From Acidobacteriota bacterium (GTDB lineage Bacteria; Acidobacteriota; Terriglobia; UBA7540), in assembly GCA_902812365.1 (NCBI GenBank), contig CADDZC010000017.1:1-55815 (forward strand): a stretch of DNA of 55,815 nt, given 5' to 3'. A model generated the notes under the pieces. It worked only from the letters and a program-made list of their open reading frames with translations, was not told the DNA's origin and did no database searches. Positions 1 through 55,815 of this stretch are shown here, piece by piece. Positions within the stretch are counted from its first letter, which is position 1. Each line of letters starts with the position of its first letter. The translations under genes and the position numbers were made by a program.

Positions 1-109
1 GTGGGGGCGGGGGCGGCGGTGCGACTTTCTTCTTGTGGCACGCGCCCGCCAGCAGAACGGCTCCCAGGATACCGACGAGAATTGCAAAACGGCGTTTCTG
101 CTCTCGCAT
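1..109 (-). CDS. pal: Pal-like peptidoglycan-associated lipoprotein (N-terminus only)
   Basis: Reading the minus strand from an ATG at 107-109 gives 36 codons that run off the window edge. A short basic N-terminus (MREQKRR) and a hydrophobic stretch lead to LLAGAC, so the lipidated cysteine would be residue 24; a lysine- and proline-rich linker follows. This is the signal-peptide layout of a lipoprotein. A strong AGGAGG Shine-Dalgarno lies about 7 nt upstream of the ATG. It sits directly downstream of tolB on the same strand, where Pal is encoded in Tol-Pal operons. Pal would anchor the outer membrane to peptidoglycan and bind TolB. The OmpA-like domain is not in the window, so the Pal call rests on signal peptide plus position. 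Confidence 0.75.
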   Translation of the reverse strand, partial: MREQKRRFAILVGILGAVLLAGACHKKKVAPPPPPP

Positions 110-246
110 TGTCCATCCTCCTTGGTCGGTTAAGAACCTCTCGTGATCCCGCGGGGAACTTGAAATTGTGTGGTTCCGTCCTTCCGTTCCAATGACGCGG
201 CCGATCGATGCCTCGACGGAAGGGATAATGACGCCTCAAAGAAATC

Positions 247-276
247 ATCCTAACATCCAATAATACGATAATACAA
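247..276 (-). promoter_or_regulatory. candidate promoter for pal
   Basis: In the 242 bp between tolB and pal, an AT-rich patch reads on the minus strand as TTGTAT, an 18 bp spacer, then TAGGAT. It lies about 140 nt upstream of the pal start. It is the only clearly AT-rich spot in the gap and could give pal its own transcript. The -10 matches the consensus at only four positions, so this is a weak prediction. Confidence 0.25.
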
Positions 277-351
277 CCGTCTTGTCGTCCAGCCGCCGCC
301 GTCGGTGGCGTCCGCCCGGAGGCGAAGTCTCGCGCGCGAGCCCTCGGCCTG

Positions 352-1689
352 CTAATTCGACCAGTTCGGGTTCCAATTTTCTCCTTGCCGGGTCAGCTGC
401 TTCGGGTTCGTTCCGTCGGCCAGCATCATCCAGACCTGCTTGGTGCCCGTGCGATCCGATTCAAACACCAGGTGGCGGCCGTCGGGAGCCCACGTGGGGT
501 GTTCGTTGCGTCCCGCGTCGTGAGTCAATTGCACGATGCGGCCGGTGGCGATTTCGATGACATAGATATCGTAGGTGCCGGTGTCCGTAACTCTCCAGTT
601 GAAGGCCATAAAAAGCCCGTTGGGCGACCAGGAGGGCGCGCTGGCGTCGCCGCCGGCGGTAATCAGCCGCCGCACGTTCGAGCCGTCGGCGTTCATGATG
701 TAGATCTGGGGCGACCCGCTGCGGTCGGAGACGAAAGCGATTTCGGTACCCGTTTTGGGGTTCCAAACGGGCGAAATATTGACGCTGGGGGAGAAGGTCA
801 GGCGTTGCAGGCCGGAGCCGTCGGGGTTGGCGACGTAAATTTGCGGATCGCCGCTCATGCTGGAGCAGAAAGCGAGCTTCTTGCCGTCGGGCGACCAAGC
901 CGGGGTGGTATTGAGGCCTTTGAAGTGGGGGAAGAAGAGCAGATGATGAGTTTCGAGGGAGTAGATGTCAATCTGCGGCGTGCCGCTGGCGTAACTGGTG
1001 AAGGCCAGTTTGCTGTTGTCGGGCGACCAGCGGGGCGTCAGGCACATGGACCCGTAACTGGTGATTGGATGCTGGTTGAACCCGTCATAGTCCATCACCT
1101 CGATCTCATCGTGGCCGGTACGATTGGTGACGAAGGCGATCTTGGTGAGATTGATGCCCGGAATCCCGCCGCCGAGCGTCTGGATGATTTCATTGGCGAA
1201 CGTGTGCGCCGTCTGCCGGGTGGAGACCTCGTTCATGGTGGCGACGTAGCGCTTGCCGATCACCTGGGGGTTGGCGGGGTTTTTCACGTCGAACAGATAC
1301 GCGGTCACGACGAGCTGGCCGTTGATCAGTTCGGTCTTTCCAAAGGCCAGCATTTGCGCCGATACGGGAGGATCCGTCCATTTGGAGAAGACCACGTCGC
1401 CCGGGCCGGTGGGCGGCGACAGCGGCAGATAGCTCTTGTTCACCAGGTCGAAAATGCCGGCGTTATCGAGGTCGTTCCACACTACGTCGTTGAATTCGCC
1501 GGTCAGATTGACCAAGTTGGAATCCGTGGACTGCGGTGGAAACGCCGTGACGGCGATGCGGATCGCCGGCGCGCCGCGATTGATGCCGGTTTCAAACCAC
1601 TGCTGCCCGTCCGGCCGGGACCGGATCGCCACCGGCACCAGCAGCAGCGCCAGAAAGAGAAGATATCGAGCTTGCGGTAATCGGATCAT
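352..1689 (-). CDS. tolB: Tol-Pal system beta-propeller protein TolB
   Basis: 445 residues, the usual TolB length. It has an N-terminal signal peptide (hydrophobic residues about 8-22), then the TolB N-terminal domain (about 35-170). A six-bladed PD40/WD40-like propeller follows, with repeated motifs of the type W-S-P-D-(G/N)-x-K-L-A-F and D-P-Q-I-Y-V-A-N-P-D-G. TolB is periplasmic; it binds Pal and the OmpA-family proteins and is released by TolA in a proton-motive-force dependent cycle that keeps outer-membrane integrity and helps septation. The ATG at 1689 starts 33 bp after the stop of the TonB/TolA-like gene, and pal follows downstream, so this is the canonical Q-R-A-B-Pal order. Confidence 0.96.
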   Translation of the reverse strand: MIRLPQARYLLFLALLLVPVAIRSRPDGQQWFETGINRGAPAIRIAVTAFPPQSTDSNLVNLTGEFNDVVWNDLDNAGIFDLVNKSYLPLSPPTGPGDVVFSKWTDPPVSAQMLAFGKTELINGQLVVTAYLFDVKNPANPQVIGKRYVATMNEVSTRQTAHTFANEIIQTLGGGIPGINLTKIAFVTNRTGHDEIEVMDYDGFNQHPITSYGSMCLTPRWSPDNSKLAFTSYASGTPQIDIYSLETHHLLFFPHFKGLNTTPAWSPDGKKLAFCSSMSGDPQIYVANPDGSGLQRLTFSPSVNISPVWNPKTGTEIAFVSDRSGSPQIYIMNADGSNVRRLITAGGDASAPSWSPNGLFMAFNWRVTDTGTYDIYVIEIATGRIVQLTHDAGRNEHPTWAPDGRHLVFESDRTGTKQVWMMLADGTNPKQLTRQGENWNPNWSN

Positions 1690-1722
1690 AGATGCGCACC
1701 TGTGGGCGGTCGGTTTTTGGCT

Positions 1723-2547
1723 TCAGCGGCGAAAATCGAAATAAAAATCCACGGTAACGCTGCGCCCGGAATAATCCGAAGGCAGCGGATTCAGAGGATT
1801 CGAGGCATAGACCGCCCGCAAGGCGGAGCGATCGACCTCCGGCACGCCGCTCGATTGAGTTAACTTGACATCGGCGATCGTGCCGTCCCGCAGGATTTCA
1901 AATTCAACGTACACCCGGCGGGCCGAGGTGATGTTCGGGCTGATCGTGGCCATCAGCCAATTACTGCTGATGCGGTTTCGCACCGCTTGCACGTACCACC
2001 CGTAACGGGACCCGAAATCCGCCGTGCCGATGCTGATGGCCCCGTCGCTCGCCCCCACGACGAATTGGCTGTAGTCCATCGCCGGCCTGCCCTGCTCGCC
2101 GAACGGGACGGCGTTCGGCGGGCGCACCAGGTCTTCCTTCTGGATGCGCTTGTTGACCCGAATTGATTTCTCGGGCCGGATGGCGTCCTTGAATTTCGGA
2201 ATCTCCTCGGCCGCCCGCGGCGTCTCCGGCTTCGGCGGGGGCAGGGGCTGGTAAAGACCCGGGTTTTCGGTCACCACGGTATTGCGCGTGGTCTGCACCG
2301 GAGCGGGAAGGGGTACCCCGGGGAGAGAGGTGACAACGTTGACCCGCGTGGCGCGTCCCACTTGGGGACTACCCCATCCCGGGCCATGACGGAAGCCGAC
2401 CAGCGAGTAAACGAATGCGCCCAGGAACAGGCCGGCATGAAAGAGCACGGAAAGCAACACCGAGCCGCGCAGGCTTTCGTGCTGATTGGCCACCAGGGGA
2501 AAGGCTGCCGTTCCCATCGCGTCGCGGGTGGAAGAGCAGGAAGCCAC
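1723..2547 (-). CDS. TonB C-terminal domain energy transducer in the TolA position
   Basis: 274 residues. A single membrane segment lies at about 29-51. A proline-rich periplasmic linker follows (for example LPAPVQ and PLPPPKPETP around 85-115). A TonB/TolA C-terminal domain occupies about 185-274, with the conserved pattern in which a GTI is followed by SSG(V)PEVDRSALRAV. The protein couples the TolQR motor to the periplasm. By position (after tolQ and tolR, before tolB) it should do the job of TolA, but its C-terminus looks like the TonB family and it lacks the long alanine/lysine helix of E. coli TolA. The chosen GTG start at 2547 has GGAG upstream; an ATG at 2517 is possible but has no clear Shine-Dalgarno. 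Confidence 0.85.
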   Translation of the reverse strand: MASCSSTRDAMGTAAFPLVANQHESLRGSVLLSVLFHAGLFLGAFVYSLVGFRHGPGWGSPQVGRATRVNVVTSLPGVPLPAPVQTTRNTVVTENPGLYQPLPPPKPETPRAAEEIPKFKDAIRPEKSIRVNKRIQKEDLVRPPNAVPFGEQGRPAMDYSQFVVGASDGAISIGTADFGSRYGWYVQAVRNRISSNWLMATISPNITSARRVYVEFEILRDGTIADVKLTQSSGVPEVDRSALRAVYASNPLNPLPSDYSGRSVTVDFYFDFRR

Positions 2548-2581
2548 CGTCAGGCGCTCCGGGCTCTTCTCCTGCCCCCTA

Positions 2582-3004
2582 TCAGGTTCCTTTCGTAGAA
2601 ATGGGTTCGGTCACGACGTTGATATTCGTAATACTCGCTTGTCGCAGCGCATCGATCACTGTGGCAAACGTTCCGAAGGGCACGGTTCGATCGGCGCGGA
2701 TATAAACCGGCGAGTTCTTGTCTCCCTTCAAGCGATCCAGGACGATAGACCCGAGGGCGTTGATGTTCACCGGATCGTTGCCCACATAGAGGGTCTGTTT
2801 CTTGTCAATCGTGACGACGACCTTCTCGTTGCTGACGATCTTGACGGTCTTGGTTTTGGGAAGGTCCACTTCGATGCCCGACTCCAGAATGGGGGCGGTC
2901 AGCATGAAGATGACGAGCAGCACCAGCACCACATCCACGAAGGGGGTGACGTTGATTTCGGAGAGCGACGTGCGCGTGCGGCCTTGAGGAGTGATGAACG
3001 CCAT
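2582..3004 (-). CDS. tolR: TolR/ExbD biopolymer transport protein
   Basis: 140 residues from the ATG at 3004; an in-frame GTG at 3055 would add 17 residues. The N-terminus carries a GRxRxSLSEINVTPFVDVV motif and one membrane helix at about 21-40. Asp24 aligns with the proton-path aspartate of TolR/ExbD. The periplasmic part ends in the usual TolR fold (VYIRADRTVPFGTFATVIDALRQA). TolR dimerises inside the TolQ pentamer and uses proton flow to drive the TolA-type transducer. I prefer the ATG because known TolR proteins begin close to this motif, although neither start has a strong Shine-Dalgarno. It follows tolQ by a short gap, so the two are probably co-transcribed. Confidence 0.93.
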   Translation of the reverse strand: MAFITPQGRTRTSLSEINVTPFVDVVLVLLVIFMLTAPILESGIEVDLPKTKTVKIVSNEKVVVTIDKKQTLYVGNDPVNINALGSIVLDRLKGDKNSPVYIRADRTVPFGTFATVIDALRQASITNINVVTEPISTKGT

Positions 3005-3071
3005 GGTCTTGGGTCGGGCCGGCCCGGCGGTCCGGACGAAGGGACCGCCGGCCACAGGCCGGGAGTCAGCT

Positions 3072-3785
3072 CTAAGTAAAGTTGCGCTCGGTCAAGTTCA
3101 AAAATTCAAGCGCGAAATCATCCATCAGCGCTCCCAACTCTTTGATGCGCTGAAGGAAGTAATTGTAGGCCACCACCGCCGGAATGGCGGCAAAGAGTCC
3201 GGCTGCCGTTGTAATCAGCGCTTCGGCAATCCCGGGAGCGACGCTGTGGAAGGAAGCGGTGTTGGCGTTGGCCAGGCCATAAAACGCGTCCATGATACCC
3301 CAGACGGTGCCGAAAAGTCCGATAAACGGCGTCACACCGCCGCAGGTCGCCAGAAAGCTCATCCAGCGCTCATAACGCGTCAGCTCGGCGGACGACGCGA
3401 TCTGGAGGGCGCGGTGGATCGACTCGACGCTGCGCACCTGAGGCTTGCCGGGATTCTCCGTATAGGTCACCTGGTTCTCAAGCTCCCGGTACCCGCTCAA
3501 AAATACCTCGGCCAGGGGACTGTCTTTCAAGTGAAGACAGGCGTCGCGCACCTCGGAAAGCTTCCGGCTTTGCCGAAACACCCTCAGAAACTCCTGGGAG
3601 GCGCGCCGGGCCTTCTTAAAGTTCCGCTGCTTGTTGAAAATGATGGCCCAGGAGAAGATCGAGAAGAGGAGCAAAATCAATAGGACAACGCGGGCGACGA
3701 TGCCCGTCGTGGCGAAGATTTGGGTGATTTCAGTCTGTAAGAGAAGGAGTAGGGCAGGTGCCAACCAACCTCCTCGTTGCGGCAA
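3072..3785 (-). CDS. tolQ: TolQ/ExbB proton channel protein
   Basis: About 237 residues with three membrane segments (roughly 28-48, 145-165 and 185-210) and the MotA/TolQ/ExbB signature (ATCGGVTPFIGLFGTVWGIMDAF and ITTAAGLFAAIPAVVAYNYF). TolQ is the inner-membrane stator that conducts protons with TolR. The frame has no ATG or GTG before the first membrane helix. The start must be TTG at 3785 or the CTG at 3764, which lies 4 nt behind a GGAGG. The 5' boundary is therefore uncertain by about 7 codons. It is the first recognisable Tol gene; the M48 gene lies upstream on the same strand. Confidence 0.93.
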   Translation of the reverse strand: MPQRGGWLAPALLLLLQTEITQIFATTGIVARVVLLILLLFSIFSWAIIFNKQRNFKKARRASQEFLRVFRQSRKLSEVRDACLHLKDSPLAEVFLSGYRELENQVTYTENPGKPQVRSVESIHRALQIASSAELTRYERWMSFLATCGGVTPFIGLFGTVWGIMDAFYGLANANTASFHSVAPGIAEALITTAAGLFAAIPAVVAYNYFLQRIKELGALMDDFALEFLNLTERNFT

Positions 3786-3911
3786 ATTCCCACGCGCTCT
3801 TCATAATCAGAAAGTTAGCACATCGTCGATAGGTCGTCAACGAAGTGATAACGGCCTGCGAGGATGTCCTCGCGGGTGGGCGCACCGCCGGTGTCTGAGC
3901 GGGCCTCGAGG

Positions 3912-4671
3912 CTAGTAGCGCTCGAGAGCGGCTTGGGCGCTCTCGAGCTGGGGCGGGAGTTCTCCTGGCGACTGAGCAGCATCCTGCCAGCGGGAGTGAA
4001 AGATGGCCAAAGCCGCGCCGCGAGCCCGCAAATCTCGCTCCTCGCGCGAGCGCGAGCGCGGATGGTCGGAAAACAGCTCGCCGATTCGCGAACGGTTGCC
4101 CAGCCGTCTTTCGAGGTAACCATAAAGAGCCAGGGCAAAGTCGGGATGGTACCCTGCCTGTGCCATCATGGGGAGCCCGACGCGATCCCCCATGTACTCG
4201 TCCTCCTTGCTTCCGGGACGGCGCGTCGCCACCACGAGTTCCGATGGCAGGCCGGCCTCGCGGCGGACTTTCGGTGCGGCCAGATACGCTCGCTCCACTT
4301 CGTGGGGGAAGCGGGGCAAGTACGGCTTGGCCCCCGGGGCGATGACGATGTGTCCGATTTCGTGGCCCAGCACGGCGGCCCAAAGGCCGGGCGAATCGCC
4401 CAGAAGTTGCGCCAGCCCGCTGGTCACGTACAGATACGCCCCCGGACCGATAAAGGAATTAATCGAGGGGTGCGATCAGGATGACTCCTCGCGGGCGGGC
4501 CGCCGACTGGCCAATCGGTGTGGCCAGCAAACATTGGAAGACCTCCTCAGCAAGGCGGTTGGCAGGTGTGCCGGCCAGAACGGCTGGTGAAGCGGCCAGA
4601 TCCGGCAGAGACGCGGTGAACATCGCCGCCATCGCCACAAAGCGGAATCGCACGGCTGAAAACCTGTCCAT
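3912..4671 (-). pseudogene. M48-family zinc metallopeptidase, broken by a one-base frameshift
   Basis: The N-terminal piece (ATG at 4671, GGAG 7 nt upstream) has a signal peptide and ends in GVILIAPLD before a TAA. The next frame continues with PSINSFIGPGAYLYVTSGL, then LGHEIGHI, the HExxH zinc motif with its first His codon at 4362-4364, and later EYMGDRVG, matching the ExxxD third-ligand region. M48 proteins normally read (D)-x-P-xINAF-PGG-x-YV continuously, so both halves belong to one protein. They are split at a run of four G (plus strand 4467-4470); removing one base restores a single frame. It is either a true pseudogene or an assembly/sequencing error. Intact, it would be a secreted or periplasmic protease of about 250 residues, possibly involved in envelope quality control. 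Confidence 0.8.
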
Positions 4672-4916
4672 GCGTCGGCTCCATGGGGGAAACGGTTCAT
4701 TTCCTTATCCCGGCGGGATATCGACAGTTTGAGAAGGGGAGATGAGGGGGCGGAGCGGGGCCGGGACCCCTAAGTAGGCTAGAGCCAAGGCCAGGTCCCG
4801 CCGGGCAGTCAGGGGGCGAGGCTGAAACGGCGGCGGCGACTCACAGTTTTCGGTCGGGCGTCTAAGCGTGTAAGATACGGGGTGAGTCAGAGATCAGGAA
4901 CGGCTGACGTCGGGCG

Positions 4917-6869
4917 ATGCTGGCTGAAATACACATCCAAAACTACGCCGTCATCGAAAATCTCAGTCTGGCGTTGTATCCCGGCCTCAACCTGCTTTCC
5001 GGTGAAACGGGATCGGGAAAATCGATCGTGGTGGATGCCCTCGGGCTTACCTTGGGAGGGCGCGCTTCGCCGGACGTCATCCGATCCGGGGCCGATTGCG
5101 CCACCATTACCGCCATCTTCGCTTCGGAACGCCGGGCTCCGTGGCGCAAGTGGTTGGAAAAATACGGCATCGGTTCGGCGGAGGGCTCTGAAATTATTTT
5201 GCGACGGGAGATTCACTCGAATGGCAGGAGCCGGCTGCTGGTGAACGACCAGCCAGTGACCCTCGCAGCCGTCAAAGAATTAGGTCGGTGGCTGGTGGAA
5301 GTATGCGGGCAAAATGAACAGGCGACCCTCTTTTCGCGCGATGCCCAGCGAAACCTGCTCGACCAGTTCGCCGCTCTGGAAGGACAAGCGCAGGTGGTCG
5401 CGGAGCGTTTTCGATCCCTACGCGAACTCGAGCGTGAGCTCGAAACCTTAGAGCGCAGTGAACAGGAACGCTGGCGATCGATCGATTTGCTTAAGTTTCA
5501 ACTGCAAGAGTTGGACGCGGCCCGGCTTCAACCTGGAGAAGATGCGGCCCTTGAAGCGGAACGACAGCTGCTGACCAACCTAGAGAAGGTTCGTAGCGCC
5601 GCCGGCACCGCCTATAACCAGCTATATGAAGACGAAGGTTCTGCTCTGTCGCGACTGTCGATCGTGCAGCGCGCTTTCGAAGATCTGCGCCGCTATGACA
5701 CTCAGGCGGGACCATACGCTGACTCGCTGGCTTCATCCAAAGCCGTCCTGGAGGAGATTGCTTTTTTTTTGAGAGACTACCTCGGTAAATGGGAGGCGGA
5801 TCCGGCGCGACTCGAATCGGTCGAGGATCGTTTGGCGCTGATTGGGAGCTTGAAACGCAAGTACGGCAAAACCATCGAGGAGATACTTCGCTACCGGGAC
5901 GAGGCATGCCAGCGACTCACGATCCTTGAGCGGGCCGGCGAGCGGCGGCAGGAGGTCGAACGGAGCCTGCGGCAGGCGGCCAACGATTACCATAGCGCGG
6001 CCGCAAACCTTTCGGCAGCACGGCGGGCGGCGGCACTCCGACTTGAGAAGTTGGTGTGCCAAGAGCTGGCACAAATGGGGATGGAAAAAACCCGATTCCA
6101 AGTGCGCGTCACGCGGGTAAGTGGGGAGGGTGGTCGAGAGGTAGAAATAGAAAATGGGAGAGCGGGAGATCGAGAATCGCCACGAGACACTTCCGGTTCG
6201 GTCGTGGCCCGTGATGAAAGCAGTGAGACGCGCGCCCCGAAGTCAGAGGCCGCGCGCCCAGCGACCGGCTTTGGCAGTACCCGTACCGGCGGGCCGCACG
6301 GCATTGACGAGATCGACTTTTTGATCTCTCCTCACCCCGGTGACGAATTGCGACCTCTGGAACGCATCGCTTCGGGAGGGGAATTGTCACGCCTGATGTT
6401 GGCCCTTAAGACTGTGGTCGGCGAAGCGAGGCTTGTAGCGAAGGGCGAAACGCGACGCTCGGGGACGGCTGGTGCGCAAGGTTCGGAGTGGGAAGTTCGG
6501 AATTCACAAGGGCCATTTGTCGGGGCCGACTCGAGCCCAATTGCGCCCACATTCGTGTTCGACGAAGTGGATGCTGGAATCGGGGGACGAGTGGCGGAAT
6601 CCGTAGGACGGCGCCTGAGACGTCTGGCGCGCAGCGCACAGGTGATCTGTGTGACGCACCTCGCGCAAATTGCGTGCTTTGCCGATCATCACTACTGCGT
6701 CGAAAAGCTGGAACGCGGGGGCCGTGTGATGACGGAAGTGAAGCACCTTCGGTCTGCCTCCGAGCGGGCCGCCGAGTTGGCGCGTATGCTCTCGGGCCGC
6801 CACATCACCGAAGCCGTCCAAAAGCATGCCGCCGCCATGCTGAAGCAGGCCGCGCGGGCAGAGGAGTAA
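4917..6869 (+). CDS. recN: DNA repair protein RecN with two in-frame insertions
   Basis: 650 residues against about 555 in typical RecN. It is an SMC-like ATPase in recombinational double-strand-break repair. Walker A GETGSGKS lies at 29-36. Coiled-coil arms run from about 155 to 390. The ABC signature SGGELSR is at about 485, Walker B FVFDEVDAGIGG at about 547-557, followed by the VTHLAQIA switch. The extra length comes from two hydrophilic, low-complexity segments: about residues 401-461, before the conserved DEIDFLISPHPGDEL, and about 501-543, between the signature and Walker B. Neither contains a known motif. All catalytic motifs remain intact, so the protein is probably functional. It is transcribed away from the M48 gene. 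Confidence 0.95.
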   Translation: MLAEIHIQNYAVIENLSLALYPGLNLLSGETGSGKSIVVDALGLTLGGRASPDVIRSGADCATITAIFASERRAPWRKWLEKYGIGSAEGSEIILRREIHSNGRSRLLVNDQPVTLAAVKELGRWLVEVCGQNEQATLFSRDAQRNLLDQFAALEGQAQVVAERFRSLRELERELETLERSEQERWRSIDLLKFQLQELDAARLQPGEDAALEAERQLLTNLEKVRSAAGTAYNQLYEDEGSALSRLSIVQRAFEDLRRYDTQAGPYADSLASSKAVLEEIAFFLRDYLGKWEADPARLESVEDRLALIGSLKRKYGKTIEEILRYRDEACQRLTILERAGERRQEVERSLRQAANDYHSAAANLSAARRAAALRLEKLVCQELAQMGMEKTRFQVRVTRVSGEGGREVEIENGRAGDRESPRDTSGSVVARDESSETRAPKSEAARPATGFGSTRTGGPHGIDEIDFLISPHPGDELRPLERIASGGELSRLMLALKTVVGEARLVAKGETRRSGTAGAQGSEWEVRNSQGPFVGADSSPIAPTFVFDEVDAGIGGRVAESVGRRLRRLARSAQVICVTHLAQIACFADHHYCVEKLERGGRVMTEVKHLRSASERAAELARMLSGRHITEAVQKHAAAMLKQAARAEE

Positions 6870-7229
6870 GAGATCATCACACGGGAGGGAAGCCGCCAAA
6901 CATTCCGCCGGTTGAAGTCATCCTCGGAGTTCGATCTCTTCCGATCCTCCCCGCGCGCCTCAAGCCTCAGCCGGGGTCTCAGCGTTATCGCGGCACGGAC
7001 CGACGAGTCCGTGCACATGGCGGGATCGATGATTGCCGGCTTTCTTCAGGCCGCCCCGCAGACGGACCCCAGGCCCATTCCGTCATGGAGCAGAGGGCTT
7101 CAGGCGAGCGGAGGGGCGACGTCAGTACTCGACCAGTCCAACTGTGATGCCCGGGTCACAGCCAATTCAGGAGACGCGCGCGATGGTAGTGACCAGGAAA
7201 GGTTTACGGAAGATGAGCAGCGTATCCGG
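6870..7229 (+). other. intergenic stretch between recN and the M16 operon
   Basis: There is no convincing gene; short open frames here have no Shine-Dalgarno, domain or recognisable codon pattern. The one clear structure is a perfect 8 bp stem, GCACGGAC (6993-7000) with GTCCGTGC (7007-7014), enclosing a 6 nt loop about 125 bp behind recN. It has no T-tract, so it would be at best a non-classical recN terminator. The last 50 bp before the M16 gene hold a second inverted repeat, described separately. Confidence 0.4.
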
Positions 7230-7273
7230 CACCTCACATAGTAAGACACATTTTTCACTGAGAGAGTGAGGTG
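7230..7273 (+). promoter_or_regulatory. inverted repeat that sequesters the M16 Shine-Dalgarno
   Basis: CACCTCAC at 7230-7237 is perfectly complementary to GTGAGGTG at 7266-7273. The 3' arm contains GAGGTG, the likely ribosome binding site 8 nt before the ATG at 7282. A second hairpin, TCACT-GAGAG-AGTGA (7255-7269), uses part of the same 3' arm, so the two folds exclude each other. In mRNA this arrangement could hide or expose the ribosome binding site. No ligand-binding core is recognised; a thermometer-like or attenuation role is inference only. Confidence 0.45.
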
Positions 7274-7281
7274 ACGACAGA

Positions 7282-8838
7282 ATGGGTGGTGGCAGCGAAT
7301 CGTACACAGGGAACCGCTGGTTGTTGGCGTCAGATCGTTCACCAGGGCAAGACCGGTTGCGAGACAAGCCTTACGGCGGTCCGCAACTGGTGCGGGGCAG
7401 GGTGGCCATTGCGCTGGGGTTGGTGACGCTCCTGGTCCTTGGCGGCGACCCTAGGCACGGCTCCGGCAGCATGATTGGTCAACATGCTGGCCTACTTTTC
7501 GGAGCGGTTCATCCCGCCTCCCTGGTGGCGGTGGAGCCGCCTTTCGAGCCGATCGTCGCCTTCACCCTCCCGAACGGGCTGCGCGTGGTGATGGCCGAGA
7601 ACCACGACGCGCCGGTCATCAATGTACAGGTCTGGTACCACGTTGGCTCAAAAGACGAAACCGCCGGCCATACCGGATTTGCCCACCTTTTTGAGCACTT
7701 GATGTTCGAGGGGACCCAAAACCTCGCCCCGGACGAATTTTCCAATTTCATCATTCGCCATGGCGGCATCGACAATGCCTATACGACCGCCGACGCCACC
7801 GTGTTCTGGGAGACCGTTCCAAGTGTCGCGCTGAATCAGACCCTATGGTTGGAAGCCGATCGCATGCGGAACCTGCGGATTTCGGAGCGTGTCTTCAAAA
7901 ACGAGCGGCAGGTGGTGGAAGAGGAGCGCCGCCAGCGCTTCGATAATCAGCCGTATGGAAACGTCATTGAGGTCCTTTTCGAGCACGCCTTCACCGTCCA
8001 TCCTTACCGCCACATGACCATCGGGAGCATGGCGGACCTAGAGCGGGCGAGTGTGGAGGAAGTGCGCGCTTTCTACGACACCTATTACGTTCCCAACAAC
8101 GCCACGCTCGTGATGGTCGGCGATTTTGACGGCGCCCAGGCGCGGTCGATGGTCGCACAGCATTTCGCCGCGCTCGCCGCCGGGCCTCCCCTCGCCCGCG
8201 TGATTCCCCGCGAGCCAGCGCAAACCGCCGAGCGTTTCGTAAAGCTTGAACAAGACGTGGCACTGCCGGCGTTTGTCGAGGGATATCACATGCCCGCGGA
8301 CGGAACTCCCGACGCCTACCCGCTCCGCTTGGCGTCGAAAATCCTCTCCGAAGGTGATAGCTCCCGCATCTACCGGCGGCTGATTGACGAGCGGCAAATA
8401 GCGCTCCAGGCTGAAAGCGTCGGCAACTTCACCGAAGACCCGAATTTGTTCTTTGTCTTCGCCGTCCTCAATCCCGGCCACAGCCCGGCGGAAGGCGAAA
8501 AGGAAATGGAAAGCGTATTGGATACGTTGAAGACCACGCCAGTGCCTGAGGGCGAACTCAACAAAGCAAAGAACGAGATCGTGCGGGAATTCGTGGCGAG
8601 CCGCGAGAGCGATCAGAGCCGGGGCGACGAGCTTGGCTATGACAGCGTCGTCCTGAAGAATCCCGACTTGGTTAACACCGAGCTCAGGCGATTCTTGTCG
8701 GTGACCCCGCAGCAGATCGAGCAGGTGATGCGAAAGTATTTCGTGCCGGCCAATATGACGTTGGTTGAGGTCTACCCCTCGGCGGCGCCTAATTCAGGCC
8801 GAGCCGCCGGTCCGCAGAGTTCAAACGCCGCATGGTGA
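7282..8838 (+). CDS. M16-family zinc peptidase (active subunit)
   Basis: 518 residues. A membrane anchor or signal sequence at about 40-56 precedes the M16 domain. The inverted zinc motif HLFEH is at 135-139, with the downstream glutamate supplied by the NERQVVEEERRQ segment about 75 residues later. The second M16 half (PAFVEGYHMPADGTPDAYPL onward) completes a pitrilysin-like clamshell half. Such peptidases degrade peptides in the periplasm and often act as a pair with a catalytically dead homologue. That homologue is the next gene, overlapping by 7 nt, so co-translation and a heterodimer are likely. The ATG at 7282 is supported by GAGGTG 8 nt upstream; the first 35 residues are not conserved-looking. 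Confidence 0.92.
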   Translation: MGGGSESYTGNRWLLASDRSPGQDRLRDKPYGGPQLVRGRVAIALGLVTLLVLGGDPRHGSGSMIGQHAGLLFGAVHPASLVAVEPPFEPIVAFTLPNGLRVVMAENHDAPVINVQVWYHVGSKDETAGHTGFAHLFEHLMFEGTQNLAPDEFSNFIIRHGGIDNAYTTADATVFWETVPSVALNQTLWLEADRMRNLRISERVFKNERQVVEEERRQRFDNQPYGNVIEVLFEHAFTVHPYRHMTIGSMADLERASVEEVRAFYDTYYVPNNATLVMVGDFDGAQARSMVAQHFAALAAGPPLARVIPREPAQTAERFVKLEQDVALPAFVEGYHMPADGTPDAYPLRLASKILSEGDSSRIYRRLIDERQIALQAESVGNFTEDPNLFFVFAVLNPGHSPAEGEKEMESVLDTLKTTPVPEGELNKAKNEIVREFVASRESDQSRGDELGYDSVVLKNPDLVNTELRRFLSVTPQQIEQVMRKYFVPANMTLVEVYPSAAPNSGRAAGPQSSNAAW

Positions 8839-10322
8839 AGCGCCGCTGTTGCCGTATGTCCTGTGCATGGCTGTACCGATCAATCCTGCTCGGTTGGCTT
8901 CTGGGCGCGGCGTCGAGTGCCCAACCGGGCTTGCCGTTTCGGGCCCTGCCGCGCGAGTCGCCGCCTCCCGTTCCGGCCCTGCCGGCACCCGTGCTGCCCC
9001 GGCCGATCTGGCGCGCGCTGCCGAATGGTCTCCAGCTGATGGTGATCGAACGGCATGATCTGCCGCTCGTGACTTTGCACCTGCTGGTGAAGTCGGGCGC
9101 GGCGGCGGAGCCAGCCGGCCGCGCCGGCACGGCGCAGTTCGTCGCTTCCATGCTCGACGAGGGAACCGCCCATCACAACGCGGAAGAGATCGCCGAGCTG
9201 ATTGACGGCGTGGGCGGCAGGGTGGATTCCGGTTCGGGGTGGGACGATTCATCACTGGTCGTCAGCGTGCTGACGCCTTCCACCGATCTGGCTTTTCATC
9301 TTGTCGCCGACATGGCGATGCATCCCACGTTTCCGTCGGGCCAGGTGGAGCGGCTTCGCACGCGGACGCTCTCGGCCCTGAACGTTTTGGGCGGTGACCC
9401 GAGTTACGTGGCCGATACCGTCTTCGACCGGCTCGTATTTGCCGGCACACCTTACGATCATCCGGCGGATGGGACCCCCGATTCGGTGCGCCGCATCACG
9501 GTGAACGACCTGCAGGAGTTTTACCGGCGCTGCTATCGCCCCGACAATGCCGTCCTGGCCGTCGCCGGCGATATCCGTTCCGCCGACGCTCTCCGCGACG
9601 CGGCCAGATACTTCGGATCATGGCGCTCCCATCGGGCCGCGGCCTTTCACCGCCGCCAGGCCCCGGGCATCGACACTCCTCGCCTCGTCGTCATCGACAA
9701 GCCGGATGCGGTGCAGACAGAAATTCGTATCGGCAACCGCGCCCCGAGCCGCTCCAGTCCGGAGTATGAGGCCCTCAGCATCGCCAATCAGATTCTCGGC
9801 GGGCCAGCCTCGAATCGGCTTTTCAGCACCCTGCGGAGCCAACAGGGGCTGACTTACGGAGCATCGAGTGAACTCGTCTGCTACCGCGACTCCGGGAGCT
9901 GGGAGGCCAAGACCTCGACGCGCACCTCCGAGACCATGCGAACCGTGCGTCTGATCCTTGAGCAGATGCGGCGGCTGCGCGATCACCCTGTGAGCGACGA
10001 AGAGATCCGCACGGCTCAAAACTATTTGATCGGGCACCAGGCGCTGGATTTCGAGACCACCGACGGCGCCGCCCAAAAGTGGCTGAGCCTGCTGGTCGAT
10101 GGCCTGGCGCTCGATTACTGGCATGATTTCCCCGACCGTTTGCGCGCCCAATCGAGCCGCCAGGTTTGGGAAGCAACCCGGCGATACCTCGACCCCGACC
10201 ACGCCGTGATGGTTCTGGTGGGCGACGCGGCGAGGTTCTCGAAAGAGTTGAAGGCATTCGGCCCCCTGCAGATCATTCCCCTCTCCCGGCTCGACCTCAA
10301 CTCGCCGAGTCTAGAAAAATGA
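8832..10322 (+). CDS. M16-family protein lacking the zinc motif (inactive partner)
   Basis: 496 residues with a signal peptide (about 1-30) and both M16 domains (VNDLQEFYRRCYRPDNAVLAVAGD and the SNRLFSTLRSQQGLTYGA region). At the position of HxxEH it has Q-F-V-A-S (about 102-106), followed by the usual MLDEGT. It therefore cannot bind catalytic zinc in the normal way. In known two-subunit M16 enzymes such a protein forms the other half of the chamber and presents a glycine-rich loop. Its start overlaps the active M16 gene by 7 nt and its stop overlaps the CPBP gene by 4 nt (ATGA), making a tightly coupled three-gene operon. Confidence 0.92.
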   Translation: MVKRRCCRMSCAWLYRSILLGWLLGAASSAQPGLPFRALPRESPPPVPALPAPVLPRPIWRALPNGLQLMVIERHDLPLVTLHLLVKSGAAAEPAGRAGTAQFVASMLDEGTAHHNAEEIAELIDGVGGRVDSGSGWDDSSLVVSVLTPSTDLAFHLVADMAMHPTFPSGQVERLRTRTLSALNVLGGDPSYVADTVFDRLVFAGTPYDHPADGTPDSVRRITVNDLQEFYRRCYRPDNAVLAVAGDIRSADALRDAARYFGSWRSHRAAAFHRRQAPGIDTPRLVVIDKPDAVQTEIRIGNRAPSRSSPEYEALSIANQILGGPASNRLFSTLRSQQGLTYGASSELVCYRDSGSWEAKTSTRTSETMRTVRLILEQMRRLRDHPVSDEEIRTAQNYLIGHQALDFETTDGAAQKWLSLLVDGLALDYWHDFPDRLRAQSSRQVWEATRRYLDPDHAVMVLVGDAARFSKELKAFGPLQIIPLSRLDLNSPSLEK

Positions 10323-11296
10323 AACGCGCCTTGCTGACTGCCGCCGGTTTTTTGGCGATCACGGGCATCGCCGAGGGCGCCGTCCTGGCGCGGATGCGCA
10401 TCGACCCGTGGAAGCTGGGCAGCGTGCTGGCGGCCGGCGTGCTGATTCTGGGCGCCTTCGTCGGTCTGACGGACGGGCGCTTCCTCCGCCAATTGCGCCA
10501 CTGGGCCGTCCGATCCCCCTGGCTGGCCCTCGGCCTCCCTTTGACCTTGCTCGCTCCCTACCTCCTCTATGCTCTCGAGACCCAGACGTTGGCGCTCCGT
10601 GGCCTCGGGAAGCTTACCGCCTACATCGCCCTTCCCACCCTGCTGCTCTGGCCCGATCGTCTCCGCCGCGCGGAGCGGGCGGGCTGGCGGGACTTCGGAG
10701 CGATGGTGTCGCTCGCTTGGCCGATCGGCGCCGGCTGGATGCACGGCATCTGGACTTGGCCGGTGGAGCTTTACTTTTTCCTGCCGCTGACGGCCGTGTG
10801 TTTAGGCGTGTACGACTTTGCCGTGCTGCGAGGCCTCGAAGGTGTAGGCTACAAGCTGATGTGGCGAAAGGCGGACGGCCTCCACGGGCTCGCCAACTTC
10901 GCCGCCTTCACGCTGCTCGCGCTTCCCCTGGGGCACGCGTTGCACTTCATTCGCTTCCGCCCCCATCCCGTGTCGCTGTGGGCGTTTTTGGGCGACTTCA
11001 CCGGCATCTATCTCACTGTCGCCATTCCCGAAGAAGTGTTCTTTCGCGGTATTGTGCAGAATTTTCTGGTGAAAAGCATCCGCCGCGGGCCGCCGGGTCT
11101 GTACGGGCTGCTGATCGCCTCCGTGGTTTTCGGCCTCTCGCATCTCCACCACCCGCCCGTGCCCAATTGGCGGTACGCGATCATGGCGACTCTGGCTGGC
11201 ATCTTTTACGGGAATGCCTATCGCTCCCGGCACCGCGTCTCGGCTTCGGCCATGACTCACGCGCTGGTCGATACGATATGGCATTTCTGGTTCTAG
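10319..11296 (+). CDS. CPBP-family intramembrane metalloprotease
   Basis: 325 residues from the ATG at 10319, which overlaps the preceding stop as ATGA. There are about eight hydrophobic segments. The CPBP (Abi/CAAX protease) motifs are all present: EEVFFR with the two glutamates at about 237-238, then FGLSHLHH, then the third motif in MTHALVDTIWHFWF. The family includes CAAX-type and bacteriocin-immunity proteases that cleave inside the membrane. The substrate is unknown. Coupling to the two M16 proteins suggests a shared proteolytic pathway, such as signal-peptide or RiPP/leader processing, but this is only inferred from the operon. Confidence 0.9.
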   Translation: MKRALLTAAGFLAITGIAEGAVLARMRIDPWKLGSVLAAGVLILGAFVGLTDGRFLRQLRHWAVRSPWLALGLPLTLLAPYLLYALETQTLALRGLGKLTAYIALPTLLLWPDRLRRAERAGWRDFGAMVSLAWPIGAGWMHGIWTWPVELYFFLPLTAVCLGVYDFAVLRGLEGVGYKLMWRKADGLHGLANFAAFTLLALPLGHALHFIRFRPHPVSLWAFLGDFTGIYLTVAIPEEVFFRGIVQNFLVKSIRRGPPGLYGLLIASVVFGLSHLHHPPVPNWRYAIMATLAGIFYGNAYRSRHRVSASAMTHALVDTIWHFWF

Positions 11297-11306
11297 ACCC
11301 GGCAGC

Positions 11307-11334
11307 CCCCGGAGCGGAGCGCTGTACACCGGGG
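11307..11334 (+). terminator. GC-rich hairpin between the M16/CPBP operon and the radical SAM gene
   Basis: Between two convergent genes, CCCCGG (11307-11312) pairs with CCGGGG (11329-11334). An inner AGCG-GAG-CGCT hairpin (11313-11323) stacks on the 5' arm. TTTC follows on the plus strand. This is a plausible weak intrinsic terminator for the plus-strand operon; the T-tract is short. Confidence 0.4.
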
Positions 11335-11336
11335 TT

Positions 11337-12464
11337 TCAGCCGGCGGGGGCCGCCCGTCGCCCTTGAAGATAAGCGAGCGGAATATCATACAGCAGCACT
11401 TTCGGCGAGTGGCGCAGGCTGTCGTGGATGAAGCAGATGTGCGTACACCAGCACTGGTCGCGGACGATGGCGCCCAGCTCGTCCTGTCGCCGCGAGGCCT
11501 CCCAAAACCGGCTGAAGTCGCAATCAAAGTCGCGCAGGTTGGCCAGCTGGCCGCGCAATTCACAGGCGCGGACGCCGCCGTTGTAATCAATCACCACCGC
11601 GGTTTCGCCCGCTGTGCACGGCATCGGCCAGCGGTGCGGCGCTCGGGCGTTCTCGAGCTGGACCCGGTTATGAAAGCTCAGCGTCCCTTCATAATAGATT
11701 TTGGCGAGTGGGCGCTCGAGGCGGTTCAGCCGCCGCCGCAGCGTCGGCGCGTAATGATGATAGACCTTGCGAATTTCCCGGTAGAGTGCCGGTAGCCGGT
11801 CAACCGGAAGCTCGTGAAGGCCGGGCTCTTTGGCATGGCCGCGGATGAGATTGAAGTAGTGGCCGTCCACCTGACAGTGCGTCTTGACAAAATCGGCGAT
11901 CTCCAGCACGTGCTCAAAATTCTCCGCGCAGATGACGGTGTTCACGTTCACCCGCAGGTTCGAGTACTTCTGCCGGCAGGGCTGGATGAGTTCCAAAGTC
12001 TGCAGAGTCTTCGAAAAATTACCGGGCACGGCCCGAATCGAATCCTGCATTTTCCCGAGGCCGTCCAAGGCCACGTTGAGATCGAGCTGCAACTCGGGGT
12101 TCTCCCGCAGCAGGCGCTCGACCCACGCCGCCGTGCGCTCGGGCAGCAGGCCGTTGGTCGGCAGGTTGACCCAGCGAACGCCGTTAGTTTCGTAAAACAG
12201 ATGGATGATGTCGGTCAGGTCTTTGCGCAGCAGCGGCTCGCCGCCGGACAGCCACAAGTCGGTGAAAGCCGGCATGGTGCGGGCGAGTTTGCGGATTTCA
12301 TCCCCCGTCAAGTCTCCCCGCTGGTTGAGCTCTTGCCAGTAGAAACAGGTGCGGCACCGGGCGTTGCACGCCGAGGTGACGAAGAAGATTACAGTCTTCA
12401 ATCTTTTGGGCGCCGCAAGGGCGCGATAAATCCTGCCGACCGAGCTGGCCACCGAGTTCGGCAT
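11337..12464 (-). CDS. radical SAM protein with SPASM-like C-terminal cysteines
   Basis: 375 residues. The radical SAM cluster motif CNARCRTC supplies Cys33, Cys37 and Cys40. The SAM-binding motif is LSGGEPLLR, followed by the TIM-barrel segments NLPTNGLLPE and LDLNVALDGL. The C-terminal region has further cysteines (PCTAG, RACELRG, CWCTHIC) in a SPASM/twitch-like pattern that may bind auxiliary Fe-S clusters. Such enzymes modify peptides or small molecules; the substrate cannot be read from the sequence. The upstream neighbour on the same strand is a TonB-dependent receptor (108 bp gap). No precursor peptide was seen in the gap. Biosynthetic type is left open. Confidence 0.88.
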   Translation of the reverse strand: MPNSVASSVGRIYRALAAPKRLKTVIFFVTSACNARCRTCFYWQELNQRGDLTGDEIRKLARTMPAFTDLWLSGGEPLLRKDLTDIIHLFYETNGVRWVNLPTNGLLPERTAAWVERLLRENPELQLDLNVALDGLGKMQDSIRAVPGNFSKTLQTLELIQPCRQKYSNLRVNVNTVICAENFEHVLEIADFVKTHCQVDGHYFNLIRGHAKEPGLHELPVDRLPALYREIRKVYHHYAPTLRRRLNRLERPLAKIYYEGTLSFHNRVQLENARAPHRWPMPCTAGETAVVIDYNGGVRACELRGQLANLRDFDCDFSRFWEASRRQDELGAIVRDQCWCTHICFIHDSLRHSPKVLLYDIPLAYLQGRRAAPAG

Positions 12465-12572
12465 CCGCGAGCCCCCTCAGGCCTGGCGACTATTGTAGCC
12501 CGCCCGGGGCTCAGGCTGCGAAAAGAATCTCCGATGATGCCGGCGGTCGGACGCCAGCCACAGCGTCACCGC

Positions 12573-15104
12573 CTAATCGACGATATCCAGGTAGGCGTCA
12601 AAGAACCGGTGCTGAAAGCCGACGAAGTGCCCGAAATACGGCGACGCCACGTTGTTATAGACGTCGCGGGGATTCGCGTGGTCGGTCAGGTTAAAGACCG
12701 CCAGGGCTCCTTGGAACTTGTGATGCCGCAACCAGGGCAACAAGGGGATGCGAAAGTCTTTCGTCAGTTTCAGATCGAGCGAGGCAAAAGCCGGGAACCG
12801 GAAAGCGTTGGGAACTCCGACGTAGTTTTGCAGCACGTCCACGTTCGAGTAGGGAAAGCCGTCGTGAACATCGAGGACCGGGCTGACGGTAACTTCCGCC
12901 GGCAACTGGAAGGTGCTCCAGGTGATAAAGCGGTTGGGGATGTTCGAGGGGAGGGTTGCGAAGAAATTCGGCCGGATGACAGGCTGCTCGAAGGGCACAA
13001 AGATGTCGGATAGGGTATTCAAATCGCCGCGGGCCGAGCTGCGGACATAGGAAAAATTGAGATTGGCACTCTCGCCAGCGCGATAGCGCACGGTGGATTC
13101 AAGCTCGTGGTAGCGGGAGTTGCCGGTATTGGACAGCAGCAGGGTGGGCTGAGCATTGGGCAGAATCAGCGGGTCCACGATAAATTGCTGGTAGGTGCGG
13201 CTGGAAAGGTAGCTCAGACGCAAGAGTAGGCCGGGGAGGAGTTCCTGGTCCAACTCGGCGTTCCAGGTCAGATTGTGGGGAGTGCTGTCCAGGCGGTTCC
13301 GCGAAGGGACAATCTGTTGCCCCTGCTCGTTGACCTTAATGTAGGCGTTCAAGAACGCGACCGGCGGCCCAAGCGGAACCCCCTGGTTGTTGAAGAAGGT
13401 GAGCACGCGTTCGGGATTCTCGATAAAATCTCCGGCGAGCAGCGAAATGCGATCGTAAAAAACACCCACCCCGGAGCGGAAGATCGTCCGGCCGCTTTTG
13501 CCGGGCGCGTAGACGAATCCGACCCGGGGGGCCAGCGCGACCGGCTCGCCCACGGTCTGGCTCGAGAGGCGGGCTCCGGCGTCCATGGCGAACTGGTCGG
13601 TAAAGGCCCAATGGTCTTGGAGGAATCCCGCCAACTCACCGTCCTTGGTCGAGAGAAGGCCCGGGCCTTGAAAAGTAATCTGCTCCGCTGGCGTGCCATC
13701 AAGCCGCTGGAGGATGATCGGATGCGCGACGTTGGTGCCGGTATAGGCGCGCCGCAGGTAATCCGCCCCCATCAACACCTGGTGTTTCCCGTGCCAGTCT
13801 CGTTCAGAAAACTGGAAATTCTGCTGGAACTCCTCCTGGTTGCTGGCCCGCTGGTAGGCGTCAAAGAAATTGCCGCCCCAGCCGTTGGGCGTAACGAGCA
13901 TGTTGGCCGGTCCCTGGCCGTGGGCGTAGCTGTCAAATTTCGTATATTGAAAGAGGGTCGTCAGAATGCTGCCGGATGGAAACAGGTAATTGTCGTTGGC
14001 GGAGGCCGAGAAACCCTTCTGACCATAATTCGATGAGGCCGGCTGCGGCACCAGGGAGTTGATGTCCGCGAATTCGCGGTGTTCGGGGAAAATGTCGGCG
14101 TGGATGGACAGCAGATGCTGGGGAGAGACAATGTACTGGAAGCTCGTGAACGAGTTGACGCCTTCAGTCTTAATTTCGTTGTGCGGATACGCAAGGCCGC
14201 GCACCGGCTGCTTAATGAGGTTGTATTCGAACGCCTCCGAGAAGTTGAGCTTGTCGTGGCGAAGGGGCCCGGTGAGATAGAGTCGCGGCTCGTCGTCCGC
14301 AATTCCCACGATGTGCCCGCTCTTGATGCGGGGCGTGGGCAGGAAGTCATTCAGCTCGAAATGCCAGGCGTTCGACGGCGCCTTGGTCTCGACGCGCGTC
14401 AGGCCGCCGGAAAACCGGCCGTACTGGGCTAGGTACGCGCTCTTGTAAACCTGGAGGGATTGCACGGCGTCAATCGGGACTTCAATCGAGAAGCTGCCCG
14501 TGATCGGGTCCACCATCTCGGCGTTGTCCACAAGCAAGACCCCTTGCGTCTCCACCGCCCCCTTAATGTTGATCTTCCCGTCCGGCGTGCGCACCACCCC
14601 CGGTACCAGCGGCAGGGCCGCCTTGAATTTCTGCTGGACCAGCGGAAGAGTTCGCAACTGCGGCGCGCTGAGGGTAGCCGGTGGGGCAGCCTGCTGCTGG
14701 CTGACCCGATTGCCCTTCGAGCTCACTTCCACACTCTGCTTGACGACGATCTCCGCGGGCAACACCAGTTGCAAAAACGGCGGAGGCTCCTCGGTGATCT
14801 GAACATTCGCTTTCTCGACCGGCTCGTAACCCACCGCGGCGCAGGTCAGGTCATAGGTGCCAGGAGCAATGCCGGGAAAGTCGAAGTTCCCCTTCGCATC
14901 CGTCGTAACCGAAAGGCCGGCCGGCGGCAAGAGTTGGCCGGTTAGCGTACAGGCGGCGCCAGCCAGCGGGGCGCTGTTCTCGTTCTCCACGCTGCCTCTC
15001 AAATCGTGCAACTCGGGTACCGCCCGGCCGTAAACCGCATCAGCGCCGAGGGCGGCGCACAGCAGCGCGACCGAAACCAGCCAGCGATGAACAACCCTGA
15101 ACAT
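12573..15104 (-). CDS. TonB-dependent receptor with carboxypeptidase-like regulatory domain
   Basis: 843 residues. The signal peptide covers about 1-27. A carboxypeptidase-regulatory (CNA-B-like) domain lies at about 33-110 (LRGSVENENSAPLAGAACTL, with NFDFPGIAPGTYDLTC). A TonB plug follows at about 135-235 (INIKGAVETQGVLLVDNAEM, with SFSIEVPIDAVQSLQVYKS). The rest is a 22-strand-type barrel ending in aromatic residues. These Oar-like receptors import large or scarce substrates across the outer membrane and are greatly expanded in Acidobacteriota. No substrate clue is present; the radical SAM gene downstream may belong to the same transcript. At 843 residues it is shorter than many acidobacterial relatives. 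Confidence 0.92.
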   Translation of the reverse strand: MFRVVHRWLVSVALLCAALGADAVYGRAVPELHDLRGSVENENSAPLAGAACTLTGQLLPPAGLSVTTDAKGNFDFPGIAPGTYDLTCAAVGYEPVEKANVQITEEPPPFLQLVLPAEIVVKQSVEVSSKGNRVSQQQAAPPATLSAPQLRTLPLVQQKFKAALPLVPGVVRTPDGKINIKGAVETQGVLLVDNAEMVDPITGSFSIEVPIDAVQSLQVYKSAYLAQYGRFSGGLTRVETKAPSNAWHFELNDFLPTPRIKSGHIVGIADDEPRLYLTGPLRHDKLNFSEAFEYNLIKQPVRGLAYPHNEIKTEGVNSFTSFQYIVSPQHLLSIHADIFPEHREFADINSLVPQPASSNYGQKGFSASANDNYLFPSGSILTTLFQYTKFDSYAHGQGPANMLVTPNGWGGNFFDAYQRASNQEEFQQNFQFSERDWHGKHQVLMGADYLRRAYTGTNVAHPIILQRLDGTPAEQITFQGPGLLSTKDGELAGFLQDHWAFTDQFAMDAGARLSSQTVGEPVALAPRVGFVYAPGKSGRTIFRSGVGVFYDRISLLAGDFIENPERVLTFFNNQGVPLGPPVAFLNAYIKVNEQGQQIVPSRNRLDSTPHNLTWNAELDQELLPGLLLRLSYLSSRTYQQFIVDPLILPNAQPTLLLSNTGNSRYHELESTVRYRAGESANLNFSYVRSSARGDLNTLSDIFVPFEQPVIRPNFFATLPSNIPNRFITWSTFQLPAEVTVSPVLDVHDGFPYSNVDVLQNYVGVPNAFRFPAFASLDLKLTKDFRIPLLPWLRHHKFQGALAVFNLTDHANPRDVYNNVASPYFGHFVGFQHRFFDAYLDIVD

Positions 15105-15581
15105 AGTCTTTGGATGCGCCGGGCGTCCGCGGCGAATCCTCCATTCTAACCGCTTTGCCCGTCTCTGCTGCCCTGACGGGTTGGTTACGGGCAGTTGTCC
15201 TGGCCGAAAGGCGCGGGTACGGACCGGCTCAGGATGGGGATGCCGGCTCAGAAGGATTGCCCCGCCTGCCGGGCTCGACCGTCCAGGCCGCGATGGTCAG
15301 AGGCCGCCGCCCGGGTCAGTGAGGGAAGCCGTGACCGCCAAGCATCCCCGGTAAGTCATTTCAGGACCATCCCCCGGCCGGTGTTGGCCGGCGCTTCCGA
15401 CTCCCCGGCCACTGCTCGTCGGGAAGTCTACAGCGAGGCTCTAACTAGGCACCCAGGTAGCTTAACTTTAGCGCGCCGAACGCGCATTATCAACGGTTTT
15501 TTTCGCCCCGGTGTTCCTGGACGGAGACCCGCCCGACGCTCCGCTCCCGGTTCGCCGCCGAATGCGCCCGAAGGCGCGGCT
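15105..15581. other. intergenic stretch upstream of the TonB receptor
   Basis: 477 bp without a credible gene. It should contain the receptor promoter (minus strand), but no clear -35/-10 pair is visible. CCGGCC (15374-15379) and GGCCGG (15386-15391) form a perfect 6 bp hairpin with a 6 nt loop. A region near 15411-15426 (plus strand) resembles a piece of the cobalamin riboswitch core, but the orientation and missing blocks argue against that reading. Confidence 0.3.
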
Positions 15582-17066
15582 TTACGGCCGGTTGGGCGCT
15601 TCAGCCAGCACGAAGCCCCGCTCCATGAGCACTCGCGTGACCGCCAGGCACTCCTGCCTTACCTGTGCCGCGTCGGTGGGGACTTGGCTCGCCAACTCAT
15701 CAACCAGTTCCCGAAGGGTCCGCGTTCCGTCGAGCCGGCCGACAAACTCAGCCACTTGGGGTTGAACCTGCACAGTGGACGGTAGCCCGCGGGCAAGAGT
15801 CAGTTCGAGCGACTGTGACTCCCAACCCTTCTGGCCCGGGTGGAACCGCTGATGCAGCCGCGCCGCCGGAGACAGTCGCGGTTTCAACTCCAGCAGGGCT
15901 TCGTCCCCACCCAGCGACTCCAGCAGGTCGCGCAGTTCGAAACCCTGCCAGATGGCGTCGCCAAATGGGTACTCGGGTAGAGAACTGATGTCATTGAAAC
16001 GGAACCAGTTCCCCCCAGTGCGCCTGCGCAGCGCGAGGATGCCTCCGTGAACGGCAACCACATCGCGCGACTCGTAGTAGGCCTTCCATTCCCGATAGCG
16101 GGCGGTATCCGTGTCAGGGCCATACGCCGTGGTCTCGCGGATGCGTTGCTCGCCGTAACGGTCGGGGTCAACCGTATAGTTTTTGATAGCCCAGGCATCG
16201 CAGCCCGTTCCTTCGAACCATTCCGACAGCCGCTCCCTCCAGGCTTGCCCTCGCACCTCCACCCACTCGCACATCATTTGCAAAAATCCCCCTTCGCTCA
16301 GATACCGGGGGGCCTGTTTGACGATGAGGCGACAGAAATGATCGAGCTCCATGGGATTGCCGCAATATATCAAATGGCGAGTTGGCAGGATAAAAAACGG
16401 AGGGTTTGATAGGATCAGATCGAATACCCTATCAGCGACAGGCTCAAAAAGGTTGCCGATTATGCACTCAATGTTTGTGAGGCCGTTCAGAGAGGCGTTG
16501 AAGCGCGCGAATTCGACGGCTCGCGGGTTGATGTCCGTGGCGACGACCTGATGGCTGTGGCGAGCCGCCACGAGGGCGTGGAACCCGCAGCCGCAACCGA
16601 GGTCCAGCATGGAGCGCGCGGGCCGGCGGATAGCAAACCGATGCAGCAGCCACGTCGTCGCGTTCAATCCAATCACGATCTCGGGGCTGTTATGGTCTTC
16701 AATCCGCAGAAAAGGGTCGCTGGCGATCAGGAGGTCGCCATACGGCAATAAAGCCGCCGTCGGAGCCAAGCAATCGCCTTGGACGGCGAGAAGCCGAGCG
16801 CGAAGCAACAGGTCAATGAGCTGCGAAGGGAAGAGTTCGCCGGCCTGGGAGCGGGGCACTTCCAGGCCCAGAATAAACCATCGGACCCATAAGTTAAACG
16901 CCGTCGGCGAGGCCACGCGATCCGTGAGCCGAGGCAGGTTTCGGAGCTGCCGCGAGGGGAATTCGTTGCCCACCAGCAGGGCGCGAAGCCGCTCTTCCGT
17001 GAACTGGGCCTGGACGAGATGCTGGCGTAAATACGAGGTATCGTGCGGCGGGAGCGGCGTCGGCAT
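15582..17066 (-). CDS. class I SAM-dependent methyltransferase (HemK-like NPPF type)
   Basis: 494 residues. An N-terminal all-helical region (about 1-125) precedes a Rossmann methyltransferase domain with motif I LDLGCGCGFHAL at about 152-163, ATDINPRAVEFA as motif II, and NPPF at about 221-224. The NPPF motif marks enzymes that methylate amide or exocyclic amino nitrogens, as in PrmC and RsmC. The C-terminal 80 residues (VAEFVGRLDGTRTLRELVDELA and following) look like a PqqD-like or winged-helix module. The overall plan resembles large uncharacterised actinobacterial and acidobacterial methyltransferases. The substrate is unknown. The gene is divergent from the type VI secretion operon, about 1 kb away. 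Confidence 0.82.
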   Translation of the reverse strand: MPTPLPPHDTSYLRQHLVQAQFTEERLRALLVGNEFPSRQLRNLPRLTDRVASPTAFNLWVRWFILGLEVPRSQAGELFPSQLIDLLLRARLLAVQGDCLAPTAALLPYGDLLIASDPFLRIEDHNSPEIVIGLNATTWLLHRFAIRRPARSMLDLGCGCGFHALVAARHSHQVVATDINPRAVEFARFNASLNGLTNIECIIGNLFEPVADRVFDLILSNPPFFILPTRHLIYCGNPMELDHFCRLIVKQAPRYLSEGGFLQMMCEWVEVRGQAWRERLSEWFEGTGCDAWAIKNYTVDPDRYGEQRIRETTAYGPDTDTARYREWKAYYESRDVVAVHGGILALRRRTGGNWFRFNDISSLPEYPFGDAIWQGFELRDLLESLGGDEALLELKPRLSPAARLHQRFHPGQKGWESQSLELTLARGLPSTVQVQPQVAEFVGRLDGTRTLRELVDELASQVPTDAAQVRQECLAVTRVLMERGFVLAEAPNRP

Positions 17067-17671
17067 GGTTTAGGGCTCTAATGTAAAGCGTAATCGAGGT
17101 GTCAAGCAGCCGATGCGGAGGCAAGGCCAAGCTCCACCTGCGATCAGCGTCTCGGGCGCGGCCCATCTGAAGTCGAATATACGTGTTTTCAATAACATAG
17201 ATGATCGCAGGGCAGCCCAATCCGGCTGTCAACATTCCCGGTTCGGTGGGCTTCGAACAGAACTGGTTTCAGCCTAGATGGCATTCAACCGGCCGTTTGG
17301 TTTTCCGGCGCTCTCGCACCACGCGAGTGGCGCCTCCGGTGCCGTAGCGTCACAGGCGCACTGTCCAGCTACGTCCGCGAATCCACAAAGGGCATCAGCA
17401 AGGCGGAGGTGCCCGTCAGCGTGAAACGAGACTCAGACCAGATGCACAGCCGGGGGCCCGAAACCCCAGCATTTCGGCTAGAGCGACTATCCGAACGGGT
17501 AGAATGGGGGCAGTTTTGACCACCGGCGCGCAGCGCCTGACCGGTTAACGAAAGCACCGTCCGGTGGCAGCCAACCCGGATTCAATTGAGGCTGGAAGCG
17601 CGCCAAACCGCGATGAAACCGTGCCTTCTACGAGCATGTGGGGCCGGGCAGGTGAGCATGGCGGGAGGAAG

Positions 17672-17687
17672 TGGCATCGAAGTTGCC
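17672..17687 (+). promoter_or_regulatory. candidate sigma-54 promoter for the T6SS operon
   Basis: TGGCAT-CGAAG-TTGCC keeps the invariant GG (-24) and GC (-12) with exactly 10 nt between them. It matches the RpoN consensus TGGCAC-N5-TTGCW except at the sixth and last positions. It lies about 375 nt upstream of tssB on the same strand. Several T6SS loci in other bacteria are RpoN-controlled; here the site is a pattern match only. Confidence 0.33.
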
Positions 17688-17802
17688 CTCCGTACGCAGC
17701 GCCCGGCCGTGACAGCCGGCGAGTGGCTCGAACGGCGAACGCGGGCTGACAACATGGGAAATTTTTTAGGCTGGAGATCCGCCCAAATGAGCGGCACAGT
17801 GC

Positions 17803-17831
17803 TTGACAACCCATTCGGAGTGTGCTCCAAT
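17803..17831 (+). promoter_or_regulatory. candidate sigma-70 promoter for the T6SS operon
   Basis: A perfect TTGACA (17803-17808) is followed by a 17 bp spacer and TCCAAT (17826-17831, four of six matches to TATAAT). The start point would be about 220 nt upstream of tssB. It is the best -35/-10 pair in the intergenic region. Confidence 0.4.
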
Positions 17832-18060
17832 CCGCCATAACGCCTTTCAAGGCACCTCGGGCTTTTGAAAGGGAGCAGAGGCCTTGACCGGCTTCATCGG
17901 CGTCGGTATGAATCGGATCATCACCAATTTGATTATCATCCAGCCATGACAGAGAGCCGTGATCAGTCCGGTCCGCCCGATTCGGATACCGATTCCAAGC
18001 CTGCGCTCGACGGGAAGCTAGGGCTGGGGGGCCGCTGATTTCGCAAAGAAAGGAGCATTC

Positions 18061-18591
18061 ATGGGCAGGGAAAGCACGCAGCACAAGCTTGATCGGGTGC
18101 GCGCACCCCGCGTGCACATCACTTATGACGTTCAGATTGGGGATGCGGTCGAACAGAAGGAGTTACCCTTTGTCGTCGGTGTCCTGGGGGACTTTACGGG
18201 CCAGCCGGAGCAGCCGCTACCCAGGTTGAAGGAGCGCAAGTTTGTCGAAGTCAATCCGGACAACTTCGACACGGTTCTCGAAGGGATGAAGCCGCACCTA
18301 TCCTTCAGCGTGGAGAACAAGCTGAGCGATGAACCGGATGCGCCCAACCTCAAGGTGGACCTGCACTTCAAGAGCATGGAAGATTTCGAACCAGAGAACG
18401 TCGCCAAACAGGTCAAGCCCCTCAAAGAGCTGCTCGATTTGCGGACTCGGCTCGCCGACCTGCGGGGCAGCTTGCAGGGAAACGACAAACTGGATGAGCT
18501 GCTCCTCGAAATCGCGGGAAACACCGAGAAACTGCGGAAGCTCAAGGACGAACTTGGCCTGGAAGGCGGAAAGGAGGGCTCCAATGCCTGA
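18061..18591 (+). CDS. tssB: type VI secretion sheath small subunit TssB
   Basis: 176 residues, normal for TssB (VipA/ImpB). Conserved features are VHITYDVQIGDAVEQKELPFVVGVLGDFTG near the start, KFVEVNPDNFDTVL, and LDLRTRLADLRGSLQGNDKL in the C-terminal helix region. TssB pairs with TssC to form the contractile sheath around the Hcp tube. A good Shine-Dalgarno (AAAGGAG) lies 7 nt before the ATG. It is the first gene of the operon and overlaps tssC by 8 nt, as expected for subunits made in equal amounts. Confidence 0.96.
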   Translation: MGRESTQHKLDRVRAPRVHITYDVQIGDAVEQKELPFVVGVLGDFTGQPEQPLPRLKERKFVEVNPDNFDTVLEGMKPHLSFSVENKLSDEPDAPNLKVDLHFKSMEDFEPENVAKQVKPLKELLDLRTRLADLRGSLQGNDKLDELLLEIAGNTEKLRKLKDELGLEGGKEGSNA

Positions 18592-20068
18592 GACCCAACG
18601 CTCATCGGCTCCCAGCACGACGGAGCAAACCATCGAAAAGGGACTGCTCGATCAGATTGTGGATGAAGGCCGGTTCGGAACGGAAACCGCTTCTCGGGAG
18701 CGCGGCAAGAACCTCATCAAGGAATTCGTGAAGCAGGTCCTCGAAGGCTCGATGACGGTTTCCCGCGATACGGAGGCGATGATCAATGCCCGCATCGCGC
18801 AGATCGACCACCTGCTGTCGCTCCAGCTGAACGAGATCCTCCACCACCCGAGTTTTCAGAAGTTGGAAGGCTCCTGGCGCGGACTCAAGTACTTGATGGA
18901 CCAGAGCGAGACCGGCGTGGGGTTGAAGATCAAGGTCTTGAATGTGAGCAAAAAAGAGCTCGCCAAAGACCTGGAGAAGGCGGTCGAATTCGACCAAAGC
19001 GCGCTCTTCAAAAAAGTGTACGAGGAAGAATTTGGCACTTTTGGGGGCGCACCCTTCGGAGCGCTGATCGGAGACTTCGAGATCGGCAAGCATCCGGAGG
19101 ATATTCAGTTTCTGGAAAACATCTCTCATGTGGCGGCGGCAGCTCACGCCCCGTTCATCAGCGCGGCCGCCCCCGATCTGCTGAACTTGCAAAGCTTTAC
19201 GCAACTGGACGCTCCCCGCGACTTGGCCAAGGTCTTCGATACGACCGAGTTCGCCAAATGGAAAGCGTTCCGAGAGAGCGAGGATGCGCGTTACGTGGCG
19301 CTTTGCCTGCCCAGGGTCTTGGGCCGGTTGCCTTACGGCAGAGACACCAAATCGGTCGAGGCCTTTTGCTACGAAGAGGGCGTGGACGGCACCGATCACT
19401 CGAAGTACCTGTGGATGAACGCCGCTTATGCCATGGGGACGCGGCTCACCAACTCTTTCTCGAAGTACGGAATGTGCGTAGCCATGCGGGGCGTGAACGG
19501 CGGCGGGCTGGTGGAAGGGCTGCCGGTGCACAATTTTTACACGGATTCGGGCGATCTGGTGATGAAATGTCCCACGGAAACTCAGATTACCGACCGGCGC
19601 GAGAAGGAGCTGTCAGACTTGGGTTTCCTGCCTCTCGTGCATTGTAAGGACACGGATTACGCGGCATTTTTCAGCGGGCAGACCTGCCAGAAACCCAAAC
19701 TGTACGACAGCGACGCGGCGAACGCCAACGCCCGCCTCTCCGCCCAGCTCCCGTATATCATGGCCTGCTCGCGTTTCGCGCATTACTTGAAGGCCATGAT
19801 GCGGGATTATGTCGGCAGCTTCATGTCACGCGAGCAGGCGCAGGAATTTCTTAACCGTTGGATCATCAAGTACGTGACGCCGGATGACAAGGCGTCGGCC
19901 GATACGAAGGCGCGCTGCCCGCTGCGCGAGGCTCGGGTGGAAGTGTCGGAAATCCCCGGCAAACCCGGTGTCTACCGGGCCGTGGCGTTTCTCCGTCCGC
20001 ACTTCCAGCTTGAGGAGCTGACGGTGTCGCTGCGCCTGGTGGCGGAGCTGCCGGCCCCGGCGAAGTAG
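18584..20068 (+). CDS. tssC: type VI secretion sheath large subunit TssC
   Basis: 494 residues from the ATG at 18584, preceded by AAGGAGG. Family landmarks include INARIAQIDHLLSLQLNEILHHPSFQKLEGSWRGL, FGALIGDFEI, ARYVALCLPRVLGRLPYGRDT, and a C-terminus with AFLRPHFQLEELTVSLRLVAELP. TssC (VipB/ImpC/EvpB) with TssB builds the contractile sheath in the cytosol, and ClpV disassembles it after firing. The frame is open for 85 codons upstream inside tssB, but that extension is not part of the family, so the later ATG is chosen. Confidence 0.97.
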   Translation: MPETQRSSAPSTTEQTIEKGLLDQIVDEGRFGTETASRERGKNLIKEFVKQVLEGSMTVSRDTEAMINARIAQIDHLLSLQLNEILHHPSFQKLEGSWRGLKYLMDQSETGVGLKIKVLNVSKKELAKDLEKAVEFDQSALFKKVYEEEFGTFGGAPFGALIGDFEIGKHPEDIQFLENISHVAAAAHAPFISAAAPDLLNLQSFTQLDAPRDLAKVFDTTEFAKWKAFRESEDARYVALCLPRVLGRLPYGRDTKSVEAFCYEEGVDGTDHSKYLWMNAAYAMGTRLTNSFSKYGMCVAMRGVNGGGLVEGLPVHNFYTDSGDLVMKCPTETQITDRREKELSDLGFLPLVHCKDTDYAAFFSGQTCQKPKLYDSDAANANARLSAQLPYIMACSRFAHYLKAMMRDYVGSFMSREQAQEFLNRWIIKYVTPDDKASADTKARCPLREARVEVSEIPGKPGVYRAVAFLRPHFQLEELTVSLRLVAELPAPAK

Positions 20069-20153
20069 GGTGGCCACACTCAATCGCGGGGAGCAGCCGG
20101 GCACGGTGAACGGAGGCAAGAGCAGTACATTTAATTCCTAAAAGGGAGGAACC

Positions 20154-20636
20154 ATGGCGGTAAATGCGTATCTCATGATCCAGGGGACGCCGGGGCCAAG
20201 CACTAGCAAAAAGGATGCCATCGACATTTTATCCTTCAGCTGGGGAGCCACTCAGACGTCCACCTATCAGGCCGGATCCTCCGGCCATGAAGCGCGATCG
20301 GGCCGGGCCAACTTGAATGAGGTGACGGTCATGAAAGTGCTGGATAAGACGTCGCCCGAACTTTTTGACCATTGCGTGACGGGCAATGTCTTGCCCAAAG
20401 TCACGCTTTTTTACGACAAGGCCACCGGGTCTCAGCAGGAGGATTATTTTTCGCTGGAGCTGACCGACGCCATCATCACCAGCATCCAGCTCTCAGGCTC
20501 GAATGAACACCCGGTCGAGTCGCTCTCGTTTGCCTATCAGAAGATCAAAATGGGATACAACCCGGAGGGCGACGACGGTTCACTCACTGGGTTTGTTTAT
20601 AAGGGCTTCGACATAGCAACGCTGAAGCCGTTTTAA
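20154..20636 (+). CDS. hcp: Hcp, type VI secretion inner tube protein
   Basis: 160 residues with the Hcp beta-barrel landmarks: AYLMIQG at the start, IDILSFSWGATQ, the loop GRANLNEVTVMKVLDKTSPELFDHCVTG, and PVESLSFAYQKIKMGY near the end. Hcp hexamers stack to form the tube that carries effectors. There is no C-terminal extension, so it is a structural Hcp and not an effector fusion. The ribosome binding site AAAGGGAGG is strong. The gap to tagJ is 262 bp, longer than other gaps in the operon. It includes a GC hairpin (CCGGC-CGGC-GCCGG, 20858-20871), which could uncouple abundant hcp mRNA from the genes downstream. Confidence 0.95.
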   Translation: MAVNAYLMIQGTPGPSTSKKDAIDILSFSWGATQTSTYQAGSSGHEARSGRANLNEVTVMKVLDKTSPELFDHCVTGNVLPKVTLFYDKATGSQQEDYFSLELTDAIITSIQLSGSNEHPVESLSFAYQKIKMGYNPEGDDGSLTGFVYKGFDIATLKPF

Positions 20637-20898
20637 AGTGCCGTCAAGGCGGGGGAGCGGCGAGGCTGACGGTGGCGAAAGGACCCCCGGCGCCCGAGTG
20701 GAGAGCATGAGGTTGCAGGCGTAGCGTGATCGACTCCGCCTTCACCCTCGTCTCCGCTCGCTGACGGCGCCAGAACCGATTGACGATGGCGGTGCATCCG
20801 GCCCCGCACGGCTTCGCCTTCGCACGAAAGATCGCCATTCCGCGAACAACCAGGGATCCGGCCGGCGCCGGGCGGGCTGGTGGAGGGGACGGCTTGGA

Positions 20899-21615
20899 AT
20901 GACACCTAAGGAGCTCTTCAGCGCGGGCCGAGTCCGCGAAGCGATCAGCGGGCTGGCAAACTACCTTCGCAGCCATCCCGACGATATTCCCCAGCGCACG
21001 TTCCTATTCGAGCTGCTGTGCTTTGCCGGCCAGTACGACCGGGCCGAAAAGCAGTTGGGGGTGCTCAGCCAAGGCGGGCCGGAGGCCGAGCTGGGGGCCA
21101 TTTTGTACATGTCCGCGCTCCACGGCGAACGGACTCGCCACGAGCTCTTTGCTAAGCAGGCGTATCCCCAACAGTCGGCCGCTCCTTCGCCGTCCGGCAC
21201 GCTGAATGGAAAGGCGTTCACCTCCATTCGCGACGCGGACCCGGCGATCGGCGCGCGGCTGGAGGTGTTGGCGGCCGGGGCCTATTTATGGATCCCGTTT
21301 GAGCACGTGGCGGCGGTCGAGATGGGGCCGCCGAAGCGGCTGCGGGATACGCTCTGGGCTCCGGCGACCGTGCGTACGGGCCCCAGCTTTAAAGGCCAGG
21401 AGCTAGGTGAAGTGCTGATTCCCGTCATTTACCCATTTTCCTGGAATAATCCTGATGAAGAGGTATGGTTGGGGCGGAAGACGGAGTGGGTTCGGGACGA
21501 TCAGGGGAACGAATATCCCGTGGGTCAGAAGATGCTGGTCATTGACGGCGAGGAAGTTCCGTTTCTCGAATTGCGAACCTTACAGTTCGCGCCGGCGGAA
21601 GTGGCTGCCGGCTAG
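20899..21615 (+). CDS. tagJ: TagJ/ImpE-family T6SS accessory protein
   Basis: 238 residues. The N-terminal part is TPR-like (MTPKELFSAGRVREAISGLANYLRSHPDD, with FLFELLCFAGQYDRAEKQL). The C-terminal ImpE/SciE domain has the typical WIPFEHVAAVEMGPPKRLRD, LWAPATVRT, LIPVIYPFSW and WLGRKTEW segments. In P. aeruginosa H1-T6SS, TagJ lies beside hcp1 and interacts with the sheath protein TssB and with ClpV. Its presence here assigns the locus to the H1-like architecture. It is co-directional between hcp and tssA. Confidence 0.9.
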   Translation: MTPKELFSAGRVREAISGLANYLRSHPDDIPQRTFLFELLCFAGQYDRAEKQLGVLSQGGPEAELGAILYMSALHGERTRHELFAKQAYPQQSAAPSPSGTLNGKAFTSIRDADPAIGARLEVLAAGAYLWIPFEHVAAVEMGPPKRLRDTLWAPATVRTGPSFKGQELGEVLIPVIYPFSWNNPDEEVWLGRKTEWVRDDQGNEYPVGQKMLVIDGEEVPFLELRTLQFAPAEVAAG

Positions 21616-21639
21616 CGCGGGAGAGAACAGGGCGGAAAG

Positions 21640-23478
21640 ATGCCGCTGCGCGACGACATTTTGAATCCGATTCCGGGCGAGAACCCGAGCGGCGCGAACC
21701 TGCACCTGGATACGCAGTACGACGAAATCCGCAAGGCGCGGGAAGAAGAGGAAGACCTCAATCAAGGGGCCTGGCAGCACGAGCGCAAAGTCGCCGATTG
21801 GCCGCGCGTCAGCCGGCTCGCGCAGGAATTATTGGCCACGCGCACGAAGGATTTGCAACTGGCGGGCTGGCTAACGGAAGCGCTGCTGAAAACCGAAGGG
21901 TTCGCTGGACTGCGCCAAGGCCTTGATTTGTGCACCCATCTCGTCAAAGACTTTTGGGACACGCTGTATCCGACCATCGAAGACGGCGACCTGGAAGTGC
22001 GCGCCAACCGCCTCAACTGGCTCGATCGGCAGATGCAGTTACAGGTCAAGCTGGTGCCGATCACGGTGGCCACGGCGGAAGGTCACGGGCCGTTCAGCTA
22101 CTTGCAGTATGCGGACTCCAACCTCGTTCGCGGCGCGGCGGATGCCAAGGCTCGTGAGGCCATGCTCAAGGCCGGCAAGACGTCGCCGGAGCTGTTCGAT
22201 AAGGCTCTGGGGGAGACCAAGAAAGGCTTTTATAAACCCCTGGTCAAGGATCTGGACGCCTGCCTTCAGTCGCTGAAGGCGCTCGATGCCGTGTGCCGGG
22301 AAAAATTCGGCGAGCTCGAGGCCCCGCGCCTGACGACCCTGGGCGAAGCGCTCAGGGAGGTGCGGAAGGCGGCGAACGATTTCCTTCAGGAAAAGCTCAA
22401 AATTGATCCGGATCCGGTGGAGGCGCCTCCGCCGGAGGCCAGGGAGGAAGGTGGCGAAGCCGCGGCGGCGAGCGTGAAGACGGGGACGACTTCGGGGCCG
22501 GCCGGCATTGTGATCCCGATCGCCGCCTCCGAGCCGGCCGATCGCCGAGCGGCGATCGAGTCGATAGCCAACGCGGCAGCGCTACTTCGAAAGCGGGAAC
22601 CTCATAATCCGGCGCCGTACCTTATGCTGCGGGGTTTGCGCTGGGGCGAGCTTCGGGCCGCGGCGGCAGCCAGGGATCCGACTCCGTTGGAAGCCCCACC
22701 GACGGAATTGCGACAGCACATCAAGAGGCTCGCCCTCGAGCAGCGATGGAAGGACCTGCTCGAGACAGCCGAGAGCGCCATGGCGTTGCCTTGCAGCCGG
22801 GCGTGGCTCGACTTGCAACGCTTTGTGGTGGAGGCTTGCCTGAATTTAGGCGCGGAATACCATCTGATCGCGGGAGCGATCCGGTCGGAACTGAAGGCTC
22901 TGCTGCGGGACATGCCCCAATTGTTTGAGGCCACGCTGATGGATGATACGCCCGCCGCGAATGCCGAGACTCAGGCTTGGTTGCGGCAACTGCTGGCCGA
23001 GCCGGCGTCGCCGCCGGCCGGCAGCCCGGAGGACGCCTCGGCCCAAGCTCCAGCGTCTCCGGAGGTTTACGCGGGCAACGGCAGAGCCGTACCGGGGAGT
23101 TGGCAGAGCCATTTTGTGGATAGCTACACGCTGGCCCTTGAGGCTCAGCAAGCCGGCAGAACGGAAGAGGCGGTGGAGATTTTGAAGGCGGATATCGCCC
23201 GTGTGCGGTCGGGGCGGGCCCGCTTTCTGCGCAAGCTGCAGCTGGTGGAGATTTGCATCGCCGCGGGCAAGGACGCGATTGCCCAGCCGATCCTGGAAGA
23301 CCTGGCAGCTGCCATTGAAACCCACAAACTGGATGAGTGGGAGGACCGGGAAATGGTGGCCAAGGCACTGGCGACGATCATGAAGCTCAGCAAGAAAGTC
23401 CAGGGCGATGCGAAAGAAAAGCAGAAGATTTTCGAGCGGATCTGCCGCCTGGACCCGGTGCAGGCGTTGAACTGCTGA
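21640..23478 (+). CDS. tssA: type VI secretion protein TssA (ImpA domain)
   Basis: 612 residues, at the long end for TssA. The ImpA N-terminal domain covers about 5-125 (LRDDILNPIPGENPSGANLHLDTQYDEI through KDFWDTLYPTIEDGDLEVRANRLNWL). An alanine- and proline-rich linker (about 255-305) leads to a helical C-terminal region (WQSHFVDSYTLALEAQQAGRTEEAVEIL onward). TssA docks at the baseplate-membrane complex interface and primes or caps tail polymerisation. In P. aeruginosa HSI-I the tssA gene sits upstream of tssB; here it has moved between tagJ and tssE. The start is preceded by GGCGGAAAG. Confidence 0.92.
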   Translation: MPLRDDILNPIPGENPSGANLHLDTQYDEIRKAREEEEDLNQGAWQHERKVADWPRVSRLAQELLATRTKDLQLAGWLTEALLKTEGFAGLRQGLDLCTHLVKDFWDTLYPTIEDGDLEVRANRLNWLDRQMQLQVKLVPITVATAEGHGPFSYLQYADSNLVRGAADAKAREAMLKAGKTSPELFDKALGETKKGFYKPLVKDLDACLQSLKALDAVCREKFGELEAPRLTTLGEALREVRKAANDFLQEKLKIDPDPVEAPPPEAREEGGEAAAASVKTGTTSGPAGIVIPIAASEPADRRAAIESIANAAALLRKREPHNPAPYLMLRGLRWGELRAAAAARDPTPLEAPPTELRQHIKRLALEQRWKDLLETAESAMALPCSRAWLDLQRFVVEACLNLGAEYHLIAGAIRSELKALLRDMPQLFEATLMDDTPAANAETQAWLRQLLAEPASPPAGSPEDASAQAPASPEVYAGNGRAVPGSWQSHFVDSYTLALEAQQAGRTEEAVEILKADIARVRSGRARFLRKLQLVEICIAAGKDAIAQPILEDLAAAIETHKLDEWEDREMVAKALATIMKLSKKVQGDAKEKQKIFERICRLDPVQALNC

Positions 23479-23550
23479 CAACCAGGCGCCGCTTGAGCGT
23501 GCCGTTCCCAACCACGCTCGGGCGGGTACGGGTTTGCGAGGGAACGGGGA

Positions 23551-24048
23551 ATGGCTATCGAGCCTCCCGTCACGCTGTCGGTGCTGGATCGGCTGACGGA
23601 GAAGGAAGAGTCCGAGCCTCGAATCTCGGAGGCGTTGGCGAGCCGCTCGGAATCCAGAAGATATGTGCGCTGGGCGGTCCGGAGGGACCTGGAATGGTTG
23701 CTGAACACGCGCCAGGTGCGGGAACCGCCCGCGGAAAGCTTGCGGGAGCTGAACCGCTCCCTCTACGTCTTCGGGATTCCGGACTTCACCAGCTGGAGTC
23801 TCGGCTCGTCGAAAACGCGGCAGGAACTGTTAAAATCCATTCAAAATGTCCTCAAGATTTTTGAGCCACGCTTGTCGAGCGTGCGGGTCGTCCCCTTGGA
23901 AGAATCGAGCTCCGGCTCGCGCACGCTTTCATTCCGGATCGAGGCTGTGCTCCTGATGAACCCGGGGCGCGAGCAGATCGCGTTCGATTCGTCCCTGCAG
24001 TTGCCAACCGGCCGCTTCACGGTTAAAGGGGGAACCGATGCGGGATGA
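23551..24048 (+). CDS. tssE: type VI secretion baseplate protein TssE
   Basis: 165 residues with the gp25-like lysozyme-fold signature: SVLDRLT near the start, RRDLEWLLNTRQ, LNRSLYVFGIPDF, SIQNVLKIFEPRLSSVRV and FRIEAVLLM near the end. TssE is the baseplate wedge component equivalent to phage T4 gp25 and joins the sheath to TssF/TssG/TssK. The stop overlaps the tssF start by 11 nt, consistent with stoichiometric production. The ribosome binding site is weak (GAGGGAACGGGGA). Confidence 0.94.
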   Translation: MAIEPPVTLSVLDRLTEKEESEPRISEALASRSESRRYVRWAVRRDLEWLLNTRQVREPPAESLRELNRSLYVFGIPDFTSWSLGSSKTRQELLKSIQNVLKIFEPRLSSVRVVPLEESSSGSRTLSFRIEAVLLMNPGREQIAFDSSLQLPTGRFTVKGGTDAG

Positions 24049-25885
24049 GTTGCGCTTGCAGGACTATTACGAGCGCGAGCTCACGTTTCTGCGTCAGATG
24101 GGCGCGCGCTTTGCCGAGAAATATCCGGCGATCGCCTCGCGGTTGCTTCTCGAGCGCAACAAGTGCGAAGACCCTCACGTCGAACGGCTGCTCGAAGCCT
24201 TCGCCTTTCTGGCAGCTCGCGTTCACTTAAAGATTGAAGACGACTTTCCGGAGATCACCACGGCGCTGCTCGGCATCCTATATCCTCATTATCTCCGGCC
24301 CATTCCTTCCATGTCGGTCGTCCAGTTTCACTCCGATCCGGAGCAAGGAAAACTTTCGACGAGCATCGTCATCCCCCGCGGGAAGACCCTGTATTCGAAA
24401 CCGGTGAGCGGCGTGCCATGCAAGTTCCAGACATGTTACGAAACGACCCTGTGGCCGCTCGAAGTGGCCGACGCCGGGTGGACCACGCCGGATCGCCTCC
24501 AGCCGGCAGTGCGGGATCGAGAAGCCGTGGCTGTCTTGCGGGTGGAACTTCGGTGCTTTCCGGATGTGACTTTTGAAAAGCTGGAGCTCGACTCCCTGCG
24601 ATTCTACCTGGATGGGGAAAGCCGTCTCGTCCACACTCTCTACGAACTGCTGTGCAACAACTGCACCAGAATTGTGGTTCGAAAGCCCGATGACGGACCG
24701 GCGCCGGCTTCAATCGAACTGCCCGGTGATGCTTTGCGGCCAGTGGGCTTTGAGGAGGACGAGAGCCTTTTGCCTTATCCGCGGCGTTCCTTTGCCGGGT
24801 ATCGACTGTTGCAGGAGTATTTCGCATTTCCAGAGAAGTTTTTTTTCGTGGAGATAACAGGGTTGGCCGCGATGCGGGAGCATTCCTTCAAAGACCGGGC
24901 CGAAATCCTCTTCCTAATCTCGAGGTTCGAGCGCCCGGACCGCCATGAGCGGCTGACCACTGGGATTTCTGCCCAGACGATGCGGCTGGGTTGCGCGCCG
25001 ATCGTAAACCTCTTCGCTCAGACCGCCGAACCGATTCTGGTGGACCAGCGACGCCATGAGTATCCGGTCATACCGGACGTCCGACGCCGCTCGGCCATGG
25101 ATATTTTTTCGGTTGACGAGGTCGTAAGCACCAACCCACAGTCTCGCGAAACCGTGATCTTCCAGCCCTTTTATTCTTTCCGACGCGGCACGATGACCGG
25201 AAAACATCAGGTCTTCTGGCATATGACCCGCCGCAGCGCGGATTATACGGGCGATGAAGAGAGCGAAATTTTTTTGACGATCGTGGATACCAGCGGCCGC
25301 GTCGCTGCCCCCGGCGTCGATGTTCTGACCGTCCGCTGCACCTGCACCAACCGCGACCTGCCGTCGCGCTTACCTTTTGGCAGCGAGGGTGGCGACTTTG
25401 AAATGGAGGGCATGGCGACCATCCGCCGCATCGTGGTGTTGCTGAAGCCAACGGAGTCCTATTCCCCGCCCAGTAGTAAAGATGCACTTTGGAGGCTGAT
25501 CTCCCATCTGTCTTTGAACTACCTGTCGATCGTGTCGGAGGGCAAGGAAGCGTTGCAGGAAATCTTGAGTTTATACAACTTCTCCGACTCTCCCGACCTT
25601 CGGAAGCAGATTTCAGGCATCGTCGGCCTGGCGAGCAGACCTCAAGTGACTCCCATCGTTTCCGAACATGGCATTAGCTCGGCCCGCGGTACCCGCGTCG
25701 AACTTGAGCTTGACGAAGAACAGTTTGCCGGAACGGGTGTGTATCTTTTTTCAAATGTGCTTGAGCGTTTTCTGGGTTGGTATGTGTCCATGAATAGCTA
25801 CTGCCAGCTCGCCGTCCGGACGAAACAAAGAAAGGAGTTCCTGCGAGAATGGCCACCGCGGTCGGGCCAAGCACTCTTGATCTAG
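24038..25885 (+). CDS. tssF: type VI secretion baseplate protein TssF
   Basis: 615 residues, standard for TssF (VasA/ImpG). It begins with the conserved LQDYYERELTFLRQMGARFAEKYP, continues with DPHVERLLEAFAFLAARVHLKIEDDFPEIT and LYPHYLRPIPSM, and carries the C-terminal SLNYLSI segment. TssF forms wedges with TssG and TssE, anchored to the membrane complex through TssK. TssK is not encoded in this window. The gene overlaps tssE by 11 nt and tssG by 37 nt. Confidence 0.96.
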   Translation: MRDELRLQDYYERELTFLRQMGARFAEKYPAIASRLLLERNKCEDPHVERLLEAFAFLAARVHLKIEDDFPEITTALLGILYPHYLRPIPSMSVVQFHSDPEQGKLSTSIVIPRGKTLYSKPVSGVPCKFQTCYETTLWPLEVADAGWTTPDRLQPAVRDREAVAVLRVELRCFPDVTFEKLELDSLRFYLDGESRLVHTLYELLCNNCTRIVVRKPDDGPAPASIELPGDALRPVGFEEDESLLPYPRRSFAGYRLLQEYFAFPEKFFFVEITGLAAMREHSFKDRAEILFLISRFERPDRHERLTTGISAQTMRLGCAPIVNLFAQTAEPILVDQRRHEYPVIPDVRRRSAMDIFSVDEVVSTNPQSRETVIFQPFYSFRRGTMTGKHQVFWHMTRRSADYTGDEESEIFLTIVDTSGRVAAPGVDVLTVRCTCTNRDLPSRLPFGSEGGDFEMEGMATIRRIVVLLKPTESYSPPSSKDALWRLISHLSLNYLSIVSEGKEALQEILSLYNFSDSPDLRKQISGIVGLASRPQVTPIVSEHGISSARGTRVELELDEEQFAGTGVYLFSNVLERFLGWYVSMNSYCQLAVRTKQRKEFLREWPPRSGQALLI

Positions 25886-26883
25886 CCGCCAAACGCCTTC
25901 AGGAGGAGCTCGAGCGAGAGCCTGGCTCCTTCCGCTTCTTTCAGGCGGTGCGGCTGCTGGAACGCCTAACGCCGCACCGAGAACCGGTCGGACGGTTCCA
26001 CGATCCCGCCGACGAGGCGATCCATTTTGCGAGCCACGCCTCGATTTCATTCCCACCGAGCGAGATTCAATCGCTCGAGTGGAACCATGACGAACCCTCC
26101 AAAATGACGGTGAATTTTATGGGCTTGACGGGCCCTCAGGGCGTCTTGCCTCTGTTTTATACGGCTTGGGTGATCGAGCGAATCCGGGTCGGCGACACTG
26201 GAGTAAGGGATTTCTTTGACATTTTCAATCATCGCCTGATTTCTCTGTTCTATCGAGCTTGGGAGAAATACCGTTTTGCGATTGCCTATGAGCGAAGGGA
26301 AGCGGACGCTTTTTCGCATCACTTGCTCGATTTGCTGGGATTAGGAACGCCAGGGCTGCAGGATCGACAGGATGTGCCTGACGAGTCGTTGATGTATTAC
26401 GCCGGCCTGCTCGCTCAACAGCCGCACTCCGCCATCGCCTTGCAACAGCTTCTCGAAGACTATTTTCAGGTTGACGTGGCTATTGAACAGTTCTGCGGGG
26501 GGTGGTATCCCCTCGCATCGGGCAACCAAACTCAGTTGCAAGAGGGAGCGACGATGCCTGAGCGGCTGGGAGGAGGAGCGGTAGTCGGCGACGAGATTTG
26601 GGATCAGCAGTCGCGCGTTCGAATCAGGTTGGGCCCCCTGGGGCTTTCGGATTATCTCGAGTTCTTACCGGACGGCGCCCTCCATAGGCAGCTCCATGCG
26701 CTCCTACGGTTTTTTTCCGGTCACAACATAGAGTTCGAAGTTCAGCTGGTTCTTAAACACGACGAAGTGCCCGCTTGCGAGATCGGCACGGACGACCAGA
26801 CGCAGCTCAGGCTCGGATGGGTAACGTGGATCAAGTCGCAGCCGATGGATCATAATCCGAGTGATACCATCCTCGAACTTTAA
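25849..26883 (+). CDS. tssG: type VI secretion baseplate protein TssG
   Basis: 344 residues. Landmarks are GSFRFFQAVRLLERL, FASHASISFPPSEI, MTVNFMGLTGPQGVLPLFYT and FFDIFNHRLISLFYRAWEKY. TssG (VasB/ImpH) partners TssF in the baseplate wedge. AAGGAG lies 11 nt before the ATG, inside the end of tssF, so the 37 nt overlap is genuine. The stop is 16 nt ahead of clpV. Confidence 0.96.
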   Translation: MATAVGPSTLDLAAKRLQEELEREPGSFRFFQAVRLLERLTPHREPVGRFHDPADEAIHFASHASISFPPSEIQSLEWNHDEPSKMTVNFMGLTGPQGVLPLFYTAWVIERIRVGDTGVRDFFDIFNHRLISLFYRAWEKYRFAIAYERREADAFSHHLLDLLGLGTPGLQDRQDVPDESLMYYAGLLAQQPHSAIALQQLLEDYFQVDVAIEQFCGGWYPLASGNQTQLQEGATMPERLGGGAVVGDEIWDQQSRVRIRLGPLGLSDYLEFLPDGALHRQLHALLRFFSGHNIEFEVQLVLKHDEVPACEIGTDDQTQLRLGWVTWIKSQPMDHNPSDTILEL

Positions 26884-26899
26884 CAAAGGGGACGCCAAG

Positions 26900-29626
26900 A
26901 TGCCCATAAACCTCAAAGCGCTGATCGGTAAACTGAATGATGAAACACGGAGCGCGCTCGAAGCGGCGGCTGGCCTCTGCCTCGCCCGTACTCATTATGA
27001 CGTCGAAATCGAGCACTACTTGCTGAAGCTGATGCAAGCGGCGGACACTGACTTGCCCGCGATCTTGCGCCACTTTGAAGTCGATAGCTCGCGGCTCTCG
27101 GCAGAATTGACCCGCAGCCTGGACAAGCTGAAATCTGGTAACGCTCGCACCCCTGCTCTCAGCCCTACGCTGCTGAGCATGTTTACCGAAGCCTGGACCA
27201 TAGGCTCGATTGATTTCGGGGCCAGTCAAATTCGCTCCGGATTTACGATTGTGGCTCTGGCGGCTAACGACGAGCTCTCCCGCCTCATGCGGGAAGTCAG
27301 CCGGGAGTTCCAAAAGATCCAGGCCGAAAGCCTCCGAAAAGACTTTTTGTCTGTTGTGGCCGGCTCCCGTGAAGAACCGAAGGGGGGGCCGGCGGAGGTC
27401 GGGTCGGACGTCTCCGGCGCCAGGGAGGCCAGCGGCAAAACCCCAAACCTTGACCAGTACACCGTCAATCTCACCGAAAATGCCAAGCAAGGGAAGATAG
27501 ATCCCGTGCTCGGCCGCGATCACGAGATCCGACAGGTGATCGACATCCTGATGCGACGCCGCCAGAATAACCCGATTCTCACGGGTGAAGCGGGTGTTGG
27601 GAAAACAGCGGTTGTGGAGGGATTTGCTTTGCGGGTGGCCCAAGGTGACGTGCCACCGCCCTTACGTGGCGTCAATGTCCGGACGCTGGATTTAGCGCTA
27701 CTTCAGGCCGGTGCAGGCGTGAAGGGCGAATTCGAGAATCGCCTCAAGAGCCTGATTGAAGAAGTCAAGTCTTCACCGACGCCGATCATTCTGTTTATCG
27801 ACGAAGCCCACACAATGATTGGCGCGGGGGGACAGGCCGGGCAGAATGATGCCGCAAACCTGCTCAAGCCGGCGCTGGCTCGGGGAGAGTTGAGAACAAT
27901 CGCGGCAACGACGTGGTCAGAGTACAAGAAGTACTTCGAAAAGGATCCGGCCCTGGCTCGCCGCTTTCAGGTGGTCAAAGTTGAAGAACCCACTGAAGAG
28001 CAATGTATGGTCATGATGCGGGGTACGGTAGGTTCGCTTGAGCGGCACCACCAAGTGCGGATTCTGGACGAGGCAGTGGTGGCGGGGGTGCGCTTTTCGC
28101 ATCGCTATCTGGCAGGGCGACAGCTTCCCGACAAGGCTGTCAGCGTGCTGGACACCGCCTGTGCGCGGCTGGCGCTTGGGCAGAATGCCACCCCGCCGGC
28201 CCTCGAAGACGCCATCCGCCAGCTCGACGACCTGGCAGTCCAACAGCGCATCTTAGAGCGCGAGAGCGCCGTAGGCGCTGACCACGGCGAACGGTTGGAG
28301 CAGATCGCGGCCCGGAAAGCCGATCTCGAGAGGCAAGTGGCAGCATTGCGAGCCCGCTGGGAAAAAGAGGCCGCGCTGGTGGCTGAGATCCGGCAGATTC
28401 GAGCCCGACTCGAGTCTGCGATCGGCGATCATGTCCGCTTGGACTCGCCTGGCAATGGGGTCGGAGACGGGCCTCGGGCGGTTTCGGGGGTACTGCGTTC
28501 GTCCCCGGTCGTGGAGGCAGACAAGCCGGATACGATTACTCCTGATATCCTCCGATCCGATCTCCTCCGCCTGGAAGCAGAGCTTGCCCAGTTACAGGGC
28601 GAGACACCGTTGATGCGAGTCTGCGTCGATGCCCAGACTGTGGGCGAAGTGATTTCCAACTGGACGGGTATCCCGGTCGGAAAGATGCTCAAAGATGAGA
28701 TTTCGACTGTGCTGGCGTTGCCTGACTTGTTGGGACGACGAGTGATCGGGCAACGCCACGCATTGGAAGTGATCAGTCAGCGCATTCAGGCTTCGCGGGC
28801 CAGTCTCGACGACCCCAACAAGCCCGTCGGCGTGTTCATGCTGGTGGGACCAAGCGGGGTCGGTAAGACAGAAACGGCCCTCGCCCTCTCCGACCTACTG
28901 TACGGCGGCGAACATAATTTGATCACCATTAACATGTCGGAGTTTCAGGAAGCCCACACGGTCTCGACGTTGAAAGGGTCGCCGCCCGGATACGTCGGTT
29001 ACGGCGAAGGGGGAGTGCTGACGGAGGCGGTGCGTCGCCGGCCGTATTCCGTTGTACTCCTCGACGAGGTCGAAAAGGCACATCCGGACGTACTTGAGCT
29101 GTTTTATCAGGTGTTCGACAAGGGGATCATGGAGGATGGCGAGGGGCGGGAGATCATTTTCCGAAACAACATCATCATTCTGACGACGAATGCGTGTACG
29201 GACCCCATGATGAAGCTTTGTGCGGACCCAGAAACGATGCCTGATCCAGAAGGAATGATCCGGGCGCTCAAGCCAGAGCTGAACAAGATATTCAAGCCGG
29301 CCTTCCTCGGCCGAATGGTGATCGTACCCTACTATCCGATACGTGATGAATCTTTGCGGCAGATTATCATCTTGAAGCTCGATAAGATCAAGCGACGACT
29401 GCAGGAAAATCACAAAATCGACTTGCTCTACGAAGACGATTTGATTGGTGAAGTGGCCAAACGCTGTACGGAAGTCGAAAGCGGCGCCCGTAATGTGGAT
29501 AATATCCTGACCAATTCACTGTTGCCGGATATTTCGCGACTGCTTCTCGGGCGGATGGCGGCCGGTGAGAAGCTCAGTTCGATCCGCGTCCGCATAGGTG
29601 AAAACGGAGCGTTTGTGTACAGCTAG
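26900..29626 (+). CDS. clpV: TssH/ClpV, AAA+ ATPase that recycles the T6SS sheath
   Basis: 908 residues from the ATG at 26900 (AAGGGGA upstream); 13 extra in-frame codons upstream overlap tssG and are not family-like. The Clp N-domain starts with INLKALIGKLNDETRSALEAAAGLC, the ClpV-specific form. AAA1 has Walker A GEAGVGKT at about 229 and Walker B LFIDEAHT at about 299. A coiled M-domain lies at about 420-520. AAA2 has GPSGVGKT at about 650 and VVLLDEVEKAH at about 717. ClpV extracts TssC from contracted sheaths. A hydrophilic stretch with GNGVGDGPRAVSG after the M-domain looks like a small lineage-specific linker. It is the last recognisable T6SS gene; no vgrG follows. Confidence 0.96.
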   Translation: MPINLKALIGKLNDETRSALEAAAGLCLARTHYDVEIEHYLLKLMQAADTDLPAILRHFEVDSSRLSAELTRSLDKLKSGNARTPALSPTLLSMFTEAWTIGSIDFGASQIRSGFTIVALAANDELSRLMREVSREFQKIQAESLRKDFLSVVAGSREEPKGGPAEVGSDVSGAREASGKTPNLDQYTVNLTENAKQGKIDPVLGRDHEIRQVIDILMRRRQNNPILTGEAGVGKTAVVEGFALRVAQGDVPPPLRGVNVRTLDLALLQAGAGVKGEFENRLKSLIEEVKSSPTPIILFIDEAHTMIGAGGQAGQNDAANLLKPALARGELRTIAATTWSEYKKYFEKDPALARRFQVVKVEEPTEEQCMVMMRGTVGSLERHHQVRILDEAVVAGVRFSHRYLAGRQLPDKAVSVLDTACARLALGQNATPPALEDAIRQLDDLAVQQRILERESAVGADHGERLEQIAARKADLERQVAALRARWEKEAALVAEIRQIRARLESAIGDHVRLDSPGNGVGDGPRAVSGVLRSSPVVEADKPDTITPDILRSDLLRLEAELAQLQGETPLMRVCVDAQTVGEVISNWTGIPVGKMLKDEISTVLALPDLLGRRVIGQRHALEVISQRIQASRASLDDPNKPVGVFMLVGPSGVGKTETALALSDLLYGGEHNLITINMSEFQEAHTVSTLKGSPPGYVGYGEGGVLTEAVRRRPYSVVLLDEVEKAHPDVLELFYQVFDKGIMEDGEGREIIFRNNIIILTTNACTDPMMKLCADPETMPDPEGMIRALKPELNKIFKPAFLGRMVIVPYYPIRDESLRQIIILKLDKIKRRLQENHKIDLLYEDDLIGEVAKRCTEVESGARNVDNILTNSLLPDISRLLLGRMAAGEKLSSIRVRIGENGAFVYS

Positions 29627-29646
29627 CGCCCAACACAGCCGGCAAG

Positions 29647-29668
29647 GCCGACAGGTGCTGGGGTCGGC
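29647..29668 (+). terminator. hairpin after the T6SS operon
   Basis: GCCGAC (29647-29652) and GTCGGC (29663-29668) form a perfect 6 bp stem with a 10 nt loop, 20 bp behind the clpV stop. There is no T-run, so termination would need Rho or another factor. The remaining gap to the kinase gene (to 29912) shows no gene. Confidence 0.3.
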
Positions 29669-29869
29669 AGAGGAACAATGAGCTATGGAGCCGGATTGCG
29701 CACCATCTCCCCACCGCGACTGGCCAGACCGGCGGCCCCTCTTCCTGAACATTACTCCGACGATCAGCGGGACACTCTCTGAACCATACCCCGGGCGGCC
29801 TAGGATTGAGTCGTGGGTCCAACTGTGAATGCCTGGCAGCCGGCCGCCCGCGTTGACCCCGGGGCTCGC

Positions 29870-29898
29870 TTGAGCAACCATTAGGAAAGCGCGATAAT
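29870..29898 (+). promoter_or_regulatory. candidate promoter of the kdpDE genes
   Basis: TTGAGC (29870-29875), a 17 bp spacer and GATAAT (29893-29898, five of six) form a good sigma-70-like pair. It would start transcription only a few nucleotides before the ATG at 29913. The kinase start has no Shine-Dalgarno, so a very short or leaderless mRNA is possible. Confidence 0.4.
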
Positions 29899-29912
29899 AT
29901 CGGCATCGACGA

Positions 29913-31394
29913 ATGAGAAGCGGGCTCGATTCTGAACCTTTCGCCCTTCACTTTGCCCAGCTGAGTATCAGAATTCTCGCTATATCAGCCGCTATCGCGG
30001 CCATTACCGCTCTCTATTTTTATCGAATCCGCGTGAACACAACCACGGTCGCTCTCACTTACCTGATCATGGTTCTGATCGTGGCGGCGCTTTGGGGTTT
30101 CGTGGAATCGATCGTTGCGTCCGTCTTCGCTGTGCTGTGCTTTAATTTCTTTTTCCTGCCGCCAATTCTGACCTTCACGATCGCTGACCCGCAGAACTGG
30201 GTTGCCTTATTCGCTTTCCTAACGACCGCGATCGTCGCCAGCCAACTTTCGGTCCACGGGAAACGCCGAGCTCAGGAGGCGGTGGCGCGACGGACCGAAA
30301 TGGAACAGTTATATTCGCTCAGCCGCGCCATTATGCTCATCGACCCAACCCAGAATGTCAGCAAGCAAATCGCCAACCGCATTGCCGACTCGTTTCACCT
30401 CCGAGCCGTAGCACTGCTCGACCTAGCCAAGGGAGAAATCGTGTATGCAGGACCCGAGGATATTCCAGGAATTGACGCGCGACTGCGGGCGGCCGCCAAA
30501 GGGACGTCCTGTGCTGAGCCGATCGAGGGCACGATAGTAACGGCGATCCGATTGGGCGGTGAACCTATCGGCAGTTTGGCCTTGCGAGGAGACTCTCTGT
30601 CGAATACAGCCGCCCACGCTTTGTGCAATCTCGTAGCGGTTGGCCTGGAAAAGATACGCGCTCAACAAGCCGCCAACCAAGCCGAGGCGGCCCGACAAAG
30701 CCAAGAGTTCAAGTCAACACTTCTGGATGCCATCGCGCACGAATTTAACACGCCTCTGGCCACCATTAAAACTGCGACGACGTCAGTACTCGCAGAGGTA
30801 GTTCGAAATCCGGATGACGTCAAAGATCTATTGACAGTTGTAGATGAAGAAGTTGACCGGTTGAGGAGAACCGTAGAGGACGCGGTGCGGTTGGCACGCC
30901 TCGAAGCGGGCCAAGTTCGGCTCGACCGAAAACCGCATTCCATCTCACCTATCCTCCAATCGGTGTACGAAGAAGCACGCTGCAGAGCTGAAGGAAGGCC
31001 CTTCGCCCTGACGACGGCGAGGGCTTTGCCGGTGGTCATGATCGATGAAGAACTGATCACATGTTGTATCCGTCAATTAGTCGACAATGCTCTCAAGTAC
31101 TCGTCGGCTTCAACGCCGGTGGAGATTTCCGCCGACACCGACGGTGAAGGGCTGGTGATAAGCGTCAGTGATCGCGGTCCGGGAATTCCTGAATGCGAGC
31201 GAGCAAGAATCTTCGAAAAATTCTACCGCCTATCGAGTGATCGGGCGTGCGTTCCCGGAACGGGAATGGGTCTGGCCATTGCACGTCAGATCGTCGAAGC
31301 ACACGGAGGCCTCCTTTCGGTGGAGAATCGCGAGGGGGGCGGCGCCCGATTCTCAATCTCTCTTCCTTTGGTCCTGAAAGGGGTGCGAAGGTGA
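29913..31394 (+). CDS. kdpD: KdpD-type sensor histidine kinase lacking the N-terminal sensor half
   Basis: 493 residues against about 890 for full KdpD. It starts directly with a DUF4118-type four-helix membrane domain (about 20-115). A GAF-like region follows (about 140-255), then the kinase core: H-box HEFNTPL with His276, N-box RQLVDNALKYSS at about 390, G1 DRGPGIP at about 421 and G2 GTGMGLA at about 449. The KdpD N-terminal nucleotide-binding and Usp domains are missing. In E. coli they sense or modulate the potassium signal. A free-standing Usp-like gene lies 0.8 kb downstream. The stop overlaps the kdpE start as GTGA. It presumably phosphorylates KdpE when potassium is limiting. Confidence 0.88.
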   Translation: MRSGLDSEPFALHFAQLSIRILAISAAIAAITALYFYRIRVNTTTVALTYLIMVLIVAALWGFVESIVASVFAVLCFNFFFLPPILTFTIADPQNWVALFAFLTTAIVASQLSVHGKRRAQEAVARRTEMEQLYSLSRAIMLIDPTQNVSKQIANRIADSFHLRAVALLDLAKGEIVYAGPEDIPGIDARLRAAAKGTSCAEPIEGTIVTAIRLGGEPIGSLALRGDSLSNTAAHALCNLVAVGLEKIRAQQAANQAEAARQSQEFKSTLLDAIAHEFNTPLATIKTATTSVLAEVVRNPDDVKDLLTVVDEEVDRLRRTVEDAVRLARLEAGQVRLDRKPHSISPILQSVYEEARCRAEGRPFALTTARALPVVMIDEELITCCIRQLVDNALKYSSASTPVEISADTDGEGLVISVSDRGPGIPECERARIFEKFYRLSSDRACVPGTGMGLAIARQIVEAHGGLLSVENREGGGARFSISLPLVLKGVRR

Positions 31395-32083
31395 GCGCAG
31401 CATCTATTCTGGTAGTCGACGACGAGCCACAGTTGCGGCGAGTGATCCGGACCCTGCTCGCCGCCAAGGGTTACGAAGTCTCGGAGGCCCGAAGCGCGAC
31501 CGAGGCGTTGGAACGTATTCGCGCCGCCGAGTACGATCTCGCTCTGCTGGACATCAACATGCCCGAGACGACCGGCATTGAAGTTTGCCGCCAAGTCCGG
31601 GAACACTCGGAGATGCCCATCATCATCCTCACGGTACGAAGCGCCGAGAGCGACAAGGTCGCAGCGCTCGATGCTGGCGCTGATGATTACGTTACGAAGC
31701 CCTTCGGCGCTCAAGAGCTCTTGGCTCGCATCCGAGCCGCGCTTCGCAGATCAACCATCACTCCGAAGCATGAGCTTTCCCGGCTTCGACTTGGAGAAAT
31801 CGAAATTAACTTCGCTAGCCGGCAAGTCAAGACCGCGGGCACTGAAGTGCGGTTAACCTCGAAGGAGTTCGACCTTCTGCTGTACTTTGCTGCTCACGCC
31901 AACCAGACACTAACCCACCGCGAACTTTTGCAGGCGGTCTGGGGACCCGACTATGGGGAAGAACAGGAATACCTGCGCGTGTTCATCAACCGGTTGCGAA
32001 AAAAGATAGAGCCGTCGCCGAAAAGCCCTCGCTTCTTGCTCACCGAGCCGTGGGTTGGATACCGCCTTCGCCTGCCCGAGTAG
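31391..32083 (+). CDS. kdpE: KdpE-type response regulator (OmpR/PhoB family)
   Basis: 230 residues from a GTG at 31391 that overlaps the kinase stop. The receiver domain holds the acidic pair in VVDDEPQLRR, the phospho-acceptor Asp in LLDINMPETTG and the Lys in VTKPFGAQELLARI. The winged-helix output domain (about 125-228) ends with the KdpE-like QEYLRVFINRLRKKIE and TEPWVGYRLRLPE. It should activate the kdp structural genes; a sequence very like the E. coli KdpE operator lies 46 bp after its stop codon. The frame is open for 48 codons upstream inside kdpD, but the receiver motif starts right after the GTG. Confidence 0.93.
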   Translation: MSAASILVVDDEPQLRRVIRTLLAAKGYEVSEARSATEALERIRAAEYDLALLDINMPETTGIEVCRQVREHSEMPIIILTVRSAESDKVAALDAGADDYVTKPFGAQELLARIRAALRRSTITPKHELSRLRLGEIEINFASRQVKTAGTEVRLTSKEFDLLLYFAAHANQTLTHRELLQAVWGPDYGEEQEYLRVFINRLRKKIEPSPKSPRFLLTEPWVGYRLRLPE

Positions 32084-32106
32084 CCTCGCAGTGCGCCCCG
32101 CGAACC

Positions 32107-32145
32107 TTTATAAATTTTCGACGAATTGTTTATGCCTTGTTTACA
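32107..32145 (+). promoter_or_regulatory. candidate KdpE operator upstream of the kdp structural genes
   Basis: TTTATG-CCTTG-TTTACA at 32129-32145 reproduces the E. coli kdpFABC operator pattern (TTTATA-N5-TTTACA) with one change and the same 5 bp spacing. Another TTTATA (32107-32112) lies 22 bp upstream. The sites sit in a short AT-rich gap between kdpE and the Usp-like gene, where a separate promoter for the structural genes would be needed. Function is inferred from similarity and place. Confidence 0.55.
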
Positions 32146-32170
32146 GGCGGAAGCTTAACCTAGGCATGAA

Positions 32171-32734
32171 ATGGCTTCTGCACGGCAGATTTCGACATTG
32201 GCAACCCGCAGTTCGACGGCTGGGCCTCTCGGATTTTCCAACTTCGGGCCGGATCCTCGCCTCTGCCTAACCGTCCTTTTCACAACCATAAAAGGAACTC
32301 GGACTGCTTTGCAGACGGCAGGAATTCTGGCGAAGAATCTGGGAGCCTGGATCGCACTGGTGGCCGTTGAGGTTGTTCCGTTTCAGTTTCCGATCGATCA
32401 TCCGCCCGTGCCGATCGATTTCCTAGAGCGACGGTATTCTGCCTTAGTGATGGAATCGGAAGTTGAGGTGGAAGAAGTCAGGATTAATCTCTATTTGTGC
32501 CGTGATCGAAACCGGTGCTTGCGAACAATCTTGAAACCCGGCTCTTTGGTCGTCATAGGCTGCGAAAACCGCCGACGCTCAGTTCAACTGCGGAAACTGG
32601 AACGATGGCTGCAGGCACTTGGTCATCACGTCATCCTGGTTCGTTCGGAGGACAGACAACATGCTCGATCTGTTTTACATTCTCATCTGCGTGCTTTATT
32701 TCGGCGCCTGCTGGGTTTTCACCAAAGCCTGTGA
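32171..32734 (+). CDS. Usp-like small protein in the kdp operon
   Basis: 187 residues. I do not recognise a named family with certainty. The pattern fits a universal-stress-protein-like alpha/beta fold: LCLTVLFTTIKG (strand 1), TALQTAGILAKNLGAWIALVAVEVV (helix, strand 2), VRINLYLCRDRNRCLRTILKPGSLVVIGC (later strands with a Usp-like turn) and LERWLQALGHHVILVR. The first 30 residues look unconserved and the true start may be later. KdpD normally carries a Usp domain in its N-terminal half, which the local kinase lacks. This gene may supply that function in trans; that is inference. It overlaps the following 27-codon gene by 74 nt. Confidence 0.6.
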   Translation: MASARQISTLATRSSTAGPLGFSNFGPDPRLCLTVLFTTIKGTRTALQTAGILAKNLGAWIALVAVEVVPFQFPIDHPPVPIDFLERRYSALVMESEVEVEEVRINLYLCRDRNRCLRTILKPGSLVVIGCENRRRSVQLRKLERWLQALGHHVILVRSEDRQHARSVLHSHLRALFRRLLGFHQSL

Positions 32735-32744
32735 TCGACTCTAA
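32661..32744 (+). CDS. 27-residue single-span membrane peptide upstream of kdpF
   Basis: ATG at 32661 with GGAG 10 nt upstream. The peptide begins MLDLFYILICVLYFG and ends TKACDRL: one hydrophobic helix with a short charged C-terminus. Such a micro-gene just before kdpF/kdpA is known to me from other acidobacterial-type kdp loci, but I know of no assigned function. It overlaps the Usp-like gene by 74 nt in another frame and ends 15 nt before kdpF. It could be an additional stabilising subunit of the KdpFABC complex. Confidence 0.6.
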   Translation: MLDLFYILICVLYFGACWVFTKACDRL

Positions 32745-32759
32745 GAAAGGGTGGCCGAA

Positions 32760-32843
32760 GTGGATTATTTGATCGCGGGAATCGCCTCATTCCTACTCTT
32801 TCTTTATTTGCTGTACGCTCTGCTACGTCCAGATCGGTTTTGA
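32760..32843 (+). CDS. kdpF: KdpF, small subunit of the potassium-transporting ATPase
   Basis: 27 residues from GTG at 32760: MDYLIAGIASFLLFL then YLLYALLRPDRF. The single hydrophobic helix ending in a L-x-R-P-(D/E)-(R/K)-F tail is typical of KdpF. KdpF stabilises the KdpABC complex in the membrane. It lies 9 nt before kdpA. It is too short for ordinary gene finders, but the position and C-terminal motif make it secure. Confidence 0.85.
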   Translation: MDYLIAGIASFLLFLYLLYALLRPDRF

Positions 32844-32852
32844 GGGGCTCAT

Positions 32853-34667
32853 ATGACGGCGAACGGACTGTTCCAAATTATGGTCTATTTTCTTGTCATG
32901 GTCGCACTAACGCCGCCGCTTGGGAAATTTATGGCCAACGTCTTCGACGGAAGGCGAACGTTTTTGCACCCGTTGCTCCGACCCGTCGAGCGAGTGATCT
33001 ATCGGCTCAGTGGTGTTCAGGAGGATGCCGAGCAAGGGTGGACTCAGTATACCGCTTCGATTCTTGCGTTTAGTCTCGTTTCCTTTCTGATCGTTTACGC
33101 GATCCAGCGTTGGCAGCGATTGTTTCCGCTTAATCCGATGCACTTTGGAACGGTGCGGGCGCCCTCGAACGCTACAGCGATAACGCCAGATCTGGCGTTC
33201 AACACTGCGGTCAGCTTCATGACGAACACGAATTGGCAGGCGTACGGGGGAGAGACAACGCTCAGTTACTTTGTTCAGATGGCGGCCTTGACGGTGCAGA
33301 ATTTCGTCTCCGCTGGGGCGGGTATGGCGATCGCCGTGGCGTTGGTCCGAGGCTTCGTCCGGCGCGAATGCAGGACGATCGGTAATTTCTGGGTCGATCT
33401 GACTCGGTCAGTCGTGTACGTTCTTGTCCCTCTGGCATTGATTTTTTCGCTGTTCCTTGTTTCCCAGGGTGTTCCTCAAACCCTAAAATCGTATCCGGCG
33501 GCTCGGACGTTGGAGGGGGGCGTCCAAACCATTGCCGTTGGCCCAGTCGCCTCCCAGGAAGCGATCAAGATGCTGGGCTCGAACGGCGGCGGATTTTTCA
33601 ATGCGAACTCGGCTCATCCTTTTGAGAACCCGACGCCACTCACCAACTTCGTGGAGTGCTTGGCGCTTCTTCTGATTGCTGCCGGATTGACCCGCACCTT
33701 TGGGCTCATGGTCAAGGACGTACGCCAGGGCTGGGCGATATTTGCTGCCATGTCCATCATCTTTTGGGCTGGCGTTCTGATTTGCTACGCCGCCGAACAG
33801 AGGGGAAACCCGCTCCTCAGCCGGTTAGGCGTCCAATCCATGCCGAGCCAAACCCAGTCCGGCGGAAACATGGAGGGCAAAGAGGTGCGATTCGGCATCG
33901 CCGATTCGGCATTATGGGCGGTGGCGACGACAGACGCCAGTAACGGCGCCATCAACAGCCAGCATGACAGCTACACGCCGATCGGAGGGTTGATTCCCTT
34001 GTTCAATATGGAGACTGGTGAGGTCGTTTTCGGCGGAGTCGGCTCAGGGCTCTATGGAATGCTCATTTATGCCATCGTGGCTGTATTTGTTGGTGGCTTG
34101 ATGGTCGGTCGAACGCCGGAATATCTCGGTAAAAAAATCGAGCAAAAGGAGGTGAAGATGTGCATGTTGGCCCTGATTGCTATGGCGGTGAGTATTCTTT
34201 GCTTCTCCGCCATCAGTGCCGTCGCTCCTTTTGCTAAGGGAGGTTACTGGAATGCCCCAGGTCCGGCTACCGCCAACGTGAACAATGGAGGTCCGCATGG
34301 TTTGAGTGAAATTCTCTATGCGTACAGCAGCGTTACAGGGAACAACGGTAGCGCTTTCGCCGGACTCAATGCCAATACGCCTTGGTACAATTTGACCATC
34401 GGCGTGGCGATGCTCGTCGGGCGCTTCCTGATGATCATCCCCATCCTGGCCGTCGCCGGCAGTCTGGCAGCGAAAAGGCACCTCCCCGTAACCAGCGGCA
34501 CCTTACCGACTCATGGAGGGCTATTCGTGGGCCTGCTGGTGGGCACCATCGTTATCGTCGGCGCGCTGACGTTTTTTCCCGCACTTTCCTTGGGTCCCAT
34601 CGTCGAACATTTTTTAATGCAACAGGGAAGACTCTTTTCCCTTTTCTGCTCCTCGGTCTGGAGTTAA
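32853..34667 (+). CDS. kdpA: potassium-transporting ATPase channel-like subunit KdpA
   Basis: 604 residues with about ten membrane spans. The four pore-loop segments of the selectivity filter are visible: [48 protein letters not shown], and the last near [16 protein letters not shown]. KdpA binds potassium with high affinity and passes it to KdpB. GAGGGG precedes the ATG. It follows kdpF and precedes kdpB by 3 nt. The length is slightly above the E. coli protein (557), mostly from loops. Confidence 0.97.
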
Positions 34668-34670
34668 TCG

Positions 34671-36800
34671 ATGCTTCCTAGCTCAACTTGGTCAGTTCAC
34701 GGTAGCTCGGTAGGCTCGCGGGAATCAGAATTGCTGATCCCCAAAAGACTCGTCCGCGCACGCCCTCTATTGGACTCGCCGATCGTCCTTCGGGCGGTGA
34801 AGAATTCGTTTCGAAAGTTGAATCCGGTAATCCAGGTCCAGAACCCGGTCATGTTCGTAGTCGAGGTGGGCGCGGCTATTACTACCGTATTTCTCGCACG
34901 AAACCTGCTCCTGCGAGTCCGAGATCTTGGCTTCAGTTTTCAGATCGCTCTGTGGCTGTGGTTTACCGTGCTTTTCGCCAACTTCGCCGAAGCCATGGCT
35001 GAAGCGCGCGGCAAAGCGCAGGCCGACACGCTCCGGAAGAGCAAAACGGACACGATTGCCAAGAGGATTGTGAGCGGCAATAGGACTGAAGCGGTGCCGG
35101 CCTCGAAACTCCGCGCGGGAGATATCGTTCTTTGTGCGACCGGCGACACGATTCCGGGGGACGGCGAAGTCATCGAAGGGATCGCCACTGTGGACGAGTC
35201 GGTGATCACGGGTGAAAGTGCTCCGGTCATCCGCGAGTCCGGCGGAGACCGTAGCGCGGTAACCGGCGGAACCAAAGTATTGTCTGACCAGATCAAGATC
35301 AGGATCACATCCAACCCAGGTGAAACGTTCCTGGACCGCATGATCGCCTTGGTCGAAGGCGCGGAGCGACAGAAGACACCGAACGAGATCGCTCTCAACG
35401 TGTTGATCGCCGGACTGACGCTCATTTTCCTACTGGCCGTGGTCACGTTGCATCCCTTTGCGAAATATAGTGTCACCGCCGTCGGAGCCGGCGGCGTCCC
35501 ATCGGTCGCCGTGCTGGTGTCGCTGCTGGTTTGTTTAATCCCAACCACAATTGGCGCCTTGCTGTCGGCGATCGGAATAGCCGGCATGGACCGAGTCATG
35601 CAACACAACGTCCTCGCTATGAGCGGCAAAGCGGTCGAGGCCGCTGGGGACGTCAATACGCTGTTGCTGGACAAAACCGGCACGATCACGCTGGGCAATC
35701 GCCAGGCGGTGGAATTCATCCCCGTCGAAGGCGTGACGGAGTTGGAGCTGGCCGACGCGGCTCAACTCTCCAGCCTGGCCGATGAGACGCCGGAAGGACG
35801 ATCCATCGTAGTTCTCGCCAAGCAGAAATTTCAGTTGCGGGGTCGGGAAGTGTCTGACCAGGAAGCTCGATTCATTCCGTTCTCGGCCTACACGCGTATG
35901 AGCGGGGTCGACCTGGAAGGCCGGAGGTTGCGTAAAGGGGCCACCGATGCCATCGTCAAGTTTGTTGAAGAACAAGGCGGTGCCGTGCCGGCGAATTTCA
36001 TGGAGACATCGGACCGCATCGCGCGCATGGGGGGCACGCCACTGGCGGTGGCCGATGGCCCGCGACTTCTGGGCACGGTGTACCTCAAGGACATCGTAAA
36101 AGGCGGGATGAGAGAGCGTCTCACTCAGCTTCGCACCATGGGAATCCGGTCAGTGATGATCACCGGGGACAACCCCCTTACGGCCGCGGCGATCGCCCAG
36201 GAAGCCGGGGTTGACGATTTTCTGGCGCAGGCCACCCCCAAAGAGAAGCTCGATTATATTCGCAGAGAACAGGCCGAGGGGCGATTGGTGGCCATGACGG
36301 GTGACGGAACCAACGACGCTCCGGCTCTGGCCCAGGCGGACGTAGGGGTGGCGATGAACACCGGCACCATGGCCGCCAAGGAAGCCGGCAACATGGTCGA
36401 CCTGGACAGCAACCCCACGAAACTGATTGAAATCGTGGCTATCGGGAAGCAGTTGTTGATTACCCGCGGTGCGCTCACCACTTTCTCGATCGCCACTGAC
36501 CTGGCGAAGTACTTCGCCATCATTCCGGCCATGTTTATGAGCACGTATCCTGCTTTGGGCGCCTTGAACATTATGCACTTGCACTCACCCCAGAGCGCGG
36601 TTCTGGCGGCGGTGATTTTCAACGCGCTGATTATCATCGCCCTGATTCCCCTGGCCCTCCGCGGCGTCGCCTACAGACCCCAGGTCGCGGCGAGTCTACT
36701 GCTGCGTAATCTGTTGATCTACGGAATCGGCGGCGTCATCGCTCCGTTCCCGGGCATCTGGTTGATCGATCGCCTTCTGATCGGGTTAAAGCTGGCTTGA
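34671..36800 (+). CDS. kdpB: potassium-transporting P-type ATPase subunit KdpB
   Basis: 709 residues. The phosphorylation motif DKTGT has its aspartate at about 334. The actuator motif TGES is at about 180; its serine is the site of inhibitory phosphorylation known in E. coli KdpB. The hinge [10 protein letters not shown] is at about 543. Seven membrane segments are expected. It hydrolyses ATP to drive potassium import through KdpA/KdpB. The first 30 residues are variable, followed by the conserved [24 protein letters not shown] overlaps the end of kdpA. Confidence 0.97.
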
Positions 36801-36810
36801 AAGGGTCACT

Positions 36811-37392
36811 ATGTGGCAACAGATGCGGCCTGCCATTCGAATGACGTTGCTTTTGACCGTCTTCACCGGTCTAGCCTACCCGGGTCTCGTGACCGGGCTG
36901 AGCCAGGCCTTGTTTCCCTGGAGAGCGAACGGTAGCCTGGTTGCCGTCAACGGCCGGATTGTGGGTTCAGAGCTGATCGGCCAGAACTTTTCCCGACCGG
37001 CCTATTTCCAGCCGCGCCCCTCAGCGGCCGGCGCTGACGGCTACGATGCCAGTGCCTCCAACGGCTCAAACCTCGGCCCAATCAGTCAAAAGTTAATCGA
37101 CCGAATCACCGCCTCGATCCAGAAGTTCAGGAAAGAGAATGCCGACTTTAGCGGACCCCTTCCGGCCGATCTGGTGACGACATCGGCCAGTGGCCTGGAT
37201 CCGCATATCAGCCCGGCCTCGGCCGAAGCCGAGGCGCCCCGGATTGCCGCCGCCCGCGGCGTCCCCCTCGGCCAGATCATGGAGCTCATTCGAGAAAATA
37301 CCGAAGGTCGAACGCTTGGGTTTTTGGGAGAGCCCAGGGTCAACGTGTTGAGGCTCAACTTGGAGTTAGACCGCCGATGGCCCCAGAAGTAG
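36811..37392 (+). CDS. kdpC: potassium-transporting ATPase subunit KdpC
   Basis: 193 residues with one N-terminal membrane helix (about 9-30) and conserved KdpC segments: GSELIGQNFSRPAYFQPRPSAAG, YDASASNGSNLGP, LVTTSASGLDPHISPASAEAEAPRIA, and GEPRVNVLRLNLELDR at the end. KdpC stabilises the complex and raises its ATP affinity. It starts 10 nt behind kdpB and closes the operon. Confidence 0.97.
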   Translation: MWQQMRPAIRMTLLLTVFTGLAYPGLVTGLSQALFPWRANGSLVAVNGRIVGSELIGQNFSRPAYFQPRPSAAGADGYDASASNGSNLGPISQKLIDRITASIQKFRKENADFSGPLPADLVTTSASGLDPHISPASAEAEAPRIAAARGVPLGQIMELIRENTEGRTLGFLGEPRVNVLRLNLELDRRWPQK

Positions 37393-37839
37393 CCGCCCTG
37401 CGCCCAAGCGGGTATTCCGAAGCGATCCTGAATCCGGCCCGCCGTACCGGCGGAAGAGCGGTGGGCGACGGTTTCCGTGCTGCTCACGTTTTGTGACGCC
37501 AATGAGCTTAGCCGGATCATAGAGACTCCCCCGTTACACGCACTCCGAATTCCCTTCACTTCGTCTCGTCGGTAAGCCGGGATTCCCCATCCCAGGCGGC
37601 GGGCCAAGAGCCGGCGCGGCCAGGCCCGAGTCGGCTTCCAAGGGGGCGCGGAGACACGCGAGGGGCCATCTTTTCATCGAGAAAGAACTTGCCCTGGCCG
37701 GAATTCAGTTGCGTTATCGGGCGCGCCTCAAATAGTATAAACAGCAACCGTAGCGGTGCATAATCCTGGGAAAGTGGGAGGTTCCAGGGGACTCGGTTGC
37801 GACCCGTGGTGGCAGATTACCTCAAGCACGAGGCTGAAT
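37393..37839 (+). other. intergenic stretch between kdpC and the thioesterase
   Basis: No gene is visible in 447 bp. A short stem CCGCC-GTACC-GGCGG (37439-37453) lies 46 bp behind kdpC and might help termination. A possible promoter for the next gene is TTGCGT (37709-37714), 18 bp, TAGTAT (37733-37738). The frame of the thioesterase is open back to 37756, but the extra residues are not family-like. Confidence 0.35.
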
Positions 37840-38361
37840 ATGATCAAGCGGAAGGGTCGCAGTGTTGACGAGTCGCGCGTGGAGATGGTGGAAGTCGTGC
37901 TGCCCAATGATGCCAACCCGCTGGGAAATATTCTGGGCGGCAAAGTCATGCACTTGATCGACATCGCCGGAGCGATTGCGGCTCATCGCCACTCGCGAGG
38001 CCACGTGGTGACGGTCTCCGTCGATAACCTGGACTTTGTGCATCCCATTCGAGTGGGCCAAATCATTCTGCTGCAAGCCCGGGTCACGCGCGCCTTTCAC
38101 ACGTCAATGGAGGTCGAGGTGCGTGTCTATCTCGAAGACTATGTCAAGGACGTACGCCAGCAGACGAGTTCAGCCTTCGTGACGTACGTGGCGGTGGATG
38201 AGTCGGGCCGGCCGAGACCCGTGCCGCCACTGACGGTCCGGACGGCGGAGGAGAAGCGGCTGTACCGCGAGGCGCTCGAGCGCCGCCGCCGCCGTCTGGC
38301 GCTCGCCGCCCAAATGCACCAGCGCTATTTCGAAGGGAAGCGCCGGCAAGTCGGGACGTAA
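37840..38361 (+). CDS. acyl-CoA thioesterase (hotdog fold, YciA/BACH type)
   Basis: 173 residues from the ATG at 37840, preceded by GAGG. The hotdog signature is clear: LPNDANPLGNILGGKVMHLIDIAGAIAAHRHS carries the catalytic Asn/Asp region, followed by VTVSVDNLDFVHPIRVGQIILLQARVT and VEVRVYLED. These enzymes hydrolyse acyl-CoA to free acid and CoA in the cytosol; substrate chain length cannot be told. The C-terminal tail is arginine-rich (ERRRRRLALAAQ). It is probably monocistronic or with the RidA gene 120 bp downstream. Confidence 0.9.
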   Translation: MIKRKGRSVDESRVEMVEVVLPNDANPLGNILGGKVMHLIDIAGAIAAHRHSRGHVVTVSVDNLDFVHPIRVGQIILLQARVTRAFHTSMEVEVRVYLEDYVKDVRQQTSSAFVTYVAVDESGRPRPVPPLTVRTAEEKRLYREALERRRRRLALAAQMHQRYFEGKRRQVGT

Positions 38362-38481
38362 GGCGCAAGAGATGAAAAACAGCGGCGAGCCCACACCGGA
38401 ACGGCCGGTGCCGGGGGCGCCGGTCGGATTGGCTTGAGCCGGGATTCCGGCGACCGTCAGTAACTTTTCAAGGAGATCGCG

Positions 38482-38871
38482 ATGAGAGTGAAACGCACAA
38501 AGATTTTTTCCGGCACGCCCTGGGAGCCGCTGGCGGGCTATGCGAGAGCGGTGCAAGCCGGCGACATCGTCTATGTTTCCGGAACCACCGGGACCGACCC
38601 GTCTGGCAAAGTGCTCGCCCCGGGCGACGCCGCCGCCCAGACCGAGCAAGCCATTCATAACATTGAAAACGCCCTGAAACGTCTCGGCCTCGGCCTCGAA
38701 AACGTCGTGCGAACTCGGATTTATCTTACTCAGATGGACCAGTGGGAGGCGGTCGCCAAGGTGCACGGTCGCTTTTTTGGTGAGATCCATCCTGCCACGA
38801 GCCTGGTGGGGGTCACGCGACTCGTCGATCCCGAAATGCTGGTGGAGATTGAGGCGGTGGCCGTCCACTAG
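38482..38871 (+). CDS. RidA/YjgF-family protein
   Basis: 129 residues. Conserved RidA segments: YARAVQAGDIVYVSGTTGTDPSGKV, AAAQTEQAIHNIENALKRLGLGLENVVRTRIYLTQMDQWEAV, and PATSLVGVTRLVDPEMLVEIEAVAV. The Arg in VVRTRIYL matches the position that binds the carboxylate of 2-iminoacids in active RidA. The family deaminates reactive enamine/imine intermediates; this branch (ending VEIEAVA) is a general RidA subgroup. The ribosome binding site AAGGAG is strong. Confidence 0.9.
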   Translation: MRVKRTKIFSGTPWEPLAGYARAVQAGDIVYVSGTTGTDPSGKVLAPGDAAAQTEQAIHNIENALKRLGLGLENVVRTRIYLTQMDQWEAVAKVHGRFFGEIHPATSLVGVTRLVDPEMLVEIEAVAVH

Positions 38872-39011
38872 CCGTCGCGGATTCCCGTCAAGACCTGGAG
38901 GCGGCCTCCGCTCATCCGAGCGGCTTCGGCAGGGGAGTTGAACGAGTCCCACCCCTCCCGCCATCGGCAGGATCGGCGACGGGGCGGCCGCCATATACGA
39001 AGGATTGTTTC

Positions 39012-40517
39012 ATGTCCCGGGTTCGAGTGCGATTTGCACCCAGCCCTACCGGTTACGTTCACGTCGGGAACGCCCGCACGGCCTTGTTCAACTGGCTCTT
39101 CGCCCGCCACCACGGCGGCGCGTTCGTGCTGCGTATCGAGGATACCGACGTCGAGCGCTCCCAAGAAGCCTACGAGCGCCAACTGATCGATGACCTGCGC
39201 TGGCTCGGGCTCGATTGGGACGAAGGACCTGACCAAGGCGGCCCGATGGGCCCCTATCGGCAGTCCGAACGCAAGCCGATCTACAGACGGTACGCCCTCC
39301 AGTTGATCGATCTCGGGCGCGCTTACTTCTGCTTTTGCACCCCCGAACAACTGGAAACCGAGCGGCAGGAAGCGCTCAAGGCCGGACGTCAGCCGATGTA
39401 TTCCGGTCGTTGCCGGAAGCGCCCGCGAGAGGAATCGGCGCGCCAAGTCGCTCAAGGTCAGCCGGCCTCGATCCGCCTCCAGATCGAAGGCGGCCCATTC
39501 GGTTGGGACGACCTGGTCCACGGCCGTACGAGCTTTTCGAGCGACGTCATCGGGGATTTCATTCTGATGCGCTCGGACGGCAATCCGGCTTACAACTTCG
39601 CCGTGGTGATTGACGATCATCTGATGGACATTACCCACGTGATCCGCGGCGACGACCACATCTCCAACACTCCGCGCCAGCTCGCCGTTTACCAAGCCTT
39701 GGGCTGGCCGCCGCCGCAGTTCGCTCATCTTTCCACCATCCTCGGCCCGGACCGCTCTCGCCTCTCCAAGCGCCATGGAGCCACGTCGCTTCAAAACTTC
39801 CGCGAAATGGGGATTCTGCCCGAAGCCCTCCGAAACTATCTGGCTCTTCTCGGGTGGTCGCCCCACGACGGGGTGACCGAGATTTTGAGCTTGCCCGACC
39901 TGATCGCCCAGTTCTCGCTTGATCGCATCACCAAAAGTCCGGCCGTCTTTGACCAGGAAAAGCTGAACTGGATGAACCGCCACTATCTCCGGAGCGCCGA
40001 TTTGAGACGCCTCGCCCGGCTCGCCGCGCCGTTCCTGGTCCAGGCCGGGTATCTCCCGCCCGACAAATGGCCGGAAGATGTGCTGACTTGGCTCGAGCAC
40101 CTGCTGGAGGCGGTGCGGAAGAATATCAGCACCCTCGCCGAGGTTCCGGCGGCGGCGCGCTTGGTTTTCGAGTACGACGCGGAGCGGGCCGCGCACCGCG
40201 AAGAGACGCGCGATGTCGCCCGGGATCCGGCCGCCCGCGAAGTGCTCAAGGCGCTGATCTCCAAGCTGGCGGCGTTGCCCGAGGTCACCTACGCCCGGTT
40301 CCGTGAAGTCGTCAAGGCGGTGCAGGAAGAGACCGGCAAGAAGGGAAAGGAGCTCTTCCATCCCATTCGCGTGGCCCTGACGGGAGCGGCTTCGGGGATG
40401 GAGCTCGAGAAGCTGATCCCGTTGCTCGAAGAAGGCTCCAAGCTGCCGTTGACGCGGCCCGTGAAGAGCACCACCGAGCGCCTGCGGGAATTCGCCGCCG
40501 CGACGCAACTGCTGTGA
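39012..40517 (+). CDS. gltX: glutamyl-tRNA synthetase
   Basis: 501 residues, class I synthetase. The HIGH-type motif is HVGN at 17-20 within FAPSPTGYVHVGNARTALFNW. The KMSKS equivalent is RLSKRHG at about 250. The C-terminal anticodon-binding domain covers about 330-495. Cys residues in CFCTPEQ and YSGRCR resemble the zinc site of bacterial GluRS. It charges tRNA-Glu (or tRNA-Gln if the organism uses the amidotransferase route). AAGGA precedes the ATG. It converges on the next gene with only 14 bp between the stop codons. Confidence 0.97.
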   Translation: MSRVRVRFAPSPTGYVHVGNARTALFNWLFARHHGGAFVLRIEDTDVERSQEAYERQLIDDLRWLGLDWDEGPDQGGPMGPYRQSERKPIYRRYALQLIDLGRAYFCFCTPEQLETERQEALKAGRQPMYSGRCRKRPREESARQVAQGQPASIRLQIEGGPFGWDDLVHGRTSFSSDVIGDFILMRSDGNPAYNFAVVIDDHLMDITHVIRGDDHISNTPRQLAVYQALGWPPPQFAHLSTILGPDRSRLSKRHGATSLQNFREMGILPEALRNYLALLGWSPHDGVTEILSLPDLIAQFSLDRITKSPAVFDQEKLNWMNRHYLRSADLRRLARLAAPFLVQAGYLPPDKWPEDVLTWLEHLLEAVRKNISTLAEVPAAARLVFEYDAERAAHREETRDVARDPAAREVLKALISKLAALPEVTYARFREVVKAVQEETGKKGKELFHPIRVALTGAASGMELEKLIPLLEEGSKLPLTRPVKSTTERLREFAAATQLL

Positions 40518-40531
40518 GCCGCCCACGTGTT

Positions 40532-42028
40532 CTAGCCTACAGTCTCACCGGTTCTCTGGGAGGCTCGGCGCCGGAAGAGAACCTTAATGCCCTCTCTCCA
40601 GTTGTCATTGATGCCCACCTGGATGAGTTCCACCGACGGGTCCAAGAAGGAGGCAAGAAGGCCGGTCGTCGAGTGGAAGCGAAATGCCGGCGAAACCAGA
40701 TAGAGCGACGGGGGTGCCGGGGCGATTTCGATTCCTGGGAAGTAGCCGTACTGTTGAAACTGGCGTCGCTCGTGCAGCCATTTCACGCGCAACCAATAGT
40801 CGAGCCCCTGGAGGGGCAGGTTGATTTCTTCGTGTAATTTGAGCTCGACCACGGCCAAGCGGTGGCCGGCGGCCGCCGTGCGCGTGACGCCCAGGATGTC
40901 GATCACGCCGCGTGACATCTGGGGCAGCGCCGGACCCGAGAAAGCCGGCACTTGCGGATAAACGAATTCGGGCACAAAGGCCGGATCGACTCGAGTCATG
41001 TCGCCAACCAGCAGGCTTTCGAGCCAGCGCTCGGGCTGAGCGCTGTGAAGTTCGTGGGTCGGTTCGGCGCTGCGCGGGGCGCGAACCTCGAAGACCCGGC
41101 GCACCCACCGGCGGAAGTCGGCCCACCGCTCCGGTTCAAGCTCCCGGGGGCGGTCTTCTCCGCCAAAGTAAACCCGCGGGCGCTCCCATCCTTCCACTCG
41201 GGCCACCTCCAGGCCGAGCACGCGAATCGCCACCCCGTCACCGGAGGAACGAGGAATCATCTCGACGCGCTTGAAGTCGTCGCCCAGCAACTCCGCGAGA
41301 AGGGGGCCATAGCGGACTAGGGCCTGATGACGAAGGCGGTGGGGAGCCAAGCGAGTCTCCACATTCCCGAAGTCTCGAACGTCAATCCGGCGAAGCGAAG
41401 CCTCGCCCGGGCTCCACTCCAGGATGTCCACCTGCACTCGTCGCGGATTGACATAGACGGCGCGATGCGCTGTCAAGGGAAGCGCTGCCGGCGGCAAGAA
41501 CAGTTTGAGCTCTGGAACCCGAGTCCGCCCGAGACCGGAGCGCAGCCAGTCGAGCCAGATGAGTCCGAAAGCCAGCGCGGAGTCGGCGGCTGCCGGCGTC
41601 TCGCCGGCACCGAGTCCGAGAAATGCCCAGGCCTGTCCGCCCCGCCGCGCCCACCCCCGCGTGTACCAAGCCGAGAAGGAGTGTTCTCGGTCGGTGCGGT
41701 TGCTGACGCGCTCGAGGCGCCAGCCGGGATATTCACGCTCGATGAGCGCCATGAGCTCGCGGCGGACGATCCGGCGCCGGGCCGATGTCAGCTTCGAGGC
41801 AGCCTGGCTTCGGGCGCTCGCCGCGCCCTCGAGGTCGCGCAATTCAAGGATGGAAGGTTCAACCGCTGTTGGCTTCCACACCAGAAGCTCCAACCGCCAA
41901 TCGTCGCGCGAAACGATTCCTTCGACGCGGCGGATGATGGATCGCTCGGAGCTCCAGGCCTCGAAAAGCAGCTTTCCGAACTTTACTTCCAGCCGCCATT
42001 CGCTGCGGCGGAGGTCAAACAATTCCAT
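40532..42028 (-). CDS. uncharacterised protein with PD-(D/E)XK-like nuclease motif
   Basis: 498 residues from the ATG at 42028; an in-frame GTG at 42145 would add 39 residues that do not look conserved. I do not recognise a named family. The N-terminus (MELFDLRRSEWRLEVKFGKLLFEAW) resembles proteins I associate with Acidobacteriota. Near the C-terminus, GVIDILGV and VVELKLHEE give D-x17-E-x-K (residues 416, 434 and 436 counted from the GTG), the spacing of a PD-(D/E)XK nuclease core. A following helix, LQGLDYWLRVKWL, fits that fold. No signal peptide is visible. It lies 73-190 bp behind ispG on the same strand. Nuclease activity is inference. Confidence 0.65.
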   Translation of the reverse strand: MELFDLRRSEWRLEVKFGKLLFEAWSSERSIIRRVEGIVSRDDWRLELLVWKPTAVEPSILELRDLEGAASARSQAASKLTSARRRIVRRELMALIEREYPGWRLERVSNRTDREHSFSAWYTRGWARRGGQAWAFLGLGAGETPAAADSALAFGLIWLDWLRSGLGRTRVPELKLFLPPAALPLTAHRAVYVNPRRVQVDILEWSPGEASLRRIDVRDFGNVETRLAPHRLRHQALVRYGPLLAELLGDDFKRVEMIPRSSGDGVAIRVLGLEVARVEGWERPRVYFGGEDRPRELEPERWADFRRWVRRVFEVRAPRSAEPTHELHSAQPERWLESLLVGDMTRVDPAFVPEFVYPQVPAFSGPALPQMSRGVIDILGVTRTAAAGHRLAVVELKLHEEINLPLQGLDYWLRVKWLHERRQFQQYGYFPGIEIAPAPPSLYLVSPAFRFHSTTGLLASFLDPSVELIQVGINDNWREGIKVLFRRRASQRTGETVG

Positions 42029-42217
42029 GCCGTTCTCAACCACGCCGACCGGGCGATGGGCTTCGAGGAAGCAGCCAATGGCTTGCTGGAGCTGGCGAAG
42101 TTGGTCCAAGGGGCGCCGGCAGGTCACCGGGCGGGAGATTATCACACTCGGTTCAGTTCAGGCCAGGATGGGAGGGGCTCGACGGACGCAAGAGAGCGGT
42201 GCAGGATTGAGAATTCT

Positions 42218-43384
42218 CTAGGGCAGCACCGTGAGGGACGTTACAGGCGCCGGTTCGCTTTCCGAGGCCGGGGCGCTTGGGGCCGCACCCGCCTGGCGGT
42301 CGGCCACCAGGCGCTCCATCTCTTCAAGCAACGCCGGAACGATCTCTTCTTCCTTCACCCGGCGAATAGCCTTGCCCTGCCGGTAGATCATGCCGTTGCC
42401 GCGGCCCGCCGCCACGCCGAGATCGGCCTCGCGCGCTTCTCCCGGGCCATTGACCGCGCAGCCCATCACCGCGACGGTGAGCGGCATGCGGATGTGCTTC
42501 GTGGCCTGCTCAATTTCCTCGGCGATCCGGAACAGGTCCACTTCCAGGCGGCCGCAGGTGGGGCAGGCGATCACGACCGGACCGCGGCTCCGAAGTTCGA
42601 GCGACTTCAACAACTCGTAAGCCACCCGAACTTCCTCCACCGGATCCGTGGCCAGGGAGACGCGGATCGTGTCGCCGATCCCCTCCGCCAGCAGGATGCC
42701 CATGCCGACACAGGATTTCACGGTGCCGGCGAAGGCCGTTCCAGCCTCGGTGATGCCAAGATGAAAGGGATAATCCACCTGGGCGGCCAGCAGGCGGTAG
42801 GCGGCCACCGTCATTTTGACGTTCGACGACTTGAGGGAAATGATAGTATCCGCGAAGCCGAGATCTTCCAGAATCCGGATGTGATAGAGGGCGCTTTCCA
42901 CCATGCCCTCCGGGGTGGGATAACCATATTTCTCAATCAGGCGCCGCTCGAGTGATCCGGCGTTGACGCCGATGCGGATCGGTACCCGCTGCTCCTGCGC
43001 GCGCCGGACGACTGCGCGCACCTTCTCGGCGTCGCCGATGTTGCCGGGATTGATGCGCAGCTTGTCGATGCCGGCATCGAGCGCCATGAGGGCAAACTTG
43101 TATTGAAAGTGGATGTCAGAGACCAGGATGGAGTTCGGACAGCGCTTGCGGATTTCGGCCAGGGCTTTGGCGGCCTCCAGATCGGGGACGGCCAGGCGCA
43201 CCATCTCGCATCCGGCCGCTTCCATGGCTTGGATTTGCTCGACGGTGCGCTCCACATCGCGCGTATCGGTCTTGGTCATCGATTGGACGATGATCGGCGC
43301 GTCACTCCCTATCACCAGCCGCCCCACTTTCACCGGCCTCGTCGGGCGGCGACGAGGAAAATGCTCTTCGGCACTGAAATTCAT
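42218..43384 (-). CDS. ispG: 4-hydroxy-3-methylbut-2-en-1-yl diphosphate synthase IspG (GcpE)
   Basis: 388 residues. It catalyses the reductive step from methylerythritol cyclodiphosphate to HMBPP in the MEP isoprenoid pathway. The TIM barrel starts with [22 protein letters not shown]. The [4Fe-4S] ligands are Cys274 and Cys277 (CPTCGR), Cys309 and Glu316 (CAVNGPGE), matching the E. coli set with a constant offset. The C-terminal 20 residues are a low-complexity Ala/Pro/Glu tail. It is downstream of rseP with 61 bp between, in an operon that also carries dxr, another MEP enzyme. Confidence 0.97.
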
Positions 43385-43445
43385 CTTCTACCCCCGCCGT
43401 TATGCCACCATCCGCTATCGGCGGTCGCCGGCAACGGCCCAGGAC

Positions 43446-44810
43446 TCAGTACGGCTTGAACGTCTTCAGGATGTCGTTATACATCACGTACACGGCCAGC
43501 AGCAGCAGCACCGCCAGTCCGACCTGAACGACGCGTTCCTTCACCGCCATGCTCACGTCGCGCCGCAGGATGCCCTCAATCACCAGCATCAGGATCATGC
43601 CGCCGTCCAGGATGGGAATGGGCAACAGGTTAAAGAGTCCCAGCTGCAGGCTGATCAAGGAGACGAACATCAACAGGTCGACCCATCCGGCCCGATAGGC
43701 TTCGCCGGAAAGCTGGGCGATGCCGATCGGGCTCGAAAGCGACTTGGCGGACATGCGCCGGGTCAGAATCTTGCCGATCACGTCCACGGTGAGGAGCGAG
43801 TTGCGCATGTTGAAGTCAATCGCTTGCGAAAGGGCTTGGCTCCACGGCAAGCGCCGCACCACCACAACGTCCCGCAAGCCGACGCCAATGTGCCATTTCT
43901 TGGTGCCTTGCACATCGCCATAGACCGGCGTCACCTGAACGCTCAAGTCGCGCCCATCCCGACGTAAAGTGATCTCCAGAGGTTTGCCGCCGTTGGATTG
44001 CAGAGCCGCCGTCAGGCTCTGCCAGCACGGGATTCTGACACCGTCCAGCGCCACAATTTCATCCCCCGCCCGGAGGCCGGCTTTGCTGGCCGGGGAGCCC
44101 GGCTCCACCAAGCCAATGGACGCGGGAAGGCATGGCGACCAGCCTGCATAACCGGTCTGCTCCTCCCCTTCGGCCCTCGGCCGCAGAATGAGGTCAAGCT
44201 TCCGGCCGTCACGGAGCACGGTAATGGGAATGGCTTCGCCCGGGGACGTGGGTACCTTCAGCTCGACGTCCTCCCAGGTCGGCTTCACCTTGTCCCCCAG
44301 ACGTACGATCACGTCGCCCGGTTGAACGCCTGCCTTCGCCGCCGGGGAGTTTGGCTCCACATATCCCACCCGGGCCGGTTGCTCCTCGTAACTGGGCTTT
44401 TCATAGTGGTAATGGTAAAGACCAACCAGAATCACTACTGCCAGCGCCAGGTTGACGGCCGGCCCCGCCAAGGCCACCAAACAGCGTTGCCACCGCGGCT
44501 TGGAGAGGAATTCGCTGGGGTCGCCACTGCGCGGCTGCGAGGGGTCGTCTCCCGCCATGCGCACGTAACCGCCAAAAGGCAAAAGACTTACACGATAGTC
44601 CGTACTGTCCGGAGCCATGTCTTTGAGGGCCCCCCAAGAGAAGACTCCGCGCTTGATACCGAACAGGCGCTTTCCAAACCCGAACGAGAATATCAGCACC
44701 CGGACGCCAAACCATTTGTTAACAACAAAATGCCCCAGTTCGTGGACAAAGACCAGCACCCCCAAAACAATCGCCCCGACGATCAGATCCGTGAGGAAGT
44801 TGGAGAACAT
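43446..44810 (-). CDS. rseP: site-2 intramembrane protease RseP
   Basis: 454 residues. The zinc motif HELGH is at 23-27 in the first membrane helix, and ILDGG at 400-404 supplies the third ligand (Asp402). Two PDZ domains lie between (about 125-210 and 215-300; PAARVGYVEPNSPAAKAGVQPGDVIVRL and LVEPGSPASKAGLRAGDEIVAL). RseP cleaves anti-sigma factors and signal-peptide remnants in the inner membrane. It stands directly behind dxr (77 bp), the classical cdsA-dxr-rseP arrangement. An ECF sigma pair in this window has no membrane-bound anti-sigma, so it is not an obvious substrate. Confidence 0.96.
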   Translation of the reverse strand: MFSNFLTDLIVGAIVLGVLVFVHELGHFVVNKWFGVRVLIFSFGFGKRLFGIKRGVFSWGALKDMAPDSTDYRVSLLPFGGYVRMAGDDPSQPRSGDPSEFLSKPRWQRCLVALAGPAVNLALAVVILVGLYHYHYEKPSYEEQPARVGYVEPNSPAAKAGVQPGDVIVRLGDKVKPTWEDVELKVPTSPGEAIPITVLRDGRKLDLILRPRAEGEEQTGYAGWSPCLPASIGLVEPGSPASKAGLRAGDEIVALDGVRIPCWQSLTAALQSNGGKPLEITLRRDGRDLSVQVTPVYGDVQGTKKWHIGVGLRDVVVVRRLPWSQALSQAIDFNMRNSLLTVDVIGKILTRRMSAKSLSSPIGIAQLSGEAYRAGWVDLLMFVSLISLQLGLFNLLPIPILDGGMILMLVIEGILRRDVSMAVKERVVQVGLAVLLLLAVYVMYNDILKTFKPY

Positions 44811-44887
44811 ATTGACCCTAGACTCCTCGAGGCAGCATCATCCTGGCGGGGTCATCACCCCTCCCAGCCAATGAATAGGGCTGAAAT

Positions 44888-46135
44888 TTAATCATCACCT
44901 TTATTTTCATACAGATGCTGGCTATGTCCCAATCCCGCCCCTGGGCCCAACAGCTCCAGAGCACGCACGCGAGCCTCGCGGTCGCATTCGAACACGTCCT
45001 CCAGCTTTCCAAGGTTAACGCCCGGCGTCCGCGCCAGGACTCCTTCGATCACCCGCGGTATATCGGTAAATCGGATCTTCCGCGCCAGGAAGGCCTCTAC
45101 GGCAACCTCGTCGGCGGCGTTGAGGGCGCACGGGAGAGCTCCCCCCTGCTCCAGAGCCGAGCGAGCCAGGCCGAGGCAAGGGAACCGCGCTCCATCGGGG
45201 GGCTCGAAGTGTAATTCGCGCAGCGCTCCGAGATCGAGCCTTAAGCGGCGTCCGTTCACTGGGATGCGGTCGGGAAAGGTCAAAGCGTACTGGATGGGAA
45301 TCCGCATGTCCGCGACGGCGAGTTGGGCCACAATCGAGCCGTCACAGAATTCTATCATGGAATGGATTGTGGATTCAGGGTGAATCAGCACCTCGATTCT
45401 GGATGCTGGCAAACCGAAAAGCCAATGCGCTTCAATTACTTCCAAGCCCTTGTTCATCAGCGTCGCAGAATCGATCGTAATCCGCCCTCCCATCTTCCAG
45501 ATGGGATGGGCGAGGGCTTGTTCCGGGGCGATCAAATCGAAATTTTGGCGGGGCGTTCGCAGAAACGGTCCCCCGGAGGCAGTCAAAACCACACGCTCGA
45601 CCTCACGAACGCTCCCCGAGCGCAGACACTGATGCAAAGCGCTGTGTTCGCTATCAATCGGGATCAGTTGCGCCCCCTGTCCCTGCGCAGTTCGCATCAC
45701 CAGTTCGCCCGCCGCGACCAAGGTCTCTTTGTTGGCTAAGCCCACCTGCTTCCCTGCCCGCAAGGCTTCGTAAGTGGCCTCAAGGCCTGTAATACCGTGC
45801 GAGGCGGAAACCACGAAATCGACCTCCGCCCATGTCGCTGCCTCGATGCGTCCCGCGGGACCCGCCACAACCTTGATCGGGCGGCGATATCCTCCCGCTA
45901 ACAGAAGCCGCCGGAGGGGCTCGATGTCGTCGGCCGCCCCGACCACGGCGATTTCAGGGGCAAACTCGGTGATCTGTTCGGCCAAAAGTTCGACATTCTT
46001 GCCAGCCGAGAGCCCCACTACCCGGAAGCGTCCGGGCAGGCTCCGCACGACCCGCAACGTGTTCTGGCCAATCGAGCCGGTCGAGCCGAGAATGCACAGG
46101 CCTTTCATATCAGGGATCGGATCCCGGGCAGCCAA
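44888..46135 (-). CDS. dxr: 1-deoxy-D-xylulose 5-phosphate reductoisomerase
   Basis: 415 residues. The NADPH-binding GSTGSIG is at 17-23. Substrate and metal-binding segments are IDSEHSALHQCL and KMGGRITIDSATLMNKGLEVIEAHWLF. Dxr makes MEP from DXP, the first committed step of the MEP pathway and the target of fosmidomycin. The C-terminal domain (FTDIPRVIEGVLARTPG) is complete. The gene follows cdsA by 122 bp. Confidence 0.97.
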   Translation of the reverse strand: MAARDPIPDMKGLCILGSTGSIGQNTLRVVRSLPGRFRVVGLSAGKNVELLAEQITEFAPEIAVVGAADDIEPLRRLLLAGGYRRPIKVVAGPAGRIEAATWAEVDFVVSASHGITGLEATYEALRAGKQVGLANKETLVAAGELVMRTAQGQGAQLIPIDSEHSALHQCLRSGSVREVERVVLTASGGPFLRTPRQNFDLIAPEQALAHPIWKMGGRITIDSATLMNKGLEVIEAHWLFGLPASRIEVLIHPESTIHSMIEFCDGSIVAQLAVADMRIPIQYALTFPDRIPVNGRRLRLDLGALRELHFEPPDGARFPCLGLARSALEQGGALPCALNAADEVAVEAFLARKIRFTDIPRVIEGVLARTPGVNLGKLEDVFECDREARVRALELLGPGAGLGHSQHLYENKGDD

Positions 46136-46257
46136 GCGTCAAGCCATCTCCGGCTCCCCCAAGCCTCAGTTCGTAGCGGGCAGAAATATCTCCTGAGTGG
46201 GTGGGGCGGGCCGACACCAAACCGGCCAAATTGGATTGCCGAGAGCTTTCCCCACGG

Positions 46258-47106
46258 CTACCACCCGGCCGCGCCCCATAATTTTAGCGCAATCCACAGC
46301 ACCGGAGCGCCAAACAGCAGACTGTCGACCCGGTCGAGGAACCCGCCGTGACCGGGCAAAACCGTGCCCGAGTCTTTGACGTTGGCACCGCGCTTCAGAG
46401 CGGATTCGGCTAAGTCGCCGACCTGCCCCGCCACGCCCACCAAACCGGCCGTCGCGAGAATGCGCCCGGTGGGCTGCGGCGACCAGAACCAGTGCGCAAA
46501 GGCCCACCCCGCGAGAATGCTCCCCGTCAACCCCGCCGCCGCCCCTTCCACCGTTTTTCTGGGCGAAACCCGGGGAAACAGGGGCCTCCGGCCGAAGAGA
46601 CGGCCGCCAAAGTAGGCAAAGATGTCGCCCCCCCAGACAACCAAAAACAGAAAGAAGAGGACGCCCCAAGGCCGGCCACTCACCGCCTGACCGGCAGCGT
46701 GCAACGGGATGAGCACCGCAAAGGGAAGGCCAACGTACACCACCCCAAACAGAAGGCAGGCCGCAGCGGTCAGATACCGCCGCAAGTCCTGGGAACGGAA
46801 TAGCTCGACAACCATCACCACAACCAGAATCACGAGCAGGGCCGCCACCACCCAGAATCCGGCTTCGGCCGGATCAGTCCGCCGGCAAACTTCGGCCTGA
46901 CAAACACTCAGCAGCAGCAGAACGCCCGCATATCCTACTCCCGCACTCGGTGTGTGTCCCGCCGGCCGGCACAAGGCGAGGTATTCTCGCAGGCTCCCTT
47001 CGGCAAACACCAGGAGCGCCGCGTAGAAGAGCCACCATGGGGCCCAACCGGCGATATACCCAATCGCGGGAACGAGGGCGAGCGCGGTGAGGACGCGGGA
47101 TTTCAT
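46258..47106 (-). CDS. cdsA: phosphatidate cytidylyltransferase
   Basis: 282 residues with about seven membrane spans. The CdsA signature is present in SPRKTVEGAAAGLTGS and near the C-terminus in KRGANVKDSGTVLPGHGGFLDRVDSLLF. It forms CDP-diacylglycerol from phosphatidate and CTP, the branch point of phospholipid synthesis. It lies between uppS (88 bp upstream) and dxr, the conserved bacterial order. Confidence 0.96.
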   Translation of the reverse strand: MKSRVLTALALVPAIGYIAGWAPWWLFYAALLVFAEGSLREYLALCRPAGHTPSAGVGYAGVLLLLSVCQAEVCRRTDPAEAGFWVVAALLVILVVVMVVELFRSQDLRRYLTAAACLLFGVVYVGLPFAVLIPLHAAGQAVSGRPWGVLFFLFLVVWGGDIFAYFGGRLFGRRPLFPRVSPRKTVEGAAAGLTGSILAGWAFAHWFWSPQPTGRILATAGLVGVAGQVGDLAESALKRGANVKDSGTVLPGHGGFLDRVDSLLFGAPVLWIALKLWGAAGW

Positions 47107-47193
47107 CGGCCAAGGCCGTCCGTCGCGGAGTTACGCAACCGCTGGTTAGGATAACCGGTCTTGCCGAGCTGTCAATTGCCGGCGGGCAGCCCG

Positions 47194-47943
47194 TTACCTT
47201 AATCCCAGTCCGCCGTATCTCCGCTCCCGCTTCTGATAATCGATAATGGCTTGCAGAAGATCGTTCTGGGTGAAATCGGGCCACAAGGTCTGCGTCACCC
47301 ACAGTTCCGCATACGCCGCCTGCCAGAGCAAAAAATTACTCAAGCGCATTTCGCCGCTCGTGCGGATCAGCAGGTCAGGATCGGGCAGGTCGCGGGTGTA
47401 CAGATGCCGGCTAATGGCGGCCTCATCCACGCTCACTCGGCCGTCCTGCTTCAAGTGTCGAGCCAGCGCCCGCACGGCGTCCACCAGCTCCGCGCGCGAA
47501 CCGTAATTCAACGCCAGAGTCAGGCGCAGACCGGTGTTCCGCCGCGTCTTCTCGATGGCGCGGGCGAGGTCTCGCTGCACGGGCGGTTCTAACTCTCTCA
47601 CTCGGCCGATGACCCCCAGGCGGATATTCTGCTGGTTCAGTTCTCCAATCTCCTTCTTCAAATACTGGCGCAGCAGTTGCATCAGCAGCTTGACTTCGCT
47701 ATGCGGCCGTTTCCAGTTCTCGATGGAAAAGGCATAAAGCGTCAGATAAGGGACTCCAAGGCGCGCGCAGGCTTCGACGGCGTTGCGGACGGCGCGAATG
47801 CCCGCCCGATGGCCGGCAATGCGCGGGAGGCGCCGCTTGCGGGCCCACCGACCGTTGCCGTCCATAATGATGGCGATGTGGTGAGGAAGGCGTTCGCGGT
47901 CAATCTCGGAAAACAGCGGCGTTTCGGTGAGCGCGGTGGTCAC
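47194..47943 (-). CDS. uppS: isoprenyl transferase (undecaprenyl diphosphate synthase)
   Basis: 249 residues from a GTG at 47943. The cis-prenyltransferase motif HIAIIMDGNGRWA holds the catalytic Asp28. Others are GHRAGIRAVRNAVEACARLGV, LYAFSIENWKRP, ALNYGSRAELVDA, and the C-terminal PDLLIRTSGEMRLSNFLLWQ. It condenses isopentenyl units onto farnesyl diphosphate to make the C55 carrier for peptidoglycan and O-antigen. It leads the uppS-cdsA-dxr-rseP-ispG run and is divergent from the Gfo/Idh genes. Confidence 0.97.
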   Translation of the reverse strand: MTTALTETPLFSEIDRERLPHHIAIIMDGNGRWARKRRLPRIAGHRAGIRAVRNAVEACARLGVPYLTLYAFSIENWKRPHSEVKLLMQLLRQYLKKEIGELNQQNIRLGVIGRVRELEPPVQRDLARAIEKTRRNTGLRLTLALNYGSRAELVDAVRALARHLKQDGRVSVDEAAISRHLYTRDLPDPDLLIRTSGEMRLSNFLLWQAAYAELWVTQTLWPDFTQNDLLQAIIDYQKRERRYGGLGLR

Positions 47944-48130
47944 GGCAGGCCCTGGGAAGCCAGAGTTACTTTATGCCGAAAAGTAAAAGGTAGCACAGCG
48001 GGGCACGGAGAGCAAGGAAGTCCAAGCCCCGGCCGCCCCGGCGACCGGAAGGTCTTGCCCTCGCGCCGGCGGAGTAATAGGATAGTCACTTCGATCCGCC
48101 GTGGTGATCAAAGGGGGGCAGGAGGCAGAC

Positions 48131-49495
48131 ATGAATCCCAAGGGAATCTCTCGCCGTCGTTTCATGAAAACGACGGCTGGCGCCGCCGGGGCGGCCTGGA
48201 GCGCCCGCTCGATCGCTCTCGGCCCGGGAGCGCTCGACGCCGCGCCGGCCAAGGCCGCCGCGCCGAGTGACACGGTCCGTTTCGGCATCATCGGAGTCGG
48301 AATGCGGGGCGCGGGCTTGCTGGCCACTTCGATTCGGCTTCCGGGCGTCGAGTGCGCCGGCGCCGCCGAGCTTTACGATGGCCGCGCGACTCTGGCCCGG
48401 GAGATCGTCGGCCAACCGCTCGCCGTCACCCGCCGCTACCAGGACTTGCTCGAGCGCCCAGATATTGACTGCATCATCGCCCCGTCGCCCGATCACTGGC
48501 ACAAGCAGCTCGTGGTGGACTGCTGCCGGGCGGGCAAAGATGTCTACGTCGAGAAGCCGATGACTCACCGGGTGGAGGAAGGATTCGAGATCATTCAGGC
48601 CGCGCGGGAGCACCACCGCATGGTGCAGGTCGGCAGCCAGGAACCGAGTTCGGTGGTGTACGCCAAGGCCAAGGAGCTGATCGCCCAAGGCGCCATCGGG
48701 AAGGTCTGCCTGATCGAGGCCACGATGGGCCGCAACGATCACTGCGGCGCCTGGTGGTACACCATCCCTCCCGACGCCTCACCCCAAACCATTGATTGGG
48801 AGACTTGGCTCGGCAGCGCGCCCAAGCGCCCCTTTGACGCTGTGCGGTGGGCGCGCTGGCGCTGCTTTCAAGATTACGGCGAAGGCATCCCGGGCGACTT
48901 GTTCATTCACCATCTGACCGGCATTCACTACGTCATGGGCGTCACGGCTCCGCCGCGACGCGCCTTTACCCAAGGGGGCCTTTATCGCTGGCACGACGGC
49001 CGCGACGTTCCCGACTGCATGACCACCGTTTACGATTACGGCGACTACAGCGTCTCGCTGCGCGTAACCCTCAACACCGAGACCGAGTCGGGCTTCCGCT
49101 TCCTGGGTGACCATGGCATCCTCGAGGTTCACGGCGTCGAAAACCCCGAAGGCTTGACCATTACCTACCAAGACGGATTGGACCACAGCCCCTGCACCCC
49201 GGCCTGGCCCAATCCGATGCGACAACAGTATGATCGGAAGTGGCACGAGGAGCACGATCCCGCCCCCGGTACGGAAAAAATTATGGAATCGACAAACTAC
49301 TATGCTCCGCCCGACTATGACGACACCCGAGACCATCTCTGGAATTTCTTTCAGTCGGTAAAAAACCGGCAGCCCTCGGTCGAGGATGAGGAGTTCGGCA
49401 ACAACGCCGCCATCGCCTGCCACATGGCCAATGAGTCGTATTTCCACAACCGCCCGGCCGTGTGGGACGCGGAAAGCAAGAGGATCAGAACCTGA
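48131..49495 (+). CDS. Tat-exported Gfo/Idh/MocA-family oxidoreductase, copy 1
   Basis: 454 residues from the ATG at 48131, with AGGAGG 5 nt upstream. The N-terminus is a twin-arginine signal (SRRRFMKT followed by an Ala-rich hydrophobic region, cleavage near residue 35-40). The Rossmann NAD-binding domain begins VRFGIIGVGMRGAG. The catalytic-site lysine motif is VEKPMTH, and the C-terminal alpha/beta sheet domain follows. Exported relatives in Acidobacteriota and Planctomycetes act on sugars, some as GH109-like glycosidases with bound NAD. The substrate is unknown. A paralogue follows 101 bp downstream. Confidence 0.9.
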   Translation: MNPKGISRRRFMKTTAGAAGAAWSARSIALGPGALDAAPAKAAAPSDTVRFGIIGVGMRGAGLLATSIRLPGVECAGAAELYDGRATLAREIVGQPLAVTRRYQDLLERPDIDCIIAPSPDHWHKQLVVDCCRAGKDVYVEKPMTHRVEEGFEIIQAAREHHRMVQVGSQEPSSVVYAKAKELIAQGAIGKVCLIEATMGRNDHCGAWWYTIPPDASPQTIDWETWLGSAPKRPFDAVRWARWRCFQDYGEGIPGDLFIHHLTGIHYVMGVTAPPRRAFTQGGLYRWHDGRDVPDCMTTVYDYGDYSVSLRVTLNTETESGFRFLGDHGILEVHGVENPEGLTITYQDGLDHSPCTPAWPNPMRQQYDRKWHEEHDPAPGTEKIMESTNYYAPPDYDDTRDHLWNFFQSVKNRQPSVEDEEFGNNAAIACHMANESYFHNRPAVWDAESKRIRT

Positions 49496-49596
49496 GCGAG
49501 CCAGTGGCCTCAACGCCAACCATGTTTTTCTGAGCCGCCCGGCGCGGAGGCTTTTCCCACCGCCTCCCGTCGGCGGCGCCAAGGAGGATTTCCGCC

Positions 49597-50970
49597 ATGC
49601 TCCGTTCACAACCGAACCGCCGCGACTTCATTCGGGCTCGGTCGAGACGCCCCGGCGGCGGGCCGGCGGCGGCTTCGGTCCCGCTCGATCCGGGACCTTC
49701 GACGGCCTGGGCCACGCCAGCGGGCGCTCCCAGTGAAACCGTCCGCTTCGGCATGATCGGCATCGGGATGCAAGGCACGGGACTGCTCGCGACCGCCATC
49801 CGGCTGCCCGGTGTGGAGTGCGCGGGAGCCTGTGATCTGTATGACGGGCGGCACGTCCGCGCCAACGAGATCATTCAAGAGGTCACTGGCCGGTCGGTTC
49901 CCACCACGCGCCGCTATCAGGATCTGCTGGACAATAAGGAAATCGACTGCGTGGTGGTGGCCGTGCCCGACCATTGGCATCAACAAATCATCGTCGACGC
50001 CTGTAACGCCGGCAAGGACGTTTATTGCGAGAAGCCCATGACGCATCGGGTGGCGGAAGGATTCGAAATTATCAGCGCGGCGGACAAGAACAACCGCATC
50101 GTCCAGATCGGCAGCCAGCGCCGCAGCTCGATCGTGTACGCCAAGGCTCGCGAGCTCGTCGGGCAGGGCGCGATCGGCGATGTGGTCCTGGTCGAAGGCG
50201 GGATGGGACGCAACGATCCCTGCGGAGCCTGGGTTTATCCCCCGCCGCCCGACCTGTCGCCCCAGAATCTCGACTGGGAAACCTGGCAGGGCGACGCCCC
50301 GAAACGTCCGTTCGATCCGATTCGGTTTGCCCGCTGGCGGGGATTTCAGGATTATGGCGAGGGAATTCCGGGCGATCTGTTCGTTCACGTGCTCACCGGC
50401 ATTCACTACGTGATGAACGTCACCGCGCCCCCCGCGCGCGCCCTCTCGGTCGGAGGCCTGTTCCGCTGGAAGGACGACGGACGCGACCAGCCGGATGAAA
50501 TGGCCACGCTCTACGACTACCCCAGCTTCCGGGCCGTGATTCGCGTGACGCTCAATACCGACCTGGCCGAGGTCACCCGCTTCCTGGGCACGCGCGGAAT
50601 GATCGAAATCCGCGATGACCGCCTGACCCTCTCGCCCCAGGACGGGCAGGATCACGAGCCGTGTTACTACACGGAAAGCTATCCCGAAAAGATGCACGCC
50701 GCTTACGTGCGCCAGTGGCACGAAGAGCATGACCGCCCGCCCGGCACGGCGCAGGCCATTTCCGCTTCCAGTTTCCACGCTCCGCCCGGTTATAACGACG
50801 ACCGCGAACACCTGTGGAATTTCTTCCAGTCCGTCCGCACTCGCCAGCCGTCGGTGGAAGACGCCCGCTTCGGCAACCACACGGCCATCGGTTGTCACAT
50901 GGCCAATTACTCTTATTTTCGGAGGACCGTTGCCGTCTGGGATGAAAGCGCCCGAGAAATCAAGGGCTAG
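49597..50970 (+). CDS. Gfo/Idh/MocA-family oxidoreductase, copy 2 (unusual Tat signal)
   Basis: 457 residues, clearly a tandem paralogue of the preceding gene. It shares VRFGMIGIGMQGTG, CEKPMTHRVAEGFEII, NDPCGAWVYP, FQDYGEGIPGDLFVH and HLWNFFQSVRTRQPSVED. AAGGAGG precedes the ATG. The N-terminus has NRRDFI, but the segment that should be hydrophobic reads RARSRRPGGGPAAASVPL, with several arginines and prolines. The Tat h-region is therefore weak, and export of this copy is doubtful. NAD-binding and catalytic motifs are intact. The two copies may act on related sugars in different places. Confidence 0.88.
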   Translation: MLRSQPNRRDFIRARSRRPGGGPAAASVPLDPGPSTAWATPAGAPSETVRFGMIGIGMQGTGLLATAIRLPGVECAGACDLYDGRHVRANEIIQEVTGRSVPTTRRYQDLLDNKEIDCVVVAVPDHWHQQIIVDACNAGKDVYCEKPMTHRVAEGFEIISAADKNNRIVQIGSQRRSSIVYAKARELVGQGAIGDVVLVEGGMGRNDPCGAWVYPPPPDLSPQNLDWETWQGDAPKRPFDPIRFARWRGFQDYGEGIPGDLFVHVLTGIHYVMNVTAPPARALSVGGLFRWKDDGRDQPDEMATLYDYPSFRAVIRVTLNTDLAEVTRFLGTRGMIEIRDDRLTLSPQDGQDHEPCYYTESYPEKMHAAYVRQWHEEHDRPPGTAQAISASSFHAPPGYNDDREHLWNFFQSVRTRQPSVEDARFGNHTAIGCHMANYSYFRRTVAVWDESAREIKG

Positions 50971-50998
50971 GGTGAGCGAACCGGAAAGGTGAGAGCGC

Positions 50999-51120
50999 TG
51001 GCCGCCCACCCGGCTTTTCAGGCTGGCGGCCAAGCTCGAAACGGTCCCGGTTCGCGCTGAAGATTGGGGGCAAGAGCTTCGAGGCGCGAACCGGGAATGA
51101 TCCGTAACGCTACGGTTCTT
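50999..51120 (+). promoter_or_regulatory. three consecutive hairpins after the Gfo/Idh pair
   Basis: First: TGGCCGCC (50999-51006) with GGCGGCCA (51025-51032). Second: a perfect 13 bp inverted repeat, TCCCGGTTCGCGC (51045-51057) with GCGCGAACCGGGA (51084-51096), with an inner GAAG/CTTC stem. Third: CCGTA-ACGC-TACGG (51102-51115) followed by TTCTT, which looks like a weak intrinsic terminator. The block fills most of the 261 bp gap before the sigma factor gene. It may be a compound terminator or the site of a regulator. Confidence 0.5.
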
Positions 51121-51231
51121 ATACCGCCGGATCCCCCGGCACGTCCAATCGATTCTGTTTATCGCCACGATCAATGATGCGTATTTCCGTTCTTCCGCTG
51201 CCGCAGGGACAAAGCGGGCTAAAATCAAGCT

Positions 51232-51822
51232 TTGAAGCCTCGACCTTCCAGGCCGCAACCGAGCGCCGATGAATTGGTAGCCCGCATCGCGGGGCGTGAT
51301 GAGAAAGCGCTCGCAGAACTTTATGACTTGGTCGCTCCGCGCCTGTTGGGCCTCATTCAGCGGATCCTGCCGGAACGCCGTGAAGCCGAAGAAGTCCTCG
51401 AACGGGTTTTTGTTCGCCTGTGGAAGGAAGCACCCGAATTGGATCGCCATCAGGTGGGCGCGAGCGTCTGGATGACACTGGCGGCGCGGTCGGCGGCGCT
51501 CGAGCGCCTGCGGGCCCTTCGGGGAGCTGCGGCGGGCAGCGCCCCCGCCCTGGTCCTCCCGTCCCGTGCCTGGCTGCCCCGCCGCCATGAGGCGCGCGGG
51601 CTGGACGAGCGCCAAGCCCTGCTCAAAAAAGTGCTGCGCCAGTTGCCCAAGGAGCAGCTCGCCGCCTTGGAGCTGGCTTTTTTTGGAGGATGGTCGGAGG
51701 CGGAACTGGCGGCGAAGCTTCGCCAACCCGCGGGCAAGGTGCGAGCCGAGTTGCGCGCCGGGATGCGCTTTCTAAGGCACCGCTTGCGCGCTGTACTGGG
51801 GACATGGGCTGCCAGTCTTTAG
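51232..51822 (+). CDS. ECF-type RNA polymerase sigma factor
   Basis: 196 residues from a TTG at 51232 (no in-frame ATG or GTG before region 2). Region 2 is ALAELYDLVAPRLLGLIQRIL then AEEVLERVFVRLWKEA. Region 4 is LPKEQLAALELAFFGGWSEAELAAKL then AELRAGMRFLRHRL, a helix-turn-helix for the -35 element. It resembles SigK-like ECF factors, in which a small anti-sigma gene follows. The next gene overlaps by 19 nt. No clear autoregulated promoter was recognised. Confidence 0.9.
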   Translation: MKPRPSRPQPSADELVARIAGRDEKALAELYDLVAPRLLGLIQRILPERREAEEVLERVFVRLWKEAPELDRHQVGASVWMTLAARSAALERLRALRGAAAGSAPALVLPSRAWLPRRHEARGLDERQALLKKVLRQLPKEQLAALELAFFGGWSEAELAAKLRQPAGKVRAELRAGMRFLRHRLRAVLGTWAASL

Positions 51823-52043
51823 ACGATATTTACGAACTGTACCTGCTCGGCGTGCTCAGCGCGGAGGAGTCCGCGGAGGTGAGCGCGCACGTCCGGCGAG
51901 GATGTCCTTATTGCCTCGATCGTTTGCGCGAATCCGCCCAAGTGGTCTCGCTCGTGGCCCTCAACACCCTGCCGGCCCCGCCGAGCGCCCGGCACAAGGC
52001 CGCTCTGCTCGAGCGAGTCAAGCGGCCGAAAGGCGCTCACTGA
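51804..52043 (+). CDS. small zinc-binding-type anti-sigma factor, no membrane segment
   Basis: 79 residues from the ATG at 51804, inside the end of the sigma gene. It opens with LDDIYELYLLGVLSAEESAEVSAHV, the helical anti-sigma domain, and continues RRGCPYC. The His-x4-Cys-x2-Cys arrangement is one residue longer than the standard ZAS HxxxCxxC. There is no transmembrane helix or periplasmic domain, so it would be cytosolic and answer an internal signal such as redox state. The translational overlap supports a sigma/anti-sigma pair. It may be one-domain by design or truncated. Confidence 0.8.
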   Translation: MGCQSLDDIYELYLLGVLSAEESAEVSAHVRRGCPYCLDRLRESAQVVSLVALNTLPAPPSARHKAALLERVKRPKGAH

Positions 52044-52840
52044 AGGGTCTTGAGCTTCCACTCCACCTGGGCCAAAACGCCGCCCAGAATCCTAACGTCA
52101 TAATGGGTCAGCCGAAGGTCGAGCAGCCATCGCCGCAGCTTGACCACCGTCGCCGCCCGACTCTTGGCCGGCAGATAGCCAACCTGCTCCAGCACCCTCA
52201 CCACCCGCTCGAAGACGTGATCGAGCGCCTGAAGGCTGGCGGGCTCGGAAGCGCGCACCCGCAGCCCCGGCGGACGGCGGCCCGCAAGACCTCGTCGCCC
52301 GAGCTCATAACAGCAGACGGCGACCGCTTGGCCAAGATTCATCGAGGGACAATCCGGAGCCGTGGGGATCCTCACCAAGGCGCGGCAATAGCTCATCTCT
52401 TCATTCGAGAGGCCGGTCTTTTCCGAGCCGAATAACAACGCCGCCCGCCGCGCCCCGGCGCCCATCGGGCGCCGCCCGCGCTTTGCCCGCGCCCACTCTT
52501 CCAGCCAGCCGCCGAATTCGTCCAGAGGGATCAACGGCCGCTCGAGATGGCGCCGCGCCCCGCAGGTCGTCCCGATCACCAGCGTACAGTCCGCCACGCC
52601 CTCCGCCAGGCGGTCGACAACCGGGGCTGAGCGGATGACCTCCGCCGCTCCAACCGCCGAGCGCGCTTCCCTCCAGGAAGGCTCATAGGGAGAAACCAGA
52701 AACAGCTCCCGAAATCCGAAATTGGCCATGGCCCGCGCCGCCGCGCCGATATTGAGAGGATTGCGCGGACGCACCAGCCCGATCTTCCAGCTCCAGGGAA
52801 GAGTGCCGTGGTTCGCCGACGCACGCGACCGTTCTACCAT
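52037..52840 (-). CDS. TrmJ-like SpoU-family RNA methyltransferase
   Basis: 267 residues from the ATG at 52840; the frame stays open further upstream inside the next gene but without homology. SPOUT motifs: LVRPRNPLNIGAAARAMANFGF (motif 1), ALLFGSEKTGLSNEEM (motif 2) and IPTAPDCPSMNLGQAVAVCCYEL (motif 3), which forms the SAM-binding trefoil knot. TrmJ 2'-O-methylates position 32 of tRNAs; the exact target here is inferred. The C-terminal helical extension (about 185-265) is longer than the bare catalytic domain, as in TrmJ. It ends 7 nt inside the anti-sigma gene of the opposite strand. Confidence 0.9.
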   Translation of the reverse strand: MVERSRASANHGTLPWSWKIGLVRPRNPLNIGAAARAMANFGFRELFLVSPYEPSWREARSAVGAAEVIRSAPVVDRLAEGVADCTLVIGTTCGARRHLERPLIPLDEFGGWLEEWARAKRGRRPMGAGARRAALLFGSEKTGLSNEEMSYCRALVRIPTAPDCPSMNLGQAVAVCCYELGRRGLAGRRPPGLRVRASEPASLQALDHVFERVVRVLEQVGYLPAKSRAATVVKLRRWLLDLRLTHYDVRILGGVLAQVEWKLKTLQ

Positions 52841-52899
52841 CGAGGGGCGGAGCGCTGTTTCGATAGGCGATCTGGGGCCGAGAGCCTTCTCCGCGTCTC

Positions 52900-55815
52900 C
52901 TACGTCACCGCCAGATTGACCGTCGTGCTGCGGGTCACGGTGCTGTTGGAGTGCAGCGTCCCGGTGATCGTGATCGTATAGTTGCCGGTCGGCGTTCCGG
53001 TGGTCGCCGTGCTCGCGCTGCGACAGCTGGCCAGAGCCGCGGCCAGGAGCGCCACGAAGGCCAGCGCCGCCAGGCGGGGCCAGAGCGCCTGGGGCCGGTG
53101 CGCTCCCGCCGGCCGCCTCAGCCATCTCCCGATGCCGGCCAGGCTCCACAGCCCGCCGAGCCCCGCGATCAGCAACATTCCGGCGGGGGGAAGGCCGCCC
53201 CAAGGCTCCGTCCGCCGCCCGGCTAGCCTCCCTGTCTTGGTGGTGTTGATGGTCAGGTTGACCGTCACCGGCGAGGAGCCGTTCGGCGTGACGCTCGACG
53301 ATGAAAACGCGCAACTGGCTCCGGCCGGAAGATTGCTGCAGCTTAGCTGCACCTGCTGGTTAAACCCGTTCGTCGGCGTCACCGTCACCGTGTAGGCCGC
53401 CGGCGCGCCGGCGGCGATGGTGTCGAGGGCCGGCGAGGCCGAAAGCGAGTAGTCCGAAAACAGAACGCTCAGCGTCTCGCTGGCGGTCTGGGAACCACTC
53501 GTACCATTCACCGTAAAGTTGAACGGATTGGGGCTGGAAGCCGTCAGGCCGCTCACCGACAGGGTGCTGGTCTGGCCGGCAAAAATCGACGCCGGGCTGA
53601 ACGAGCACGTTGCGCCCGCCGCGCAGGACAGAGTGATGCTGCCGGTGAAATTGGCGGGAGCGGAGGCGGAAACCGTAAACGTGGCCGAAGAGGTTCCGAT
53701 CACCACGGTCGTAGCCGTGGCCGTCGCTCCCAGAGTAAAGACCGCCACGCCGGTGCCCGAGAGGGCGACCGTTTGAGGGCTGCCCGTCGCGTTATCGCTG
53801 ATGCTGAGCGTTCCGCTGCGGGCGCCGCTGGCGGTGGGATTAAAGGTCACGCTGACGGTGCAGCTTTGCCCCACGTTCAGCAGATTCAGCATGGCGCCGC
53901 AGGTGTTAGTTTGGGAGAAATCGCCGCTCGTGCTGATGCTGGCGATGTTCAAGGTGGTGGTGCCGGTGTTGGTGATGGTGACCGTCTGAGGGGCGCTCGT
54001 CGTCCCCACAGTCTGGTTGCCGAACGCCAGACTGGTCGGCGACAGGGTCACGGCCGTGGCCGCCGTCACACCCGTGCCGGAGACGGCGATGGTATGGGGA
54101 CTGCCGGGAGCGTTGTCAGTGATGCTGATGGTGCCCGAGGCCGATCCGGCGGCGGCCGGGGTGAAGGTAATATTGATACTGCAGTTGCCGCCGCTAGCAG
54201 AAACTGTCCCTACGCAGTTATCCGTCTCCGTGAAATCGGTATTGGATGAGGTGATCTGGCTGATCGTCAGCGGCTGCGTTCCGGCGTCGATCACGGTCAC
54301 CGTTTGGGCGGCGCTGCGAACGCCCAGGGTCTGGTTCCCGAAATTGACCTTCGCGGGTGTGATGGCGATAGCCGAGTTATTGGCCGGGCTGATTTTCGCC
54401 ACAAAGGCATTGCCGGCCACACCCCCGAGGTTCCCCTGGTAGGCTCCAGCGATGGCGGGGAAGTTGGCCGAAGAGGTGCTGCCGGTGACAAAGGCATCCC
54501 CGGACGAGTCTAAAGCAACGGCTTGACCGAAGTCAGCCCCGCTTCCCCCGAGGTAGGTGGAATAGATGAGGCCGGTGCCGGTGGGGTTCAGCTCGGTGGC
54601 GAATGCGTCTGCACAAGGCGCCGCACCGCAGGAGCTGCCGCCGGTGATCCCGAGCAGCGCCTGGACGGCGTTAAGGATCGGATAGTCACCGGACTGGGTG
54701 AATCCCGCCACAAAGGCGTCTCCGGAGCCATCGACGGCGATGCTGTTGGCTTGGTCGAGCCCGCTGCCTCCCAAAAACGTGGAATAAACCATCGCCGATC
54801 CGCCCGCGCTGAGCTTGGTCACAAAGGCGTCTCCCCGCCCGCGGTTCGCCGTCTGGTAAGAACCGGAAGTCGTGGGGAAGTCGCCAGACTGGGTCGTCCC
54901 GGTGACGTAGATGGCTCCGCTACCGTCCAGGGCAATGCCAAATCCCCGATCGTCGTTGCTGCCGCCCAAGTACGTGGAGAACACCAGCGCGGAACCGGCC
55001 GGGTTCAGCTCCGCCACGAAAGCGTCCGGCGGGCCGGCGTTCGCGCCGCGCAAGGGGGTGTGGGTCGGGAAGTTGGTGGAAAAGGTATAGCCGGCCACAT
55101 AGGCGTTGCCGGCGCTATCCACCTTGATCGCTTGGCCGACGTCGGCGTCGCTCCCTCCCAGGTAAGTGGAATAGACCAGTTGGGTGCCGGAAAAATTGAC
55201 TTTGGCCACAAACGCGTCCGAGGACCCCCCGTTCGTAGCCTGAAACGGCGACCCGGCGGTGGGAAAATCCACTGACTGGGTTGAACCGGTCACGTAAGCG
55301 TTACCCATGGAATCGACAGCAATTCCCTGGCCGGCATCGCTTGCGTGTCCACCCAGATACGACGAGTAGACCAGTTTGTCGCCGGTACTGCTCAATTCGG
55401 CCACAAAAGCATCCCCGTTGCCGCCGTAAGCGGTCTGGAACGCGTTGGGCGTCGTCGGAAAGTCGGCTGAAGTCGTCGTGCCGGTCACGAAGGGGTCGGC
55501 GGAGGCGTCGGTCGCCAGCGCGGTGGCGGTATCGGCTCCGGACCCTCCGAGATAGGTCGAGAAGACGAGCGCCGTTCCCGTCGCGTTCAGCTTGGTAATA
55601 AAAGCGTCTCCGTTGCCCCCGTAAGTCTTCTGTTCAGGAGATGCCGAAGTGGGGAAATTGGTGGAGTTGGTCACACCCGCGACGATGACGTTGCCGGAGC
55701 TGTCGACGGCGATGCCGTAGGCGGCATCCCCTCCCGATCCTCCCAGGTACGTCGCGTAACTCAGCACCGGGTCGATCACCACCGGCCGGCTCCGGTCATG
55801 CTTCCCCAGCACCCA
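52900..55815 (-). CDS. SBBP-repeat beta-propeller surface protein, C-terminal part
   Basis: At least 970 residues; the N-terminus lies beyond the window. Seven SBBP repeats run first, each with the core Y-S-T-Y-L-G-G-S and a following I-A-V-D-S-S-G-N-A-(Y/F)-V-(A/T)-G. Two choice-of-anchor-D (ASPM/SPD-2/Hydin-like) Ig domains follow (VNFGNQTLG and LAFGNQTVG), then more Ig-like beta repeats. Near the end come two hydrophobic segments (GMLLIAGLGGLWSLAG and ALAFVALLAAALASC) separated by an Arg/Pro-rich loop, and a Thr-rich tail. These giant proteins are common in Acidobacteriota and are thought to be surface or matrix proteins. It lies 59 bp upstream of the TrmJ-like gene. Confidence 0.88.
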   Translation of the reverse strand, partial: WVLGKHDRSRPVVIDPVLSYATYLGGSGGDAAYGIAVDSSGNVIVAGVTNSTNFPTSASPEQKTYGGNGDAFITKLNATGTALVFSTYLGGSGADTATALATDASADPFVTGTTTSADFPTTPNAFQTAYGGNGDAFVAELSSTGDKLVYSSYLGGHASDAGQGIAVDSMGNAYVTGSTQSVDFPTAGSPFQATNGGSSDAFVAKVNFSGTQLVYSTYLGGSDADVGQAIKVDSAGNAYVAGYTFSTNFPTHTPLRGANAGPPDAFVAELNPAGSALVFSTYLGGSNDDRGFGIALDGSGAIYVTGTTQSGDFPTTSGSYQTANRGRGDAFVTKLSAGGSAMVYSTFLGGSGLDQANSIAVDGSGDAFVAGFTQSGDYPILNAVQALLGITGGSSCGAAPCADAFATELNPTGTGLIYSTYLGGSGADFGQAVALDSSGDAFVTGSTSSANFPAIAGAYQGNLGGVAGNAFVAKISPANNSAIAITPAKVNFGNQTLGVRSAAQTVTVIDAGTQPLTISQITSSNTDFTETDNCVGTVSASGGNCSINITFTPAAAGSASGTISITDNAPGSPHTIAVSGTGVTAATAVTLSPTSLAFGNQTVGTTSAPQTVTITNTGTTTLNIASISTSGDFSQTNTCGAMLNLLNVGQSCTVSVTFNPTASGARSGTLSISDNATGSPQTVALSGTGVAVFTLGATATATTVVIGTSSATFTVSASAPANFTGSITLSCAAGATCSFSPASIFAGQTSTLSVSGLTASSPNPFNFTVNGTSGSQTASETLSVLFSDYSLSASPALDTIAAGAPAAYTVTVTPTNGFNQQVQLSCSNLPAGASCAFSSSSVTPNGSSPVTVNLTINTTKTGRLAGRRTEPWGGLPPAGMLLIAGLGGLWSLAGIGRWLRRPAGAHRPQALWPRLAALAFVALLAAALASCRSASTATTGTPTGNYTITITGTLHSNSTVTRSTTVNLAVT

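Follow-up and report, generated by a model that had tools for sequence, protein, structure and literature searches.

A predicted KdpE operator docked on a -35-less promoter between the regulator and pump genes of an acidobacterial kdp cluster

We describe here a kdp cluster in 55,815 nucleotides of DNA from an Acidobacteriota bacterium (the window), in which the genes for a sensor kinase and a response regulator precede the pump genes on the same strand (Table 1). E. coli KdpD has N-terminal KdpD (ATP-binding) and Usp domains, and Pfam found neither in the kinase, for which the top NCBIfam model is nonetheless KdpD (187 bits, with a cut-off of 1123). The closest solved structure to the regulator is E. 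coli KdpE (4kny, E 1.1e-54), and alignment to it shows that R193, R200, and T215 of the E. coli protein are kept, but the regulator is below the NCBIfam cut-offs both for KdpE (NF007820; 206.9 bits vs 325) and for YycF (208.6 vs 340). The KdpE and KdpD assignments are thus putative and rest on linkage and likeness, both proteins missing the NCBIfam cut-offs. We took GTG 31391 as the start of the regulator gene, with an alternative GTG seen at 31247. Pfam, NCBIfam, and PDB sequence searches gave nothing meaningful for the 187-aa ORF, and one homologue tested in Pfam likewise gave none, so that the label "Usp-like" attached to it by the first-pass annotation remains unproven. The 27-aa ORF has no Pfam or NCBIfam family match and is presumed to be kdpF-like from its position and likeness; it is read in a different frame from the 187-aa ORF, whose 3' end it overlaps, and length-limited gene calling would miss it. 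Just upstream of the cluster, at 24038-29626, are ORFs that we take to resemble type VI secretion genes (TssF, TssG, and a ClpV-like ATPase), and no Rfam family was found in 29000-33200.

Table 1. Genes and regulatory features of the kdp cluster in the window. The half-sites and the -10 element are predictions.
Feature	Coordinates	Strand	Basis
KdpD-like sensor histidine kinase	29913..31394	+	Pfam above cut-off: DUF4118, HisKA, HATPase_c only
KdpE-like OmpR/PhoB response regulator	31391..32083	+	Pfam Response_reg and Trans_reg_C
Half-site 1, CTTTATA	32106..32112	+	11-bp register with half-sites 3 and 4
Half-site 2, TTCGACG, decayed	32117..32123	+	Placed by 11-bp register; half-site matrix score -5.4
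Half-site 3, GTTTATG	32128..32134	+	Within de novo motif
Half-site 4, GTTTACA	32139..32145	+	Within de novo motif
Predicted -10 element, TAACCT	32156..32161	+	10 nt past half-site 4; family-wide conservation
187-aa ORF, first gene of predicted transcript	32171..32734	+	tblastn matches upstream of kdpA in 14/34 family stretches
kdpF-like ORF, 27 aa, MLDLFYILICVLYFGACWVFTKACDRL	32661..32744	+	Translation
kdpA, kdpB, kdpC	32853..37392	+	Pfam KdpA E 5.5e-242; E1-E2_ATPase and Hydrolase; KdpC E 5.3e-71

An 87-bp gap with 47% GC, compared with 61% in the window, separates the stop of the response-regulator gene (32083) from the ORF that follows (32171). Direct reading of this gap bears out the sequence TTTATG-CCTTG-TTTACA reported by the first-pass annotation, which occupies 32129-32145 (TTTATG at 32129-32134, the CCTTG spacer, and TTTACA at 32140-32145), as well as the additional TTTATA at 32107-32112, whose start is 22 bp, or two times 11 bp, from that of TTTATG. 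The gap is AT-rich for this genome, and the element could be a chance AT-rich word within it, or could owe its conservation to recent common descent only, but we regard either as exceedingly improbable. The exact form TTTAYR-N5-TTTAYR occurs once on the two strands of the 55.8-kb window against a mean of 0.02 in 100 dinucleotide shuffles, arises in just 0.07% of 20,000 shuffles of the gap, and is followed after 10 nt by YAnnnT in none of these 20,000. In the whole 3.5-Mb genome this pair with its -10 pattern has one forward match, the window site itself, and none on the reverse strand or in the control. A search of the window allowing two mismatches returned three matches against a chance mean of 1.94, which is no excess, and because such loose matches do no better than chance the significance of the element depends on its exact form and on its conservation. 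A motif matrix built from the family scores the window site at 29.8, and the next two places in the window reach 10.2 and 9.3, the latter being the overlapping repeat at 32113. A plain sigma-70 scan found no promoter, as would be expected if the promoter has no -35, though this provides no support either. We also note an inverted repeat (32129-32143/32156-32170, 80%).

Conservation was examined in a family sample of 39 genomes, of which 29 have KdpA; 34 stretches were fetched, and the regulator-kdp gap could be cut out in 24, including the window. Kinase, regulator, and kdpA are consecutive on one strand in 23 of the 34 stretches, and apart from two divergent arrangements (L055 and L056) the others are without one of the three within the stretch, several of them being contig ends. 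Alignment of the kdpE-downstream gaps, as the first pass had proposed, gave a positive result: a de novo search with no input motif recovered the 11-bp direct repeat AAnTCTTTATGnnTTCTTTATG in 22 of the 24 gaps from related Acidobacteriota, on the coding strand every time and with a log-likelihood ratio of 336, compared with 92-94 in three shuffled sets, and the two remaining loci (L060 and L061) have the same motif further downstream. Across family loci, most with a KdpE 60-67% identical to that of the window, the motif is kept while the remainder of the gap differs, which argues against recent descent as the sole reason for its conservation. A preceding de novo search had taken in 1000 bp ahead of kdpA (7/35 entries dropped) but caught a conserved opposite-strand stretch, probably kdpF coding, and was dropped in favor of the gap alone.

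The -10 element is conserved along with the repeats. With the window there are 35 family entries, five of which were dropped from the matrix, generic-array, and joint-model scans because the kdpA start is missing or the contig ends, and two of the remaining 30 (L052 and L055) are below the cut, leaving 28 matrix-placed operators. In 23 of the 28 a [TC]AnnnT pattern begins 10 nt past the motif, and in four it begins 21 nt past it, one repeat later, a count made without choosing the last half-site and with the -10 excluded from the motif definition. When the operators are aligned by the last half-site, A is found at the second position in 27/28, T at the sixth in 27/28, and T or C at the first in 26/28; the exception, L045, fits once its weaker next repeat is counted, which is how the generic-array scan places it. 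Two rearranged loci deserve mention. At L055 and L056, each the second kdp system of a family genome, the kinase and regulator genes are divergent from the pump genes and there are array matches on both strands upstream of kdpA, which suggests autoregulation. In L061 (3360-5259) the C-terminal end of the regulator is duplicated about 1.7 kb after the regulator and is followed by the operator, as if the operator had thereby stayed beside the pump genes.

These features suggest with high likelihood that the element is a KdpE operator and the promoter of the 187-aa-ORF/kdpFABC operon, the gap between regulator gene and pump genes very probably being the docking site of that same regulator. The best reading is of a PhoB-box-like operator, with four phased half-sites at 32106-32145 docked on a promoter that has the -10 TAACCT and no -35. 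The sequence, register, conservation, and -10 spacing of the array, together with the conserved DNA-contact residues of KdpE, are computed, and in the following scheme we infer KdpE binding, its dependence on phosphorylation, the transcription start, and the K+ signal. Phosphorylated KdpE, the product of the gene just upstream, would bind in head-to-tail fashion to half-sites of 7 bp (consensus YTTTAYG) spaced at 11-bp intervals, and the four registered half-sites of the window would constitute two dimer sites. A PhoB operator replaces the -35 and is at a fixed distance from the -10, and the window has the corresponding 11-bp repeats, a short fixed gap of 10 nt between array and -10 hexamer, and no recognizable -35. 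KdpE would thus occupy the position of sigma region 4, as PhoB does on pho boxes, and would recruit RNA polymerase to the weak -10 at low K+. Transcription would start at about 32168, such that any leader before the ATG at 32171 would be at most a few bases, and the mRNA of the first gene may be almost leaderless. The KdpE-operator reading of the first-pass annotation is supported as regards the motif, its conservation, and its promoter-like place before the 187-aa ORF and kdpFABC, where that annotation saw a need for an internal promoter; what changes is that TTTATA becomes the first of four registered half-sites, in an array positioned 10 nt from a -10.

A simpler model, which we consider unlikely but a genuine competitor, is that the KdpE operator has just two half-sites, like that of E. 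coli, with only 32129-32145 in use and the TTTATA 22 bp before it fortuitous. The degeneracy of half-site 2 leaves the window with only one intact pair plus one half-site, several family loci (such as L042 and L053) have just two good half-sites, and in E. coli two half-sites are reported to be enough for binding by the DNA-binding domain (PMC3264566). However, half-sites beyond the motif's own pair are confined to the 11-bp register, being found among the 28 operators at offset -22 in seven and at -11 in nine, with no other offset recurring in at least three loci, and four relatives (L097, L120, L144, and L150) show four good half-sites. We therefore continue to favor the four-site array.

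Comparison with the E. coli system is instructive. The E. coli operator TTTATA-N5-TTTACA consists of two proven half-sites with a footprint from -72 to -50, and mutation of R193, R200, or T215 in KdpE stops kdp induction (PMC3264566). The window resembles it in the half-site letters (TTTA(T/C)A twice, with the first repeat one base off, G for A), the 5-bp gap that gives an 11-bp period, the strand and orientation, the place before the kdp structural genes, and these three residues. The two differ in gene order, the regulators following the structural genes in E. coli and preceding them in the window, and in position, since the last half-site of the window ends 10 nt before the predicted -10 and its contiguous array extends from about -62 to -23 relative to the predicted start, rather than from -72 to -50; we take the latter position to be peculiar to the E. 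coli example and not to define KdpE operators in general. They also differ in that the window dimers are contiguous (an inter-dimer distance D of 11), whereas E. coli has an apparent second pair, TTTTGCG/CTTTGCA, 21 bp on. The complete E. coli array would be TTTTATA-CTTT-TTTTACA, 14 nt, TTTTGCG-AAAT-CTTTGCA, 10 nt, and TACCCT, and it fits D=21 with a score of 27.6 against a shuffle maximum of 13.0, with the reverse strand also passing, at D=9. The first half-site starts 65 bp before the end of TACCCT, which is consistent with the -72 to -50 footprint (PMC3264566) if TACCCT is the -10.

The pho box is likewise composed of 11-nt head-to-tail repeats, each with seven conserved and four less conserved bases (PMC4415409), and the window is similar to pho box promoters in these repeats, in its predicted occupation of the -35 position, and in the fixed distance to the -10; it is dissimilar in its half-site, YTTTAYG as compared to CTGTCAT, and in its regulator. 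In mycobacteria, an account that counts four species with mapped KdpE sites describes the 22-bp site of M. smegmatis as having no noticeable likeness to the others (PMC5401905), but its reverse complement is GGCCTTGATGGTTTCTTTACGG, or CTTGATG-N4-CTTTACG, the same repeat as in the window; in the site as printed (PMC5401905) the repeat is on the opposite strand, which is a departure from the window. Half-site conservation beyond E. coli is itself already published, with kdp promoters of several Proteobacteria and Firmicutes aligned, and the legend of Fig. S3 naming Salmonella, Pseudomonas, 'Rhodobacter palustris', S. aureus, and Enterococcus (PMC3264566). Among the open-licence literature matches listed, nothing concerned acidobacterial kdp regulation, four-site arrays, layouts, -10 docking, or a helix code.

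Arrays of a similar kind are found ahead of kdp genes across the Acidobacteriota, and five further phyla have them as well. A match was found in 116 genomes of the phylum, and 80 loci outside the family were fetched. Scanning 5000 bp upstream with a generic half-site array plus -10 gave scores of at least 18 on the forward strand in 46 of the 80 loci and on the reverse strand in four, and downstream in 0/80 on either strand; the acidobacterial signal is thus upstream and strand-specific. The generic half-site matrix was set after the family and phylum sites had been seen, and was fixed before the 11-bp-period scoring of six other phyla, for which 160 loci were oriented by tblastn; these are best KdpA matches, at most 31 per phylum, and not a random sample, with L359-L361 and L421, under the family cut-off, excluded. 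Arrays with 11-bp period above the 99th percentile of shuffles were found in 14/30 Pseudomonadota (with two reverse-strand matches and two inside kdpA coding sequence), 8/25 Actinomycetota (ten and two), 2/15 Bacillota (none and none), 10/30 Chloroflexota (two and two), 7/29 Bacteroidota (none and none), and 4/31 Cyanobacteriota (two and none), so that in Actinomycetota the reverse matches outnumber the forward ones. Other periods reach 0 to 5 in these phyla, and period 11 exceeds the seven other periods tested in five of the six, which again argues against a chance word; Bacillota depart from this, with period 8 reaching four vs two at period 11. The first pass suggested that conservation of the operator across phyla would be notable; similar arrays do occur in other phyla, and conservation beyond E. 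coli is already partly in print (PMC3264566). A triple-repeat pattern scan of genome contigs was rejected as evidence of conservation, in that, of 107 stretches, the 80 listed seemed mostly to be 11-bp minisatellites, and only L192, L201, and L215 among these 80 are near kdp genes.

Half-site spacing points to two layouts, a contiguous one (11/11/11) as in the window and a split one (11/21/11) that E. coli fits. We used a joint model of two pairs with D free between 8 and 35, applied to 3500 bp upstream in other Acidobacteriota and 1500 bp in the remainder, a locus passing if it beats all 40 of its shuffles; the matrix was softened and the layout of half-sites 3 and 4 chosen after certain loci that the model also scores had been inspected, so that the model is not independent of those loci, although D was left free. 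In the family 30/30 loci pass, 27 of them with D=11, and in other Acidobacteriota 61/80 pass and 19/80 fail, with D=11 in 33 of the passing loci and D=20-22 in a further 20. Passes elsewhere number 22/30 in Pseudomonadota, 12/25 in Actinomycetota, 8/15 in Bacillota, 16/30 in Chloroflexota, and 9/29 in Bacteroidota, and the joint model gives no signal in Cyanobacteriota (2/31 forward and two reverse). Among these 69 passes D is 20-22 in 59 and 11 in none. Reverse-strand passes occur in 2/30 family loci, 10/80 other Acidobacteriota, and 24/160 loci of other phyla, 15 of the latter being Actinomycetota. All ten Pseudomonadota with D=22 have a half-site 3 that is not half-site-like (CCGTCTC in six), and they may therefore have three sites only; the split label of L122, L126, and L175 is doubtful. 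Arrays scoring above 18 lie on the strand opposite kdpA in 6/25 Actinomycetota loci (high-scoring split arrays in L325, L326, L327, L331, L332, and L333), as does the repeat of the M. smegmatis site in its printed form. Perhaps a divergent promoter is served by these arrays, or the operator has been turned around.

The recognition helix of the linked KdpE covaries with both layout and half-site base within Acidobacteriota, as judged from aligned sequences. Y191, R193, and R200 (E. coli numbers) are jointly conserved in 78 of 90 aligned regulators. Counting half-sites of the form NYTnANN in acidobacterial loci that pass the joint model, the residue before Y191 corresponds with the fourth half-site base, E with T in 147/175, H with G in 32/36, and L with A in 16/17; E. 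coli is an exception to this rule, with H and T. The residue four after Y191 corresponds with layout, F with 40 contiguous and three split, Y with none and 14, and other residues with ten and two (Fisher 9e-11 for F/Y, uncorrected for descent). Related loci inflate these counts, and a tree test allows for part of this: on a tree of 68 regulators, from which E. coli KdpE is absent (it is cut off in L066), layout requires four changes vs 16.8 for shuffled labels, with 0/500 shuffles as low. CTTCAGG-type repeats, for the most part in the 11-bp register, are seen in L100, L112, L116, L130, L134, L168, and L169. The regulators linked to three of these (L100, L116, and L168) carry W at the position of R193, and W is evidently not required, since CTTCAGG occurs with R193 in L130 and L134.

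This covariation bears on a further alternative, in which the element is the operator of another OmpR/PhoB regulator (PhoB, or a WalR/YycF-like protein), or a repressor site, rather than a site of KdpE activation. Head-to-tail 11-bp repeats are general in the OmpR/PhoB family, the YycF score of the window regulator is slightly above its KdpE score with both under cut-off, and same-word arrays without kdp genes occur in Coriobacteriaceae stretches that have response-regulator and kinase genes. We nevertheless find this alternative improbable, because the motif accompanies kdp genes both within the phylum and outside it, because differences in half-site base and layout go with differences in the recognition helix of the regulator linked to them, and because the half-site agrees in its letters with the proven site of E. 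coli KdpE and not with the pho box consensus CTGTCAT (PMC4415409).

Taking KdpE as the regulator, the observations can be joined in a broader proposal, which we see as evenly poised between right and wrong. Kdp promoters across bacteria would contain two tandem KdpE dimer sites, with the last half-site docked 10-11 nt from the -10, in lineage-specific layouts that are either contiguous or split by the insertion of one helical turn. A distinct KdpE subtype would go with each layout (a YLRVF vs a YLR[VI]YM helix), and within Acidobacteriota the amino acid preceding Y191 would set the fourth half-site base. The E. coli kdp promoter would then contain, where its -35 would be, another dimer site that has been overlooked, TTTTGCG-AAAT-CTTTGCA, and this prediction of a second KdpE pair is testable in E. 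coli. Because operators usually drift fast, a regulator, half-site, and fixed -10 distance that are traceable over several phyla would provide a good system in which to study how response regulators co-evolve with their sites and with RNA polymerase, and the two layouts and the helix-base covariation offer a cheap and direct way to test how specificity changes among OmpR/PhoB regulators. We also note that L225, L232, L238, L245, and L251, from Coriobacteriaceae and Atopobiaceae, have triple CTTTATG arrays in stretches with response-regulator or kinase genes, with no kdp genes found, and this word may there be recognized by a different regulator of the OmpR family.
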